From Alphaproteobacteria bacterium (lineage in GTDB: Bacteria; Pseudomonadota; Alphaproteobacteria; RF32; CAG-239): a stretch of DNA of 64,000 nt. The translations under genes and the position numbers were made by a program. The DNA lies in the NCBI GenBank assembly GCA_017467515.1, contig JAFUSU010000016.1:1-64000 (forward strand). The letters run 5' to 3'. Below the pieces are notes generated by a model. That model did no database searches, was not told the origin of the DNA, and worked only from the letters and a program-made list of their open reading frames with translations. Of this stretch, positions 1 through 64,000 are shown piece after piece (within the stretch, counting starts at the first letter, position 1; every line of letters starts with the position of its first letter).

Positions 1-75
1 GCGCGCTCCGGGCGATTCGAACGCCCGACCCACAGCTTAGAAGGCTGTTGCTCTATCCAACTGAGCTAGGAGCGC
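1..75 (-). tRNA. tRNA-Arg (anticodon TCT)
   Basis: The minus strand folds as a complete cloverleaf. Acceptor GCGCTCC pairs with GGAGCGC, the D-arm contains AGCTCAGTTGGATAGAGC, the anticodon loop CTTCTAA gives TCT (reads AGA/AGG), and the T-loop is GTTCGAATC. The body covers 2-75; position 1 supplies the first base after the discriminator, so it cannot be seen whether CCA is encoded because the window ends there. Confidence 0.95.
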
Positions 76-148
76 AAATAAGATAAATAACAGAACGAAC
101 CATATACTTTTTTTAAGAGATGTCAAGCAGAAAGTGCGTTGTTTTATG

Positions 149-784
149 CTATTGAAGCAAACTTTTCAGTTTTTGAATGATTTCGTCAAACATTTGCTCT
201 GTTAAAACGCCTGTATTAACATTATAGCGAGAGGTATGATAGGTGTTGAGCATCATCAAATGATGGTCCGGTAAATAATGAAGTGCTCCATGTGCAAATT
301 TAAACTGAGATTTTTTATAACCTAAGACACCTAGTACCGCATTATGCGCAACGGAACCCAGAGTCATAATTATTTTCAGGTTTGGCATAGCCTTTATTTC
401 CTCAATTAAATAGGAACCGCAATTTTTGACTTCTTCTCCTGTTACTTTATTTTGAGGAGGAACACAGCGCACGGAATTGGTCACCCTTATATTTAAGAGT
501 GTCAAACCGTCATCTTTTCGTCTGAGGTAGGGGCCTGAGGCTAAACCGTGTTTTTTTAGAGCCAAATAGAGCATATCTCCGGCAAAATCATTGGTAAACG
601 GACGTCCTGTTTGGTTGGCACCGTGTAATCCCGGTGCTAACCCGACAATTAAAATTTGCGCAGATAAATCACCGAAAGATTCAACCGCTCCATTGTAATA
701 AGTCGGGTATTTTTGCTCGTTTTCGTGACGAAAGGCAACAAGTCTCAAACATTTTTGGCATTTTTCAGCCGGACATTTAAACAT
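149..784 (-). CDS. Uracil-DNA glycosylase, family 5 (UDGb-like)
   Basis: Predicted 211-aa base-excision repair enzyme that removes uracil, and in this family other deaminated bases, from DNA. The active-site stretch GLAPGLHGANQTGRPFTND matches the family 4/5 motif, with the HGxNxTGR form typical of family 5. Cysteines at the N-terminus (CPAEKCQKC) and in the middle (RCVPP...KNC) fit the Fe-S cluster of these enzymes. I chose the ATG at 784 rather than the upstream one at 835 because GGAG lies 9 bases before it and the homologous part begins there. It stands alone between a tRNA and a divergent outer-membrane gene. Confidence 0.85.
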   Translation of the reverse strand: MFKCPAEKCQKCLRLVAFRHENEQKYPTYYNGAVESFGDLSAQILIVGLAPGLHGANQTGRPFTNDFAGDMLYLALKKHGLASGPYLRRKDDGLTLLNIRVTNSVRCVPPQNKVTGEEVKNCGSYLIEEIKAMPNLKIIMTLGSVAHNAVLGVLGYKKSQFKFAHGALHYLPDHHLMMLNTYHTSRYNVNTGVLTEQMFDEIIQKLKSLLQ

Positions 785-912
785 AATATGATCTCCTATA
801 CTTAAGTTGAGGATAGCATATATTTTTTTGAACACACTCTTTAAATTAATTTATCCAAAGTTATATAACAAGCAGACTATCTTATAAAAATGTTAATGGA
901 GTTAAAAAGACA

Positions 913-1476
913 ATGAAAAAAGAAATATTAATGGCCGGTGCCGCTATGTTTTTGGCTGGAGCGGCTCAAGCGACAGAAATTAATCCGTATGTCGGTTTAG
1001 ATTATATTTTTTCAAGCGCAGACTATAAAAGCGATAACAATACTTGGGATAAAGCATTAAAAGATAATTATAATTCAGGAGCAATTAATTTAGGTATGCG
1101 TCCGAATCAATACTTCAGCTTAGAAGGATTTTTCCAACAATCAACCAAAGAAAAAGGATCACGAATTTCAGAAGGTGGCGACAGAATAAAATCTGAATTT
1201 TATGCCTATGGTGCTGATGCATACGGTTATCTGCCGGTAGGGTGTGACGGTTGGAATTTATTGGGAACGGTAGGTTTGGCAAATTATAATTTCAAAGTTA
1301 AAACAGCCGCCGGATCCGAAGATAAAAACCATATGGGCTATCGTGCCGGTCTCGGTGTTCAATATGATATGAATGAACATTGGGCAATGCGCGTTGTCGG
1401 TCGTTATAGCTACATAGATTCAGCAATTCTCGATAATTTACAGGAAGTAACAGCCGGTATTCGCTATACTTTCTAA
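913..1476 (+). CDS. Outer-membrane beta-barrel protein (opacity/OmpA-barrel type)
   Basis: A 187-aa secreted protein. It starts with a typical signal peptide (basic MKKE, hydrophobic core, cleavage near AQA) and continues as alternating aromatic beta-strands (INPYVGLDYIF, FSLEGFFQQ, YGADAYGYLPV, MGYRAGLGVQYDM). It ends in a C-terminal aromatic strand AGIRYTF with final Phe, the usual signal for BAM-dependent insertion. The size and pattern fit small eight-stranded porin-like surface proteins. A strong terminator follows, so it is probably a single-gene unit. Specific function unknown. Confidence 0.75.
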   Translation: MKKEILMAGAAMFLAGAAQATEINPYVGLDYIFSSADYKSDNNTWDKALKDNYNSGAINLGMRPNQYFSLEGFFQQSTKEKGSRISEGGDRIKSEFYAYGADAYGYLPVGCDGWNLLGTVGLANYNFKVKTAAGSEDKNHMGYRAGLGVQYDMNEHWAMRVVGRYSYIDSAILDNLQEVTAGIRYTF

Positions 1477-1493
1477 AAACATATTCCTGAATT

Positions 1494-1530
1494 AAAACTG
1501 CATCTTATATCTGGAAGATGCAGTTTTTTG
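1494..1530 (+). terminator. Rho-independent terminator after the outer-membrane protein gene
   Basis: AAACTGCATCTT and AAGATGCAGTTT form a near-perfect stem with a short loop, followed by a run of T. It closes the 913-1476 transcription unit. Confidence 0.85.
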
Positions 1531-1611
1531 TGTATAGTCAGTTAAAAGAGATTTAATTTTTACGCGAATAGAGTAGATTGAAACTATCTTAAAACTGTAT
1601 ATGAGGGTATT

Positions 1612-1956
1612 ATGAGTAAAAAACAGACTTATTTGTTTATTTTAGCAATGGGACTTATTCTTATTTTTATAGGTCAATTTATGCATATTAGCTATTTGAA
1701 CAGGGTAACAAATAATACTTGGACTTGGATGCAGAGTCCGTACGTATTTGCTCCGGCTGCCATTTGTGCATTTATTTTTATGAATAATGGCAAATATTGG
1801 TTAATTAATACAGCCGCAGCGCTGGTTGCATCTTTGGTTATTCAATATTTAATTGTTCAAGGCGGAGGTTCTCTGTATATTATTCTGATCAGAGCATTTG
1901 CTTTTCTGGTCATTGTTTATCTGTTGAATTTAATTAAAGTTATCTTAGATAAATAA
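1612..1956 (+). CDS. Small four-helix inner-membrane protein, unknown function
   Basis: 114 aa, nearly all hydrophobic, with about four predicted membrane segments (roughly residues 6-26, 43-57, 63-82 and 86-108) and a short basic start MSKKQTY. GAGGG lies just upstream of the ATG. The length and helix count recall small multidrug-resistance-type or DMT-like proteins, but I see no conserved glutamate in helix 1 and would not assign it to them. It is flanked by terminators on both sides and so appears monocistronic. Confidence 0.6.
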   Translation: MSKKQTYLFILAMGLILIFIGQFMHISYLNRVTNNTWTWMQSPYVFAPAAICAFIFMNNGKYWLINTAAALVASLVIQYLIVQGGGSLYIILIRAFAFLVIVYLLNLIKVILDK

Positions 1957-1971
1957 ATCTATGGATTTTCA

Positions 1972-2006
1972 AAAACTGCCTTAAAATATTAAGGCAGTTT
2001 TTTTTG
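1972..2006 (+). terminator. Rho-independent terminator
   Basis: AAACTGCCTTAA / TTAAGGCAGTTT stem with loop AATA and a T8 tail. It ends the small membrane-protein unit and separates it from the convergent nfo gene. Confidence 0.85.
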
Positions 2007-2035
2007 AAATAAAATAAATCCAAGTCGGTTTTCTT

Positions 2036-2872
2036 TTATGAATTATAATTATTCCGTAAAAATTTAATTTCTCGGGCATAGCCCTCCGGTTCATTAGGTG
2101 TTTCCAATAAAAACGGTAAATGTTTGAGAGTAGGGTGGTTTATCAGGCGAATGACAGCATCAGTACCTATTGTCCCTTGTCCTATTTTTTCGTGTCTGTC
2201 TTTGTGAGAGGCAAAGGGTGTCATTGAATCATTTAAATGAATGGCTTTAAGACGATTCAGTCCGATTTGACGGTCAAACTTTTCCAAAACCCCGTCCAAG
2301 TCATTAACAATATCATAGCCGGCAGAATAAACGTGACAAGTATCTAAGCAGATGCCCAATTTATCAGAAAGTTCAACGTGATCAATAATTGCGCGAAGTT
2401 CTTCAAAAGTAGAGCCGATTTCACTGCCTTTACCGGACATTGTTTCTAATAAAACGGTTGTCGTTTGATTTCGATCCAATACTTTATTGAGTAAAGCGCT
2501 GATTAATGTAACGGCAACTTCAGAACCTTGCCCGACATGACTTCCCGGATGAAAATTGTATAGATTATGAGGAATATATTCCATTCTTTTTAAATCATCA
2601 GCAAAAGCCATTTCAGCAAATTCACGGGTTTGCGGATTATCAGAGCAGGGGTTAATGGTATAGGGGGCATGGGCCAAAAGGGTTGAAAAATGATGAAAAC
2701 AACTGAAGTCTAGGAAATTGTCTACATCTTGTTGCGAAATTTCTTTAGCGCTACCGCCACGAGGATTCCTTGTAAAAAACTGGAAAGTATCAGCACCGAG
2801 GGAGAGAGCCTCTTGCCCCATATGCAAAAAACCTTTAGCCGCAGAAAGATGACAACCGATATGTAACATCAT
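2036..2872 (-). CDS. nfo: Endonuclease IV (AP endonuclease)
   Basis: 278 aa, the usual length of class II AP endonuclease IV, which cuts the backbone 5' of abasic sites using three zinc ions. Signatures include GCHLSAAKG near the start, [34 protein letters not shown] and [12 protein letters not shown], carrying the metal-binding His, Glu and Asp residues. It lies only about 16 bases past the T-run of the terminator that closes the cysteine-rich/trxB operon, and I see no separate promoter in that gap. Expression may therefore depend on read-through from that operon. The start is MM; either ATG could be used. Confidence 0.93.
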
Positions 2873-2888
2873 ACAGTTCCATAAAAAA

Positions 2889-2922
2889 GCAAGGGAATAT
2901 TCGATGAGAATTCCCTTGCTCG
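2889..2922 (-). terminator. Terminator ending the trxB / Cys-rich operon
   Basis: On the minus strand GCAAGGGAAT and ATTCCCTTGC form a 10-bp perfect stem followed by T6. It stands between the 73-aa Cys-rich gene and nfo. Confidence 0.85.
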
Positions 2923-2931
2923 AAAATTAAA

Positions 2932-3153
2932 TTAATCTTCAGACTTACAGCTTTTAACAGCATCAAAAATCTTTTTATAAGCCTCCGCAACAGCATCAGC
3001 CGTATAGGTGCGTCCTTCAATTAAAGTACGGCACAATTCAAAAGCAATTTCTTTATCGGTATTGCAGCAACAACAGCAATCGCAATCGCAATCGCATCCG
3101 CAATTGCAATCTTCACCACAGCCACAACCGCAAGAACAAGATTCTTTAGTCAT
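2932..3153 (-). CDS. Cysteine-cluster small protein (metallothionein-like N-terminus)
   Basis: 73 aa. Residues 6-30 hold 14 cysteines as CxC repeats with Gly, Asp, Asn and Ser spacers, ending in five consecutive Cys; two more Cys lie at 41 and 69. The C-terminal half (about residues 34-69) looks like an ordinary amphipathic helical domain (EIAFELCRTLIEGR, AEAYKKIFDAVKSC). AAGGAG precedes the ATG, and the gene follows trxB by 44 bases with no terminator between. The cysteine pattern suggests metal binding or thiol storage, and the trxB linkage suggests its thiols are kept reduced; both are inference. I recognise no named family. Confidence 0.75.
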   Translation of the reverse strand: MTKESCSCGCGCGEDCNCGCDCDCDCCCCCNTDKEIAFELCRTLIEGRTYTADAVAEAYKKIFDAVKSCKSED

Positions 3154-3197
3154 TATATTTTCTCCTTAAAATAATCAACATACTCTACTTAGCTTTT

Positions 3198-4142
3198 TTA
3201 TTTTAAATTGGCAAGATATTTTTCAGCTTCTAAACAAGCCATACATCCGCTTCCTGCTGCCAAAACAGCTTGTTTAAAATTGCCTGAGATCACATCACCG
3301 GCGGCAAAGATACCGGCAATATTTGTTAAACAAGAGCCTGCCGCTTGCGTTTTGATATAACCCTGATTATCAAGTAATATTTGCGATTTGAAAAGTGATG
3401 TATTAGGTGTATGTCCGATGGCAACAAAAACACCGTCAACCGAGAGGGTACTGAGTACATCATTTTTAACATTTTTAACCTTCAAAGCAGCAACGCTTTT
3501 GGGATTATCATGTCCGAAGATTTCTTCAATAACAGTATTCCAAAGAATATGGATTTTAGGGTGTTTTAAAATACGGTCTTGCAAAATTTTATCGGCACGC
3601 AAACTATCTCGTCGGTGAATTAAGATAACTTGAGAAGCTAAATTTGCTAAAAACAAGGCTTCTTCTGCGGCAGAATTACCACCTCCGACAACAGCAACAC
3701 ACTTGCCTCGATAAAAAAAACCGTCACAGGTTGCGCAAGAAGAAACTCCCCAGCCTTTAAATTTATCCTCACCTGCAACATTTAACCATTTTGTTGAAGC
3801 TCCCGTTGCAATGATAACAGCATCACTGATATATTGATGATATTTTTCCGAACTGCATAAGAAAGGTTTTTGCTCGAAGTCAACCTCAGCAATCGTATCG
3901 TTGATGATTTGACACCCGACGGCAAGAGCTTGTTGACGCATACTGTCCATCAAACTCTGTCCGGAAACTGAGGTTGCAAATCCTGGATAGTTTTCAATAT
4001 TTCCGGTTGTCGTCAATTGTCCGCCGGGTTGATTTCCGCTGATCAGAATAGGTTTCAGACCGGCGCGGGCGGCATATATGCCGGCGGTATAACCGGCCGG
4101 ACCTGATCCGATAATCAGAATTTTTGTTTTATATTCAGCCAT
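3198..4142 (-). CDS. trxB: Thioredoxin-disulfide reductase
   Basis: 314 aa, the usual length of the low-molecular-weight flavoenzyme that passes electrons from NADPH to thioredoxin in the cytoplasm. An FAD-binding GSGPAG lies at residues 12-17, a redox CATC at 136-139, an NADPH-binding GGGNSAAEEA after that, and a C-terminal GIFAAGDV motif. The start codon overlaps the stop of the upstream Cys-rich gene as TAATG, which indicates translational coupling, and a second Cys-rich gene follows. TrxB is thus embedded in a three-gene thiol-rich operon. Confidence 0.95.
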   Translation of the reverse strand: MAEYKTKILIIGSGPAGYTAGIYAARAGLKPILISGNQPGGQLTTTGNIENYPGFATSVSGQSLMDSMRQQALAVGCQIINDTIAEVDFEQKPFLCSSEKYHQYISDAVIIATGASTKWLNVAGEDKFKGWGVSSCATCDGFFYRGKCVAVVGGGNSAAEEALFLANLASQVILIHRRDSLRADKILQDRILKHPKIHILWNTVIEEIFGHDNPKSVAALKVKNVKNDVLSTLSVDGVFVAIGHTPNTSLFKSQILLDNQGYIKTQAAGSCLTNIAGIFAAGDVISGNFKQAVLAAGSGCMACLEAEKYLANLK

Positions 4143-4393
4143 TAATAATCCGTTTCTTTGTATTCGATTTTACAATCGCAATCATGAGGCGTACAATAAC
4201 AGATAGAATCTTTTTCAATGAATCGTTCTTCTGTTTTAATTTTGAAAGATTCTTGAGTGGTTTCTTGTTGATCGCAATTTTCCAAAGAAGTTAAATTTTC
4301 AGGATAAGTACAGCCGCAATTATCATCATCGGCACAAAAACAACGAGGATTATTCTCGGCAAAGTCAGTTCTGTCAATACTCTTATTTTTCAT
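4142..4393 (-). CDS. Small protein with paired CxC motifs, upstream of trxB
   Basis: 83 aa with two similar cysteine knuckles, CFCADDDNCGC (near residue 18) and CYCTPHDCDC (near the C-terminus), separated by a polar linker. I chose the ATG at 4393 over 4411 because AAGGAG lies 8 bases before it. Its stop shares a base with the trxB start. The paired CxC motifs suggest a metal site or a TrxB/thioredoxin substrate; this is inference, and I recognise no family. Confidence 0.7.
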   Translation of the reverse strand: MKNKSIDRTDFAENNPRCFCADDDNCGCTYPENLTSLENCDQQETTQESFKIKTEERFIEKDSICYCTPHDCDCKIEYKETDY

Positions 4394-4449
4394 TTGCTTA
4401 CTCCTTTTCATTTAAACAGAGATAAAAAAGATATAAGCGCTTAAATGCA

Positions 4450-4478
4450 TAAAAAAAGGTTCCGTTTCAGGAACCTTA
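4450..4478 (-). terminator. Terminator after greA
   Basis: The minus strand reads AAGGTTCC, loop TGAAAC, GGAACCTT, then a T-run. It separates greA from the Cys-rich/trxB operon, whose own start must lie between here and 4393. Confidence 0.85.
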
Positions 4479-4482
4479 AATT

Positions 4483-4956
4483 TTATTTGTAGATAACGTC
4501 AACAATGTCGAATGTTTTGCGTCCGCCGGGGGCAACATATTCGACTTCATCACCAAGTTCTTTACCGATCAAAGCTTTTGCTAAAGGAGAAGATAGTGAG
4601 ATTTTGTTATGGTTAATATCAGCTTCATAATCTCCGACAATTTGATAGGTATTTTCTTCATCAGTCGCTTGGTCGGCAACAATAACCGTTGCACCAAAAC
4701 GAATGATATTTCCTTTAATCTGAGAAGGATCAATCACTTGAGCACGACTGACCACAACTTCCAATTCCTGAATACGACCTTCAATAAAACTTTGTTTTTC
4801 TTTTGCTGCAGAATATTCGGCATTTTCGGACAAATCGCCATGAGAACGAGCTTCTGCAATGGCTGCAATAATATTTGGACGATCTACCCCTTTCAGATGC
4901 TTTAATTCAGCTTCTAATTGAGCAAAACCATCTTTGGTGACAGGATACTTATCCAT
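4483..4956 (-). CDS. greA: Transcription elongation factor GreA
   Basis: 157 aa, the standard length. GreA enters the RNA polymerase secondary channel and stimulates cleavage of backtracked RNA. The N-terminal coiled coil carries the acidic tip ARSHGDLSENAEYSAAKE, and the C-terminal FKBP-like domain follows (VGDYEADINHNKISLSSPLA, GDEVEYVAPGG). I chose the ATG at 4956 (MDKYPVTKDG) because GGAG lies upstream and family members begin there; the in-frame extension to 5016 lies in the leader. It is monocistronic, with promoter 5053-5080 and terminator 4450-4478. Confidence 0.95.
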   Translation of the reverse strand: MDKYPVTKDGFAQLEAELKHLKGVDRPNIIAAIAEARSHGDLSENAEYSAAKEKQSFIEGRIQELEVVVSRAQVIDPSQIKGNIIRFGATVIVADQATDEENTYQIVGDYEADINHNKISLSSPLAKALIGKELGDEVEYVAPGGRKTFDIVDVIYK

Positions 4957-5052
4957 CTCAACAACTCCAATATCAAAAAAATCAGTTAGAAAAATTAGAC
5001 TGCGAAAAAAGAGCAAACCTTTTTCACAGCCTCTATAATTACGATAGCAGGC

Positions 5053-5080
5053 AATATATCACATTTTTTTTAACCTGCAA
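5053..5080 (-). promoter_or_regulatory. Predicted sigma-70 promoter of greA
   Basis: On the minus strand TTGCAG is followed after 16 bases by TATATT. It points at greA with a leader of about 90 bases. Confidence 0.55.
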
Positions 5081-5141
5081 GCATTTTTCACATCCATTGT
5101 TCACATAATTTGTAAATAAACGGAAAACAAATTAAAATTGC

Positions 5142-5169
5142 TTTACATTCATTTTTGAGGTGCTAATCT
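5142..5169 (+). promoter_or_regulatory. Predicted promoter of the DUF3015 gene
   Basis: TTTACA and TAATCT are separated by 16 bases and lie about 38 bases before the GTG start at 5207. A moderate match only. Confidence 0.4.
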
Positions 5170-5206
5170 GATAATCGTTAACTCTATAACTATAAGGAGA
5201 TAAAAC

Positions 5207-5659
5207 GTGAAAAAAACATTATTAACAGTTGCTGCCGTTATGTCTGCAGCTATGTTTTCTGCAAACGCTCATGCCGTTGATAGTACAGGTTGCGGTTTGG
5301 GCTCTTTAGCTTGGCGCGGACAAAAAGGTCCGATTCCTCAGATTCTTGCTGTTACCACAAACGGAACTTTCGGTAACCAAACATTCGGTATTTCTTCAGG
5401 TACATCTGGATGTGATCCTCAAGGTCGTATCTCAGGCGGTACCGGCAGTATGGCTTTGGTTTTCTTAGAGAACAATATGGAACAATTTGCTATGGATGCC
5501 TCAGCTGGTCATGGTGAAACCATTGATACTTTAGCCGGTATTTTGAATGTTGACAGCAAAAGATTAGGTGAAGTTTCTAAACAAAATTTTGCAACTTTAT
5601 TCCCATCTGAAAATGTTGATGCTGTTGATGTAACTGTTAATTTATTAGCATTAATCTAA
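5207..5659 (+). CDS. DUF3015 family periplasmic protein
   Basis: 150 aa, starting at GTG with AAGGAGA six bases upstream. It has a clear signal peptide (MKKTLLTVAAVMSAAMFSAN, cleavage near AHA) and the family features GCGLGS and ILAVTTNGTFGNQTFGISSG, plus an SGC segment. Function is not established. In other proteobacteria this family is often next to a DUF4105 gene, as here, so the two probably work together in the cell envelope. A leaky-looking hairpin separates them. Confidence 0.85.
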   Translation: MKKTLLTVAAVMSAAMFSANAHAVDSTGCGLGSLAWRGQKGPIPQILAVTTNGTFGNQTFGISSGTSGCDPQGRISGGTGSMALVFLENNMEQFAMDASAGHGETIDTLAGILNVDSKRLGEVSKQNFATLFPSENVDAVDVTVNLLALI

Positions 5660-5671
5660 CAGTTCTTATTT

Positions 5672-5717
5672 CCTGTCCGTTCATATCCATTCAGACAAGA
5701 GCGGACAGGATTTTTTT
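5672..5717 (+). terminator. Long-loop hairpin with T-run between DUF3015 and DUF4105 genes
   Basis: CCTGTCCG pairs with CGGACAGG across a loop of about 28 bases, followed by a T7 run that ends 12 bases before the next start codon. The large loop suggests partial termination, giving lower expression of the downstream gene. Confidence 0.55.
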
Positions 5718-5728
5718 ATGCTTTTACC

Positions 5729-7534
5729 ATGCCGATAATCATTTTCTTAATATCTTTTCTTCTTTCTTTTTCAGTGGCGGCAAAGAATCTGTCAGTTGAT
5801 CCGCAATGGTTGGCTTTGTTGCATTACCAACAACAATTTATCGGAGCTGATGAAAGCACCATTGATTCGGATAATTTCTTTTTAAGTCCTGACGGTAAAT
5901 ATGATGCCGAGGCAGAATTACAGGCAACCGTTAATCTTTTTGAAAAGACGAATGATACAGAAAAAAAGTGTTTGTTTCCGGCACGTTATAAATGGTTAAA
6001 AAAACAAGGACTGTTACATAAACCTTTTCCAAAGTGTCCGGAATGGGAAAGTTTTTATGATGACATTCGCCCCGCCGGAGCAACACTGTTGTTTACCAAT
6101 GCCTATATGAATAATCCGGCGTCTTTATTCGGCCATACCTTACTAAGAATAGATACAGCACGTAAGGGCACTCAACTTCTGGCACATGGGGCAAATTACG
6201 GCGCTTTAACAGGTGAAGAAAACGGTATTTTATTTGCCATTTACGGTTTAACCGGCGGGTATTACGGTGGCTTTACGGTTAAACGGTATTACGATGTCAT
6301 TAATCTTTATAATAACATAGAAAATAGAGATATTTGGGAATTAAATCTTAATCTGACGCCTGAAGAATTAGATATGTTAATGGCGCATTTATGGGAGGTC
6401 GGACAGACACAGAGCCGGTATTATTTCTTTACGGAAAATTGTTCTTATATGCTCCTTGAATTGCTAGATGCCGTTAAACCTGATTTGAAATTGGCCCAAC
6501 AATTTCCCGTACATGCCATTCCGCTTGATACTTTGAAGGCTGTTTATCAAAGAGAAGGGCTGGTCAAACATATCAATTATAGGCCATCCCGTCAAAATAA
6601 AATCATCTATCGTTATCGCCAAATGAATAATCAACAAAAACAAGTTTATAAAAATATCATTAAAAATCAACCTATTGATTATCAAAATTTATCTGAAACA
6701 GAAAAAGCCGGCGTTTTGGAAACAGCTTATCAATATGTTCAATATCAATATGTTGCCGGAAATTTAGAGTTACCGGACTACCGTAAGCAAAGTTTTAAAT
6801 TACTTAAAGAACGAAGTATTTTAAGCGGAAAAGATAATTTGCAAGAATTAAAAGAGGGTAAAAATCCTCTGCAGGCACATGAATCCGCACAAATCGGTAT
6901 AGGATTCGGTCATCGTAACGGTACAGCGTTTCAGCAAGTTAATGCCCGTCCGGCATATACTTCATTGCTCGATAACAGTTATGGTTTACTTTCGGGTGCA
7001 GAAATTAATTTTTTGAATACGTCTTTCCGCCATTATGATAACGATAACAAATATGTGCTTGAAAACATCAATATTATCGGTATTCAGTCTTTATCGCCGG
7101 TTGATTTTATGTTTCAACCAATCTCTTATAATATTAATTTAGACCTCGGACGACAATTTAATCCGGAAACACAAAAGGAAGGGTATGGCATAACGGTTCA
7201 CGGCGGAGCAGGTGGAAGTATTGCGCTGACCGATAATATTAAGATGTTTTCCTTTGTAAACAATTATTTGTCTTACGGCGGTTTTTTGCCACATAATTCG
7301 TGGGCCGGATTAGCCCCGCAAATTGGTATTTATGCCGATTATGATAAATGGCGGTTGTTGGCGAGTGTGGAGAAAATTTTTGCCACTTCTCGCTTTGCCG
7401 ATAAAATAAAATACAAAGCCGGTTTTAGTTATGACTTGAGTAAAAACACGGCTATTCAACTGAATTATAAATTCAATGAAAATCATGGCCACGATGAAGA
7501 AGAAACAATGCTGAATTTTCAGTTATTTTATTAA
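5729..7534 (+). CDS. DUF4105 family envelope protein with C-terminal barrel-like region
   Basis: 601 aa with signal peptide (MPIIIFLISFLLSFSVAAKN). The N-terminal two thirds match the DUF4105 (Lnb N-terminal periplasmic) pattern: FTNAYMNNPASLFGHTLLRI, a Gly/Tyr-rich turn, and YFFTENCSYMLLELLD. Residues from about 390 look like outer-membrane beta-strands (AQIGIGFGHRNG, LLSGAEINFLN, YGITVHGGAGGS) and the chain ends LNFQLFY with terminal Tyr. This suggests a periplasmic domain tethered by a small barrel. The start lacks a clear ribosome-binding site; the nearest purine stretch is the AGGA in the preceding hairpin, consistent with coupling to the DUF3015 gene. Confidence 0.82.
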   Translation: MPIIIFLISFLLSFSVAAKNLSVDPQWLALLHYQQQFIGADESTIDSDNFFLSPDGKYDAEAELQATVNLFEKTNDTEKKCLFPARYKWLKKQGLLHKPFPKCPEWESFYDDIRPAGATLLFTNAYMNNPASLFGHTLLRIDTARKGTQLLAHGANYGALTGEENGILFAIYGLTGGYYGGFTVKRYYDVINLYNNIENRDIWELNLNLTPEELDMLMAHLWEVGQTQSRYYFFTENCSYMLLELLDAVKPDLKLAQQFPVHAIPLDTLKAVYQREGLVKHINYRPSRQNKIIYRYRQMNNQQKQVYKNIIKNQPIDYQNLSETEKAGVLETAYQYVQYQYVAGNLELPDYRKQSFKLLKERSILSGKDNLQELKEGKNPLQAHESAQIGIGFGHRNGTAFQQVNARPAYTSLLDNSYGLLSGAEINFLNTSFRHYDNDNKYVLENINIIGIQSLSPVDFMFQPISYNINLDLGRQFNPETQKEGYGITVHGGAGGSIALTDNIKMFSFVNNYLSYGGFLPHNSWAGLAPQIGIYADYDKWRLLASVEKIFATSRFADKIKYKAGFSYDLSKNTAIQLNYKFNENHGHDEEETMLNFQLFY

Positions 7535-7541
7535 AATCTTC

Positions 7542-7569
7542 TTGCAAAATTTTCTTAAATAGATATCCT
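7542..7569 (+). promoter_or_regulatory. Predicted promoter of the structured RNA
   Basis: TTGCAA, 16-base spacer, TATCCT. The predicted start seven bases later coincides with the first base of the RNA's closing helix at 7576. Confidence 0.55.
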
Positions 7570-7575
7570 GTTAAT

Positions 7576-7781
7576 GCGGGCGTCGAAAATCCGTTTATAT
7601 ACCAAATCACAGGTCGCTTTATGGCAAGGCGACTCATAAATTATTGCCGATATTCGTCACAAGGACGGATGTCGGCGATATAAGGCTTGAAAAAGCTCGA
7701 ATAAGCCGAGCCGTTTTTTCTGTGATTTAGGTACGGTTTTCGAACATCCGCCCGCCTTTGAATAAAGGTGGGTTTTCTTTT
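7576..7781 (+). ncRNA. Highly structured stand-alone RNA, family not identified
   Basis: No credible ORF, but extensive complementarity. GCGGGCG (7576) pairs with CGCCCGC (7749-7755), TCGAAAA with TTTTCGA, CCGT with ACGG, TACC with GGTA, and AATCACAG with CTGTGATT, making one interrupted helix of about 30 bp. Inside it are three hairpins: GTCGC/GCGAC, ATTGCCGA...TCGGCGAT extended by CGTC/GACG, and GCTCG/CGAGC. A terminator stem CCCGCCTTT/AAAGGTGGG plus T-run (7751-7781) overlaps the 3' side of the closing helix. The size (about 180 nt before the terminator) resembles 6S RNA, but the three-hairpin apex is not typical; it lacks SRP, RNase P and tmRNA signatures. Confidence 0.7.
7751..7781 (+). 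terminator. Terminator of the structured RNA
   Basis: CCCGCCTTT, loop GAAT, AAAGGTGGG (one G-T pair), then TTTTCTTTT. Its 5' arm shares bases with the closing helix of the RNA, so the two folds are mutually exclusive. Confidence 0.75.
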
Positions 7782-7805
7782 GATTTATGATAAAGGATAG
7801 GTTCG

Positions 7806-8399
7806 ATGAAACTAAAACAGTATTTGAGTATAGCTTCTATTTTGACTTTAAGTGCTTGCGGAACAATTTTTAACGGCGGTTCTCAAGATATGAAATTTGA
7901 CTCTAATGTGAAAGGGGTTACGGTCTATATTGACGGAGCAAAAGTATGTAAAACACCTTGCGTGTACCCTGTTGAGCGCAGAGCTTCGAGTTTTGTGGTT
8001 ATGGCAAAGAAAAAAGGCTATGAAGACCAATACCAGACAATACGTTCTTCTTGGAGCAAAATTTCATTTTTAAATTTGACTTTTGTTTACAGCTGGACAA
8101 CAGATTTAGCAACAGGCGGAATGTGGAAATATGACAGAGATGGTGTTTATATCGAAATGGATAAAGAGGGACGTAATACAGCCCAAATAAAACAAGATAA
8201 AAAAGATAGAACAATCAGACAATTTGCGTTATTTAATTATGGTGAGCTCAAAATTGAAGCCGCAAGCCATAAGCAAGGAGAATACACAAGCGCGCTTATG
8301 GATTTGACGAACAAAGATGAAAATGAATTATTCAAAACAATCAATAGCTCATATAATCAAGTTGCTTTAGCCCATGCGCTGACAGGTGTTAAACAATAA
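7806..8399 (+). CDS. PEGA-domain lipoprotein
   Basis: 197 aa. The signal peptide ends in the lipobox LSAC (Cys at about residue 18), so the mature protein should be lipid-anchored. Residues about 30-75 match the PEGA fold (GVTVYIDGAKVCKTPCVYPVERR...VMAKKKGYEDQ), with a possible disulfide between the two Cys. The remainder is polar with no recognised domain. AAAGGATAGG precedes the ATG. Likely a surface or periplasm-facing envelope protein; role unknown. Confidence 0.75.
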   Translation: MKLKQYLSIASILTLSACGTIFNGGSQDMKFDSNVKGVTVYIDGAKVCKTPCVYPVERRASSFVVMAKKKGYEDQYQTIRSSWSKISFLNLTFVYSWTTDLATGGMWKYDRDGVYIEMDKEGRNTAQIKQDKKDRTIRQFALFNYGELKIEAASHKQGEYTSALMDLTNKDENELFKTINSSYNQVALAHALTGVKQ

Positions 8400-8401
8400 C
8401 A

Positions 8402-8437
8402 AAAAAGCCCTGAGATTTTTCGGGGCTTAATTTTTTA
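8402..8437. terminator. Bidirectional terminator between convergent genes
   Basis: AAGCCCTGA / TTCGGGGCTT stem with A-rich and T-rich flanks, placed between the PEGA lipoprotein gene and the convergent 8435-8956 gene. It can serve both strands. Confidence 0.7.
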
Positions 8438-8956
8438 TTCCACACTGCTTGGAAATAGTTTGATTTTAGACGGCTGTTCCTGATGAAACTGAGCTAACTC
8501 GGCATCAATGGCGGAATCCAATTCTTGAGCTTGCGGTTCTGCAATTTGCACATCTTCCGGAGCAATAATTTCAGAGGAGGCTAATTCCGTTTTAACGGGA
8601 GCCGGCACCAATTTCTCAGAATTATCTTTGTTTTTCTCGGCAGCTTCAATTTCAGCATTGACCTGATCGGCAAAGGCCTGCATATTTTTTTGCATTGTTT
8701 CGGTCAGCGGTTTTACGGAAGACATAAATTTACTCATATTTTCAGAAAGTTCCGGCATCGATTCGTTCATATATTTATTCATCGCATTCATATATTTCGT
8801 CATCTCAGAACTCATCTGTTTTAATTGCGATGTAATCTGTTTCATATTTTCTTCGACCTGCTTGTCATAATATTCCTGGCTTTTTTCTTCTTCAGCACGA
8901 ACTGCAACGGAAGAAAGCAGCAAAACACAGAATAAAACAGAATTAAATAATTTCAT
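8435..8956 (-). CDS. Secreted coiled-coil protein, unknown function
   Basis: 173 aa with signal peptide (MKLFNSVLFCVLLLSSVAVR, cleavage near RAE). Residues about 25-110 are a Met-, Lys- and Glu-rich heptad pattern (YDKQVEENMKQITSQLKQMS, then MTKYMNAMNKYMNESM), predicted coiled coil. The C-terminal third is Pro/Glu/Ala-rich and probably unstructured. I recognise no family. The layout is that of a periplasmic helical protein. Confidence 0.65.
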   Translation of the reverse strand: MKLFNSVLFCVLLLSSVAVRAEEEKSQEYYDKQVEENMKQITSQLKQMSSEMTKYMNAMNKYMNESMPELSENMSKFMSSVKPLTETMQKNMQAFADQVNAEIEAAEKNKDNSEKLVPAPVKTELASSEIIAPEDVQIAEPQAQELDSAIDAELAQFHQEQPSKIKLFPSSVE

Positions 8957-9034
8957 TTTATAGATACTCCCTGAATGATAATCGGATGTCAGTATAAAGA
9001 AGTTCTATAAAAAGTAAAACAAAAAGATTCTATC

Positions 9035-9063
9035 TTGCAATTTAATATTGATATGATTATGCT
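9035..9063 (+). promoter_or_regulatory. Predicted promoter of the yqeY-dnaG-rpoD unit
   Basis: TTGCAA, 17-base spacer, TATGCT, about 33 bases before the yqeY start. Confidence 0.5.
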
Positions 9064-9095
9064 AAACAGCAATATCTATATTAAAGGAGAATAAA

Positions 9096-9548
9096 ATGTT
9101 AAGAGATGATTTGCAAAAAGCCCTCAAAGACGCAATGTTAAACCACGATACCGGAACAACCAGCGCTGTCCGTTTAATTATTGCCGGTATGAAAGAAAAA
9201 GACGTTGACGCCAGAGGTAAAGGTCAAGAACGGGCCAGCGATGCCGATTTATTGTCTATGATGCAAGGTATGATTAAGCAACGCAATGAATCTATTAAAA
9301 TGTATCTGGACGGCAATCGTCAAGATTTAGCAGATAAAGAAATGTCTGAGATTAAAGTTATTGAAAAGTTTTTACCGAAACAAATGTCTGAAGCTGAAAT
9401 TGAAACAGCTATTAAAGCTATTATGGCGGCCACCGGTGCCAATTCAATGAAAGATATGGGTAAAATTATGGGCGAATTAAAGGGAAAATATGCCGGACAA
9501 CTTGATTTCAGTAAAGCTTCGGCAATGATTAAAACTTTGTTGTCATAA
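9096..9548 (+). CDS. yqeY: GatB/YqeY domain protein
   Basis: 150 aa, a complete YqeY-family protein related to the C-terminal tRNA-binding region of GatB. Recognisable parts are LRDDLQKALKDAMLNHDTGT, a middle helix IKQRNESIKMYLDGNRQDLA, and the C-terminal IEKFLPKQMSEAEI and MGKIMGELKGKYAGQLDFS. Molecular role uncertain; a tRNA- or amidotransferase-related function is commonly suggested. AAGGAG lies before the ATG. It heads the macromolecular-synthesis cluster with dnaG and rpoD, taking the place rpsU has in gammaproteobacteria. Confidence 0.9.
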   Translation: MLRDDLQKALKDAMLNHDTGTTSAVRLIIAGMKEKDVDARGKGQERASDADLLSMMQGMIKQRNESIKMYLDGNRQDLADKEMSEIKVIEKFLPKQMSEAEIETAIKAIMAATGANSMKDMGKIMGELKGKYAGQLDFSKASAMIKTLLS

Positions 9549-9563
9549 GGAATTATCCGCCGT

Positions 9564-11366
9564 ATGGCTAATGTTGATTTGCAAAAATTTTGCGATGAAC
9601 TGCGCGCTAAATTATCGATAGTTGATGTGGTTGCAAGCAAGGTAAAGCTTGTCCGTAAAGGACGAGAATATCAGGCTTGTTGTCCGTTTCATAATGAAAA
9701 GACGCCATCATTTACCGTCAACGAAGCCAAGGGATTTTACCATTGTTTCGGATGCGGAGCACACGGAGATATTATCAAATTTGAAATGGAAGCGAATAAT
9801 CTTCCGTTTATGGATGCCGTCAAGAAATTAGCCGACAGGGCCGGTCTTCCGATGCCTGTTTTGAATCGGGAACAACACGAAGAACACGAAAAGAAAAAAA
9901 GCCTTTACGATATTATGGAGTTAGCTTGTCAGTATTATGAAAAATGTCTTCATTTACCGGAAGGGGCAAAAGGAATGGAGTATTTTCATCGTCGCGGTCT
10001 GACAGATGATACCATTCATAAATTCAGATTGGGGTATGCTCCGAGTAACAATGGATTAAAGGCTTATCTCAGTTCTCAAAATATCAATGAAAAAGATATG
10101 AATGATTTAGGTTTGTTAACCATTCCGGAAGACAAAAGTCGTCGTCCGCACGATTTTTTCAGAGATCGTGTTATGATTCCGATACAAGACAAACAAGGAC
10201 GGGTGATTGCGTTTGGCGGGCGTATTATGGGAGATGGTCAACCCAAATACCTAAATTCTCCGGAAACCCCTATTTTTAACAAACGTCGTGTCCTTTATAA
10301 TATGAATAATGCTCGAGATAAAGGATTTGCAGCTCATAATTTGATCGTTTGTGAAGGCTATATGGATGTTATTGCTCTTGATCGGTATGGATTCGGATAT
10401 GCTGTTGCTCCGCTTGGAACGGCATTAACCGAAGAACAAATTCTGGAAGCTTGGAAGGTAACACCCGAACCGATTTTGTGTTTTGACGGAGACAGTGCCG
10501 GAATTAAAGCCGCAATTCGTTCTGTTGATAGAGTACTGCCGATTTTAAAAGCCGGTTACTCTTTAAAATATATTTTTCTGCCCGACAAACAAGATCCGGA
10601 TGAGTTCTTGCAGGCCCAAGGACACGATGCGTTTGCTAAATATATAGAAGATACAACACCTCTGGTCAAATTATTATGGAAGAAAAACATTGACAACCAA
10701 CCGATGGATACTCCTGAGCAAAAAGCCCTGATTGAAAAAAATATCAGGGAAGAAGTTGCAAAAATTACGGATGAAACGGTGCGTGGTTATTACCATCAAG
10801 AAATGAAAAACTTTATTTATAATGAGTTAGGACAGGGGGCTTGGGTAAAAAAAAGACAGGAACATCACAGACAAGTTACACAAAAAGCCAAAGCGATCGT
10901 CAGACCTAAAATTAAATTAGACGATTTAGTATTGAAATTTGTACTGTCTGCTATGTTCTATCTGCCGGAACTGATTGATGAATATGAAGAAAAAATTGCT
11001 ATGTTTGATATCGGTAATCAACGTTTAAAAGGCATTTTGGACAGCGTATTCGAATACACCCGTCATCACGACACCGTAACAGCGGAAGAATTATATAAAG
11101 GCATAGAAATGCTGGGTTATGAAAAAGAACTGCAGAATTTGTGGGAATTGCAGATGTTGCGCCAGCAAAAACCTTATATCAACAAGCTTCGACAGGAAAT
11201 TGATACGAAAATTGCAGAAGTACAATTAAATCAGCTTGACGCAGAGATAAAAGAGTGTTTAAGAATGATGCAAACATCCGAGTCGTTTTCTGAAGATGTC
11301 TATCATCGGTATGAAACTTTAAAAAATGAAAAAAAATTACTTTTGGATACATATGCCACAATCTAG
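9564..11366 (+). CDS. dnaG: DNA primase
   Basis: 600 aa, normal length. DnaG makes the RNA primers for chromosome replication. The N-terminal CHC2 zinc finger is complete (C40, H43, C61, C64). The catalytic TOPRIM core shows VCEGYMDVIAL and CFDGDSAG with its acidic residues. The C-terminal third, the helicase-binding region, is helical and less conserved. It follows yqeY by 15 bases and is followed by rpoD after a 172-base gap, so the two are probably co-transcribed with additional promoter input for rpoD. Confidence 0.96.
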   Translation: MANVDLQKFCDELRAKLSIVDVVASKVKLVRKGREYQACCPFHNEKTPSFTVNEAKGFYHCFGCGAHGDIIKFEMEANNLPFMDAVKKLADRAGLPMPVLNREQHEEHEKKKSLYDIMELACQYYEKCLHLPEGAKGMEYFHRRGLTDDTIHKFRLGYAPSNNGLKAYLSSQNINEKDMNDLGLLTIPEDKSRRPHDFFRDRVMIPIQDKQGRVIAFGGRIMGDGQPKYLNSPETPIFNKRRVLYNMNNARDKGFAAHNLIVCEGYMDVIALDRYGFGYAVAPLGTALTEEQILEAWKVTPEPILCFDGDSAGIKAAIRSVDRVLPILKAGYSLKYIFLPDKQDPDEFLQAQGHDAFAKYIEDTTPLVKLLWKKNIDNQPMDTPEQKALIEKNIREEVAKITDETVRGYYHQEMKNFIYNELGQGAWVKKRQEHHRQVTQKAKAIVRPKIKLDDLVLKFVLSAMFYLPELIDEYEEKIAMFDIGNQRLKGILDSVFEYTRHHDTVTAEELYKGIEMLGYEKELQNLWELQMLRQQKPYINKLRQEIDTKIAEVQLNQLDAEIKECLRMMQTSESFSEDVYHRYETLKNEKKLLLDTYATI

Positions 11367-11538
11367 GGAAATATTTAATTTTCAAATATTAACGTTGAAT
11401 TTACCTTTTAGGAATACTAATTTATATGAGTAGAAAAGGTTGACAAATTCGCCGTAAACTATTAAAAGCTTACCAGCTAGCAAATAAACTCCTTTTTTAG
11501 GATAATACTTATAAAAATCGATTTTTGGGAAATATTCT
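11367..11538 (+). promoter_or_regulatory. dnaG-rpoD spacer with possible internal promoter
   Basis: 172 bases with no ORF. A consensus-like TTGACA lies at 11440-11445, but no good -10 hexamer appears at 16-18 bases; the nearest AT-rich candidates (TATTAA, TAAAAG) are badly spaced or weak. In other proteobacteria this gap often carries a heat-inducible rpoD promoter; I cannot confirm one here. Confidence 0.3.
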
Positions 11539-13599
11539 ATGTCAGATATAGATAATCAAGACTATTACGAAGGCGGCAGTGCAGATGCGCCTTTGATTGA
11601 TTCTTTGGGCAGTGCGGTCAAAAAACTGATTGAACGAGGTAAAGCGCGCGGTTTTATTACCGTAGAGGAACTGAACAAAGCACTACCTTCCGAAAGAGAA
11701 ACTTCTGAACAGATAGAAGATATTATGGCTGAAATTTCTGATTTAGGAATTAGTATTACATCAGAAACAGATGCCGATGTGACAGATCAAGATTATGACG
11801 GGGAAGATAGTGAGTCCCTTGGTGATGAAGATGAAGCCGGTAATTTTGATGAGAAAGATTTAGGTCGTTCTGATGATCCGGTCAGAATGTATTTGAAAGA
11901 AATGGGAACAGTTGAACTCCTTTCACGTGAAGGCGAAATTGCAATTGCCAAACGTATTGAGGCCGGAAAAACAGTTATGATCGACGGACTTTGTGCAAGT
12001 CCGATGACAATTAAAGCAATTGCTGCTTGGCGCGATGATTTGCTTGAAGGAAAAATGCAACTTCGCGATATCATTGATTTGGAAATGATGTATGGTGATG
12101 ATGCCGAAGCAATGGTTTATGAAGAAGAGACCGTTGAGGATTTGGATAATGTTGCCGATGAAATTGCTAAAAAAGATAATCTTGACGATATTGACGATGA
12201 TTTAGACGATGACATCGAATTGGACGATACCGTCGAAGATGACGAAGATGATGATGACGATGATGAATCTTCAGAAAACGAAGATGAAAGTTCGGATGAT
12301 GATGACGATGAATCCGGAAGCGGTCATTCTTCGGCCTCTGTTTCTTCAATGGAAGAAGCTTTGCGTGAGCCTGTTCTGGAAATTTTAACTAAAATCTCAA
12401 GCTATTATGATGATTTGAGTAAGGTTCAAAAACAACGTGTTGATGCAATTATTTCCGGTAAACCGGTTTCATCATCGGTTGAGAAAAAATACCTTCAGGT
12501 AAAAAAAGAGTTAGTCGAATTAATGAGCTCAATTCATCTGAATGCGACACGTATTGAACAATTGGTTGAACAGCTGAATGATCTTAATAAAAGATTGATG
12601 GGATTAGAAGGAAAATTACTGCGTTATGCCCTGTCATGCAAAGTAAAACGTGAAGATTTTCTTGAAGCCTATCAAAAAGCTGAATTGGATCCGGAATGGG
12701 TTAAGAAAATTTCATCCAAAAAAGATAAACACTGGCAAGCCTTTATTGAAAAATATGGTGTTGAAATTGTAGAACTGAGAGATTCAATTGCTCAAATGGC
12801 TCAGGAATGCGGATTACCGATTAATGAGTATCGTCGTATGGTTGATACGATTAAAAAAGGTGAAAGAGAAGCCGATAGAGCTAAAAAAGAAATGATTGAA
12901 GCTAACTTGCGTTTGGTTATTTCTATTGCAAAAAAATACACAAATCGCGGTTTGCAATTTCTCGATTTAATCCAAGAAGGTAATATCGGGTTAATGAAAG
13001 CCGTTGATAAATTTGAATATCGCCGCGGTTATAAGTTTTCGACCTATGCAACGTGGTGGATACGTCAGGCAATTACACGTTCTATCGCCGATCAGGCTCG
13101 TACTATCCGTATTCCGGTTCATATGATTGAAACGATTAATAAGTTGGTTCGTACTTCTCGTCAAATGTTAGCCGAGATGGGGCGGGAGCCTGTTCCTGAA
13201 GAATTGGCAAAGCGTTTATCTATGCCGCTGGAAAAGGTTCGTAAAGTGATGAAGATAGCCAAAGAACCTGTTTCCTTGGAAGCACCAGTCGGTGATGAAG
13301 AAGATTCTTCCTTGGGTGATTTTATTGCCGATGATAACGCACTGCAACCGTTGGATTCTGCAATTCATTCTAATTTGAAAGAAACTTGTACGCGTATTTT
13401 ATCTTCATTAACGCCGAGAGAAGAGCGTGTATTGCGTATGCGTTTCGGTATCGGAATGAATACGGATCATACCTTAGAGGAGGTTGGACAACAGTTTAAC
13501 GTAACACGTGAGCGTATTCGTCAGATTGAGGCTAAGGCGCTGCGTAAACTTAAACACCCGAGCCGTTCTCGTAAATTGAGATCATTTCTTGATCAATAA
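11539..13599 (+). CDS. rpoD: RNA polymerase primary sigma factor (sigma-70)
   Basis: 686 aa, the full-length alphaproteobacterial form. Region 1.1 is at the start. Region 1.2 ([20 protein letters not shown]) is near residue 113. A long non-conserved region contains a striking Asp/Glu/Ser stretch at about 215-265. Region 2 ([20 protein letters not shown], then [20 protein letters not shown]), region 3 ([15 protein letters not shown]) and region 4 with its helix-turn-helix ([20 protein letters not shown]) follow. It directs housekeeping transcription. A terminator follows immediately. Confidence 0.97.
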
Positions 13600-13632
13600 T
13601 AAAAAAAGCCTCATTTTTGAGGCTTTTTTTGT
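13600..13632 (+). terminator. Terminator after rpoD
   Basis: AAAAAAAGCCTCA / TGAGGCTTTTTTT stem with loop TTTT and T7 tail, starting at the rpoD stop codon. Confidence 0.9.
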
Positions 13633-13747
13633 GGGATATATATGTGGATAAGTCATTACGGAACCATTAAATTGTTTAAAAAAACAAAAACAGGTATAAA
13701 ATAAGGGCGCTTTGTATGTAATTGTTATTGATTTAATGGGGAAAACG

Positions 13748-16700
13748 ATGCCTAACCAGCAGCAAAAGAAAACGGGAACAGTTGTAACACTTCCTAAATT
13801 CATCTTAGAACCAGATACGACAACAAATGAAAACGAAAATATTCGCCAAAATGTCGGTAATATGTATAAGCTTATGTGGGGTATAAGCAGTGTTTGGGTC
13901 CTGATTGTCGTTATTTATATTACGCAATTTTTCGGCTGGTCTAATCTTTTCTTAATGATGCCTGATGAATTTGGCGGCTTTCTTGCCGGCATTACGCTCC
14001 CGTTAGCCATTATTTGGTTGGTTATTGCTTATGTTGACAGAGGGGTAAGCTTTAAGCAAGAAGCTAAATTATTAAGAACCTATATGAATCAACTCGTTTA
14101 TCCGGAAGACGGTGCGGCACAAACCACCAAAGCCATGGCCGATGCCATCAGAGAACAAGTCATAGAATTACAACAGGCGACAAAACAGGCAACGGAAGAA
14201 ACCGCAAAGATAAAAAATGAATTAGGGCAACACGTCACGGATTTTTCAAAATTGGTTGATATTCTGCAAGGATATTCCGGAACAACGATGAATGAACTAA
14301 ACGAAGGTGTCAGATTGATGTCCCAAGGGTTGGATTATATAAATGATAAGATTAATCGAGCCACTTCAGATATTGAAATGAAAATGGAAAATTTTTCAAC
14401 AACCGCCGATAATATTAAATCAGATATGTCTAATGTAACGGAAGCTTTAGGGGTGCAGCTTGGTAATATGCAAGAAACATCAACTCAGTTAAATCAGTTG
14501 TATGGGACGAACAGCCAAATTATAACAATGAACAGTGAATTAGTTGATAATTGTTCACATAAATTAACCACTAATTTTGATACTATAAATGATTTTATGT
14601 CTCAACAAAGCAGTCGATTAGAACAGGTCATTTCCCAAATTTCGCTAAATTTCCAAGAGATGTACAACAAATTATATGAAAAATCATCAGCTGTTGAGCA
14701 ATCTTTTGCTTCACAAGTCAAAGAAATAACCGATTATATGAAAAATCTGGATAGTACATCTTTGTTAGCAAGTGAAAAATTTGATACATTTCGCAGTAAT
14801 ATTAACAAAGAAGTAGATAATATTATAGAACGCGCCCAAACGATTTCCGAAAGTGTTGATTTACAGGTCCAAAATTTAAGCGGTATTTCGGATAGTATTA
14901 ATCAAAGTATTGAAAAAGCTGAAGAAAATATTGAAAGCAGAACTCAAAATCTTCAAGATTTATCAAAACAAATTGTGGCAAACATTATGGATGTTTCCGA
15001 TGCCGTTGATGAAAAAATGGAAACATTACGCCAACTTCAAATAGGTGCTATTGAGAGTTCTAAGAATTTATGTGCAGAATTAGACACACACAACACAGAT
15101 TTATCAAACGCCTTATTAGGAACACAAAGACAATCTCAACAAATTTGTGAAACAATTGCCAATAACATTTCTTCCACCCAAAATATGGGAGAAAATTTAT
15201 TAGAAACACTGAAGAATATAGATCAACAAATTACATTACAATCTTCCGGATTACAGAATATAACCGAAAATATGGATACTCAAAGTCGCCTCAATACAGC
15301 AGCAATTGAACAACAACATAAATTATTACTATCGGCTCTGGGAAAAATTGAAACGGGTAAAAATAACATTAAGCAACAAATGGAAGATATTCTTCGTTTG
15401 GTCAATACAATTAATGATGAAACTGTTAACTCGGTTAAAAGTATGGAAGCTAACCTTACAGAGAATCTGCAAAAATCCGAAGCCATTATCAACAATACAA
15501 CGGATGCCTCAGAAAAACTGCAAATCCAATTGCAATCCTTTGAAAATACATCAAATCAAGCTGTTGCAAAAGTTCTTGAATTTAATAATCATATCAAAGA
15601 AAACAAAGACAATATAGAGAACTTTATCGAAAATGCTGTCGGACAGGCTGAAAATATTACCAATACCATCAGTTCTCAGATTCAAGCCATCAATGAGGCA
15701 AGTGTAAATACAACCAACAAACATAATAAACTGCTTGATTTGTTTAATCAGCAATCTTCGATTTTAAATAGTACGGCAGAAAATACAATTAAGTATGTTG
15801 CCGATGTTATTCAAACACTTGACGAAAAAGCCGAAGCAATCAATATTTTATTTAAGAATCAACAAGATGAATTTTACGCTATTTGTGATAAACTCTCTGA
15901 TAATACAGGGAATATTGGGAATACGCTTAAAAACCAAATTACTTTATTAGAGCAGGGGAGTGATCGTGTCTTTAGCAGAATGTCAAATTTTGAAGATGAA
16001 TTTACTAAAAAAGCTTCTTTATTAACCAATACATCAAATTTAACAATGGATAAATTATCAGCAATTACGAATATGCTGACTAAGCAAAATCAGGAAATAG
16101 ATCATTCCGTAGAAGGAATTACTTCAAAAATGCATAAGGTCGGTGAAGAAGTTTCTCACTTTTTGAGTATATTTAATGAAAATTTACAAGCTGTTAAAAA
16201 TGAAAGTTCAACAGCCGGTAATGAAATAACCGAAAATTGCAACAAATTAAAAGATTTGCAAAGGGCAATGATCGTGGATACACAAAATGTCAAACAAGAC
16301 CTTGAAAAGCAAGTTAAAGCATTGAATGATAATTTGTCTTTGATTGAAGGGAAAACGGATTCTATTGCCGCAAACTTTAATAAACAAAATGATATGATTA
16401 CAGAAATTGTTAATCTGGTATCTACACAAACACGCTTAGGAGAGGCATCTCTGGCACAACAGTATAAGTATTTATCAGAGACGGCTACCGATGTGAACGC
16501 AAAAATACACGAAATTGAACAGGCTTTCCAAAGCAATACATCATCTATTTTTGATAACAGCAACAAAATAGCTTTTGAAATTAACAGTTTAAGTGACAAG
16601 TTGATTAAAGCGGCAGAAGATGTCCAAAAAGCAACCAAAAACTCTGTCAGTGAGTTACAGGCGGTTGATATTGCACTGACCAATTCTGCGGATACACTGA

Positions 16701-17737
16701 AGGAAACAGTCGGAACCTCACATAAAAATATTGATAGTGTTCTTAATAAATATCAGAATCAAATTGCTGCCTTTAATACGGTTACGGCTGAAGCAAGCAG
16801 TGGTGTTATTGAGGTAAATAACCTTATCGCTCACCAAAATGACAAGATGATTAAAATTTCAGAAGATACCAAAAATCTTGTCAGCAGTTTCAATACAGTT
16901 CTGAATGAGGCATCTAATCAATTAGTTAAGCGAGCCAATAGCGCATACGAACAAATTAAAGAGATGAGCACTCAAATGAAAGAACTTAGCTTGCAATTAG
17001 AAGATTCGACACAATTAACCGCTAAACATATGAGTGATGCCGGAGATAAAATGCGCGCTAATATTAATGAAATTGCCGCTAATTCCGAACGTATTTCAAA
17101 TGATATTCGATCCTCTGGAGAAGTTTTCCTCAAGCAATCCGATGTTTTGGTTAATTCAACAACGGACACAATCAGCAAAGTTTCTCAGGCTATGGAATTA
17201 TTAAGAACAGGCTCGGAGAATTTATCCGTTAAAGGGAAACAGTGGCTTGAGCAATCTGATGAATTTGCCAAAGTTTTTGAACGACAAGCGGAAATTATTG
17301 ACACAACCTCATTAAAAGCAACGGAAAATTTACGCAAATTGGAAACAAAATATCAGGAAGTTCAAACGGATAGTTTCTTAAAAGATGCGGCAACACTCTT
17401 TGAAAGAATGGAAACAATCGCGATTGATATTAACCGTATTTTCAATCCGACAACGGAAGAAGAAATCTGGAAAAAATATTATAGCGGAGACACGGCCGCC
17501 TTTGTCAGATATTTAGCAAAAGTTATGACTAAGAATCAGATTAATGCCATTCGTAAAGAATATGAAGAAAACTCAGATTTCAGAGGATTAATCAATCGTT
17601 ATGTAGCTGATTTTGAAATGTTGATCAGTAAAGCAAAAGGCAATGAAAGATCAGGCGTTTTGTTATCAGTTATTTCCGGATCTGATGTGGGTAAAGTATA
17701 TTATATCATTGCCAAAGCTTTGGATAAACTTAACTGA
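13748..17737 (+). CDS. Giant coiled-coil inner-membrane protein (TipN-like architecture)
   Basis: About 1329 aa. Two membrane helices lie near residues 40-62 and 72-92 (GISSVWVLIVVIYITQFFGW, GFLAGITLPLAIIWLVIAYV), followed by roughly 1,100 residues of continuous heptad-rich helix and a globular-looking C-terminal 120 residues (TEEEIWKKYYSGDTAAFVRY...YIIAKALDKLN). Two N-terminal helices plus an enormous cytoplasmic coiled coil is the layout of Caulobacter polarity protein TipN, but I cannot show homology; a structural or chemoreceptor-like scaffold is also possible. Three in-frame ATGs exist (13712, 13736, 13748); I prefer the last because GGGGA lies just upstream. It heads the run leading into dusB. 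Confidence 0.75.
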   Translation: MPNQQQKKTGTVVTLPKFILEPDTTTNENENIRQNVGNMYKLMWGISSVWVLIVVIYITQFFGWSNLFLMMPDEFGGFLAGITLPLAIIWLVIAYVDRGVSFKQEAKLLRTYMNQLVYPEDGAAQTTKAMADAIREQVIELQQATKQATEETAKIKNELGQHVTDFSKLVDILQGYSGTTMNELNEGVRLMSQGLDYINDKINRATSDIEMKMENFSTTADNIKSDMSNVTEALGVQLGNMQETSTQLNQLYGTNSQIITMNSELVDNCSHKLTTNFDTINDFMSQQSSRLEQVISQISLNFQEMYNKLYEKSSAVEQSFASQVKEITDYMKNLDSTSLLASEKFDTFRSNINKEVDNIIERAQTISESVDLQVQNLSGISDSINQSIEKAEENIESRTQNLQDLSKQIVANIMDVSDAVDEKMETLRQLQIGAIESSKNLCAELDTHNTDLSNALLGTQRQSQQICETIANNISSTQNMGENLLETLKNIDQQITLQSSGLQNITENMDTQSRLNTAAIEQQHKLLLSALGKIETGKNNIKQQMEDILRLVNTINDETVNSVKSMEANLTENLQKSEAIINNTTDASEKLQIQLQSFENTSNQAVAKVLEFNNHIKENKDNIENFIENAVGQAENITNTISSQIQAINEASVNTTNKHNKLLDLFNQQSSILNSTAENTIKYVADVIQTLDEKAEAINILFKNQQDEFYAICDKLSDNTGNIGNTLKNQITLLEQGSDRVFSRMSNFEDEFTKKASLLTNTSNLTMDKLSAITNMLTKQNQEIDHSVEGITSKMHKVGEEVSHFLSIFNENLQAVKNESSTAGNEITENCNKLKDLQRAMIVDTQNVKQDLEKQVKALNDNLSLIEGKTDSIAANFNKQNDMITEIVNLVSTQTRLGEASLAQQYKYLSETATDVNAKIHEIEQAFQSNTSSIFDNSNKIAFEINSLSDKLIKAAEDVQKATKNSVSELQAVDIALTNSADTLKETVGTSHKNIDSVLNKYQNQIAAFNTVTAEASSGVIEVNNLIAHQNDKMIKISEDTKNLVSSFNTVLNEASNQLVKRANSAYEQIKEMSTQMKELSLQLEDSTQLTAKHMSDAGDKMRANINEIAANSERISNDIRSSGEVFLKQSDVLVNSTTDTISKVSQAMELLRTGSENLSVKGKQWLEQSDEFAKVFERQAEIIDTTSLKATENLRKLETKYQEVQTDSFLKDAATLFERMETIAIDINRIFNPTTEEEIWKKYYSGDTAAFVRYLAKVMTKNQINAIRKEYEENSDFRGLINRYVADFEMLISKAKGNERSGVLLSVISGSDVGKVYYIIAKALDKLN

Positions 17738-17754
17738 TTTGAAAATAGTTACAG

Positions 17755-18087
17755 ATGGTTAATACACGTCAAATTAATGAATTAACAACCCGCATTCAGC
17801 ATTATGTTCGTTTAATTAAAGACAAACGGAATATAGAAACAGCTGAGCCTTTTTCTGTTTCAATTGATAATCGTGTCAATCATAATAATGATCTCCGTAC
17901 GAATATCAATAAATTAAACGGAGAAAATAAATTCAATATTCAAAAATTGAATACAACGAGTGATACTTCCGCTCCGACAGAGTATGCCTCGGAAGCATAT
18001 GAACACCTTTCTGAACTAGATAAAAAAAGGCGCGTAGTTATTGACTATATGCATAAAAATAATCGTAATTATGATGTAAATGTATGA
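17755..18087 (+). CDS. Small polar protein between the coiled-coil gene and dusB
   Basis: 110 aa, Asn- and Lys-rich with no signal peptide or membrane segment. The N-terminal 30 residues (ARG-containing helix INELTTRIQHYVRLIKDKRN) and the C-terminal 30 (AYEHLSELDKKRRVVIDYMH) are predicted helical with a disordered middle. It begins 17 bases after the coiled-coil gene, and its stop overlaps the dusB start as ATGA. The tight spacing suggests it works with the coiled-coil protein. No family recognised. Confidence 0.6.
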   Translation: MVNTRQINELTTRIQHYVRLIKDKRNIETAEPFSVSIDNRVNHNNDLRTNINKLNGENKFNIQKLNTTSDTSAPTEYASEAYEHLSELDKKRRVVIDYMHKNNRNYDVNV

Positions 18088-19061
18088 GTGATATTGGATT
18101 TGACAGTCGTGTATTTTTAGCACCGATGGCCGGCATCACCGACCAACCGATGCGAGCATTGGTTGCTTCATTCGGAAAAGGGATTATTGTCTCGGAAATG
18201 GTGGCGGTCAATGCTTTACAATGGAAAAATCCCAAAACATATCGCATAGCAGATGTAAGAGATGAACCATATCCGGTTATTGTCCAATTAGTAGGGGGTG
18301 AACCTAAACTTTTCGGAGAAGCTGTTAAATTAATTGAACAGCTCGGCGCTGCTTCTATTGATATTAATATGGGTTGTCCGGTTAAAAAAATTGTTAATAA
18401 TCGCTCCGGCTCTTACTTAATGAAAGATGTGAGCTTAGCGGCGCAAATTATTGAAAGTGCTGTTAAAAACACAAAATTAAAAGTGAGCGTGAAGTTTCGT
18501 TCCGGATGGGATTGCCAACATATTAATGCTGTTGAATTTGCTAAAATGTGTGAAAACCAAGGAGCAAGTTATCTTACCGTTCACGGAAGAACACGCAGCG
18601 AGTTTTATACAGGACAATCCAATTGGGATATTATTCGCCAAGTCAAAGAAAACGTGCATATACCTGTTATCGGTAACGGAGACATATCCACGCCCTACCA
18701 AGCGGCAGAAAGAATAAAACAAACAGGAGTTGACGGCATAATGATTGCACGAGGTGTTTTAGGATCCCCTTGGTTAATTTCTCAAACGCATAATTATCTC
18801 GAACACAATATTCAGCCGGTTAAACCATCTATTGCCGAAATCAAAAAAACACTCTTGCAACATATCAAAAACCTGATAGCATACTATGGAGAAGATATGG
18901 CTTTGCAAATTTCTCGTAAATATGTCTGCTGGTATTGCAAAGGGTTGCGCGATGCCAAAAGATTTAGAGAAAATTATATGCATATAACTGATTATCAGAT
19001 GGCATATGATGAGATTAACAATTATTTTGATGAATGTTCGGCTCAGGAGGAAGAAAAATGA
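18084..19061 (+). CDS. dusB: tRNA-dihydrouridine synthase (DusB/NifR3 type)
   Basis: 325 aa, an FMN-dependent enzyme that reduces specific uridines in the tRNA D-loop. The TIM barrel starts FLAPMAGITDQPMRALV, the catalytic Cys is in NMGCPVKKIVNNRSGS, and the RNA/FMN-binding SVKFRSGW, VHGRTR and GNGDI...GIMIARGVLGSPWL segments follow. It overlaps trkA as ATGA. In many alphaproteobacteria this gene (nifR3) precedes ntrBC-ntrYX; here those are missing and trkA follows directly. Confidence 0.94.
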   Translation: MSDIGFDSRVFLAPMAGITDQPMRALVASFGKGIIVSEMVAVNALQWKNPKTYRIADVRDEPYPVIVQLVGGEPKLFGEAVKLIEQLGAASIDINMGCPVKKIVNNRSGSYLMKDVSLAAQIIESAVKNTKLKVSVKFRSGWDCQHINAVEFAKMCENQGASYLTVHGRTRSEFYTGQSNWDIIRQVKENVHIPVIGNGDISTPYQAAERIKQTGVDGIMIARGVLGSPWLISQTHNYLEHNIQPVKPSIAEIKKTLLQHIKNLIAYYGEDMALQISRKYVCWYCKGLRDAKRFRENYMHITDYQMAYDEINNYFDECSAQEEEK

Positions 19062-20416
19062 AAATCATTGTTTGCGGTGCAGGGAATGTCGGACGAAGCA
19101 TTATCAGCTACCTGATATTAGGTAACAATGATATTGTTGTCATTGATAATAACAGCATCAATTTAAATAGCATTGCAAAAGAGTTTGATATTCAGCCGAT
19201 TTTAGGTTCGGCCTCTCACCCTGATGTTTTAGAGAGAGCAGGGGCGGAAAATACAGATATGTTAATTGCCGTAACGGGAAATGATGAAGTTAATATGATT
19301 GCCTGTGAAGTCGGTGCCGCCTTGTTTAATATTCCTAAAAAAATTGCGCGTATTGACAGTCAGGATTTTTTAAGTCCGTTATGGGGCGGTCTGTTTCACG
19401 AAAGGCATATACCCATTGATTTGGTTATCTCTCCTTCCTATACTATTGCCAAAGAAATTACGGCACTTATTAAAATCCCCGGCGTATCGTCACAAATTTC
19501 GCTTTTGCATAATAAGGTAAGTATGCTTGCTGTTCAATGTACAAAAGAATGCGCCCTTAATAATTTAAGTATTCGGCAAATAGAAAATTTCATACCGCAA
19601 ATTTCATTGAAAGTATTTTGTGTTATCCATAAAGATAACAGTTTTATTCCGACACAAGATTATAAATTACAAACAGACGATAAACTTTATTTTCTTATCT
19701 TAGCAGATAATGCAAATACGATTATGCGAGAATTCGGCTTAGAAAAGGGGGCTATTGAGAAGTTAATCGTTTTCGGGGGAAATGAAATTTCAAGATATTT
19801 AGCAGCAAATCTCGAAAAAGATGACAATATTATCAGCTGCCGCATTATAGAAAATGATCCGGTTGTGGCTAAAAACTTAGCTAAAGCGCTCCAAAATACA
19901 GCTATTATCAATGGCGATATGATGAGTGATGTTATTTTAGAAGAAGCCGGTATTAATAATTGTGATTCAATGATAGCTGTAATGCCTTTTGATAAAGACA
20001 ATTTATTGATTTCTCTGTTGGCAAAACAGTACAATATTCCTCTTTCGATTTCACTGGTCAATAATACATCATACAATAATTTTATTGAAAACACGGGTTC
20101 AAATATTTTAATTGACGGATCTGCCGTTATTATTTCGGAAATACTTCAAGAATTGAGAAAAGCCAGAATGAGAGATGCTTATTCTCTGGGACACAACAAC
20201 GGTGAAATTTGGGAAATATCCTTAGGGGAGGATAATATAAATATTGGTCAAAAAATAATGAATATAGATCTCCCTTCTTCCAGTATGATATGCGCTATCG
20301 GACGAAAGGAAGAGATTATTTTTCCGACACCGGAAACAACTTTACAACAAAATGATTTGTTAATTTTATATGTCGGAACCAAGGCTGTAAAAAAGGTAGA
20401 AAAGTTATTTGCTTAA
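19058..20416 (+). CDS. trkA: Trk potassium-uptake regulatory subunit TrkA
   Basis: 452 aa, the full-length two-RCK-domain form. The first NAD-binding domain begins MKIIVCGAGNVGRSIISYL with VIDNN after beta-2, and the second begins LIVFGGNEISRYLAANL; each is followed by a TrkA-C segment. The protein binds NAD(H) or nucleotides at the inner membrane and gates the TrkH/TrkG channel; no trkH is in this window. The start at 19058 has AGGAGG upstream and overlaps the dusB stop. Position between dusB and hfq is conserved in alphaproteobacteria. Confidence 0.93.
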   Translation: MKIIVCGAGNVGRSIISYLILGNNDIVVIDNNSINLNSIAKEFDIQPILGSASHPDVLERAGAENTDMLIAVTGNDEVNMIACEVGAALFNIPKKIARIDSQDFLSPLWGGLFHERHIPIDLVISPSYTIAKEITALIKIPGVSSQISLLHNKVSMLAVQCTKECALNNLSIRQIENFIPQISLKVFCVIHKDNSFIPTQDYKLQTDDKLYFLILADNANTIMREFGLEKGAIEKLIVFGGNEISRYLAANLEKDDNIISCRIIENDPVVAKNLAKALQNTAIINGDMMSDVILEEAGINNCDSMIAVMPFDKDNLLISLLAKQYNIPLSISLVNNTSYNNFIENTGSNILIDGSAVIISEILQELRKARMRDAYSLGHNNGEIWEISLGEDNINIGQKIMNIDLPSSSMICAIGRKEEIIFPTPETTLQQNDLLILYVGTKAVKKVEKLFA

Positions 20417-20489
20417 ATTTATTTTAAAACTTTATAATTATGTTTAGAAAAGAAGACAAAATCAAAAAAATAAAGAAAAGGATAAAAAA

Positions 20490-20708
20490 ATGTCTCAAAA
20501 CGTTCAAAATACATTTTTAACAGAATTAAAAAATAAAGAAATTTCCGTTACTGTCTTTTTAGTCAACGGCGTAAAATTACAAGGAATTATAACATGGTTT
20601 GACGATGATACGGTTTTGTTGCGCCGTGACGGTTTTACGCAATTGATATATAAGCATTCTATTTCAACGATTATGCCCAGCACACCGGTAGATATTAACG
20701 TTGACTGA
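20490..20708 (+). CDS. hfq: RNA chaperone Hfq
   Basis: 72 aa, a short Hfq consisting of the Sm core with almost no C-terminal tail. Sm1 ([20 protein letters not shown]) and Sm2 ([12 protein letters not shown]) are clear. The hexamer pairs small RNAs with mRNAs. It is followed by hflX, whose TTG start lies inside the hfq 3' end, a conserved hfq-hflX coupling. Confidence 0.97.
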
Positions 20709-21996
20709 GTTTCAAATTAAAACGCCGGTTAAAGAAAAAGCCGGCGTCATTTTTCCTAATTTTACAAAATCAGAAATCAGACTATCTCCACAAGCCAGAT
20801 TGGAGGAAGCTTGCGGTTTGGCTTTAGCGATTGATTTAAATGTTGTTTACCGAGAAATTATCAACCTCAAAGAAATTAAACCGGCTTCTTTTTTGGGAGG
20901 AGGGGTAATTGATCGTTTATCTCCCCTTATAAAAGAAAAAGAAATTTCTTTACTGATTATAGATGCTGGTTTAAGTCCTATTCAACAACGTAATTTAGAA
21001 AAAAAATTAAATGTTAAAGTTATTGATCGAACCGCTTTAATTTTGGAGATATTCGGGGAACGTGCTCAAACCAAAGAGGGAAGTTTACAAGTTGAACTGG
21101 CGCATTTGAGTTATCAGCGCTCTCGTTTGGTCAGAAGCTGGACTCATCTAGAGCGTCAGCGGGGCGGAGCCGGATTTTTAGGCGGACCGGGGGAAACACA
21201 AATCGAGTTGGACCGCCGTATTATTGATGATAAAATCACAAAAATTAAAAAAGAATTAGAAAAAGTAAAAAAGACACGTTCACTACAAAGAAAATCACGT
21301 CAAAAAATCCCATATCCGGTTATTGCATTTGTCGGTTATACTAATGCAGGAAAATCAAGTCTTTTCAATATGTTAACACAAGCTAATGTCTTTACAAAAG
21401 ATTTATTATTTGCGACACTTGATCCAACCATGCGCCGTGTCAAACTTCCCTCCGGTCGAGAAGTCATTTTATCGGATACGGTCGGATTTATCTCTGATTT
21501 ACCGCATGAACTGATTATGTCCTTTCGGGCAACACTGGAAGAAGTTTTAGAGGCGGACATTATTGTTCATATCAGAGATATTGCCAATCCGGATACACAA
21601 GAGCAAAAGAAAGATGTTTTGGATGTTTTGGCGCATTTAGGTTTGAAAGAGATAAAACAACAAAATAATTATATTGAATTATTGAATAAAGCCGATCTAC
21701 TGGATTTACAAACCAAACAAAGAATAAATAATCATTTATTATCCAGAGATAATAAATTGTTGACTTCTGCCGTAACAGGTGAGGGAAAAGAGGCTTTTCT
21801 GGAAATGCTTGATAAAAAATTGGCAACCGGATTTTTGGAAAAGAAAATCACTGTTTCGGCAGCTCGCGGAGATATTTTAGCATGGCTACATAACAATGCC
21901 AGAATACTCAGTAAAGAACCCATTGAAGATAAAATAATTCTTTCTTTACAAATTTCGGAATCTAAATGGAATCAGTTGGAAAATAAGTTATTATAA
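20701..21996 (+). CDS. hflX: Ribosome-associated GTPase HflX
   Basis: 431 aa. The N-terminal ATP-binding/HflX domain contains GGGVIDRL and [17 protein letters not shown], and the GTPase domain has G1 [15 protein letters not shown]3 [13 protein letters not shown] and G4 NKAD. HflX splits stalled or heat-damaged ribosomes. Translation appears to begin at TTG 20701, overlapping hfq by 8 bases, so expression is likely coupled. Confidence 0.95.
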
Positions 21997-22049
21997 AAAA
22001 CTTGAAATATCAGAAAAAAGACATAAATCTCCTGCTAAGGAGAAAAATA

Positions 22050-22346
22050 ATGAAAAAAAACATTTTTATGATAACGCTGATAACTTTATCAGCTTGCGTT
22101 AGTTCACCGGATTACGGAGATGCCCTCAATAATTGGGTAGGAAGCAATCAGACAACCTTAGAAAATGTTTGGGGAAGTCCGGCAAATGTTAATTACTTAA
22201 CACCGGATCAGGTTCTATGGACGTATTTTCAAGATTCGCCGTCCGGTGAAGAATTTTGCCGAACCACATTTACGATCACCGATAATGTTATCACTGATTT
22301 CAGTTTTGAGGGAGATAATTGCACACTCTCGGCATACTCCTACTAA
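22050..22346 (+). CDS. Small lipoprotein, BamE/SmpA-like pattern
   Basis: 98 aa, chosen start ATG 22050 with AAGGAG 8 bases upstream. The lipobox LSAC is followed by a short domain with W-V-G...L...WG-P (NWVGSNQTTLENVWGSP) and paired Cys later (EEFCRTTF, EGDNC). This beta-alpha pattern resembles small SmpA/BamE-like lipoproteins common in alphaproteobacteria, but similarity is only by pattern. It lies between hflX and sppA in the same direction. Confidence 0.65.
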   Translation: MKKNIFMITLITLSACVSSPDYGDALNNWVGSNQTTLENVWGSPANVNYLTPDQVLWTYFQDSPSGEEFCRTTFTITDNVITDFSFEGDNCTLSAYSY

Positions 22347-22429
22347 ACTGTGGAAAAAAATAGAGAATTCTTGTTTGTAAAAGCTGTCGGCATATATTAG
22401 AAATAAATGTGTCTGATGGGAAAAAGAAT

Positions 22430-24244
22430 ATGAAAAGAATAAATTTCTCTTTTATTAAACAAAAGAATCAAAAAAAGAAACATAAAACATTGAAAAATAT
22501 AATAAAAGTAACGATATGCGCTTTGGCAATAATCGGCTTTTTGGCTATTGTCTGCCTGTTTAATCTGTTGCAGCTGCTTAAAGGCAATCAAAGCGTTTCC
22601 GTTGTTTCTATCCCTAAGAATGCCATTATCACGGTTGACCTTAATCGCACATACAATGAAACCTACAAGGACGGATTGTTTTCGGATATTGATGACGGCG
22701 ATATGACGTATTTTGATTTGATTAAAAATATTAATATCGCTATGCTGGATGATAATGTTAAAGCCCTTATTGCCAGAATTAATACAACAGGCTTGGGCCT
22801 AGCGCAAATTCAACACTTGAGAGCAACCATTCACACTTTTCGTCGGACCGGAAAAAAAGCCTATATTTTCTCATCCAATATAGGTGATTTAGGGCAAGGA
22901 ACAGACGAATATTACCTAGCCACGGCTTTTGATGAAATTTATTTGCAACCGAATGCCGATTTAGGTATAACGGGTATCAATATTGAAATTCCTTTTATTA
23001 AAGATACATTAAAAAAAATCGGGTTAGATGCAGAATTTTATACACGTTATGAGTTTAAAAATGCGGTAGCATCTTTAACAGATAGCCAAATATCGGCTTC
23101 TTATAAACAACAAATGACCAAATTAGGTAAGGGAATATATAATGAGTTGCGAAACGGCATTGCACAAGCTCGTCAGCTGATGCCGGATGAAGTCGATCGT
23201 TTAATTAACAAAGCACCGTTTTCAGCTGAAGATGCCTTAAAATACAAACTGATTGACGGCGTTTCTTATTATTCTGATTTGGTTGACCGAGTAAAAAAAG
23301 ATATTAACGGAGAAACCATTTCTTTACAGGATTATGCTTCTAATTATACGCAAAAAACAGAAAATCTTCCGGCTGTGGCTTATTTGGCTTTAGAGGGAAC
23401 CATTGTTGAAGGCAGCAACGCCGAAATGGATTTATCTCAAGATATGCTGATTTCTTCAGATCAAACCGTCAAAACCATTCAGGAAATTTCTAAAAATAAA
23501 AACATTAAAGCCCTTATTGTCAGAATTGACAGTCCCGGTGGAAGTTATACAGCATCCAATATCATCTGGCATGAATTGGAAAAACTCAAGCAGGAAAGGC
23601 ATATACCGATTGTTGTTTCAATGGGAAATTATGCTGCCTCGGGAGGATATTTTATTGCTCTTGCCGGAGATAAGATTTTTGCTGATCCTCTGACTTTAAC
23701 CGGTTCAATCGGTGTTCTGGGCGGAAAATTTGTCACTTCCGGTTTAATGCAAAAGCTTGGAATGAACTGGGGAACAATTCAGTTTGGAGAGAATGCGGGA
23801 ATGTTAAGTTCTACCCATAAATTTACGGCATCGGAAAAGCAAGCTTTCAATAAATCTTTAGACAATATCTATCAGGATTTTACGGATAAAGTATCCCAAG
23901 CTCGCCACATTAACAACAAAGATATGGACAAGCTGGCCCGAGGTCGAGTTTGGCTTGGGGCGGAAGCGGCTTATAACGGATTGATTGACGGAATAGGGGA
24001 TATTGATAAAGCACTATCCACAGCCAAAGAATTAGGTGAAATCTCACCAACGCAAAAATTCGATATTTTAATGTATCCGAAACCCAAAACTTTTGCAGAA
24101 AAACTTAATGATTTTATTCGTAAATCACCGCAAATTTCAATTAATCGGTTAGCAAGCAAAATCGGACTTGATATTCAAGATATAAATGTGCTACAACATC
24201 TGCAATATGATTGTATAACCACACCGTTTATCATAAAAAAATAA
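22430..24244 (+). CDS. sppA: Signal peptide peptidase SppA, 67 kDa type
   Basis: About 604 aa, the long duplicated form. An N-terminal membrane anchor (about residues 24-48) is followed by two S49 peptidase domains. The catalytic lysine is in the first domain (YEFKNAVASL, K210) and the nucleophile in the second (NYAASGGYFIA, S404), spaced as in the E. coli enzyme (K209/S409). It degrades cleaved signal peptides in the membrane. Start could be GTG 22409 or ATG 22430; I prefer the ATG. Confidence 0.92.
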   Translation: MKRINFSFIKQKNQKKKHKTLKNIIKVTICALAIIGFLAIVCLFNLLQLLKGNQSVSVVSIPKNAIITVDLNRTYNETYKDGLFSDIDDGDMTYFDLIKNINIAMLDDNVKALIARINTTGLGLAQIQHLRATIHTFRRTGKKAYIFSSNIGDLGQGTDEYYLATAFDEIYLQPNADLGITGINIEIPFIKDTLKKIGLDAEFYTRYEFKNAVASLTDSQISASYKQQMTKLGKGIYNELRNGIAQARQLMPDEVDRLINKAPFSAEDALKYKLIDGVSYYSDLVDRVKKDINGETISLQDYASNYTQKTENLPAVAYLALEGTIVEGSNAEMDLSQDMLISSDQTVKTIQEISKNKNIKALIVRIDSPGGSYTASNIIWHELEKLKQERHIPIVVSMGNYAASGGYFIALAGDKIFADPLTLTGSIGVLGGKFVTSGLMQKLGMNWGTIQFGENAGMLSSTHKFTASEKQAFNKSLDNIYQDFTDKVSQARHINNKDMDKLARGRVWLGAEAAYNGLIDGIGDIDKALSTAKELGEISPTQKFDILMYPKPKTFAEKLNDFIRKSPQISINRLASKIGLDIQDINVLQHLQYDCITTPFIIKK

Positions 24245-24255
24245 AGGATAATATT

Positions 24256-24543
24256 ATGGCAGTAGATAAAGAAACGGTAAAACGGATTGCGTTTTTATCC
24301 CGTTTAAAAATAGAAGACGATAAAATTGAGGCAACACAGGCTGAATTTAATAAGATATTACAATGGATTGAACAATTAAATGAAGTAACGACGGAAGGTG
24401 TAGAACCGCTTGTTTCCGTTAACGACGGTAATATTACCTGTCGGGAAGATATTGTCACAACAGGTAATCATTCTAAAGAAATTTTAGCTAATGCACCACA
24501 AGCTGCCTACGGTTATTTTACCGTTCCAAAGGTTATTGAGTAG
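24256..24543 (+). CDS. gatC: Asp/Glu-tRNA amidotransferase subunit C
   Basis: 95 aa, start chosen at ATG 24256 after AAGGATAATATT. It has the family opening [17 protein letters not shown] and the C-terminal [13 protein letters not shown]. GatC ties GatA and GatB into the complex that amidates mischarged Glu-tRNAGln (and Asp-tRNAAsn). gatA starts 11 bases downstream. Confidence 0.95.
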
Positions 24544-24554
24544 GGGAGAATAAA

Positions 24555-26018
24555 ATGACCGAATTAACAAAATTAACTGTCTCCGAAACACTCGAAGGGC
24601 TGAAAAATAAGAAATTTTCAGCAATTGAAGTTACCCAAAGTTATATCAAAAGCATGGAAGCCAATCGCCATCTCAACGCTTATGTATTGGAAACCCCTGA
24701 AATCGCTTTAAATCAAGCAAAGGAATCAGATAAGCGTTATGCCGACGGAACAAATAAGCCGTTAGACGGTATTCCGATGGGAATTAAGGATTTATTCTGT
24801 ACCAAAGGAATTAGAACAACAGCGTGCTCACATATTTTAGATAATTTTATTCCGCAATATGAATCAACCGTTACTCAAAATTTACTCAATGCCGGTATCA
24901 GCATTTTAGGTAAACTCAATATGGACGAGTTTGCTATGGGGGGCAGTAATGAAACCAGTTTTTACGGTCCTGCAATCAATCCTTATAAGGCAAATAATTC
25001 TGATACGGATTTGGTTGCCGGCGGATCTTCCGGCGGTTCGGCAGCTGCCGTGTCAGCCGACATATGTGCTGCTGCAACGGGAACGGACACCGGCGGTTCT
25101 ATTCGTCAACCGTCAGCTTTATGCGGTGTTACCGGAATTAAACCGACTTACGGACGTTGTTCTCGTTATGGTATTATTGCGTTTGCATCTTCTTTAGACC
25201 AAGCCGGACCGATTGCCAAGAGCGTTAAAGATTGCGCTTTATTACTCAATGTTATGGCCGGATATGATAATAAAGATTCAACATCAGCCAATATCAGCGT
25301 TCCTGATTTCACGCAATTTATCGGTAAAGACATTAAAGGTTTAAAAATCGGTATCCCCGCAGAATATCGTCCGGATGGTTTAAATGCAGAAATTTCAAAA
25401 TTATGGGATAACGGGATTGCTATGCTGAAAGCAAGGGGCGCCGAGATTGTTAACATTTCTCTGCCGCACACCAAGTATGCATTGGCCGCTTACTATATCA
25501 TTGCTCCGGCAGAAGCTTCATCTAATCTGGCACGTTATGACGGTGTTCGCTACGGCTTAAGAGTAGAGGGTAACGGGTTAGATGAAATGTACATAAATAC
25601 ACGCTCTGAAGGCTTTGGTAAAGAAGTTAAACGCCGTATTATGATCGGTACATACGTTTTATCTGCCGGATATTACGATGCATATTACCTAAAAGCCCAA
25701 AAAGTTCGCCGTTTAATCAGAAATGACTTTATTGAAGCTTTCAAAAAATGCGATATGATCTTGACGCCGACATCACCAACACCTGCATTTCCTATCGGAG
25801 ATAAGTCAATGCAGGAAAATCCGATTAATATGTACTTGAATGATGTCTTCACTGTTTCCGTTAATTTAGCGGGCTTACCCGGAATGAGTATTCCTATGGG
25901 ATTCTCTGAGCACGGGTTACCACTGGGCTTACAATTAATCGGTCAGGCCTTTGATGAGTCAAGAATATTCCAAGTTGCTGCAACATTGGAACAAGATGCA
26001 AATTTTAGAGGAAAATAA
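24555..26018 (+). CDS. gatA: Asp/Glu-tRNA amidotransferase subunit A
   Basis: 487 aa, the amidase-signature subunit that releases ammonia from glutamine. The Ser-cisSer-Lys triad is visible: K78 in [10 protein letters not shown], the cis-Ser in [13 protein letters not shown], and the nucleophile in [13 protein letters not shown]. Length is normal. gatB follows after one base, so gatCAB is an operon. Confidence 0.97.
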
Positions 26019-26019
26019 G

Positions 26020-27480
26020 ATGGCAGAATATATTATCACGACAGAAAAAGGGAAATGGGAAGTTATTTGCGGGCTTGAAATTCACTGCCAAATTATCTCT
26101 AATTCTAAGATGTACAGCGGAGCTTCAACTGTTTTCGGAGCTGATCCGAATGAACACGTTTCTTTTGTTGATGCCGGAATGCCCGGAATGTTACCGACAT
26201 TAAACAAACAATGCGTTCATCAAGCCGTTAAGACAGGTTTGGGGCTAAATGCCAAAATTAACAAATATTCAGCTTTTTCACGTAAAAATTACTTTTATGC
26301 CGATCTGCCGCAAGGCTACCAAATCACTCAATTCCAATATCCTTTGGTCGGGGAGGGTAAAGTAACGGTTGATTTAAGTGACGGTACAACCAAAGAAATC
26401 GGCATAGAAAGAATCCATATCGAACAAGATGCCGGTAAATCAATCCACGATTTAGATCCAAAGCGTTCGTTTATTGATTTGAACAGAGCAGGGGTCGGCT
26501 TAATGGAAATTGTCACCAAACCGGATTTCCGTTCACCGGAGGAAGCCGGAGAATTTTTGAAAAAACTGCGTTCAATTGTTCGCTATCTCGGTACCTGTGA
26601 CGGAAATATGGATGAAGGCTCAATGCGTTGCGATGTTAATGTTTCCGTTCGTCCGTATGGCTCAGATGAACTCCGCACTCGCTGTGAAATGAAAAACGTA
26701 AACTCAGTAAAGTTTGTTATGCAAGCTATTGAAAACGAAGCCAAAAGGCACATCGAAGTTTATGAGTCGGGCGGACAAATCGCTCAGGAGACACGCCAGT
26801 TTGATCCGGTCACCGGACAAACCAAAGTGATGCGTAAAAAAGAGTTTGCGCACGATTACCGCTATTTTCCGGAACCTGATCTATTACCATTAGTTTTAAC
26901 TGATGAGTATATTGACAATGTCAAAAAAGAAATGTGCGAATTACCGGATGCCAAAAAAGCACGCTATATTGAGCAACTCGGACTAACCCCTTATGACGCA
27001 AAAGTTATTTGCGAAAACAAAGAAGTAGCTGACTTTTTTGAACTTGCCGCCCAAGGCAGAGATGCTAAAAAAGTGGCTAACTGGCTTATGGGGGATTTCT
27101 TTGCTATGCTTAAAGAAAAGCATTTGGAACTCAAAGAGTCTCCGATTAGCGCCGAACATTTAGGAAAATTGGTTGATTTAATCAGTAAGGAAGTTATTTC
27201 CGGTAAAATTGCTAAAGATGTGTTTGTGATTATGGCTGATACCGGCAAAGATCCTGAGCAAATTGTTGAAGAAAAGGGCTTAAAACAGGTAACAGACACC
27301 GGTGCTATTGAGGCTATTATTGACAGCGTCATTGCCGGTAATCCCGATAATTTGGCAGCCTATAAAGGCGGAAAAACGAATTTATTGGGTTGGTTTGTCG
27401 GACAGGTGATTAAGCAATCTCAAGGGAAAGCTAATCCGGCGATTGTTAATAAATTACTTAAAGAAAAGCTGGATAACTAA
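26020..27480 (+). CDS. gatB: Asp/Glu-tRNA amidotransferase subunit B
   Basis: 486 aa. The cradle domain begins WEVICGLEIHCQI, contains KNYFYADLPQGYQITQF and RIHIEQDAGKSIHD, and YRYFPEPDLLPL marks the end of the catalytic part; the C-terminal YqeY-like tail is present. It phosphorylates and amidates Glu-tRNAGln. Start chosen at ATG 26020 after GAGGAAAATAAG; the longer frame from 25951 lies in gatA. Confidence 0.97.
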   Translation: MAEYIITTEKGKWEVICGLEIHCQIISNSKMYSGASTVFGADPNEHVSFVDAGMPGMLPTLNKQCVHQAVKTGLGLNAKINKYSAFSRKNYFYADLPQGYQITQFQYPLVGEGKVTVDLSDGTTKEIGIERIHIEQDAGKSIHDLDPKRSFIDLNRAGVGLMEIVTKPDFRSPEEAGEFLKKLRSIVRYLGTCDGNMDEGSMRCDVNVSVRPYGSDELRTRCEMKNVNSVKFVMQAIENEAKRHIEVYESGGQIAQETRQFDPVTGQTKVMRKKEFAHDYRYFPEPDLLPLVLTDEYIDNVKKEMCELPDAKKARYIEQLGLTPYDAKVICENKEVADFFELAAQGRDAKKVANWLMGDFFAMLKEKHLELKESPISAEHLGKLVDLISKEVISGKIAKDVFVIMADTGKDPEQIVEEKGLKQVTDTGAIEAIIDSVIAGNPDNLAAYKGGKTNLLGWFVGQVIKQSQGKANPAIVNKLLKEKLDN

Positions 27481-27571
27481 TTGAATAATCATAGATTAAA
27501 ATAAAGCAGAAGTGAATATATTGACATTTATATGATTTTCTGTTACATACATAAAGTTTTTTTATATCATT

Positions 27572-27949
27572 ATGAAAATTATACAGCGATTTCTTGTCAT
27601 CTTACTCATGAGTATGGTAACAAGCGTGGTCTGTGCTCAGACTTCGAAAACAACAAATGTTGCAAATCTTTCAGAAAAAGATATCGCAACAATTCAACGA
27701 GCATTAATCCGCAACAAAAGCATTGCCCCTGAAAACAGTGTCTTAGTAAAGTCTCTCATCCAAAACAATAACACCCCTCTGACCGGTGTCGTTACGGAAA
27801 ATGATACTGATTTTATAGAAGTTGTTTCCGCTCAAAAAGGAGATGAATGGGTAGCGTTCGTTTGTTTGGAAGAAGGCACATTCTGGTTGACTTATGTCAT
27901 TAACCGGAAAAAGAAATTTTTCTGCCGGTACAGCGTTCGCCTAGATTAA
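27572..27949 (+). CDS. Small secreted protein, unknown function
   Basis: 125 aa with a signal peptide (MKIIQRFLVILLMSMVTSVV, cleavage near CAQ). Mature chain: a helical first half and a beta-rich second half (WVAFVCLEEGTFWLTYVINR, FFCRYSVRLD) with two Cys that could form a disulfide. No family recognised and no clear ribosome-binding site. A strong terminator follows. Confidence 0.55.
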   Translation: MKIIQRFLVILLMSMVTSVVCAQTSKTTNVANLSEKDIATIQRALIRNKSIAPENSVLVKSLIQNNNTPLTGVVTENDTDFIEVVSAQKGDEWVAFVCLEEGTFWLTYVINRKKKFFCRYSVRLD

Positions 27950-27956
27950 CGTTCGA

Positions 27957-27991
27957 AAGCACTAACTTATTGTTGTTAGTGCTTTTTTTAT
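27957..27991 (+). terminator. Terminator between convergent secreted-protein gene and mutY
   Basis: AAGCACTAACTTA / TTGTTAGTGCTT hairpin and T7 tail on the plus strand. Confidence 0.8.
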
Positions 27992-27993
27992 GC

Positions 27994-28971
27994 CTAAAAT
28001 GCCTTGATAACTTTTTTCATTAATGTAGACATAGGATAGTTTGACAAGTTACATACCGGTACAAAAAAGCCATCACAATCAATATTATCTATTTGTAAAA
28101 CCATAATATTTAATGTTAATTTGAAATGCGTAAAGATATGAACAACTTGTTGTCCGGTATCTTTGGCATTTTTAAAAAGTTTTTCTTCTGCCCATGGAAA
28201 TTCATACAAACCGGAAAGTAATCCTTTTTCCGTCCGTAGGCGGATTAAAATCTCTCCTTGTGAATTATTGATTAAATAAACAAAACCGACTTTTTGTTTT
28301 TTAGGCAGTTTTTTTCGTTGAGGAATATTTTCTATATCTTGCCGTCCGTATGATAAACAATCATTTTTCCATGGACAGAGGGAACATTTTGGTTTTTTGG
28401 GCGTACAAATTGTTGCGCCTAAATCCATAATTGCTGAAGCATAATCTGCCGGACATTTCGTATCTGTTAAATTTTCAGCTTTTTCACGGATAACGTCTTG
28501 TATTTCATCTAAAGGAGAGGTGAGGGCATATAAACGCGCCATAATCCTCATAACATTACCATCTATCACTGTTTCCGGCAGATTAAATGCCAAGGCCAAA
28601 AAACTGGAAGCCGTATAAGCCCCAATTCCTTTAAGCTTTAAAACCTCATCACGTGTTTTGGGAAAACAAGCTGAGCTGACAATCTGTTGCGCAGTTTGAT
28701 GAAGAGATTTTGCACGTGTATAATATCCCAGACCTTGCCAATAATGATAAACTTCCTCTTGTGAAGCAGAGGCTAAATCTTCAATCGTTGGAAAGCGTTG
28801 CATAAATTTTTCAAAATAAGGAATAACGGTCTTAACAGTTGTTTGTTGCAACATAAATTCAGAAACAAGAATAACGTACGGATTAGGGTGCGCCCCGCCT
28901 TTAATCCGCCAAGGCAAATGCCGTCCGTTTTTATCATACCACTTTAGAAGTTTATATGCTAAAGTAACCAT
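27994..28971 (-). CDS. mutY: A/G-specific adenine glycosylase
   Basis: 325 aa, standard length. MutY removes adenine mispaired with 8-oxoguanine. Visible features are LPWR near the start, LQQTTVKTVIPYF with the catalytic-face residues, the helix-hairpin-helix LKGIGAYTASSFLALAF followed by VIDGNVMRI with the catalytic Asp, and a 4Fe-4S loop C-x6-C-x2-C-x5-C (CTPKKPKCSLCPWKNDC). The C-terminal Nudix-like domain is present but poorly conserved. Confidence 0.94.
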   Translation of the reverse strand: MVTLAYKLLKWYDKNGRHLPWRIKGGAHPNPYVILVSEFMLQQTTVKTVIPYFEKFMQRFPTIEDLASASQEEVYHYWQGLGYYTRAKSLHQTAQQIVSSACFPKTRDEVLKLKGIGAYTASSFLALAFNLPETVIDGNVMRIMARLYALTSPLDEIQDVIREKAENLTDTKCPADYASAIMDLGATICTPKKPKCSLCPWKNDCLSYGRQDIENIPQRKKLPKKQKVGFVYLINNSQGEILIRLRTEKGLLSGLYEFPWAEEKLFKNAKDTGQQVVHIFTHFKLTLNIMVLQIDNIDCDGFFVPVCNLSNYPMSTLMKKVIKAF

Positions 28972-28982
28972 CTTAATCCTAC

Positions 28983-29013
28983 AAAAAAACGCCCCGAAAG
29001 GCGTCGTTTTATA
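28983..29013 (-). terminator. Terminator after tRNA-Ser
   Basis: The minus strand reads ACGCC, loop TTTCG, GGCGT, T7, starting a few bases beyond the tRNA 3' end. Confidence 0.75.
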
Positions 29014-29018
29014 CCAAC

Positions 29019-29106
29019 TGGCGGAGCGTAGAGGACTCGAACCTCTGCATCGCTATTCACGATGACGGATTAGCAATCCGCTGCATTACCACTCTGCCAA
29101 CGCTCC
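29019..29106 (-). tRNA. tRNA-Ser (anticodon GCT), CCA encoded
   Basis: Class II tRNA of 88 bases including CCA. Acceptor GGAGCGT/ACGCTCC, anticodon loop TTGCTAA giving GCT (reads AGC/AGU), a long variable arm (CATCG...CGATG) and T-loop TTCGAGTC. Terminator immediately downstream on the same strand. Confidence 0.95.
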
Positions 29107-29318
29107 ATTACTCTGTGGTACGGTGTATATGTATATTATCTTTTAGTTATCGTCAATAGATTTTTTAATTTTTTACCTAAATAATTTGTAAAAGATAAAA
29201 TTTATCAAAGATCTTCTGAAAACAAAGAAAATAAGTGCAAAACTACCTTTAGAAATTGCAAAACAAACAAGGCTTGATATTATTTACCATAGACGTTTGT
29301 AGAGGAATACAAAGGGAA

Positions 29319-32300
29319 TTGACGGTTCTAAATTATAAATACCTCAAAATAATATTCTACTGCTTTGTTTTTGCAGTATGTTTTTGTGTACGATCCGGTT
29401 ATGCTTTACTTCCTGTGCAAAATTTTAATGCTTTATATCGCGCCGCATCCAGCCGTCAACTTGATATTATTTCTCATGCCATCGCTCGTGGTATGAATAT
29501 TGACAGTCCTAATAGAAACGGAGATACGGGATTATGCGTCGCCATCCGCAATAATGATATTACGGCTTATAATGTTTTTCGCCACTTCGGAGCAAATCCC
29601 AATCATAGTTGCATTTTGAATATCCCTCAATCACAATATCGATATTTTATGGCCGTCAATCCGGATAGAGAAATTGAATACACTTCAGCATCGGCCAGAT
29701 ATGCACAACGACAAGTTCAAAATTCAAACAAACAAAACTACAATAATTTATATTCAAACAGCTGGCTGAAATCTCCCGTAACATGGACTATAGGAGGATT
29801 AGCTTTGGCTGCGGGAGGAATTGCATTAGCAAAAAGCGGAAGCGGTGGCAGCAAGAAAAAACATTATCCGACTGTTACACCGGGTGGAGGCGGTGGAGAT
29901 AGTGATTTCGATTTTTCAACTTTGCATGGTGTTAGCGGCGCACCTATTTATAACAAAACAAATATATCTAAAAATATTCAGGATTCTCCAACGGCGGAAC
30001 AAAGTTCCTTATGGGCCGTTTACGCCACAGAAAACAAAAACATAGCTAATACTGCAGATATAACATTAACAGCTAATGATACTTCCTATAATCATGAACA
30101 CTGGGGAGCAATCTACACTAAAAATGGCTATACATATAATGCCGGTGTTATTTCTATTACCTCTGAAAACAAATATGCTGCAGGATTAATGGCGTGTGTG
30201 GTTGACAGTTACACAATTAATACGGCTTGCTTTACAAACGATAACAATTCCATCAGTGGTGATGTATATAATAACGGAACAATAGATATTACAGCAAATC
30301 AAAGCAAAGGTATTTTTACCGGTGAAACACAAAATATCACCAATGCCGGTAAAATAAAACTGACAGGAAATGATAATTCAGGTATTTTTGTTTATGGTTC
30401 TGCAAATAAAATTCAAAATGACGGAACAATAGAACTTTCAGGAAAAGGCTCTGATTATTATGCGGGAAGTATGAGTGGAATATGGGTATCTGAAACAGCA
30501 GATATCACCAACAAGGGAAGCATTAGCATTAAGAGTGATGACTACACGGCTAACGGCATTTACAGCAAAGATGGTACGACAATAAATAGCGGAACAGTTA
30601 AAATTGACGGTGGCGGCACGGGACTTAAATCAAATCAGGGAACTTTAATTAATCAAAATACCATTGAAATAACCAATTCCGGTGATAACAAAACATATGG
30701 TATGAAAGTAGATTCAAACGGCACAGCAACAAATACCGGTAATATCAAAATTACGGGTTCCGGATATGGTATGTATGTAACGTCAGGAACGGCTCTTAAT
30801 GATACTTCAGGCTCAATAACCATTGCCAACAATCCCGGAATAAATACATTAGGATATGCTATGGCAGGTAATGGAACTGTGACAAATAAAGGTAAAATTA
30901 CTTCTGCATCTGGAGGTTTGACAGGGGATAACTTATTCAACGAAGGGACAATTGAAAGCGATAAAATAGCCTTAAACACAGAAGGAAATGCCCAAAACTC
31001 AGGAAATATAGCATCACAAAGTTACGGCTTTTATGCAACTCAAAACGGAACTTTAAGCAATACAGGAACAATTAGTGCCGTATCCGGTATTCGTGCAGAT
31101 TTAGGCTCCATCACCAATAGTGGTTCAATATCATCAGAAAATAAAGGTGTTGATGTTGTTAATAGTACGATCACCAATACAGGAACCATAAAAAGCCAAA
31201 ATAATGTCGCTATTGAAACATCACAAAGTACGATTGAAAATACCGCCGATGCAACAATTTCAACAGATTCATCATTAGGCATTCTTGCTCATACAATTTG
31301 CATGAAGGGCAATAAAAGATGTGAAGATGCTGAAGATGATGAAGGAAATCCAAACTATTATTCACCCAAACTGACGGTTAATAACGACGGCTTAATTTCA
31401 CTGACAAACGGCGGAACGGCTATCAAAATTTCAGGTGATGAAGAACACGCTAAAAATCCAACCTTAAATTTAACCAATACAGGAACAATTGAGATTAAAA
31501 ACAAAACTTCAACCAATGAAATTATTGGTATCAACGGCATAGGGTATGATGAAGTAAATGATATTTCAGAAGAAGAAAATAAACCTCAAATAGAAAGCAC
31601 ATCAACCATTACAAATAGCGGATATATCACTCTCGATAACAGAGGAAGCGGTATCAATAATGATATGTCCGGCATTGTCATCAATAAAGGAACCATCACC
31701 AACAGCGGAACATTAAGAATGTATAATGATTCTTTTGAGGAAAGTGATAATAAAAATGTTGTCGGTATCAAAATAAATGAGGGAACAGCAACCAATACAG
31801 GGAAAATCATCATAAGTTCAAACAATGCTATTGGTATGTTGGCGGAATACACCGGAGATGATTCAAAATTAAAAAATGATGAAATTAAAGCTCAGGTAAT
31901 CAACAAAGGAGAAATTACATTAATCGGCAAAAATAACATCGCTCTATATGCCAAAAACAAAGGTAGTGCCGTAACCAATGAAGGAACCGTTATTGTTCGT
32001 GAATCAAATTTAACGGAAACTTTCCGTAAGTATACAGATACGGTCTACACAGAAACCAACTCTTGTAATGAGTTTATTTGTCTTGAAGAGGGAGGTGTTT
32101 ACAAAAACGCCGGAAACCTTCTGAGTACACAAAAATTAACTTTTAGCAAGACCAGCGGACGTACTTTGTTATCTACAGGTAGTCGCGTTGTTGCCCCATC
32201 AATTTCAGGAACAGTTTATGCTGATTATGATTTAGTCACTGACAATTTTGAAAATACCATTACAACTGAAGAAGATAGTCTGGTCGGTGATACTTCCGAT

Positions 32301-33512
32301 TTAGAGGTAAAATCACTATCCGTATTATATACAGCACAACTTGTTCCGACAAATGTATCACCTCAGACGGTAAGTACTAATTTAAGTTTATCTTCTGTTT
32401 CCGCAGCGATGGCTTTAGCCTCATTATCTAATTCTTTACCAAGCCACAACATTACATTAAACAGAAAGAATTTTAATGAATTTACAACTAACACATCTGC
32501 TGCACAATATCTCGAAAGGAACTACGCACTAGGAAATAATCAAGCTTTATATAATGAACTGAAAAGTACAAGCTCATCCGATAATGTTTCTCAAAAAATT
32601 GATTATGCATTAGGTTTGAAGATGTTTCCTGATTTCAGCAAACAAACTTTGGATAGCATACGAATTTTAAATACAGAAATCTCTGATAGTATTCTCGGAA
32701 ACAAAGATGAAAAAGAGGTGAGGGCGATTGTCGGTATCAATACTCATTATCGAAAACAAGATAAAACACTTGATCATTATGGCTTTACAGATAAAATTCA
32801 ATCTGTTTTCGGATTGGTCGATAAAAAAACAGGTGAACATACCCGTATCGGACTTGGCTTAAATTATGCTCGTTCAGACGCAAAATACGATAAAAACAAC
32901 AAACGACGCAATAATTTAATTCAAATTTTTGCACCATTTGTTTATCACAACGCACTTTATCAATTTATGAGTACACCTCGTTTAGGTGTTTTGTGGGGAA
33001 AATACGACCGTCACGGAAATGAATCAACCTATCACGGCAAAACACATGAAGCATACTACGGCATCACGAATGAATTGCGACGAGATATAGCTTTTGAAAA
33101 ATTCATATTAGAACCAAATGCTGAATTTAACATTGCCGGATTATATACCTCCAAAATAAAAGAAGATAGCGGCTTAAATATCGACAGTCACAATGATGTT
33201 TCTGCCGAAATAGGTTTGGGATTGTACCTTAAAAAAACATTTGAATTTTCAAATCAAGGTAACTTAACAGTCAGAGCCGGAGGTAGTACCTATCTGGAAA
33301 TGTTAAACCCTTATCATAGATTGCATGGCGCTATGCCTCAAATGGCAGGTTCTTATAAATTAAATAAAACATCTGCATCAAAAACGCGTTCTGTTCTGAA
33401 AACATCCGTTAAATATCAAAAAGAACAAATGAATCTTATCGGCGAACTCAATAAATATATTGAAGATTCAGATGGTTATGAGGTTGATTTAAGAATGCAG
33501 TATGATTTGTAA
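29319..33512 (+). CDS. Large autotransporter with ankyrin-like N-terminus
   Basis: About 1397 aa. After a hydrophobic signal segment (IIFYCFVFAVCFCVRSGYA) come about 70 residues resembling two ankyrin repeats (NALYRAASSRQLDIISHAIA; NRNGDTGLCVAIRNNDITAY). A second hydrophobic helix (WTIGGLALAAGGIALAKSGS) and a Gly-rich linker follow. The passenger (about residues 250-1040) is built of short repeats with an N-T/S-G-T/S-I core, predicted beta-helix. The last 280 residues are an autotransporter-type beta-barrel. There is no ATG: I prefer TTG 29319 (weak purine stretch before it), and TTG 29256 is possible. Likely a surface adhesin. The ankyrin plus internal hydrophobic helix is unusual for this class. 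Confidence 0.8.
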   Translation: MTVLNYKYLKIIFYCFVFAVCFCVRSGYALLPVQNFNALYRAASSRQLDIISHAIARGMNIDSPNRNGDTGLCVAIRNNDITAYNVFRHFGANPNHSCILNIPQSQYRYFMAVNPDREIEYTSASARYAQRQVQNSNKQNYNNLYSNSWLKSPVTWTIGGLALAAGGIALAKSGSGGSKKKHYPTVTPGGGGGDSDFDFSTLHGVSGAPIYNKTNISKNIQDSPTAEQSSLWAVYATENKNIANTADITLTANDTSYNHEHWGAIYTKNGYTYNAGVISITSENKYAAGLMACVVDSYTINTACFTNDNNSISGDVYNNGTIDITANQSKGIFTGETQNITNAGKIKLTGNDNSGIFVYGSANKIQNDGTIELSGKGSDYYAGSMSGIWVSETADITNKGSISIKSDDYTANGIYSKDGTTINSGTVKIDGGGTGLKSNQGTLINQNTIEITNSGDNKTYGMKVDSNGTATNTGNIKITGSGYGMYVTSGTALNDTSGSITIANNPGINTLGYAMAGNGTVTNKGKITSASGGLTGDNLFNEGTIESDKIALNTEGNAQNSGNIASQSYGFYATQNGTLSNTGTISAVSGIRADLGSITNSGSISSENKGVDVVNSTITNTGTIKSQNNVAIETSQSTIENTADATISTDSSLGILAHTICMKGNKRCEDAEDDEGNPNYYSPKLTVNNDGLISLTNGGTAIKISGDEEHAKNPTLNLTNTGTIEIKNKTSTNEIIGINGIGYDEVNDISEEENKPQIESTSTITNSGYITLDNRGSGINNDMSGIVINKGTITNSGTLRMYNDSFEESDNKNVVGIKINEGTATNTGKIIISSNNAIGMLAEYTGDDSKLKNDEIKAQVINKGEITLIGKNNIALYAKNKGSAVTNEGTVIVRESNLTETFRKYTDTVYTETNSCNEFICLEEGGVYKNAGNLLSTQKLTFSKTSGRTLLSTGSRVVAPSISGTVYADYDLVTDNFENTITTEEDSLVGDTSDLEVKSLSVLYTAQLVPTNVSPQTVSTNLSLSSVSAAMALASLSNSLPSHNITLNRKNFNEFTTNTSAAQYLERNYALGNNQALYNELKSTSSSDNVSQKIDYALGLKMFPDFSKQTLDSIRILNTEISDSILGNKDEKEVRAIVGINTHYRKQDKTLDHYGFTDKIQSVFGLVDKKTGEHTRIGLGLNYARSDAKYDKNNKRRNNLIQIFAPFVYHNALYQFMSTPRLGVLWGKYDRHGNESTYHGKTHEAYYGITNELRRDIAFEKFILEPNAEFNIAGLYTSKIKEDSGLNIDSHNDVSAEIGLGLYLKKTFEFSNQGNLTVRAGGSTYLEMLNPYHRLHGAMPQMAGSYKLNKTSASKTRSVLKTSVKYQKEQMNLIGELNKYIEDSDGYEVDLRMQYDL

Positions 33513-33521
33513 GCATTAATA

Positions 33522-33557
33522 AAAAAACACCGTTCCATAAAAGAAACGGTGTTTTTT
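33522..33557. terminator. Terminator between convergent autotransporter gene and 33561-33992
   Basis: AAACACCGTTcc / GAAACGGTGTTT stem flanked by A7 and T7, so it can act in both directions. Confidence 0.85.
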
Positions 33558-33560
33558 TGG

Positions 33561-33992
33561 TTAAAATAGAACAGTGCAAACATCTTCTTTATCCAAAGGG
33601 GTTGCATTTTTTGCAACAGCCTTCTCATCAAATGTCAGATCAGTCCAAACATCGTGATCATAAATCGCGCTCTCCCATAAAGAAATATTTCCCATTTTCC
33701 AATAGCGACCGCCAAATGCCTCGAACAACAATTTTGCACACGTGGCATTACCGATAAATCGATGTGTATCTAAATCGATAATACTAAAAGGAAGATGAGG
33801 GCAATCCTGAGTAACAGCATCAAATTTATCCTTTAGTTGGTCAAAAGTGATAAAAGGCATACCGGAAAGGAAAAACACACTTCCCACATTCTCAATCACA
33901 GCCGAGCAGGGAAGACACAGTAATTTAGCCAAGTTTTCTTTTATCAAAGACAGCATGGCTTGTTTTGTTAGTAAATCCATAATAGATAACAT
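33561..33992 (-). CDS. Uncharacterised 143-aa cytoplasmic protein
   Basis: 143 aa without signal peptide or membrane segment. It is a mixed alpha/beta sequence with a central hydrophobic part (LPFSIIDLDTHRFIGNATC) and a Trp-containing C-terminal half (ALLFEAFGGRYWKMGNISLW type). No family recognised. Neither start (33992 or 33980) has a good ribosome-binding site. It is isolated between a terminator and a 335-base AT-rich gap. Confidence 0.5.
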   Translation of the reverse strand: MLSIMDLLTKQAMLSLIKENLAKLLCLPCSAVIENVGSVFFLSGMPFITFDQLKDKFDAVTQDCPHLPFSIIDLDTHRFIGNATCAKLLFEAFGGRYWKMGNISLWESAIYDHDVWTDLTFDEKAVAKNATPLDKEDVCTVLF

Positions 33993-34327
33993 TTTGATTA
34001 ATAATAAATTTTCAAGACATCATAGAAGAAAAAAGCAGAAAGTCAAGAAATAAGAATTTATAAGTAGATTTTTAAGCTTTCTCAGAAATCTCGATACCTA
34101 AATAAAGTTCAACAAAAGAAAGGTGTTGTTTTTCTGTCATTGCAAAAAAATCATTTACTACAAAAGAAAAAGGGGGCAAATAAAATGAAGCAGAGTCTAA
34201 AAAAACTCTTTAGAAAACCATATAATAAATTGTCGCATAATGTATATTATGTATAATAAACGAATATATTCTTAATAATCATACTGAAATTAAATATAAA
34301 TATTCAAAATGTAAATTGTCGCATATT
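33993..34327. other. AT-rich gap with a duplicated 14-mer and a possible gene remnant
   Basis: 335 bases without a convincing gene. TAAATTGTCGCATA occurs exactly twice, at 34225-34238 and 34311-34324, the second touching the end of the ABC transporter gene. On the minus strand, 34208-34072 reads open for 45 codons with protein-like composition (SFVVNDFFAMTEKQHLSFVE, LYLGIEISEKA, stop) but has only an internal ATG, so it may be the decayed C-terminus of a gene. A 23-codon plus-strand ORF at 34184-34255 has a G-rich stretch 8 bases before its ATG; I give it little weight. Confidence 0.4.
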
Positions 34328-35911
34328 CTAAATTAAGCTCGCTTCAATCAGCCGTTTTGTATACGGTTGCTGTGGTGAACTTAAAATTTCACCGGCACTT
34401 GCTATTTCAACAATTTCACCATTTTTCATAACAGCAATTCTATCCGCCATTGTCTTAACAGCTTGTATATCGTGAGAAATAAAAATATAGCTCAAATTTT
34501 TCTCTTTTTGAAGTTTTAATAACAATTCTAATATCTGCTTTTGAATCGTTACATCTAATGCTGATGTCGGTTCATCAAGAATAAGAATTTCCGGATTGAT
34601 TGCCAAAGCACGCGCTATTGCTACGCGCTGTCTTTGACCTCCTGAAAATTCATGAGGATATTTATATCCGTCATCTTCCGTCAACTCAACTTCTTGCAAT
34701 AACTCCACAACCCGTTGATGGCGTTCATATTTATTTAAATCCGGCTCAAAAACCGTTAAACCTTCACCGACTATCTGTTCTATTGTCATTCTGGGATTCA
34801 ACGAATTATAAGGATCTTGAAATATTATTTGTATTTTTTTTCTTAAATTCAAAGGGTTAAAATATTTTATATTTTTTTCTTCCAATTCAATTGACCCCTC
34901 ATAAGAACATAAATCGGCCAAACACATTCCCAATGTTGTTTTTCCGGAGCCTGATTCTCCGACAATTCCAAGGGTTTCCCCTGTATACAGTTGAAGATTT
35001 ACCCCATTAAGGGCTTTCAAACTTTCTGTTACCCTTCCCCACAAATTTTTCTTTAATGGATATACTACCGTTAAATTAAGAGCATTTAAAAGAGTATCCT
35101 CTTGTAACTTAAAAAATTTGGGTTGCATAGTTAAACTCTTAAGTAATAATTTTGTATAGGAATGGTGAGGTTTTAGAAAAACGCTTTGTGTCATCCCCTG
35201 CTCTACAATTTTCCCTTTTTGCATTACACAAATTTTATCGGCAATTCTTTCAACCAAGCGTAAATTATGGCTGATAAAAATCATTGCCATACTCATTTCT
35301 TTGCACAGCTTCATCAATAATTTAATTATTTGATCTTGAATGGTCACATCCAAAGCCGTTGTCGGCTCATCAGCAATCAATAATCGAGGACGATTACTGA
35401 TTGCCATAGCAATCATCACACGCTGCCGCTGCCCTCCTGACAATTCATAGGGATAGGACTTCATTCTTTCTTCCGGATTTGAAATTTCAACAAGCTTTAA
35501 CAAATTAACAGCTTTAAGATAAGCTTCTTTATTGTTGATTTTGCTGTGTATTTTAATGCTTTCGATGAGCTGTTTTCCAATTGGATGCAATGGATTTAAT
35601 GAGGACATCGGCTCTTGAAAAATATAAGAAATTTCTTTTCCTCTAATCTTATTTAAGGCATTTTCTGAGCAAGAAAGCAAATTAACCCCGTTGTAAAAAA
35701 TTTTAGACTCCGGAGAATGTATAGCTTTAGGATATGGTAATAATTTCAGAATTGATAAAGCCGTCACGGATTTACCGGAACCGGACTCTCCGACAACACC
35801 TAAAATTTCACTGGCATTAACATCAAATGAGACATCAGAAACTGCCGGAATATATTGTCCTTGGCTATTTTTAAAAGAAACACTTAAATTTTGGACAGTC
35901 AATAATGTCAT
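34328..35911 (-). CDS. yejF: Peptide ABC transporter, fused double ATPase (YejF type)
   Basis: 527 aa with two complete ATPase domains in one chain, as in YejF. Domain 1: Walker [13 protein letters not shown], signature LSGGQRQRV, Walker B LLIADEPT. Domain 2: [32 protein letters not shown]. It energises uptake of oligopeptides or peptide-like compounds at the inner membrane. Its start overlaps the yejE-like stop by 4 bases (ATGA). No yejA or yejB is nearby. Confidence 0.9.
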
Positions 35912-36915
35912 TTATTTTTCCTTGTATCCAAAATATCCCTCATTCCTTCACCTATAAAAATAAGCAAGGTTAAAAGCAACGAAAGTGTAACAAAAATGCT
36001 AACTCCGATCCACGGAGCTTGCAGATTATCTTTTCCTTGCCGAACCAAATCCCCTAAAGAAGGATAATCTTGAGATAATCCTAATCCCAAAAAATCTAAT
36101 GCCGTTAAGGAAACAATCGCCTCCGACAGCAAAAAAGGAACAAAAGTTACGGTTGCAACCAAAGCATTTGGTAAAATATGGCGATAAATAATTCGCAAAT
36201 TACTGACACCTAAAGCCTTTGCCGCTTTGACAAATTCAAAATTACGAACTCTTAAAAATTCTGCACGGACAACCCCGACCAACCCCGTCCAAGAAAAAAG
36301 AATCATTATCATCAACAACGTAAGAAAAGTCGGTTCAAAAATACTGGCAACAATGATTAAAACAAACAACTGAGGCATAGAATCCCATATTTCTAAGAAT
36401 CTCTGCATAAATATATCTAATTTTCCGCCAAAATATCCTTGGATTGCACCGGCCATTATTCCCATTAATGAAGATATCGAAGTTAACAATAACGCAAATA
36501 TGACAGAAAGACGAATTCCATATAAAATTCTTGCCAGAACATCTCTCCCCTCATCATCTGTTCCGAGCAAATGTTTTCCATCAGGAGAGCTCGGCGTCGG
36601 TATATTAAGTTGATAATCAACTGTATTATAAGAAAAAGGAATTACCGGATAAATAGCCCATCCGTTATTTTGAATATTTTCTGCAATAAGCGGATCTTTA
36701 TAATCAGCGGCAGTCGGAAAATCTCCCCCAAAATCCAGATCTGTGTATTCTTTCAAAATAGGAAAGTAAAAATTATTTTTATACTTTAAAATCAATGGCT
36801 TATCGTTTGCAATCCATTCAGAAAACAAGCTTAATAAAAAAATAAGAGTAAAGAGTATTAAAGCAAAATATGCCCGCTTATTTTGTTTAAATTTATATAA
36901 GCCACCGGAAATCAT
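35908..36915 (-). CDS. yejE: Peptide ABC transporter permease (YejE/OppC type)
   Basis: 335 aa. An N-terminal OppC-like helix (YFALILFTLIFLLSLFSEWI), a periplasmic loop with the YejE-like LGTDDEGRDVLARILYGIRL, then five further helices with the permease coupling motif EFVKAAKALGVSNLRIIYRH. Normally this subunit pairs with YejB, which is absent here. It begins 4 bases after the stop of the large membrane protein upstream, so the three genes form one minus-strand operon. Confidence 0.88.
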   Translation of the reverse strand: MISGGLYKFKQNKRAYFALILFTLIFLLSLFSEWIANDKPLILKYKNNFYFPILKEYTDLDFGGDFPTAADYKDPLIAENIQNNGWAIYPVIPFSYNTVDYQLNIPTPSSPDGKHLLGTDDEGRDVLARILYGIRLSVIFALLLTSISSLMGIMAGAIQGYFGGKLDIFMQRFLEIWDSMPQLFVLIIVASIFEPTFLTLLMIMILFSWTGLVGVVRAEFLRVRNFEFVKAAKALGVSNLRIIYRHILPNALVATVTFVPFLLSEAIVSLTALDFLGLGLSQDYPSLGDLVRQGKDNLQAPWIGVSIFVTLSLLLTLLIFIGEGMRDILDTRKNK

Positions 36916-36919
36916 ATAC

Positions 36920-39667
36920 CTATTTAACTTTCACTATAATATGCTCTTGAGGCTCTCCACTGACACCCAAGGCCTGAGCCGGATCAAATTCCCATTCCTG
37001 TTGAGGTTCTTGAAGTAAAAAATCTCCTGAAACCGTCGTTGCCGGCGTTTCATAATGAATCGTACGAACGACAACGGGTTGTTGTGTTTCTATGGCCTGT
37101 TGAGTTGTTGTCGGGGCTGTTTGAACCGGTTGCTCTGTAGTCGGCTCCGGTTGAACTGCCTGCACTTGAGGTGCTGACTCAACAACCTGAGAAGGTGTCG
37201 GTTCGACGACAGGCGCTGTTTGAACCGATTGCTCAGTAGTCGGCTCCGGTTGAACTGCCTGCACTTGAGGTGCCGGCTCAACAACCTGAGAAGGTGTCGG
37301 TTCGACGACAGGCGCTGTTTGAACCGATTGCTCAGTAGTCAGCTCCGGTTGAACTGCCTGCACTTGGGGTGCCGGCTCAACAACCTGAGAAGGTGTCGGT
37401 TCGACGACAGGCGCTGTTTGAACCGGTTGCTCAGTAGTCGGCTCCGGTTGAACTGCCTGCACTTGGGGTGCCGGCTCAACAACCTGAGAAGGTGTCGGTT
37501 CGACGACAGGCGCTGTTTGAACCGGTTGCTCAGTAGTCAGCTCCGGTTGAACTGCCTGCACTTGGGGTGCCGGCTCAACAACCTGAGAAGGTGTTTGTGT
37601 AGCCGCTTTCTTATCATCCGCTTTGGTTTCCGAGGCTCTTTCCAAAGGAACATCATCAATTTTTATATTTTCAACAGCTTCTAGCGTTTTAGCAAAAGCA
37701 TTTTCGTTATCACCTTCAGTGGAATTGTCATTATTCAAGACTTTAGCTGCTTCGTCAGAAAGAATATCGCCGATATTAACAGATTTTTCTTCCTGATTAT
37801 CGTTTTTTTGAACACCGAATAAAGGTTGATGCTGAACCTTCCATTCCTCCATCTCTTTAGCATAAAACTTCGCGGCATTATTGATATCACTTTGCGTTAA
37901 AAACAACTCTTGTAATTGGTTTTTGATTGAACTTTGAGCACTTTCAGAATAAGAAACGCCCTTAAATTCGACACAGCGAGGAGATTTAAATAAATAATTT
38001 CTGATAATATCTTTGGCCTGACAAAATTCATTATAAATTCCAAAATGAGCCTGATGATCACGAATAGCTAAGAAAACTGTATTATGCTTCTTGAATTTAT
38101 CAATAAAACTAACAGACATCGCACCGCTTTCGCCTCCATTGCTAATGCCCTGAATAACAAAAGTAAGATTTTGTTCAGGATCAAGAGCTTGCAAATTTTG
38201 CATAAAATCATCCATTTGTTTCCAGAAACAAATCATTTGATTATTATAATTTTTCAAATTAACACCCGAGCCGGCAACCTTAAATTTAAAATTATCAGTC
38301 GTCCATTGTTGATATGGCTTTAACAGACACTGTTCATTAAAGACAAACAAATTATTAGGAAAATCAAGAGCTATAAAATATGCTGAGGCTGTATTTTTGT
38401 CATCGGCAACGTCTTGCAAAACTTGCTTAAGAACATCAAAAGAGTTGACAACATACATTTGTTCGTAAGGTAAGGCCATTTTTAATGCTGTACTTCTATC
38501 AATAAATATCTGGATAATATCCGCTATATCAGAACGCGTAAAAATGTCTAAGCTGTGCAACCATTGGTAAAATAAAATTTCGGCCCGAGTAGTATCATCG
38601 AACCCGAAAGCTGATATATCAAAAGGCTGACTGGAACGATTATAACAGCGATCAACATTAAACTGATTATTTTGCTTACAAATTTCAATTTTTTGGTTTT
38701 GATAGGCGTTAACCTTAAAATGAGCTTTTTGAAAAACATTGATAAGTTGATTGTTTTTCAAATAAATATCCGTTTTCTGAGCATTACGAAATTTCCACAG
38801 CTTTTCCAAACCGACATTATTCATAATATAATTTTGATAAGATTTTCCATCAAGTGCATTTAAACTTTCTACAAGATTAACCTCTCTCAAATCATTAGAA
38901 ATATAAGCATTCAGATAGATATTAAACCCGTATTTTTGCAAAAAACCAAGCATTATATTCTTATGTTTTTGAGAATTATCCGGATCTTTACCGTCATTAG
39001 AAGAAGGTAAAACATAAGAAGACATCAAATTAGGCATAAATAAGAAAATCGTCTTTTTATGATTATCCGGAAAATTGTTATTTTGGGAAACATAAATTTG
39101 ATTAATCATCGGTTGAGCAGGACTGTTAATCATTGTTGTTCCTGTCACTCCGGCTAACATCAAAAGAAGAATCCCCGAGATATAAGATAAAGTTTTATTT
39201 CCTGAGCGATTAAGAAATGAATAAGTTAGAACAAATATTAAAATAAGCAGGATCCAGTGGGAATAGCCTTCAATATAACTCAAAAGCATATTCATACCTA
39301 ACAATGAAGACAATAAAATAGATAAGTACTGAGATTTATCAATCTGTAAAAATTGGCTTAAAAATCCCCACGCCAAAGAACAAACGACCACAACAAAAAG
39401 AAATTTTTGAATACGTTTGAATAAGCAGGACAGCAACATTAATCCGAACGAAAACGCAAAAATGAAACCTATGACATACAAAACAGGCAAATTAAAATTA
39501 TCTTTTAAAACAAAAACACTTCCGGATCTTAAATAAAGAACAAAATCCAAAGAAATAAGGGCGCCCAAAATCAACGACAACAAAACTGTTCGAATGAAAG
39601 AAAAAACAAATTTATTTGATGATTTTTGATAACTTTCCGATTTAGAGTCTAAGACGATATCCTGCAT
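36920..39667 (-). CDS. Large membrane protein with periplasmic domain and 33-aa C-terminal repeats
   Basis: About 915 aa. Residues 20-180 hold five or six membrane helices, followed by a large extracytoplasmic region beginning KKTIFLFMPNLMSSYVLPSS; the placement resembles membrane sulfatase/phosphoethanolamine-transferase enzymes, but I cannot identify catalytic metal ligands. Residues about 690-860 are Pro/Glu/Gln/Val-rich tandem repeats of 33 aa (VVEPAPQVQAVQPE core) and the C-terminus is IIVKVK. I prefer ATG 39667 (AGGTGA upstream) over TTG 39697. It is the first gene of the operon with the peptide transporter; role unknown. Confidence 0.65.
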   Translation of the reverse strand: MQDIVLDSKSESYQKSSNKFVFSFIRTVLLSLILGALISLDFVLYLRSGSVFVLKDNFNLPVLYVIGFIFAFSFGLMLLSCLFKRIQKFLFVVVVCSLAWGFLSQFLQIDKSQYLSILLSSLLGMNMLLSYIEGYSHWILLILIFVLTYSFLNRSGNKTLSYISGILLLMLAGVTGTTMINSPAQPMINQIYVSQNNNFPDNHKKTIFLFMPNLMSSYVLPSSNDGKDPDNSQKHKNIMLGFLQKYGFNIYLNAYISNDLREVNLVESLNALDGKSYQNYIMNNVGLEKLWKFRNAQKTDIYLKNNQLINVFQKAHFKVNAYQNQKIEICKQNNQFNVDRCYNRSSQPFDISAFGFDDTTRAEILFYQWLHSLDIFTRSDIADIIQIFIDRSTALKMALPYEQMYVVNSFDVLKQVLQDVADDKNTASAYFIALDFPNNLFVFNEQCLLKPYQQWTTDNFKFKVAGSGVNLKNYNNQMICFWKQMDDFMQNLQALDPEQNLTFVIQGISNGGESGAMSVSFIDKFKKHNTVFLAIRDHQAHFGIYNEFCQAKDIIRNYLFKSPRCVEFKGVSYSESAQSSIKNQLQELFLTQSDINNAAKFYAKEMEEWKVQHQPLFGVQKNDNQEEKSVNIGDILSDEAAKVLNNDNSTEGDNENAFAKTLEAVENIKIDDVPLERASETKADDKKAATQTPSQVVEPAPQVQAVQPELTTEQPVQTAPVVEPTPSQVVEPAPQVQAVQPEPTTEQPVQTAPVVEPTPSQVVEPAPQVQAVQPELTTEQSVQTAPVVEPTPSQVVEPAPQVQAVQPEPTTEQSVQTAPVVEPTPSQVVESAPQVQAVQPEPTTEQPVQTAPTTTQQAIETQQPVVVRTIHYETPATTVSGDFLLQEPQQEWEFDPAQALGVSGEPQEHIIVKVK
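37096..37590 (-). repeat. 99-bp in-frame tandem repeats, about 4.8 copies
   Basis: The unit of 99 bases (33 codons) repeats nearly perfectly; for example GGTGTCGGTTCGACGACAGG starts at 37194 and again at 37293. Copies differ by single substitutions (Pro/Leu, Pro/Ser), which suggests recent expansion. It encodes a flexible Pro-rich region, possibly spanning the periplasm. Confidence 0.9.
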
Positions 39668-39750
39668 AATGTCACCTGTTCCCATAAATAATTTCAAAGA
39701 TAAATATAACTGGAACTATAAAATCATATTTAATCACATATTTAAAGAAA

Positions 39751-39787
39751 AAATCCCCAGAACTGCACAGTTCTGAGGATTTTTTTG
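39751..39787. terminator. Terminator after rpsD
   Basis: ATCCCCAGAACTG / CAGTTCTGAGGAT hairpin flanked by A6 and T7 runs; on the minus strand it ends rpsD. Confidence 0.85.
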
Positions 39788-39802
39788 TTTTTGTCAAACA
39801 GA

Positions 39803-40417
39803 TTATCTTGAGTAGAACTCGATAACCAGATTCGGTTCCATTGAGCAAGCATAAGGAATATCTTCCAATTTTGGGGTGAAAGTATATTTTGCACTCAATT
39901 TTTTGCTGTCAACTTCCAAATAAGCAGGAACGTCACGTGTCTGAGATTCGACAGCGCTGACAACCATTGCCATTTGCTTAGATTTTTCACGAACTTCGAT
40001 AACATCACCGACTTTACACATATAAGAAGGAATGTTAACTTTCTTCCCATTAACGGTAACATGACCGTGATTAACAAATTGACGAGAAGCAAACACAGTC
40101 GGAACAAACTTTGCTTTATATACCAAATTATCCAAACGAGATTCCAAAATACCGACAAAGTTTTCAGCAGCATCACCCGTACGACGGACGGCTTCAACAT
40201 AATATTTGTGGAATTGCTTTTCAGAAATATTACCGTAATAGGTTTTCAATTTCTGTTTTGCATATAATTGAACACCATAATCAGTCGGTTTTTTACGTCT
40301 TGCACCGTGCTGACCGGGAGCATATTCTCTTTTATTAAACGGGCTGTTTGCATCACCCCATAAATTTGCGCCATAACGACGGCTGGCTTTTTTCTTTGTA
40401 GAAACAATACTTTTCAT
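39803..40417 (-). CDS. rpsD: 30S ribosomal protein S4
   Basis: 204 aa, the normal length. The N-terminal domain shows [20 protein letters not shown] and [10 protein letters not shown], and the S4 RNA-binding domain is [12 protein letters not shown]...[21 protein letters not shown]4 nucleates 30S assembly on 16S rRNA. The gene stands alone with its own terminator, as usual in alphaproteobacteria, and its leader carries a perfect hairpin at 40456-40477. Confidence 0.97.
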
Positions 40418-40448
40418 TTATGTATCCTTTTTTATTTGTTATTATTGT

Positions 40449-40480
40449 CCCGATAGTTTAAGGCGATACCCTTAAACGGG
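40449..40480 (-). promoter_or_regulatory. Hairpin in the rpsD leader, possible S4 autoregulatory site
   Basis: GTTTAAGG (40456-40463), loop CGATAC, CCTTAAAC (40470-40477): 8 perfect base pairs, with CCC/GGG outside giving an extra closing stem. No T-run follows on the minus strand, so it is not a terminator. It lies about 40-60 bases before the rpsD start, where ribosomal-protein feedback sites are commonly found. Confidence 0.45.
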
Positions 40481-40610
40481 AGTAATCTTTACCCCACATA
40501 CTCGGAAGTAGTTGCAATTTAATTCATTTTTTTTATAATTACAAGCAAAATCTTCATAAATTGACTAAATATTTACAAATATCAAATATTGTCACAATAA
40601 AAGGAAGATA

Positions 40611-42332
40611 ATGGGATACAATTTATTATTTCAGCAAGCCGTTAAACTCCACGAATCAGGAGAACTCAGTAAGGCGGAAAATATATACCGGCAGATTCTG
40701 GAAACAGCACCGGATAATGCTGATGTTTTAAATTTAATGGGTATGATTGCACAAGCCAAAGGAATTCACGATCAGGCTTGTAATTGGTTTTATCGCGCGA
40801 TAAAACATGCCCCCTCCTCCGCACATTTTTATTTTAACCTCGGCTTATCCCTCTTTAATGACAACAAACCGTATGAAGCCATTGATGCTTATCAAAAGGC
40901 TATAACCCTAAAACCGGAGATAAAAGAAACATACAACTATCTGGGCGAGGTTTATCGTTACTTGAAAGATATTGAAAACGCTGAAAAATATTACAAAAAA
41001 GCCCTGAAAATTGATTCTGAGTACTTAGAAGCACGCATTAATCTTGCCGCCTTGCAAAAAGATACGGAAACACTGGAAAATATTGTTTCTCAAAATTCAG
41101 ACAACGCGATGGCTGTTTATTATCTCAGCCGTTTGTATGAAAATAAGAAAGCTTATCAATTTCTGATTGATCATAACCTTAACATTTATGATATTAAACT
41201 CAGGCTCGGTGAATTAGCCCTGACTTTAGCTCCGGATTTGGCGGAAGAATATTTCAAATCAGCCCTTGAACTTAATCCGAACAGTGTGACGGCTTTAATC
41301 AATCTTGGCAATTTTGCCGTTCAAAAACAAGAATGGATAACGGCAGAAAAAATGTATAAACGAGCGTTGGAACTGGATAAAGATAACTTTGAAGCACACG
41401 CCGGTTATGCGCAAATGTTACATTTATCGGGGCGCAAAGCGGAAGCTCTTGACGAATACCGTGCCGCCATTTTGATTAAACCCGATAGTCCCGAAATGAG
41501 TAACAGTCTTGGCTTGATACTTAAAGATTTAAATGAATATACAGAGGCTTTAGGGTTGTTTTTTAACGCTTTTTCAAAAAATGAAACACAAGAAGAATAT
41601 CAGGTTAATATAGCAGAAACACTGACTCTGCTCTATTATCAAAATCCGGAAGAAGCAAAAAAAATTGCCGCAAATTGGCTGAAACAAGCCCCTCAAAATC
41701 CTTTTGCCAAACATATTAAAGCGGCTTTGAATGGAGAAAAAAGTGAAACTGATCAAATTTATACTCAAAAGTTGTTTAACAATTTTGCTGATAATTACGA
41801 ATTGGTTCTCGCGCGCATTGGTTACCAGCTTCCGCGAAGGTTTAGAGAAATTACGGGACCTGTTGAGGGTACCCTTGTGGATTTTGGGTGCGGCTCTGGG
41901 CTTATCGGCGTGGCTTATAAAACCGATTTCACCCACCTTATCGGTGTGGATTTATCAGAAAAAATGCTCTCTCTTGCAGAAGAAAAAAGTTGTTATGAAC
42001 GCCTTGTCCGAGAAGACATCATCACCTTCGGAACAAGAGAACTCCCCATCATCCAACCAACCTTAATCACTGCGGCTGATGTTTGTTGTTATCTTGAAAA
42101 TCTGGAAAAATTATTTGAAATTTGCACACCCTACCCTTTAATTTTTTCAATAGAACAGGCCTCCGAGGATGTCGAAAAGGCAAAGCTTTTGCCATCAGGA
42201 CGTTATCAACATAATCCCCGGTATATTGCCACCCTTTTAGCCAAATATTACCCCACCATCGAGCAACACCCCACCATCCTCCGCAAAGAAAATAACGAAG
42301 ATGTCAACGGGATAATTTTTTATTGTCGGTGA
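40611..42332 (+). CDS. TPR-repeat protein with C-terminal SAM methyltransferase domain
   Basis: 573 aa. Residues 1-370 are about nine tetratricopeptide repeats (AENIYRQILETAPDNADVLN, AIDAYQKAITLKPEIKETYN, ALKIDSEYLEARINLAALQK). Residues about 385-573 form a class I methyltransferase with the SAM loop VDFGCGSGLIGVAY and the following VDLSEKMLSLAEEK. TPR-methyltransferase fusions of this kind occur in alphaproteobacteria; the substrate is unknown. Its stop abuts the stop of the convergent 42333-42560 gene with no gap. Confidence 0.85.
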   Translation: MGYNLLFQQAVKLHESGELSKAENIYRQILETAPDNADVLNLMGMIAQAKGIHDQACNWFYRAIKHAPSSAHFYFNLGLSLFNDNKPYEAIDAYQKAITLKPEIKETYNYLGEVYRYLKDIENAEKYYKKALKIDSEYLEARINLAALQKDTETLENIVSQNSDNAMAVYYLSRLYENKKAYQFLIDHNLNIYDIKLRLGELALTLAPDLAEEYFKSALELNPNSVTALINLGNFAVQKQEWITAEKMYKRALELDKDNFEAHAGYAQMLHLSGRKAEALDEYRAAILIKPDSPEMSNSLGLILKDLNEYTEALGLFFNAFSKNETQEEYQVNIAETLTLLYYQNPEEAKKIAANWLKQAPQNPFAKHIKAALNGEKSETDQIYTQKLFNNFADNYELVLARIGYQLPRRFREITGPVEGTLVDFGCGSGLIGVAYKTDFTHLIGVDLSEKMLSLAEEKSCYERLVREDIITFGTRELPIIQPTLITAADVCCYLENLEKLFEICTPYPLIFSIEQASEDVEKAKLLPSGRYQHNPRYIATLLAKYYPTIEQHPTILRKENNEDVNGIIFYCR

Positions 42333-42560
42333 TTAAGAATCTTTCTTTTTAATGAGTTTAACTTCTAAATCATACCCATAGTAATTCAATAATTTGAAGT
42401 AATGTCGCCAGCAAACAGGTTTTCCGCATACCAGCTGATGCATCGTAAATGGTTTAATACCGGCTTTAATACCGATTTGATGTATTGTATTTTTATCCTG
42501 ATTCCAAAGAGTATATAATTGTTTGAAAATCTCAAACTTTAGGCTTAATTGATTTTTCAT
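42333..42560 (-). CDS. Small helix-turn-helix-like protein
   Basis: 75 aa with AAGGAAG before the ATG. The middle (NTIHQIGIKAGIKPFTMHQLV) resembles a Cro/XRE-type helix-turn-helix, followed by VCWRHYFKLLNYYGYDLEVK. It could bind DNA, perhaps its own structured upstream region, but the similarity is weak. Low-to-moderate confidence that it is a regulator; the ribosome-binding site supports that it is translated. Confidence 0.5.
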   Translation of the reverse strand: MKNQLSLKFEIFKQLYTLWNQDKNTIHQIGIKAGIKPFTMHQLVCGKPVCWRHYFKLLNYYGYDLEVKLIKKKDS

Positions 42561-42838
42561 ATTTTCACTTCCTTAAATCAAAAAAAAATCGCCTTGATGA
42601 AGGGCGACCGGAAGTTGGAAACTATATATAGAAATAGTGCGACATATTGGTTATTTTGCCGCCTTCCGGTCATACCGGAAAGCGTGCAAACTTTCGTTTT
42701 GCAAAACGTCTATATAGAGGTTTCCACACCTCACAACAGTCATCAACTAATGCTCTTGCAGAATATGAAAATTCATCTTTCTTGTCAAATAAAAAAATAC
42801 AAGACTGACGACGAAATCACTCAAAATACAAGTTTTTC
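42561..42838. repeat. Structured intergenic region with nested inverted repeats and a tmRNA-loop-like tail
   Basis: No gene. ACCGGAAG (42607) pairs with CTTCCGGT (42663), and ACCGGAA recurs at 42674. GGAAAC plus CTATATATAG (42617-42631) pairs with CTATATAG plus GGTTTCC (42710-42725), a long-range stem. CTTGT/ACAAG forms a hairpin at 42781-42803. The 25 bases at 42806-42830 match 44736-44760 in the tmRNA precursor loop at 22 positions. The region separates the DHFR and helix-turn-helix genes, both on the minus strand. Confidence 0.55.
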
Positions 42839-43417
42839 CTACTGATAATCTGCTTCTATGGCGGATATAATATGTTTCAACGTGCTCTGTTCGATAAATG
42901 CGCCCTTCTTAACCCACACAGTCGTAATGATATTGTCTAACTCATAATCCTTGGAAATTTGACGATAATTTTTTTTCATTGCCTCGATACAGGGCGTTAT
43001 GTCAACTTTAGGGCCTTCCAACTCCGGATTTAACTCACCGCAATATTTGCAATCAACAACAATATCCGGTCTGAGTTTATCGGATTCATTGGTCATAAAT
43101 AATTTATAAATACTTGACCCTCCGGAAATATATAAATCGTGTTCAAATTCTTTCAGTTTTTTAACATCGGTTACGACAAAATGATTTTCAGGATCCGACA
43201 CTTCATAATCCGCATCGAAAGTCAGCACAACAATTTTACGATTAGGCAGTGTACGATTGGGAAATGTTTCATAAGTTGTTTGTCCGGCTAACATATATTG
43301 TTCTTCGGTTATACGGCGAAATCTTTTAAAATCGGAAGATATGCGCCACGGAATATGCGGCCCGATACCGATAATATTGTCATCTTTATGTCTGCACCAA
43401 ACAGCTATTTTCATCAT
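42839..43417 (-). CDS. Dihydrofolate reductase-like protein with C-terminal extension
   Basis: 192 aa from ATG 43417 (AAGGAG upstream); the longer frame to 43507 is leader. DHFR features are MKIAVWCRHKDDNIIGIGPH, IPWRISSDFKRFRRIT (the Asp equals the substrate-binding acidic residue of DHFR), MLAGQTTYETFPNRTLPNRK and the NADPH-binding LYISGGSSIYKLF. It would reduce dihydrofolate to tetrahydrofolate. The chain is about 30 residues longer than typical chromosomal DHFR, with a helical tail (GAFIEQSTLKHIISAIEADY). No thyA is adjacent. Confidence 0.82.
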   Translation of the reverse strand: MMKIAVWCRHKDDNIIGIGPHIPWRISSDFKRFRRITEEQYMLAGQTTYETFPNRTLPNRKIVVLTFDADYEVSDPENHFVVTDVKKLKEFEHDLYISGGSSIYKLFMTNESDKLRPDIVVDCKYCGELNPELEGPKVDITPCIEAMKKNYRQISKDYELDNIITTVWVKKGAFIEQSTLKHIISAIEADYQ

Positions 43418-43462
43418 TTTTCTCCTTATAAGAGAAACTTTAGCAAACCCTTTCGGTAAACA

Positions 43463-43494
43463 CAAAAAAAAGCTGCGGTTTCCCCACAGCTTTT
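43463..43494 (-). terminator. Terminator between 43500-44417 and the DHFR gene
   Basis: On the minus strand AAAAAGCTGtGG / CCGCAGCTTTTTTTT: an AGCTG stem and T8 tail. Confidence 0.75.
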
Positions 43495-43499
43495 TAAAT

Positions 43500-44417
43500 T
43501 CATCCACCGGTCAGAAGACGAAGTCTTCCCACCCAACCGGCATGCTTCCATAAAAAATCATAACACTTCTGCACATCCGAATGCTTAAAGGCTTGTTCTA
43601 TCAAATAATTATGACCGCAAACACTTGAATTCCACAAGTCTTCCCAATCGACATATTCCGGATACTTATTCAGAAATTCAGATGCATAACTTCGATTTTT
43701 AACAAACACATCAAGCGCATTATGCTCCATAAGAAATTGATAATAATGATACTTATAAAGCAAATCAACTAAGCCTTTCTCCAAGCAGTAGTCAAGAACA
43801 TTTTGCTCTGAAATAAGCTCCAATTTCATTAAGAAGTTATTTTTGAACAACCATTCAGCCTGCCCCTTGTCTATCAGATATTTCCAACCGTCTACAGGAC
43901 TCACAACCACATTGTATAATTTCTTTTCAAAGGCCAAATCGAGATATTTTTTGGCATTAACCTTTACAAGGGCTGCTATTGCGGCGTTATCCGCACAATT
44001 TTCCAGTTCTTGAGGCGCTTTTTGAGCAATCACATCATAAACTTTTCGCGATTTTAATATATCCCATTGCTCTTGTTTAATACAAAACTCATTACTGGGA
44101 AAAGTATCAGACAACAGTTCCGGCTTTTTTTTCAGCAATTCCAACACCAGTTTGGGTGTGAAAAATTCCTCCAACCAAGGCCTAACTGTCGGATGAAGTT
44201 CTTTTGCCTTCAAAACCAAGGTTAAGTAAAGAGACTCTTCTCCATAAGAGTGGCAAAGAGCCAATTCACTGAGCATAAAAGCATTCAAGGGCATTCCATC
44301 TTCAATCCATTCGGTAAAGGTTGAAAAATTCCCTGTCATAAACAAGCGAAGTGCAAGTAAATCATTTTGCTCCGGCGTATTAAACCGCCATAAACGAGCA
44401 TACTTAAAACTATCCAT
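43500..44417 (-). CDS. Uncharacterised helical-repeat protein
   Basis: 305 aa, no signal peptide. Nearly all predicted helix, with irregular repeating units such as PKLVLELLKKKPELLSDTF, VNAKKYLDLAFEKKLYNVVV, DKGQAEWLFKNNFLMKLELI and EKGLVDLLYKYHYYQFLMEH, reminiscent of degenerate ankyrin/HEAT-like repeats. It could be a protein-binding scaffold. No name can be given. It lies divergent from the tmRNA gene. Confidence 0.55.
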   Translation of the reverse strand: MDSFKYARLWRFNTPEQNDLLALRLFMTGNFSTFTEWIEDGMPLNAFMLSELALCHSYGEESLYLTLVLKAKELHPTVRPWLEEFFTPKLVLELLKKKPELLSDTFPSNEFCIKQEQWDILKSRKVYDVIAQKAPQELENCADNAAIAALVKVNAKKYLDLAFEKKLYNVVVSPVDGWKYLIDKGQAEWLFKNNFLMKLELISEQNVLDYCLEKGLVDLLYKYHYYQFLMEHNALDVFVKNRSYASEFLNKYPEYVDWEDLWNSSVCGHNYLIEQAFKHSDVQKCYDFLWKHAGWVGRLRLLTGG

Positions 44418-44517
44418 AAAAATATTTTTTAAATTAATAAATCCATAAAAATAAATTCTATTGCTTTAATATACTTGCATGTATAATTTTGTCAAGTTTT
44501 CTAAACGTAAATCTATC

Positions 44518-44545
44518 TTGCAAAATATAATTAAATAAGTATAAT
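44518..44545 (+). promoter_or_regulatory. Predicted promoter of the tmRNA gene
   Basis: TTGCAA, 16-base spacer, perfect TATAAT. Predicted start near 44552, at the 5' edge of the acceptor piece. Confidence 0.7.
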
Positions 44546-44551
44546 CTCTAC

Positions 44552-44990
44552 TGCTGTTTACAGCTATAACACTAGAGGCGGTATGAAATAGGCTTTTCAG
44601 ACCCGGGGGCAGTACCCGGCATCTCCACCACTTTTTATTGGAGTTTAAAAGTCTGGAGTTTAAGCTGAGTGCTAGGAATTAGCTGTTTTTACGCAGGGAG
44701 TGTACTAGCGGTACATGACCAAGTAAAAACGAAAATGACGACGCAATCAGTTAAAATACAGACTTTCTTATGGGGATGAAACAGGATTGATGGGAAGTAA
44801 TAAAGATACTATGCTGTGTTCGGTGAGATACCACCGTTATCGGTTCAACTTAAAATGAATGCTAACGATAATAACGTAGCACCAGTTGCTTTGGCTGCTT
44901 AAGGCTTAAAGTAACGAACTTAAATTCTTAAAACTTTGGTTAGTTTTAAGTGGGGGAGAAGCCACCTAGCAACAGAACGGCTTACTTTTT
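44552..44990 (+). ncRNA. ssrA: Transfer-messenger RNA, circularly permuted two-piece form
   Basis: The order is inverted relative to one-piece tmRNA, as in alphaproteobacteria. First comes the acceptor piece ending CCCGGCATCTCCACCA (CCA at 44628-44630), then a spacer of about 140 bases that is removed, then the coding piece beginning GGGGATG (44772-44778), which pairs with CATCTCC of the acceptor end. The tag frame 44861-44902 encodes ANDNNVAPVALAA and a TAA stop; the ALAA end is a ClpXP degron. The 3' end is an AAGCC/GGCTT stem with T6 near 44990. It rescues stalled ribosomes and tags the nascent chain. sspB follows. Confidence 0.95.
44631..44771 (+). repeat. Precursor-only spacer of tmRNA carrying a palindromic element
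   Basis: AAAGTCTG (44648-44655) pairs with CAGACTTT (44759-44766), enclosing the spacer. Inside are the hairpin GCTAGGAATTAGC and a core at 44685-44730: GTTTTTAC ... GTAAAAAC around CAGGGAG, TGTAC-TAGCG-GTACA and TGACCAA. The same core with changed but still complementary stems occurs at 55444-55488, and the tail 44736-44760 recurs at 42806-42830. Confidence 0.6.
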
Positions 44991-45007
44991 TACTAATGAG
45001 GAAAATA

Positions 45008-45472
45008 ATGGCTGAATATATTGATGAAATAAATTATGACAAACTCATTGAAAAATCCCTGAAATATGTGGTCGTAGAGGCTCTAAAAATCGCGGAAAGA
45101 CAGGGACTTCCGGGAGAAAATCATTTTTACATTACCTTTAAAACAGACCATCCGCAAACACGTCTTTCTGATAGTCTGCGTGCTCAATATCCGCATGATA
45201 TGACTATTGTTATTCAGCATCAATACGCCAATCTAACCGTCAATAAAGATTCCTTTTCCATTGATTTAAGTTTTAACGGAATTGAACAAACCTTAGTTAT
45301 TCCTTTTGATGCAATTACCTATTTCGGGGATCCTTATGCCAAATTCGGGCTGAGTTTTGCGGCCAAAGACTCAGAAACGACATCTCTTACGGAGGAAGAT
45401 GAGCCTCAATCTCGTCAAGCTTCCGGCGAAATCGCCAGTGTTGTTTCAATTGATGCTTTCAGGAAAAAATAA
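45008..45472 (+). CDS. sspB: SspB, ClpXP adaptor for ssrA-tagged proteins
   Basis: 154 aa, the alphaproteobacterial SspB form. It begins AEYIDEINYDKLIEKSLKYV, contains ENHFYITFKTDHPQTRLSD (substrate groove), PHDMTIVIQHQYANLTV and DAITYFGDPYAKFGLSF, and ends with the short C-terminal ClpX-binding tail VSIDAFRKK. It hands ssrA-tagged chains to ClpXP. Start is ATG 45008 with GAGGAAA upstream; the frame back to 44936 lies in the tmRNA. It sits 18 bases after the tmRNA terminator, so tag and adaptor genes are adjacent. Confidence 0.93.
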   Translation: MAEYIDEINYDKLIEKSLKYVVVEALKIAERQGLPGENHFYITFKTDHPQTRLSDSLRAQYPHDMTIVIQHQYANLTVNKDSFSIDLSFNGIEQTLVIPFDAITYFGDPYAKFGLSFAAKDSETTSLTEEDEPQSRQASGEIASVVSIDAFRKK

Positions 45473-45679
45473 ATGTTGAAAAGATCCGTTGTTATAGCAG
45501 GTCGTCACAACACCAGTATTACACTGGAAGAAGAATTTATGAAAGAATTGGAAGATATTGCATTTCAGAAAAAAATAACTATTAATCAGCTTGTTACAGA
45601 AATAGATTCATCAAGAAAAACAAATAATTTATCCAGCGCAATCAGAGTTTATATTCTCTCATATATTAAACAAAATTAA
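45473..45679 (+). CDS. Ribbon-helix-helix domain protein (RHH_4-like)
   Basis: 68 aa. KRSVVIAGRHNTSITLEEEF is the conserved opening of a small alphaproteobacterial ribbon-helix-helix family, followed by the helices MKELEDIAFQKKITINQLV and LSSAIRVYILSYI. It starts at the base after the sspB stop, so translation is coupled. Such proteins usually bind DNA as dimers, and it may regulate this locus; that is inference. Confidence 0.8.
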   Translation: MLKRSVVIAGRHNTSITLEEEFMKELEDIAFQKKITINQLVTEIDSSRKTNNLSSAIRVYILSYIKQN

Positions 45680-45680
45680 A

Positions 45681-45711
45681 AGGTGCCGAACATAAGTTCA
45701 GCACCTTTTTT
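45681..45711. terminator. Bidirectional terminator
   Basis: AAGGTGCcGAAC / GTTCaGCACCTT with loop ATAA, T6 on the plus strand and T-rich on the minus. It serves the sspB unit and the convergent 45710-46312 gene, whose stop codon overlaps it. Confidence 0.8.
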
Positions 45712-46312
45712 AAAGTTTAATTGCCGGACGCCCACACAGACAATGCATTGTCGGAGAAGTAAGGAAAAAGGTTTCTTTATCAAAAGAAACGCAACAACAC
45801 CCCTCCTCTGCCAAACACCAATCTGAGCCGAAAAATTCATATCCGCGCACCTGATGAAGGAACTCATTAAGCTTGGCTAAATTTGGCAACACACTCGTTT
45901 CATAAAATGATTTAGGCAATAATTGGCACCCCTGCCCCTCTAAATACACTTTCTGAGCCAAACGGAGCGTTTCGTCATAATGTGTTGCTTTGCTTGTTGT
46001 ATTCAAGCTTATCAGCCAACCATTCCAATAAAAAGCATCAGGCGCTAAGACGCGCATTTCATAGTAGCTTGATCTGAAGCCGTCAGGCCAATGCAATTCG
46101 AACGACAATTTCGTACGTTTTGCAACTTCTTGCAACAAACCATACACAACTTCATCAACCGCGTGATTTTCCTGAATAAATTCAATCAGAGATCTGATAA
46201 AAACATTCGGGGCTTTAATTTCCGGTTGTGTCAGACAAATTCTGACATCATCTTCCACCTGATTAAGCTTGATAAGCTTAAAAAGGGATTGAACAAATTT
46301 TTCTTTATCCAT
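45710..46312 (-). CDS. Uncharacterised 200-aa protein
   Basis: 200 aa, no signal peptide. The N-terminal helical part (EKFVQSLFKLIKLNQVEDDV, FIRSLIEFIQENHAVDEVVY) precedes a mixed region with aromatic strands (LSFELHWPDGFRSSYYEMRV, WNGWLISLN). The C-terminus carries a cysteine cluster (AEEGCCCVSF, MHCLCGRPA) that might bind metal. No family recognised. Confidence 0.55.
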   Translation of the reverse strand: MDKEKFVQSLFKLIKLNQVEDDVRICLTQPEIKAPNVFIRSLIEFIQENHAVDEVVYGLLQEVAKRTKLSFELHWPDGFRSSYYEMRVLAPDAFYWNGWLISLNTTSKATHYDETLRLAQKVYLEGQGCQLLPKSFYETSVLPNLAKLNEFLHQVRGYEFFGSDWCLAEEGCCCVSFDKETFFLTSPTMHCLCGRPAIKL

Positions 46313-46410
46313 AAATTATAAATTAATAATAAATCTTTAGGGGAAGATATACTCCTCCCCTATTCCAAAGTCAATAAATAAAAGATAACTTTTCCTGATA
46401 CAGAAAATAT

Positions 46411-47175
46411 TTATTCGTCATCGAAAGCAGTATCTTCAACAGTTTCATCTTCTGCTGAATTGTTTTCAATCATCAAATTTTCCTGTTCCATTTCTATTTT
46501 TTTCCGGCGTCCGCGACGTTTCTTTTGTGGTGTTTTACGCTGAACGGCACCGATAATATAGTTACCTGCAACTTTATACAAATCAACCAAATGACCGTTA
46601 TACATATGGTCGCCATCTTCTAATAAGGCAAAATCGACATCAACATTGCGTTGCGTATTTAAACGATGAGCCAAAGTTGAAACACTTGAAGGTGTCACAA
46701 TTTCATCGGCTCCGCCCTGAATAATCAAACCGGAAGTCGGACAAGGTGCCAAAAAAGAAAAATCCTTTTCATTTGCCGGCGGTGATACGGCAATAAAATT
46801 ATTAATATCCGGACGACGCATTAACAACTGCAAACCGATCCAAGCTCCAAAAGAATATCCGGCGATCCAACACTGACGTGCTTCAGGATTAACGGATTGC
46901 AACCAATCTAAAGCAACTGTTGCATCAGACAACTCGCCGGGGCCGTCCTCAAACTCTCCTTGAGAACGTCCGACGCTTCTGAAATTAAAACGCAATACCG
47001 AAAAGCCCAAATTTTGAAAACAACTGAATAAGGTGTAAACAACCTTATTATTCATTGTACCGCCATATTGCGGATGAGGATGCAAAATAAGCGCTACCGG
47101 TGCTGACGGATTGGAACTTTGATGATAACGTCCTTCCAGACGACCGGCATGACCATTAAATAAAACTTCTGTCAT
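46411..47175 (-). CDS. Alpha/beta hydrolase (COG2945-like)
   Basis: 254 aa. LILHPHPQYGGTMNNKVVYT, FNFRSVGRSQGEFEDGPGE and the nucleophile elbow GYSFGAW are diagnostic, with Asp in GGADEIVTP and His in DGDHMYNG completing the triad. The natural substrate is unknown; members are annotated as predicted hydrolases. The last 40 residues are a charged tail (KKRRGRRKKIEMEQ then acidic), probably disordered and not part of the fold. Confidence 0.85.
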   Translation of the reverse strand: MTEVLFNGHAGRLEGRYHQSSNPSAPVALILHPHPQYGGTMNNKVVYTLFSCFQNLGFSVLRFNFRSVGRSQGEFEDGPGELSDATVALDWLQSVNPEARQCWIAGYSFGAWIGLQLLMRRPDINNFIAVSPPANEKDFSFLAPCPTSGLIIQGGADEIVTPSSVSTLAHRLNTQRNVDVDFALLEDGDHMYNGHLVDLYKVAGNYIIGAVQRKTPQKKRRGRRKKIEMEQENLMIENNSAEDETVEDTAFDDE

Positions 47176-47263
47176 ATAAATCTCTTATTTAAAAATTAAC
47201 TTATTATGTTTATACAGGAAAATAAATCCGATTATTAACACTAATTCAGGAATGTAGCACAAA

Positions 47264-47944
47264 ATGAATCCAAAATTCAAGATAATTTTTAATGATTTGG
47301 AGGCGATTCTTGCCAGAGATCCGGCAACCAACTCTAAATTTGAAGCATTGCTTTGCAATTCCGGCTTTCACAGCATCTGTATTTATCGTCTTTCTCACTA
47401 TTTTTGGTTAAAAAATTTCCATTTGACAGCCAGAATACTATCACAGATAGCTCGTTTTTTAACCGGTGTGGAAATTCATCCGGCCGCTAAAATCGGAATT
47501 GGTTTTATGATTGATCACGGAATGGGAGTCGTCATTGGAGAAACAACGGAAATCGGCGACAATGTAACACTTTACCACGATGTCACTTTAGGCGGAACAA
47601 CCGTTTTTGATAAAAACGGCAAAGTTAGGAGTAAACGCCATCCGACCATCGGAAATGATGTTATTATCGGTTCCGGAGCACAAATTTTAGGCCCCATTAA
47701 AATCGGAAACAATGCAAAAATCGGATCAAACGCTATCGTCATTAAAGATGTGCCGGCTCATACAACGGTTGTCGGATTTCCGGCTCATAAAACACAAACT
47801 TCCAAATCTAAGAAATTCTGCAGTTACGGCATTGAAGATAAAACAGCGGATGAACTAAGCGAAACGGTTATTCATCTGTCTGAAGATATTCACGATCTGC
47901 GCCGACAAATCAACGAATTAAAGAAAAAATTAAATAAAAACTAA
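47264..47944 (+). CDS. cysE: Serine O-acetyltransferase
   Basis: 226 aa, the shorter EpsC-like form. An N-terminal helical part ([20 protein letters not shown]) is followed by hexapeptide repeats forming a left-handed beta-helix ([46 protein letters not shown]). It acetylates serine for cysteine synthesis. No cysK is adjacent. The C-terminus is a charged helix. Confidence 0.92.
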
Positions 47945-48044
47945 CTATTATATAATATATTAAATGTAACGTAATTGTAACTGTTCTTTTTCTTAAAAAT
48001 ATAGTATTATAGATAATAAGAAGGACTTATGACGGAGGCTGGCT

Positions 48045-48641
48045 ATGACTAAATATTTATCGACAGCACTATTTCTCGGGTGTTTAACAATGTCTTCAGT
48101 TGCCTTTGCGCAATTATCTGCTAACCCTTGGGTTCACCCTAACGGGGGATATTTTCAAGATGTTGCTCAACAACCGACTCCTGATAATACGGTAGCCCCT
48201 GTTTATGAAGGCAATGAAAGCAACGGAGAAATTCTTCCTGTTGATCCGTGGGCCAAAACAAGAGATACCAGCGGTGTTAAGACATGGCGCGGCTCAGGAC
48301 AACACGGTAAATTAAATTATATAGGAGAAGCCACATCATGGGATGGCACTCACGGAACGGAACAAGAATTAATGCCGGAAGTTAACCGTCATAATATGCT
48401 TGTTTTTACCGAACATCTCCGCAAAATGGGATACAAGATTCCAGACAGTTACGATCAGAATATCAAAAATATGCCACAAAATTATAAAAAGCAGCTGCAA
48501 CAAAGCTTTGCTGATTTAAACAAAGCTGAAGACCCATTAAGTGATAGTTTTAAAATGCTCATGAACAGCTTTGAAGACGGAACAGGACTTGACGTTAACA
48601 ATCTTATATTCAATACTATGGATATCTTAGGAACGGACTAA
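48045..48641 (+). CDS. Secreted protein, unknown function
   Basis: 198 aa with signal peptide (MTKYLSTALFLGCLTMSSVA, cleavage near FAQ). The mature part is Trp-, Asn- and Pro-rich at first (ANPWVHPNGGYFQD, LPVDPWAKTRDTSGVKTWRG) and helical later (LVFTEHLRKMGYKIPDSYDQ). GGAGG lies before the ATG. The following gene also encodes a secreted protein, 9 bases on. No family recognised. Confidence 0.6.
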   Translation: MTKYLSTALFLGCLTMSSVAFAQLSANPWVHPNGGYFQDVAQQPTPDNTVAPVYEGNESNGEILPVDPWAKTRDTSGVKTWRGSGQHGKLNYIGEATSWDGTHGTEQELMPEVNRHNMLVFTEHLRKMGYKIPDSYDQNIKNMPQNYKKQLQQSFADLNKAEDPLSDSFKMLMNSFEDGTGLDVNNLIFNTMDILGTD

Positions 48642-48650
48642 AAAGAAACA

Positions 48651-49046
48651 ATGAAAAACTTTATTCTCATTTTAGGATACTTAAGTTTACCGATTTCAAT
48701 TGCCTTTGCGGCTGATAATTATACAGACACAAAAACATTTGAAGAAGCATCTATATCAGCAGTTGAAGATTTTGCCAATCGTTTAAACACCGTGAAGCCG
48801 GAACAATATATTGAAACGGTTGCACCTGTTCAAAATTCGGTCAGACAAACGGTAGCTAAAATGTCTCCTGACGAAACACAATTTATGATTGGTTTGCAAA
48901 ACCGCCTTAATAAAGATATGGCAGAAAAAAATAACGAACCGAAACCGGCGGATATCAAAATAGATCCAAACGATAAAAAAGCCGTTGAAAGAATGTTAAC
49001 GCCGGATATTTATACATACGATGATGTAATTCCCGATGTCGAATAG
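48651..49046 (+). CDS. Small secreted protein, unknown function
   Basis: 131 aa with signal peptide (MKNFILILGYLSLPISIAFA). The mature chain is helical and acidic (TFEEASISAVEDFANRLNTV, ETQFMIGLQNRLNKDMAEK) and ends YDDVIPDVE. It follows another secreted-protein gene and overlaps the trmJ start by 11 bases, so the three are probably co-transcribed. No family recognised. Confidence 0.55.
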   Translation: MKNFILILGYLSLPISIAFAADNYTDTKTFEEASISAVEDFANRLNTVKPEQYIETVAPVQNSVRQTVAKMSPDETQFMIGLQNRLNKDMAEKNNEPKPADIKIDPNDKKAVERMLTPDIYTYDDVIPDVE

Positions 49047-49773
49047 TCCCGTTTTCATATTAATTCGCCCCCAAATGGCTGAAAATATAGGTATGGCAGC
49101 TCGCGCTATGATGAATTGCGGGTTACAGGAAATGCGTTTAGTTTGCCCTCGCGAATCACCGACATCAGATAAAGCAATAGCCGCATCTTCAGGAGCGGAC
49201 GGCATTTTAAAAACAGCAACAATCTGTTCCTCAACAGATGAAGCTATTGCAGATTGTGACTATATCTATGCAACAACGGCACGACGCAGAGGAATGATAA
49301 AGCCGATTCGGACGGCACATTTTGCTGCGGAGGAAATTTTACAAAATTCACAAAGAAAATATGGTATTTTATTCGGACCGGAAAGAACCGGTCTAGAAAA
49401 TCAAGATGTATGCTTAGCCAACAGCATCATTGAAATTCCGCTTAATCCGGAACATTGCTCTCTTAATTTATCACAAGCCGTTTTGTTAGTCGGTTACGAA
49501 TGGTATCAACATAAAATTATGGCGCCGGGACAACAATTTATATTAGGAAAAACAACCTTCGCGACCAAAGAAAAAATCAATTTATTTCTCCAAACCCTGG
49601 AAAATAAATTAAATGACAGCGGCATATTTCAGCAACCGGAAAAAAGAGAGCATATGTCCATCAATTTAAGAAATATCTTTACACGCACCGATATTACGGA
49701 ACAGGAACTAAACACATTGTATGGGGTTATTAACCACCTCAACATTCAAAAAAATTCACAAAAAGAAGAATAA
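49036..49773 (+). CDS. trmJ: tRNA (cytidine/uridine-32-2'-O)-methyltransferase TrmJ
   Basis: 245 aa, a SPOUT-fold TrmH-family group 1 enzyme that methylates the ribose of nucleotide 32 in several tRNAs. Features: VFILIRPQMAENIGMAARAM, SDKAIAASSGADGIL, the knot motifs YGILFGPERTGLENQD and IPLNPEHCSLNLSQAV, and a C-terminal helical tail. It starts inside the upstream gene. Confidence 0.92.
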   Translation: MSNSPVFILIRPQMAENIGMAARAMMNCGLQEMRLVCPRESPTSDKAIAASSGADGILKTATICSSTDEAIADCDYIYATTARRRGMIKPIRTAHFAAEEILQNSQRKYGILFGPERTGLENQDVCLANSIIEIPLNPEHCSLNLSQAVLLVGYEWYQHKIMAPGQQFILGKTTFATKEKINLFLQTLENKLNDSGIFQQPEKREHMSINLRNIFTRTDITEQELNTLYGVINHLNIQKNSQKEE

Positions 49774-49835
49774 AAATCAAATATCTCTTTATTAATATGA
49801 CGCAAAGCATATATTAATACGCAGGAGATAATTTT

Positions 49836-51164
49836 ATGTCGGAAACTGTTTTATTTAATCTTGACCCTAAACTTGTCGCTTCAACCATATTAGTGGTCGT
49901 TTACATTATATTATTCAGCGAAAAACTTAACCGTGCCGTTGCCGCCTTAATCGGTGCCGGGGTTATGATTTTTGCCGGTGTTTTAACCCAACAGGAAGCC
50001 TTGAAAGGTATTGACTTCAATACATTAATGCTTTTAATCGGAATGATGATTATTGTAGGCATTTCTGAAAAATCAGGTGTTTTTAAATTTTTAGCCATCT
50101 GGGCTGTCCAAAAAGCTAAAGTTAATCCTCGCGGATTACTCGTTGTTTTAGCTTTCATTACAGCAATATTTTCAGCTGTTTTGGATAATGTGACAACCGT
50201 TTTATTAATTGTGCCGATTACGGTACAAATTACACGTAAATTAAACATTGATACCTACCCTTACCTGATTTTAGAAATTTTTGCTTCCAATATCGGGGGA
50301 ACGGCTACATTAATCGGTGATCCTCCTAATATTTTAATAGGTTCGGCAATTAATTTATCTTTTATGGATTTTGTCAATGAATTGACGCCTATGGTTCTCA
50401 TAACAATGCTTGTTTTGGTCTTTGTTTTTGACTTAATATACGGTAAAAAACTTAAAACGACCAAGAAAAAAAGAGCCTTAGTTATGAGAATAAACCCGCT
50501 TGAATCGGTCACGGATTGGCGACTTTTGAAACAATCAATGACTGTTTTACTATGTGTTATCGTAGCTTTTATTTCGGCAGAACATTTTCATATAGCCAAC
50601 GGGACAATAGCTCTGTTTGGGGCAGCCATACTGATGTTTATTCACACGCTCGGCAAAAATCATTCGGAAAGAGAACATTTGGTAGAACAAGCTTTTTCGT
50701 TTGTGGATTGGACAACAATTTTTTTCTTTGCAGGGCTTTTTGCTTTAGTTTACGGGTTAGAAGAAGCCGGAGTGCTACAAATTTTAGGTCATCATTTCAG
50801 TCAACTGGCTGATGGCAGTATAGAAAAAGCAACTATGCTCATTGTATGGATATCTGCTTTTGTATCCAGTGCTATTGATAATATTCCTTTTGTTGCCACG
50901 ATGATTCCTCTTGTAAAAACAATGGAAGCGGATATGGGCGGCAGAGAAGCGATGATGCCGGTATGGTGGGCTTTATCTTTAGGCTCTTGTTATGGTGGAA
51001 ACGGTTCTTTAATTGCAGCTTCCGCTAATGTTATTGTAGCCGGCTTAGCTCAAAAAGAAGGGCATCCGATTCACTTTATGAAATTTTTACTTTGGTCTAT
51101 CCCTGTTATGCTCGGAAGTGTTGGAATTGCGGCACTTTACCTACATATCAGACATTTTATGTAA
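49836..51164 (+). CDS. ArsB/NhaD-superfamily ion transporter
   Basis: 442 aa with about 11 membrane helices. Conserved ion-transporter parts are FNTLMLLIGMMIIVGISEKS, LDNVTTVLLIVPITVQITR, FASNIGGTATLIGDPPNILI and the second-half equivalent SSAIDNIPFVATMIPLV with LGSCYGGNGSLIAASANVIV. The duplicated DN and GGxxT/GGNGS motifs are typical of this IT superfamily, which includes arsenite, sodium/proton and P-protein carriers. I cannot tell the substrate. GGAG precedes the ATG. Confidence 0.85.
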   Translation: MSETVLFNLDPKLVASTILVVVYIILFSEKLNRAVAALIGAGVMIFAGVLTQQEALKGIDFNTLMLLIGMMIIVGISEKSGVFKFLAIWAVQKAKVNPRGLLVVLAFITAIFSAVLDNVTTVLLIVPITVQITRKLNIDTYPYLILEIFASNIGGTATLIGDPPNILIGSAINLSFMDFVNELTPMVLITMLVLVFVFDLIYGKKLKTTKKKRALVMRINPLESVTDWRLLKQSMTVLLCVIVAFISAEHFHIANGTIALFGAAILMFIHTLGKNHSEREHLVEQAFSFVDWTTIFFFAGLFALVYGLEEAGVLQILGHHFSQLADGSIEKATMLIVWISAFVSSAIDNIPFVATMIPLVKTMEADMGGREAMMPVWWALSLGSCYGGNGSLIAASANVIVAGLAQKEGHPIHFMKFLLWSIPVMLGSVGIAALYLHIRHFM

Positions 51165-51257
51165 CATTATTCCAATGAAAATTTTCATAGAAATAATTAG
51201 ACAATAAGAGATATTTATGTTATAGTGCTCAAAATTAAACAAACACGAGAATATAAA

Positions 51258-51998
51258 ATGAAAACCAAATATTATCTTTTTCTGTTACTTGCCTGTCAAG
51301 TTTTAGCCGTTTCACCGACATATGCCAAAGTTCAGTTCATTATCAAAGAAACGGAGGATGCTAATTCCACAAAAGGAAAAAATATAGCCGATGATTTAGC
51401 CTCGGCTTGTGCACAGAAAGGATTCCCAATTAAAGCATCATCTTGTACAGGGTTTAAACAAGCCGGACTTTTATGTCCTTTATCGGCTGACTACACGGAT
51501 AAGTGCTGTAATGTTGAATATGCCTATACCCTTCCGGGAAGCTGTAATGACGGCACTTCCAGCAGTTCTGACACTTGCGGGGGACGCTATCGTTGTATTT
51601 GCAATCCCATAGCCTATCCGAAAGGTCCCGGACGTGAAAGTTGCACGGGGAAATTCTCTTATGATGAAGTAAATTACTGCACAGAAACATATTATGATGA
51701 TAGCGGAACACTCCACCAAACCAGATATTTTAAGGGCTGTATGTGTTCAAGCAGTTATGCCAGATGCAATACCAGTCATCATTTACACGGTGTCGGTGAA
51801 GGATGTGCTTATAACGGAAATACATATTATACCTCTTGCGCCTGTGATTCCGGATACAACAAACGTTGTATAAGTTCCGGTGCCAAATACCCGCATGATT
51901 ATTGTCTGTTTAACGGTAATCGCTACTATACTGTTTGCAATAGTGAAGAAGCTAATGATAAAAGCGATAGTGATACCATGAACAGTACGGATCAATAA
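51258..51998 (+). CDS. Secreted cysteine-rich protein
   Basis: 246 aa from ATG 51258 (signal peptide MKTKYYLFLLLACQVLAV). About 27 cysteines recur in short modules ending in aromatic residues (CCNVEYAYTLPGSCNDG, GRYRCICNPIAYPKG, GCMCSSSYARCNTS, CACDSGYNKRC), suggesting a disulfide-stabilised extracellular protein. No known family. It faces the convergent secreted gene 52059-52685. Confidence 0.65.
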   Translation: MKTKYYLFLLLACQVLAVSPTYAKVQFIIKETEDANSTKGKNIADDLASACAQKGFPIKASSCTGFKQAGLLCPLSADYTDKCCNVEYAYTLPGSCNDGTSSSSDTCGGRYRCICNPIAYPKGPGRESCTGKFSYDEVNYCTETYYDDSGTLHQTRYFKGCMCSSSYARCNTSHHLHGVGEGCAYNGNTYYTSCACDSGYNKRCISSGAKYPHDYCLFNGNRYYTVCNSEEANDKSDSDTMNSTDQ

Positions 51999-52010
51999 CG
52001 GAATAAAATT

Positions 52011-52042
52011 AAAAAAAACTCCTCTGATGAGGAGTTTTTTTG
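52011..52042. terminator. Terminator between convergent secreted-protein genes
   Basis: AAAACTCCTCT, loop GATG, AGGAGTTTTTTT. Flanked by A7 and T7. Confidence 0.85.
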
Positions 52043-52058
52043 TGAGTAATAAAGGTAA

Positions 52059-52685
52059 CTAAAAATCAAAAACACAACGAACAGCACTGACATCATTCCT
52101 TTGTATGCCATCAGTATCGCCGCTGGACGGATTAAAGCCTTGTGCATATGTTGCATGATCTGGTACCGTAGATGACCAATAATATTGATTATAGAGAGTA
52201 ACTCCTCCGGATATTTTTTGCAATCCGGCGTTTATAGCATTATAATTCTTTGCTATTTTCAGTCCTTCATCTATCGTTGGCAAATGAGCCGTTTTTCCCC
52301 CTTTTATGAGCTGTTTACAGGAATCGCGAGCATCAACCCAAGTGGCTGTATTAGCAGGTATATCGCTCCACAAAATAATACCATCTCCAGCCACAACACC
52401 AAGAGCAGTTACATTTGACAAAGTATCATAATCTGCTCTGCAATTATTATCGCTATAATAAATATCTCCAACCATACAAGGTGTTGTATTCACACAAAAC
52501 AATTTGGTTTGATCAAACGGGCATTTAAGAGCTTTTTTCGATCCGCAATTTGTTTCTGTAAATCCCAACTCCGCGCAAGTCGGAACTTGGGTGCACGTTT
52601 CCGCATTGGTTTTTGTTGCAAAGGAGAAAGTCATCATCAACAGGCTCGCCCCCATCATCATTCTGTTTGTTATAGTCATTCTCAT
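52059..52685 (-). CDS. Secreted protein with DUF1566 (Lcl-like) C-terminal domain
   Basis: 208 aa. A long signal peptide (MRMTITNRMMMGASLLMMTF) is followed by a cysteine-rich segment (CTQVPTCAELGFTETNCGS) and then a domain with YYWSSTVPDHATYAQGFNPS and the C-terminal VRCVFDF characteristic of the DUF1566/Lcl fold, which is found in surface and adhesion proteins. AAGGAG is well placed before the ATG. Confidence 0.72.
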   Translation of the reverse strand: MRMTITNRMMMGASLLMMTFSFATKTNAETCTQVPTCAELGFTETNCGSKKALKCPFDQTKLFCVNTTPCMVGDIYYSDNNCRADYDTLSNVTALGVVAGDGIILWSDIPANTATWVDARDSCKQLIKGGKTAHLPTIDEGLKIAKNYNAINAGLQKISGGVTLYNQYYWSSTVPDHATYAQGFNPSSGDTDGIQRNDVSAVRCVFDF

Positions 52686-52743
52686 TTTCTTTCTCCTTTT
52701 TTAGGTTAATAATTGTTGTTTTTATAACATTGTTTCCTTCTAT

Positions 52744-52830
52744 TCCCTCCCTGTTTGAGGGAGGGTTAGGGAGGGTAGTTTCCTCAGAACTCTTTCACCC
52801 CTCCTAACCTCCCCTTTGTAAAGGGGAGGA
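52744..52830. repeat. REPIN-like palindromic element
   Basis: Two GC-rich hairpins in inverted orientation: CCCTCCCT-gtttg-AGGGAGGG (52745-52765) and CCTCCCCTTT-gt-AAAGGGGAGG (52808-52829), each with an adjoining TTAGGGAGGG-type tail, so that the inner arms (GGGTTAGGGAGGG and CCCCTCCTAACC) also pair. It is sharply GC-rich against the background and looks like a mobile palindromic repeat. Confidence 0.75.
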
Positions 52831-52858
52831 ATAATAAGATTCTTTCTATTTTTTACCG

Positions 52859-54073
52859 TCATCCTCCCGGCATCAAACAACGCCAATCATCACTGCACCA
52901 ATAGGTGTAAATATTTATCTGTCCTGTCGGACAAGTAATGACCTCACATAATCCGCTACTATTCACGCCATACCCATTCTGACAAGAAGTGCACTTATAA
53001 ACCTTCGTGCTTCCTTTCCGGCAACTTGCTGAAGTGTTACAATGCGCTATCACCGCCGTGCCGCTGCCATATCCGGTACACTCGTTCTCAAGACATCTTG
53101 CTCCGGATAATATCCAACCTTCATTACAGCGTGTGTAGCCCCAATACGTATTCTCTCCACTCTTACAGCTTATCAGAACGCCGGCACTTGAACTCGAACC
53201 CGACAAAACATTATAAGGATAAACCGTTCTGTCACAACTCTTTGCCGTACAATCACCTCCCGCCGGACCACTGTATCCTTCATAACAACTTGTATAGTAA
53301 TAACAAACTTTGTTGCCGTAAGTCTTGCTTGCCACAGCTCCCTTGCTTTCACTCGGCTTGCTGTCATAAGGACAATCTGCCGGACGAGATGTCGCTATAC
53401 AGACGCCGGCATTTAATGTATAACCTTCTGAACAAGCCGTACATTTATACATATAAGAACTTCCATTTTTACAACTGTCCGAAGTTAAACACGATGTTGA
53501 GGTTGATAAAGGATACCCGTCGCAACTGTTTTCATTACAATAACAGCCGTTTTGCGTCCAACCGTTGTTGCATCTTGTATAACAGTGCTTGATCGCTATG
53601 CTATATACACCTTTACCAAAAGTTTCCATAGAACCAACGGAACTCATGGATTGCCAGTCATTATTGCTACTGGTGGAGCCACCGGAACAATCTGCTGAAA
53701 TATATGATCCGACCTCGGAAGAAACAGATGTTAACGGATAAGTGTTTTGACAGTCCGTCTTACTCATACAAACACCGTTCACAAGAATTTCATTCTTACC
53801 ACAGGAAGAATCTTTAATAGAATCATCTAAATTATCATTATTGCTGTCTAAAGTGACTTTGTTTGTTTTAACAATAAACTCAACCGCCGCATATTTTTGA
53901 TATGAGGATTTTGGCCCAGCTGAAGGTTTGGTTTTGGTTTGGTATTCTACTAGGAGGTTGGTGCCTGAATCATTATAGATAATGTTTGCCTTTGCAACTT
54001 TGGTTAGAAAAAACATTCCCGGACCACACAGTAATAAAACAATCGCATACAGCAAATAATCTTTAGTTTTCAT
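52859..54073 (-). CDS. Large secreted cysteine-rich repeat protein
   Basis: 404 aa. N-terminal hydrophobic signal/anchor (YLLYAIVLLLCGPGMFFLTK). From about residue 90, cysteine modules recur: C...Y.C..C..GY.L..G.C (YMYKCTACSEGYTLNAGVCI, then KVYKCTSCQNGYGVNSSGLC), alternating with SCDRTVYPY/SCDGYPL units. This EGF/GCC2-like spacing suggests an extracellular disulfide-rich rod. Together with its two neighbours it forms a small cluster of secreted Cys-containing proteins. No named family. Confidence 0.65.
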   Translation of the reverse strand: MKTKDYLLYAIVLLLCGPGMFFLTKVAKANIIYNDSGTNLLVEYQTKTKPSAGPKSSYQKYAAVEFIVKTNKVTLDSNNDNLDDSIKDSSCGKNEILVNGVCMSKTDCQNTYPLTSVSSEVGSYISADCSGGSTSSNNDWQSMSSVGSMETFGKGVYSIAIKHCYTRCNNGWTQNGCYCNENSCDGYPLSTSTSCLTSDSCKNGSSYMYKCTACSEGYTLNAGVCIATSRPADCPYDSKPSESKGAVASKTYGNKVCYYYTSCYEGYSGPAGGDCTAKSCDRTVYPYNVLSGSSSSAGVLISCKSGENTYWGYTRCNEGWILSGARCLENECTGYGSGTAVIAHCNTSASCRKGSTKVYKCTSCQNGYGVNSSGLCEVITCPTGQINIYTYWCSDDWRCLMPGG

Positions 54074-54244
54074 ATCGCACCCCCCAGATAGGCTGAGCCA
54101 AAATCTATACTTATGATAGCATACCGATTCTAGTTTGTCAAACTATTTTAGAGGTGCTTCTTTTTTTCTGAAAATTAAAAAATTAAGGTCTTGCATATTA
54201 AATACACAAGACCTGTCAAATTAATATATTTCAAATATAAATTT

Positions 54245-55072
54245 TTAATCAGCAACCATTACATTACGACGTCCGGCTAAAGAAATTTCAATAAATGCTA
54301 ATTGTTCCATAACCATTTCATTATTTTTATAAAGTTCTTTAGCTTTTTGAACACGGGTTTCAAAGTTATCTTCCTTACCCTTGAAGATATACATAAAGGC
54401 ACGACTGATAGCTTTAATAACATCAGGTTCATAGCCGCTGCGACGCAGACCAACCAGATTCAAACCGCGTAATTTACCGCGTTCACCTGTAACAATAGCA
54501 AACGGAATGACATCCCGATCAACACCGGCTAATCCACCAATCATCGCTTTTCGTCCGATACGACAGAACTGGTGAACGGCACAGTTCCCGCCTAAGATAG
54601 CCCCATCACCGATACGAACATGTCCACCGATAACGGCATTATTGGTCATAATAACATTATTACCGACAACACAGTCATGAGCGACGTGAGAGTTAATCAT
54701 AAACATTCCATCATCACCGACATAAGTTACCATTTTTTCAGGTTCAATTCCCGGTAACGGAGATTGTCCTTTCGGGGTACCGCAGTGCATCGTCACATTT
54801 TCTCTGATAACATTGCGTTTACCGATAACTAATCTGGCATCAGGCTGAAATTCATTACCGTGATCTTGAGGACCTCCGCCTAAAACAGCCCCCGGAAAAA
54901 CAACTGTCCCCTCACCTATCGTGGTATTTCCTAAAACAGTTACTCTTGGCAATAAACGAACATTTTCTCCGATTTTTGCTCCGGCACTGACATAGCACAT
55001 TGCGCCGATTTCGGCACTATTTGCAATTTGTGCACCTTTTTCAATAACGGCAGTCGGATGAATATTAGTCAT
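54245..55072 (-). CDS. lpxA: UDP-N-acetylglucosamine acyltransferase
   Basis: 275 aa, slightly longer than E. coli LpxA (262). First step of lipid A synthesis: transfer of a 3-hydroxyacyl chain to UDP-GlcNAc. The left-handed beta-helix is plain (AQIANSAEIGAMCYVSAGAK), the catalytic-type His lies in NSHVAHDCVVGNN (H132), and the C-terminal helical part is complete. fabZ and lpxD lie upstream on the same strand; lpxI/lpxB do not follow. Confidence 0.95.
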   Translation of the reverse strand: MTNIHPTAVIEKGAQIANSAEIGAMCYVSAGAKIGENVRLLPRVTVLGNTTIGEGTVVFPGAVLGGGPQDHGNEFQPDARLVIGKRNVIRENVTMHCGTPKGQSPLPGIEPEKMVTYVGDDGMFMINSHVAHDCVVGNNVIMTNNAVIGGHVRIGDGAILGGNCAVHQFCRIGRKAMIGGLAGVDRDVIPFAIVTGERGKLRGLNLVGLRRSGYEPDVIKAISRAFMYIFKGKEDNFETRVQKAKELYKNNEMVMEQLAFIEISLAGRRNVMVAD

Positions 55073-55525
55073 TATATAGTCCTTTCTTAAGATTAACAGA
55101 TGTATTGACTTTATTATCTCTCCCCAACAAAGGCAATCAACTTTTTATGACAAATTATTTCAGGGGATAAGTTATAAAAAAAATACCGTTGAACATATAA
55201 GTTCAACGGTATTTTTTAAAATCCGAAATTATCCCTGATAAAGGAATCCTTATCGTGTAATCCATTTTTTCTTCCCACTTGTATCGCTCAACGTCAATGC
55301 GATCATTGGCATTGAGATACGATGAGAATTTGATGGTAAAAATCGAGCAACTCTGAGAAACCCTGCACTAATAGCCTAAAGAGCCTCCTCTTCCTTAGCC
55401 GCTTAAAAATGCGATATTTGCGGCTAGTAGTAAGGATTTAGAGGAGTTGCGAAGGGCGCGTACATAGACGTACGTAACCAAGCAACTCTGAGAAACCCTG
55501 CACTAATAGCCCAAAGAGCGCATTT
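55073..55525. repeat. fabZ-lpxA spacer with terminator-like hairpin, direct repeats and palindromic element
   Basis: 453 bases without a gene. A symmetric hairpin at 55170-55214 (TACCGTTGAAC/GTTCAACGGTA, with A and T runs) can terminate in both directions. A 39-base sequence at 55346-55384 recurs at 55481-55519 with one difference. Between them CTCCTCT-TCCTTA-GCCGC pairs with GCGGC-TAAGGA-AGAGGAG, and 55444-55488 is the palindromic core shared with the tmRNA spacer (GAGTTGC/GCAACTC outside, CGTAC/GTACG inside). The cluster upstream and lpxA downstream are thus separated by structured DNA. Confidence 0.65.
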
Positions 55526-55966
55526 TTACATAATCATTGCGGTAAATTCCGCTTCCGACACAACCTGCCCATCAACAAAACTTTGTCCTTTGAAAACAAA
55601 GATATTGCGACGCTCTTTAATTTTTTCAACGTGCATTTTCAGCTGATCACCGGGCTTAACCGGTTTACGGAATTTAACACCGTCAATTGACATAAACAGA
55701 ACATTGCGTTTTTGATTTTCATAATCTTCATTGGCAGAAACAACAACCGCACCTGCTGTTTGCGCCATAGCTTCAATTTGTAAAACACCGGGCATAACCG
55801 GATTTCCGGGGAAATGTCCCTGAAAAAATTCCTCATTCATTGTCACATTCTTCGTTCCAATTCCTTTTTCTCCCGGAATTTCAACTTCCAAACGATCTAC
55901 CAGCAAAAAAGGATAGCGGTGCGGCAACATTTTCATAATTTCTTCAATATGATATACTTTTGACAT
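55526..55966 (-). CDS. fabZ: 3-hydroxyacyl-ACP dehydratase FabZ
   Basis: 146 aa, standard hot-dog fold. MLPHRYPFLLVDRLE, the catalytic His in QGHFPGNPVMPGVLQ and the Glu in QIEAMAQTAG are visible. It dehydrates 3-hydroxyacyl-ACP in fatty acid elongation and competes with LpxA/LpxD for that substrate, which explains the clustering. Starts 23 bases after lpxD. Confidence 0.96.
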   Translation of the reverse strand: MSKVYHIEEIMKMLPHRYPFLLVDRLEVEIPGEKGIGTKNVTMNEEFFQGHFPGNPVMPGVLQIEAMAQTAGAVVVSANEDYENQKRNVLFMSIDGVKFRKPVKPGDQLKMHVEKIKERRNIFVFKGQSFVDGQVVSEAEFTAMIM

Positions 55967-55989
55967 TTTATTTTCCTTATAATTAATAA

Positions 55990-57003
55990 TTACTTTTTAA
56001 TTGCTTTTTTCAAATAAAGCGTTTGACGCATAAAATCTTTAATCGGCTGAGCGGGATACCCCATCAAAACAGCCCCCGGTTCAACATCACTCATCAGACC
56101 GGATTGTGCGCCTATTTGGGCACCGCTACCGATTGTTAAATGATCTGCAAAACCTGTTTGTCCGCCACAAACAACATAATCACCGAATGTACAACTTCCG
56201 GCAATACCTGTCTGCGAAACAACGACACACCCTCTTCCCATAATATCATTATGAGCAATTTGTACCAAGTTATCAATGCGACAACCGTCCCCGATAACCG
56301 TATCATCAAGAGCACCTCTGTCAACACAAGCATTTGCTCCAATTTCAACATCATCTCCGATAATAACGCGTCCTAATTGAGGAATACGCTGATGTTTTCC
56401 GTCTATCATCATAAACCCAAAGCCATCATTACCGATTTGAGCACCGGCAAAAATATAGCAATCATTTCCCATTTCGCAATATGATATCTTTGCATTTACC
56501 CCGATACGGCAATTATTACCGATTTTACAATCATTCGTAATAACGGCTCCGTGTTCTATAAAACAATTGTCCCCGATAACAACATTATCTTCAATAACCA
56601 CATTTTCTCCGACAATACAATTCTTACCGAGTTTAGCCGTTTTTGCTATTTTTGCTGAAGCAGCGATACCGAAATCACGAGATTTTTCATCATACATAGC
56701 CATATTGAGTTTCAAAAACGCACGTTTAGGATCTTGCGAAATCAGTTTAACAACATCATCAGGAATCAAAGAAACCAAGTCTTCCGTGGTCACACAAGCA
56801 GTTGCTTTTATCTGAGCCGCTTTGGCTTTAGATTTTTTATCATAAAAAAAGCAAATATCACCACTTCCCGCTTTATCCATTACGGCAATTTGATGTATCA
56901 TCACATCGGCTTTTGCCTTATCTTGCAATTCGGCACCAGTTAACTCTGCAACTTTTTGTAAAGTCATCGGACCTTTGTTAACATAAAAAGAAAGATCAAC
57001 CAT
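55990..57003 (-). CDS. lpxD: UDP-3-O-acylglucosamine N-acyltransferase
   Basis: 337 aa. The N-terminal uridine-binding domain is followed by a long hexapeptide beta-helix ([20 protein letters not shown]) and the active-site [14 protein letters not shown] with the catalytic His. It adds the second acyl chain in lipid A synthesis. It is separated from bamA by one small unknown gene instead of skp. Confidence 0.95.
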
Positions 57004-57096
57004 TTTGCCCTCACTTAAACTGAAAGATATGATAAATTTACTTTATCATCTGTATTTTCTCAACACCATAACCTGAAATATACACAAAAGCAAGAT

Positions 57097-57396
57097 TTAT
57101 TCTACTTGGCAACCGTTGCTGAAAACACAGATTGACCCATCATCATTTTTAGTTACGGAAAAATTACTGCCGAATACGTAATTGGTTTGTCCCGAAATCG
57201 GCTGATAGCGACCATAATAAAGATGTTCTTGAAACATCAACATATCACTATCTTGCATTTTATCTATCATCTCTTTAATTTCAGGTAAAGACAAATCTAT
57301 CCGCCGACCGTTACGAAACGTGACAATCGGCAATTTTTCATCAGCCGAATACGTCCGCCAACAAGGATATATTTTTGAAGAATCTCGCGTTTGCAT
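57097..57396 (-). CDS. Small protein of unknown function in the skp position
   Basis: 99 aa from ATG 57396 (GGA 8 bases upstream); an upstream ATG at 57477 would add 27 residues without a signal peptide. Mixed sequence: WRTYSADEKLPIVTFRNGRR, LSLPEIKEMIDKMQDSDMLM, then beta-rich with a final NGCQVE. It resembles neither Skp/OmpH (no signal peptide, not a long coiled coil) nor another envelope chaperone I recognise. It occupies the usual skp site between bamA and lpxD. Confidence 0.55.
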   Translation of the reverse strand: MQTRDSSKIYPCWRTYSADEKLPIVTFRNGRRIDLSLPEIKEMIDKMQDSDMLMFQEHLYYGRYQPISGQTNYVFGSNFSVTKNDDGSICVFSNGCQVE

Positions 57397-57517
57397 ATTT
57401 TTTTCCGAAAAACTGATATAAAAATCAATAAAGGCTTGTGCAATACCGCAACTTTTTATTCGTACAACCAAACACATTGGGAAAAAAGCTGCAAATACGA
57501 CAAGCCTTTTGCAATTT

Positions 57518-59779
57518 TTATAAACGAGTACCGAAGTTCAAGCGGAACACTTCCGTCTCATCATATTTTTCTTTAACAAGCGGGAAACCGAAGTCAACAT
57601 CGATTTGTCCCATCGGTGACATCCACTGGAAACCAAAACCTGTTGAAACACGAATTTTATCAGAATATTCAACATCACTATGGCCTTTAATACCATCCGG
57701 TTTACCTAAAGCACCGGCATCAACGAAGGTACGTCCGCGGATACCGACTTCATCAAGTCCGACAGGGAATTGGAATTCAGCTCCGGAATAGACCATCCAG
57801 TTACCACCCAAAGCATCCTTCGTATATTTATCGCGGGCACCGATACCGGCATATTCAAAGCCACGCATTGTTGAACCACCGAGATAATAACGATGCGCCA
57901 AACGAACATTCTTTCCGTTATACCCATCAATATAACCGCCATTTAAGAAGAACTTAAAGGTATAATCATCAGAAAGGGTATAATACTTATAAGCCTTTGC
58001 ATCAAACTTAACGTATTTTTCATCACCACCCAAACCGGCAATATCATTACCGAATGATAAATAGTATCCGTCACGCGGTGAAATTTTACTATCACGCTTA
58101 TCATAAACAATTGTTTGTCCGATAGCCGAATCTGTATAAGATCCCTCCTCTGCTTTAATATATTTTGATGCCTTACGATCAACATTCGTAATTTTATCAT
58201 CACTCAATGTATAACGAACATAATGCGCTAAATCATCTGTATAATTCCATCCCAAACGCAAACGACCGCCGGTAACTTCACTATCATATGAGCCTTCATC
58301 TTGATAGTCTGTTTCAGAACGGAATAAATCAATACCTGCACTCAAACGTCTGTCTAAGAAGTATGGCTCTGTAAAGCTTAATTCATACTCTTTAGTTCTC
58401 TGAGAGATAGCCGCATCAGCACTCAATTTCTGACCTTTTCCTTGGAAGTTGTTTTCAGAAACACCTATACGAGCAAGAGCACCGTTAACCGTAGAATAAC
58501 CAACACCGACATTAAACGCACCGGTTGATTTTTCTTCAACATTAACATTTAGATTTGCCTTATTCGGATCATCTGTCGGTTCTGTCTGAATATCAACCTT
58601 GCTGAAATAATCCAAAGCCTCAATATTGCGACGAGATGCCTTAATCTTAGACGCATTGAAAGCATCACCTTCGTCTAAACGAAACTCACGACGGATAACT
58701 CTATCTTCTGTGCGTGTATTTCCGGAAATATTAATTTTATCAATAAATAAACGTTGACCTTCTGAAATATCAAAAGTCACATCAACATCACCTGTTTGTG
58801 TATTTTTATTCAAAACAGAATTAACATCGACAAACGCAATACCTTGTTGACCAAGCTTTTCCGTTATATTGTAAACAGATTTCTCAACCTTGTCTGCATT
58901 ATACCATTCGTCCTTTTCAACAAGAACTTCAGGATATAATGTTTCAACATCAACGCCTTGTAATGAAGAAGATATATTAATGTCCGAAATTTTATAACGA
59001 GGTCCCTCATCAATAACATAAGTTAAAACGAATGATTTTTTATCTGAACTTAACTCAGCAACGGCTGTTGATACTCTGAAATCAGCATACCCGTGCTTTA
59101 AATAGAAACGCCGCAACAACTCTTTATCATAGTTTGTCTTCTCCGGATCATACTTCTCTGCTGACGAGAAAATGCGATACCAACGACTCTCTTTACTCAT
59201 AATTTCGGATTGCAACTCACTATCAGAAAAATGTTTATTTCCGACAAAACTGATTTTATCGATTTGCGCTTCAACACCCTCCGTAATTTCAAAAACCAAA
59301 TCGACACGATTCTGATCTCTTTTAATGATTTTAGGATCAACTAATGTTGAGTAACGACCGGATCTCTTATAAATTTCAACGATTCGCTGAGCATCTTGTT
59401 GAACTTTCGCAACGCTGTAAATAGATCCCGGATTTAACTGCAATTCACGTTCAAGCATACTGTCTTCAATTTCATCATTTCCTTCGAAATAACGCTTGTT
59501 AACGATAGGATTCTCCGTTGCTTTTACAACCAACACCCCATCGCCCAATAAATCAAGAGAAATATCAGAAAACAAACCTGTTGCATATAAGCGTTTTAAA
59601 GCAGCATCAATATCAAATTGGGAAACATCTTGCCCCTTTTCAATCTCTAAATAAGCTTGCACTGTTTCCGGCTCAACACGCTCCAAACCATTAATCTGAA
59701 CATCTTTAACTGTTGACGCCTGAACCTCACAAACAGTCATCATCCCGATAGACAGTGCCGCTAAACTTATATATCTCAT
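57518..59779 (-). CDS. bamA: Outer-membrane assembly factor BamA
   Basis: 753 aa. Signal peptide (MRYISLAALSIGMMTVCEVQ), five POTRA domains (starting VKDVQINGLERVEPETVQAY) and the C-terminal barrel with the family motifs VGYSTVNGALARIGVSENNF, RRLSAGIDLFRSE and RGFEYAGIG. BamA folds and inserts outer-membrane proteins. The last residues are FGTRL, so the usual final aromatic is not the terminal residue. It lies directly after rseP. Confidence 0.96.
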   Translation of the reverse strand: MRYISLAALSIGMMTVCEVQASTVKDVQINGLERVEPETVQAYLEIEKGQDVSQFDIDAALKRLYATGLFSDISLDLLGDGVLVVKATENPIVNKRYFEGNDEIEDSMLERELQLNPGSIYSVAKVQQDAQRIVEIYKRSGRYSTLVDPKIIKRDQNRVDLVFEITEGVEAQIDKISFVGNKHFSDSELQSEIMSKESRWYRIFSSAEKYDPEKTNYDKELLRRFYLKHGYADFRVSTAVAELSSDKKSFVLTYVIDEGPRYKISDINISSSLQGVDVETLYPEVLVEKDEWYNADKVEKSVYNITEKLGQQGIAFVDVNSVLNKNTQTGDVDVTFDISEGQRLFIDKINISGNTRTEDRVIRREFRLDEGDAFNASKIKASRRNIEALDYFSKVDIQTEPTDDPNKANLNVNVEEKSTGAFNVGVGYSTVNGALARIGVSENNFQGKGQKLSADAAISQRTKEYELSFTEPYFLDRRLSAGIDLFRSETDYQDEGSYDSEVTGGRLRLGWNYTDDLAHYVRYTLSDDKITNVDRKASKYIKAEEGSYTDSAIGQTIVYDKRDSKISPRDGYYLSFGNDIAGLGGDEKYVKFDAKAYKYYTLSDDYTFKFFLNGGYIDGYNGKNVRLAHRYYLGGSTMRGFEYAGIGARDKYTKDALGGNWMVYSGAEFQFPVGLDEVGIRGRTFVDAGALGKPDGIKGHSDVEYSDKIRVSTGFGFQWMSPMGQIDVDFGFPLVKEKYDETEVFRLNFGTRL

Positions 59780-59806
59780 TCTCTGGAATCCTTTTTATTT
59801 CAAGAG

Positions 59807-60943
59807 TTAAACGAACCAACGATGTATTAAATGAACAATATCATTCCACGTGGCAAAAACCATTAATAGTATTAATAAACCAAAACCAATTTTAAATAAA
59901 GTCTCTTTTATACGGCTGTTTATTTCTCTGCCGGTAATAATCTCCAACAGAAAGATAACAACGTGACCGCCATCTAAGACCGGAATTGGGAAAAGGTTAA
60001 TTAACCCTAAATTGATGGACAATAATGCTGAAAACATTATCAAATCCAACCAACCGTATTTTTTCGTAATATCTCCGGACATCTCGGCAATACGTATAAT
60101 ACCACCCAACTCTTTACTGCTGCGACGCCCGCTTATCATCTGACCGACACCGCGTAACGTTGTCACGGTAATATCCCATGTTTGTACAAAAGCTTCTTTA
60201 ACGGCTGTCGGAAAACTCATTTTCTGATGCTCCAACTCAATCTTATTAAGAGATTTAATTCCTAACATTCTTTGCTTAACCGTTGTTTCACCGTCAGAGG
60301 AATAATCAATAGTCGTTAAAGGAAAGGTCAGATTGATTTTTTCACCATTCCGCAGTAATGTCATCGTAATCATATTACTGTCATCAACTAAAGCAACTTC
60401 TTTACCGACCTGATCAAAAGAGGATATTTGATGTCCATTAATAACGATAATTCGGTCATTTTCCTGAATACCGGCAAGTTGTGCGGCACTTTCCTCAATT
60501 ACAGATCCGACGACCGGAGGATAAATTATTTTTCCCAAACCGGTAAAAACAACAGCAAAAACGACAATAGCGAAAAAATAATTAGCTAACGGTCCGGCTA
60601 ACACAATTGCTAATTTTTTAAAGGGATTTTGAAAAATAAATGCCTTTTTCTTTTCTTCATCAGATAAAGTATTAACGGCATCATCAACGCCGGCAGATGC
60701 CCCATCGGCATCACCCAAAAATTGACAATATCCGCCTAAAGGAATAGCCGACAATTTCCACTCCGTACCGGCTTTGTCTTTTTTACTCCATAACGTCCGC
60801 CCAAAACCGATAGAAAAAGTATCAACCTGAACACCACATAAACGAGCAATTATAAAATGCCCGAACTCATGTACAAAAACCAATACCCCTAATAAAGCAA
60901 CAAAAGGGACAACATAATATACTGCGTTAACAATCCATTCCAT
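59807..60943 (-). CDS. rseP: Site-2 intramembrane metalloprotease RseP
   Basis: 378 aa. Zinc-binding HEFGH at residues 25-29 in the first helix, a PDZ domain (about 125-210, with QENDRIIVINGHQISSFD) and the second metal-site segment LGLINLFPIPVLDGGH. It cleaves membrane anti-sigma factors and signal peptides. It follows cdsA by 11 bases; dxr, often between them, is absent. Confidence 0.95.
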   Translation of the reverse strand: MEWIVNAVYYVVPFVALLGVLVFVHEFGHFIIARLCGVQVDTFSIGFGRTLWSKKDKAGTEWKLSAIPLGGYCQFLGDADGASAGVDDAVNTLSDEEKKKAFIFQNPFKKLAIVLAGPLANYFFAIVVFAVVFTGLGKIIYPPVVGSVIEESAAQLAGIQENDRIIVINGHQISSFDQVGKEVALVDDSNMITMTLLRNGEKINLTFPLTTIDYSSDGETTVKQRMLGIKSLNKIELEHQKMSFPTAVKEAFVQTWDITVTTLRGVGQMISGRRSSKELGGIIRIAEMSGDITKKYGWLDLIMFSALLSINLGLINLFPIPVLDGGHVVIFLLEIITGREINSRIKETLFKIGFGLLILLMVFATWNDIVHLIHRWFV

Positions 60944-60954
60944 TGACTTCTACT

Positions 60955-61755
60955 CTACCATACAGCATTAATATACATAACATATAAAACGATTAACAAA
61001 ACAGGTGCCGTCACCAATAAACCATCTATTCTGTCAAACATTCCTCCGTGCCCCGGAATTAAATTACTTGAATCTTTGACATTTAAAACACGCTTGATTT
61101 TAGATTCTAATAAATCACCGGCTTGTGCCACAACAGCTAAAGCAGCCCCAAAGATAACATAATAGATGTAGGTATTTTCATATCCCGGAATATTATAGTA
61201 GGCAAACGCAAAGGATACAGCTATTGCAAATATCATAGCACCCAATAGACCTGACCAGGTTTTATTCGGACTGATCTTTGGTGCTAATTTCGGACCTTTA
61301 ACCGTGCAACCGACAACATAACCACCAATATCAACACTCCAAACCGCCAATAACAACCATAGCGTCGCAAGCGGACCAAACAGTGTATAGAACCATGCCA
61401 TTGCACCTATTCCGAGAGCAATATAAGGAACACCGAACACAAGAAGCTTACGATAAGTTTCGCCTTTAGCTTTCCACCAAACAAATAAAGAGGATACAAT
61501 CATCAGGATAAGAGGATAAAAAATATCACTGAAAGAAAATGTTGCCGCAGCAGTCATCAAATAAGTAACGGCAAAAATCGTCTGATTTTTATTGGAAACC
61601 ATTGTTGACCATTCCCAAGCTAAAATCGAGCAAACCAATAACAATAAGATAACCGTTGTATTCCATCCGGCTATAATGGCCCCGATAACAATCGGCGCCA
61701 TCACTAACGTTGACAACACACGTTTTAACAAAGAGCTCAGTTTAGACTTTTCCAT
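60955..61755 (-). CDS. cdsA: Phosphatidate cytidylyltransferase
   Basis: 266 aa with about eight membrane helices. The signature is complete in KIKRVLNVKDSSNLIPGHGG followed by MFDRIDGLLV. It makes CDP-diacylglycerol for phospholipid synthesis. Start chosen at ATG 61755; it overlaps the end of uppS by 14 bases, consistent with a tight operon. Confidence 0.95.
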   Translation of the reverse strand: MEKSKLSSLLKRVLSTLVMAPIVIGAIIAGWNTTVILLLLVCSILAWEWSTMVSNKNQTIFAVTYLMTAAATFSFSDIFYPLILMIVSSLFVWWKAKGETYRKLLVFGVPYIALGIGAMAWFYTLFGPLATLWLLLAVWSVDIGGYVVGCTVKGPKLAPKISPNKTWSGLLGAMIFAIAVSFAFAYYNIPGYENTYIYYVIFGAALAVVAQAGDLLESKIKRVLNVKDSSNLIPGHGGMFDRIDGLLVTAPVLLIVLYVMYINAVW

Positions 61756-62461
61756 ATCTTCTCTCCCTTGTTTTAAAATCATCAATAATCTTTTGCAAAT
61801 GCTCCGGTGTAAAATCAGGCCATAACACATCTGTAAAAGCAAGCTCGCTATAAGCCGATTGCCATAGCAAATAATTACTGATACGCTTTTCTCCGCTTGT
61901 TCTGATTAACAAATCAGGATCCGGTATATCTTTTGTATAAAGCATATCTGAAAAAAGATTAATATCAATATCTTCAAGCGATATATTACCACTTTTTATT
62001 AACTCGGCCGTTTTTTTAACCGCAGAAATAATTTCTTGACGAGAACCGTAACTCAATGCAATACATAACGTCATTTTATCATACGCTGACGTTTCCTGCT
62101 CCAAATCTGCCATCATTTGCCTAATATCGGCGTCAAGCATATAACGCTCACCGATAAATCGGATGCGAACCTTATTTTCTTTTAATTCCTGTAAATCACC
62201 TTTAAGGTATTGACGCAATAAAGTCATCAAATAAGAAACTTCTTCTTTGCTTCGTTGCCAATTCTCAGTTGAAAAAGCATACAGCGTCAAATACTGAATT
62301 CCCTTATCTGCCGCGGCACGTGCGATTGTTTTGACAACTTCTGCTCCTTTTTTGTGCCCCAAGGACCGCGGTAAACCTTGTTTAGAAGCCCAACGCCCGT
62401 TTCCGTCCATAATAATGGCAATATGTCTTAATTCATTATTCTCAGTCAATTTTATTCTCAC
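61742..62461 (-). CDS. uppS: Undecaprenyl diphosphate synthase
   Basis: 239 aa. Cis-prenyltransferase motifs HIAIIMDGNGRWASKQGLPR (catalytic Asp in MDGNG), GHKKGAEVVKTI and LLIRTSGEKRISNYLLWQSA with ELAFTDVLWPDF. It makes the lipid carrier for peptidoglycan and other glycans. The start is GTG 62461; TTG 62449 is an alternative. cdsA overlaps its end. Confidence 0.95.
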   Translation of the reverse strand: MRIKLTENNELRHIAIIMDGNGRWASKQGLPRSLGHKKGAEVVKTIARAAADKGIQYLTLYAFSTENWQRSKEEVSYLMTLLRQYLKGDLQELKENKVRIRFIGERYMLDADIRQMMADLEQETSAYDKMTLCIALSYGSRQEIISAVKKTAELIKSGNISLEDIDINLFSDMLYTKDIPDPDLLIRTSGEKRISNYLLWQSAYSELAFTDVLWPDFTPEHLQKIIDDFKTRERRYGKV

Positions 62462-62481
62462 ATAATAAGTCTTATTTTTGC

Positions 62482-63045
62482 CTAAACCTGTAAAATATCC
62501 TTTTCTTTTGAAGCAAGGGCATCATCAATTTTCTTAACGGCATCATCTGTCAATTTTTGAATTTCGGTTTCAAATCTTTTTTCTTCATCTTCAGAAATTA
62601 AATTATCTTTCTTAAGTTTTTTAATTCCGTCAAGACCATCACGACGAATATTACGAATGGCAACCTTATTCTGCTCAGCATACTTGCTGGCAATTTTCAC
62701 TAACTCTTTACGACGTTCCTCGCTTAAAGGCGGAATTGGAATACGAATCAGTTGACCGTCAGAAGCAGGATTCAATCCCAGATCGGATTCACGCAAAGCT
62801 TTATCTACCGACTTTGCCAAACTTTTATCCCAAACACTGATAGACAGTGTACGGGCATCGGGAACGGAAATTGTACCGACTTGAGCCAACGGTGTCATAG
62901 AACCGTAAGCCTCTACCATAATACCATCAAGCAAACTGGCATGAGCACGTCCGGCTCTTAAACCGCCGAAATCAGCTTTCAAAGAATCAAGTGTCTTTTC
63001 CATTCTTGCTTGTGTATCTGCTTTAATCTCACTAAAATCAACCAT
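62482..63045 (-). CDS. frr: Ribosome recycling factor
   Basis: 187 aa, standard. RMEKTLDSLKADFGGLRAGR, VWDKSLAKSVDKALRESDLG and LSEERRKELVKIASKYAEQN mark the family. Frees ribosomes from mRNA after termination. Its start shares a base with the pyrH stop (TAATG). Confidence 0.96.
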   Translation of the reverse strand: MVDFSEIKADTQARMEKTLDSLKADFGGLRAGRAHASLLDGIMVEAYGSMTPLAQVGTISVPDARTLSISVWDKSLAKSVDKALRESDLGLNPASDGQLIRIPIPPLSEERRKELVKIASKYAEQNKVAIRNIRRDGLDGIKKLKKDNLISEDEEKRFETEIQKLTDDAVKKIDDALASKEKDILQV

Positions 63046-63773
63046 TATTTACCTCTACTATTAATTAACGTAAAACTACCCTGCCCTGTAACCGCATTCA
63101 TCAAAGCATTCTCTCCTTTTTGTGCAAAAACGACAATCGGAATATTATTTTCTCTTGCCAAAGAAACAGCCGTCATATCCATTACCTGAAGATGATTATT
63201 AATAACGGTATCATAAGAAACACAATTCAATTTAACGGCTTGTGAATTAACACGAGGATCACTGTCATAGACACCGTCAACCTGTGTGGCTTTTAATAAA
63301 ACATCACACTGCATTTCCGCAGCACGCAAAGCGGCACCGGTATCTGTCGTAAAATAAGGATTACCCGTACCGGCAGCAAAAATCACGACACGTCCCTTAT
63401 CCAAATGCTTTAGGGCACGACGATACATATAAGCCTCACAAACTTCCGGAATAGCCAAACCAGAAAGGACTCTGGCGTCAACGCCCTGCTGCTCTAAAGC
63501 ATTCTGCATAGATAAAGCATTCATAACCGTTGCCAACATTCCCACTTGGTCTGCAACGGTGCGATTCATTCCCTTGGCTGCTTCCTTAGCCCCTCTGAAA
63601 ATATTTCCGCCACCGATTACCAAACAAACTTCAACACCTGCTTTGTGTACCTGTTTTATTTGCTGCGCCAAAGAGGACAAAATCTCCGGAGATATCCCGA
63701 AAGCCTGTTCTCCCATTAAACCTTCACCTGAAAGTTTCAATAAGATACGCTTATAAATAGGAGTCATACTCAT
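63045..63773 (-). CDS. pyrH: Uridylate kinase
   Basis: 242 aa. LLKLSGEGLMGEQAFGISPE, VIGGGNIFRGAKEAAKGMNR and FAAGTGNPYFTTDTGAALRA are diagnostic of bacterial PyrH, which makes UDP from UMP. The true start may be the second Met (63767), which has a better-spaced AGG. It heads the visible pyrH-frr-uppS-cdsA-rseP-bamA cluster; tsf and rpsB, often just upstream, are not here. Confidence 0.96.
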   Translation of the reverse strand: MSMTPIYKRILLKLSGEGLMGEQAFGISPEILSSLAQQIKQVHKAGVEVCLVIGGGNIFRGAKEAAKGMNRTVADQVGMLATVMNALSMQNALEQQGVDARVLSGLAIPEVCEAYMYRRALKHLDKGRVVIFAAGTGNPYFTTDTGAALRAAEMQCDVLLKATQVDGVYDSDPRVNSQAVKLNCVSYDTVINNHLQVMDMTAVSLARENNIPIVVFAQKGENALMNAVTGQGSFTLINSRGK

Positions 63774-63950
63774 TACCTGTTAAAATTGCAATTTTTTGAT
63801 ATATTACCTATTTTTCTCAGTTTGTCACCTATATTTTAAATTTTTTGCAAATTTTTCAACACTTATCATCTTTTCCAAAATTTTGATTGCAAAAAAAAGA
63901 GAACCTGTCTAAAAGAGAAAAAGATAAATCAAACAGATAGGCGACAAATA

Positions 63951-64000
63951 ATGAGTATATCTTTAATTTTTATTCTTTGTGCATTAGGCGGATACTTACT
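63951..64000 (+). CDS. Possible start of a membrane or secreted protein, cut by the window end
   Basis: ATG at 63951 opens a hydrophobic frame (MSISLIFILCALGGYL) running off the window, preceded by a purine stretch. Only 16 codons are visible. Confidence 0.35.
   Translation, partial: MSISLIFILCALGGYL

Follow-up and report, generated by a model that had tools for sequence, protein, structure and literature searches.

The 64,000-nt stretch of DNA analyzed here (hereafter, the window) carries two similar palindromic cores, one in the precursor loop of a tmRNA gene and one in the spacer between fabZ and lpxA, and raises the question of what these sequences are and how they came to lie in such different places. 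The positions originally predicted for both cores are exact (Table 1); they are the only two matches to YGTAC-N-GTACR in the window, and each folds with its own arms. These coordinates mark the inner third of each of two longer, rod-like elements. Beyond what had been predicted, the elements are rods of about 125 bp, oriented with respect to replication and attached to stop codons.

Element anatomy and covariation of the arms

Across copies, the unit is approximately 119–135 bp long and forms an imperfect palindrome with a single rod fold. In the consensus fold, an A/T-rich outer stem leads, through helices with small conserved bulges between them, to a core whose GG/CC and YGTAC/GTACR pairings enclose a short loop. 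Copies of type A end in TAAAA...TTTTA, though TA termini are less clear in other subtypes. A truncated half-unit beside the complete fabZ–lpxA copy is the remnant of a tandem pair. Some copies are chimeric, with a left arm of one subtype and a right arm of another (G000:C25:21230-21339, locus L004; G009:C52 near 59871-60132 and G009:C47 near 38983), which we read as recombination or template switching between elements. The window also contains a 99-bp tandem repeat (37113-37607; approximately 4.8 copies, 97% match), probably inside a coding region.

Table 1. Coordinates of the element copies and neighboring genes in the window
Feature	Positions	Strand	Description
Permuted alphaproteobacterial tmRNA gene	44514..44986	+	Rfam RF01849, 207.5 bits, E 1.3e-58
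tmRNA processing loop	44631..44771	+	141 nt, acceptor end to coding piece; filled by one full element (R1 match 44655-44760, 70.6 bits, E 3.3e-16)
Inner hairpin, tmRNA copy	44685..44730	+	Core GGGAG-TGTAC...GTACA-TGACC; position as originally predicted
lpxA	54245..55072	-	Downstream of element 55404-55528 in the fabZ direction
Truncated second unit, right half	55341..55384	+	93% identical to 55476-55519, spacing 135
Second full element	55404..55528	+	125 bp, between fabZ and lpxA; ends TAAAAATGCG / CGCATTTTTA; R1 match 55413-55520, 103.7 bits, E 9e-26
Inner hairpin, fabZ–lpxA copy	55444..55488	+	Core GGGCG-CGTAC...GTACG-TAACC; position as originally predicted
fabZ	55526..55966	-	TAA stop 55526-55528 forms the outer terminus of element 55404-55528

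A chance palindrome is ruled out by reversed-core controls and arm swaps. A relaxed form of the core occurs 45 times in the genome from which the window derives (G000; 1.67 Mb in 36 contigs), and its reversed control 0 times; a strict form occurs dozens of times in several relatives, as compared with a single control match in all 56 genomes scanned. Swapping arms among 26 non-redundant copies weakened the pairing from -30.0 to -12.1 kcal/mol, and 0 of 20,000 permutations paired as well as the native combination. In an alignment of 16 copies, both sides have changed at 29 of 37 pairs; the covariation score was equalled by 0 of 500 shuffles, and 91% of cells in the element alignment are paired, versus 70% in shuffles. 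The self-complementary arms are thus altered in pairs, as the original prediction held. The same pattern is visible at individual sites: an element follows the same stop codon of an ABC transporter gene in G000 and in G005, a member of the same genus, the two copies sharing their loop and differing by coordinated changes in the arms, and an element follows the same pnp stop in G000 and in G027, of another genus.

At isolated stem mismatches, G-U outnumbers A-C by 92 to 53, as compared with 8 to 0 in tRNA acceptor stems. An earlier tally on 16 copies gave roughly equal numbers; given the larger count, the argument for DNA-level over RNA-level pairing is suggestive only. Identity with a known RNA family was rejected because no Rfam family fits the element: Rfam matches in the window were limited to the tmRNA and tRNAs, and eight element-bearing loci gave only sub-threshold matches, apart from one tRNA.

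Distribution and kinship with ERIC

R1, a covariance model trained on 16 copies, all alphaproteobacterial, identified 35 copies in G000 at E up to 1e-3; copy number in this genome is about 35–45. Matches were found in 29 of the 31 genomes of the window's own family, the other two having none. Both the further copies within the genome and the conserved paired core among relatives are as the original prediction entails. Outside the family, R1 identified 14 copies in G032 (a sister family), 5 in G034, and 1 weak match in G051, with no matches in the remaining 19 genomes of the class. These relatives are gut Alphaproteobacteria (e.g., 'Azospirillum sp. CAG:239'), and copy number differs greatly among close relatives, including species within one genus, in a sample that consists mainly of draft assemblies from metagenomes. 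Identical copies lie at three contig ends in G000 (L117, L122, and G000:C35:55-72, on C12, C18, and C35), one of them behind tuf; repeats therefore probably break the assembly, and real copy numbers are likely higher. A search of plasmids with the window element returned no match. Similar GTAC cores are present at L077 (G042, family f12) and L078 (G052, family f22). These were excluded as the same element, being neither strand-coherent nor scored by R1, and perhaps represent a distant ERIC-type subtype.

The nearest known relatives are the ERIC repeats. The type A core exactly matches the ERIC central core GGAGCNTAC...GTANGTGACT, from which the window copies differ at 1–3 positions; the ERIC centre GGAGCTTAC...GTAAGTGACT is the type A core save one paired change. 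Among 299 genomes of the phylum, a degenerate ERIC-type core was confined to G000, five members of family f62, and a single occurrence in G134. Inner stems in one of the f62 genomes (G219, enterobacterial-type) alternate among CTTAC/GTAAG, CGTAC/GTACG, and CATAC/GTATG. Viral contigs searched with a subtype core returned rods of approximately 120 nt, of enterobacteria and others. R1 found one classic ERIC at E 1.9e-4, with most others scoring worse or returning nothing, and the G134 copy at E 6.9e-6; E-values given by R1 are rough.

ERIC has been described as a 127-bp sequence with TA ends that forms a long stem-loop and affects mRNA (PMC2229807). The element resembles ERIC (also IRU or RU-1, of enterobacteria and Vibrio) in its length of about 127 bp, its long imperfect palindrome and TA ends, and its many dispersed, intergenic copies. 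However, its arms and outer stems are of other sequence, its hosts are gut Alphaproteobacteria rather than enterobacteria or Vibrio, and it is also inserted inside tmRNA; docking at stop codons, described below, was not evident at 30 ERIC loci checked in G275, a closed enterobacterial chromosome. No whole-length similarity to ERIC was found, and because the core alone is shared we refer to the element as ERIC-type rather than as ERIC.

Other known systems share fewer of these properties. The original likening to Rickettsia palindromic elements (RPE) did not hold up: both are alphaproteobacterial palindromic repeats, and RPE occur in genes and RNA genes, but RPE are defined by in-frame insertion within coding genes, whereas the present copies sit on stop codons and not within genes. 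The YPAL (RU-2) repeats of Yersinia are likewise miniature hairpins and are described as landing just downstream of stop codons and across terminators. Their targets adjoin dyad symmetry, and at approximately 168 bp without TA ends (PMC2229807) they are unlike the 125-bp, TA-ended element; the printed RU-2 sequence also contains no ERIC-type core. IS200/IS605 elements and the REP/TnpA-REP system similarly combine hairpins with an orientation that follows replication. IS200/IS605 have hairpin ends and undergo single-strand transposition on the lagging-strand template, so that orientation tracks replication (PMC5371812), and REPs are 20–40 bp long (PMC3733652); however, these systems need a Y1 transposase, which is absent from G000 and several copy-rich relatives. 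Integron attC sites also form a folded single-stranded rod immediately behind stop codons, but the present copies are dispersed and form no cassette array.

Sites and orientation of the copies

The tmRNA loop is 5–18 nt long in most family members. It measures 141 nt in G000, 147 nt in G028, 232 nt in G020, 282 nt in G010, and 309 nt in G025, and is longest in G027 (444 nt), G011 (561 nt), and G012 (575 nt); the additional length is made up of one to about five rods in series, in several genera. Readable same-genus sisters of G000 have a short loop, as does G013, the sister of G028, which indicates repeated gains (or precise losses). One copy thus does lie in the removed part of tmRNA, where insertion was expected to be tolerated, and a processed RNA gene acts as a recurrent permissive insertion site. 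The element is nevertheless not a tmRNA-specific feature, as most copies sit elsewhere. ARAGORN did not report the window's tmRNA, likely because of the insertion, and element-filled loops may mislead tmRNA finders more generally. Two other enlarged loops, of 168 nt (L062, G032) and 96 nt (L061, G030), contain hairpins in which the core is not clearly visible, possibly other elements at the same permissive site. At L063 (G014), the tmRNA model matches two places approximately 0.9 kb apart, as if a larger insertion had split the gene.

The remaining sites are dominated by gene ends. In 55 of 60 cases (tandem copies counted separately), the gene lying 3' of the element is antisense to it, and the stop of that gene therefore abuts the element. 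Read in gene sense, the element often has the TAA itself as its first three bases, or else the coding frame runs into the outer stem and terminates there within a few codons; of the 88 stops at docking sites, 75 are TAA or TAG. A preference for TAA targets was rejected as the sole cause of docking, since, of the TAA sites that are either intergenic or themselves stop codons, just 7.7% are leading-strand stops. In G000, no open frame of at least 70 aa contains a copy. The docked genes are on the leading strand and often highly expressed; from their sequences we take them to include rplJ, rplA, the L25 gene, groEL, tuf, fusA, rpoA, infB, pnp, ftsH, aspS, and nusB. Filled and empty sites were compared at lpxA 3' ends, chosen because fabZ is often not found beside lpxA in relatives. 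The lpxA sites compared come from rather distant relatives; an element lies directly at the stop in at least six relatives and is absent in most others.

Orientation is uniform. On the 43 family contigs where two or more sites are separated by over 1 kb, copies share a strand in 83 of 83 independent comparisons among the sites listed. With the direction of replication inferred from skew, GC3 skew identifies the canonical element strand as the C-rich one throughout the tested contigs, save for an 11.5-kb contig that bears one atypical copy. This polarity is not accounted for by gene direction, given similar numbers of leading and lagging genes (350 and 318 of 668) and the distribution of elements among spacers. 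Elements occupy 17 of 251 spacers of the leading-leading type, against 10 of 92 for convergent, 2 of 89 for divergent, and 0 of 223 for lagging-lagging gene pairs. The tmRNA copies are informative here. Relative to their own gene, they have the sense opposite to that of copies behind stop codons (8 of 8 genomes read); in G000 and G028, where skew is readable, the tmRNA is lagging-strand coded and its copy follows the replication rule. Together these observations favor a polarity set by replication over one set by transcript function. In G028, the region C2:160-312 kb (L295-L302), around and beyond the GC-skew switch, has 0 copies, as compared with six in the contig's first 100 kb, which may reflect depletion toward one end of the replichore.

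Competing explanations and a proposed mechanism

The rod might instead be a functional RNA at mRNA 3' ends—a terminator or stability hairpin—retained by selection, its polarity following the leading-strand bias of such genes. Its arms covary, the presumed hosts include ribosomal protein genes, tuf, fusA, rpoA, groEL, infB, and pnp, and the rod behind fabZ, read in gene sense, finishes with a short run of T at the position where relatives have an ordinary short terminator. An ERIC of Yersinia is known to alter mRNA stability (PMC2229807). However, this account leaves the lagging-lagging spacers empty for no evident reason when 318 of 668 genes are lagging, and copy number is very variable among close relatives. 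The tmRNA copies, opposite in sense yet conforming to the replication rule where skew is readable, and the weak preference for G-U over A-C likewise argue against it. We consider it unlikely; of the predicted alternatives of a selected folded RNA or a palindrome, the palindrome stands and selection on RNA is doubtful.

The perfect polarity, the location behind strongly transcribed genes, and the weak preference for G-U, which argues for pairing at the level of DNA, would also suit a polar DNA site (e.g., one bound by a topoisomerase or by a protein of replication or segregation) whose orientation is selected and which is copied by recombination. The patchy spread, unequal copy number within a genus, tandem arrays, and tmRNA insertion look like mobility instead, and two family genomes have no R1 match, making such a site quite improbable. 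An ordinary double-stranded MITE, moved by a DDE transposase into TA targets, has in its favor the TA...TA termini and the A+T richness of the outer stems, both also tabulated for ERIC (PMC2229807), and the excess of TAA and TAG at docking stops; polarity and docking would then arise from selection after insertion. Yet random insertion predicts some lagging-lagging copies and both orientations in convergent spacers, whereas 0 of 223 lagging-lagging spacers are filled and all comparisons among the sites listed are concordant, and we regard this as highly improbable.

We think it reasonably likely, then, that the element is a divergent ERIC-type miniature insertion sequence whose insertion is tied to replication and whose copies are tolerated downstream of stop codons and within the tmRNA loop that is removed. 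It would be a non-autonomous rod hairpin of approximately 119–135 bp with a conserved core, spreading in gut Alphaproteobacteria; mobility by transposition is what the filled and empty sites suggest. The strand reading GGAGCGTAC...GTACGTGAC always has the polarity of the nascent lagging strand. This would be expected were a trans-acting factor to place the hairpin in the lagging-strand template while that is single-stranded, or to join it in within an Okazaki strand. This single-stranded route is proposed by analogy: insertion into lagging-strand DNA is established for IS608 and provides a precedent (PMC5371812). Copies would persist at TA-containing sites where they are least harmful or favored. 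One such class would be the stops of genes on the leading strand, often with high expression; there the rod would become a 3' UTR hairpin and possibly a terminator. The other would be the tmRNA loop discarded by processing. The stop-codon sites could reflect either tolerance or targeting of the 3' ends of strongly transcribed, co-directional genes. Effects on mRNA are plausible, and the element may later have taken on a role as 3' UTR or terminator, given the T run of the rod and its placement where relatives have the fabZ terminator.

We know of no transposase for ERIC-type repeats. The Y1 transposase (PF01797) is absent from G000, G010, G025, and G028; the integron integrase (TIGR02249) exceeds the cut-off in 0 of 31 genomes; and reverse transcriptase is missing from copy-rich genomes or falls below the cut-off. 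As copy-rich genomes lack these genes or have them only below cut-off, all three were rejected as obligatory partners.

Since 1990-91, the mode of movement of ERIC-type repeats has been unclear. Relatives of ERIC that are numerous, patchy among sister species, and uniformly oriented make this question directly testable. It is possible, and we suggest it tentatively, that ERIC-type repeats at large are mobile hairpins coupled to the replication fork, with the lagging-strand rod inserted by host or other factors at co-directional 3' ends, and that the gut Alphaproteobacteria present the purest case. Polarity is absolute here but partial or absent in ERIC: classic ERIC orientations are mixed in G252 and G311, and polarity is therefore not universal for the kind. 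Of the 42 ERIC cores in G275, 30 are on the C-rich strand; by skew arm, the counts are 16 of 17 and 14 of 25. This polarity has the same sign as that in the gut Alphaproteobacteria, though it is weaker.
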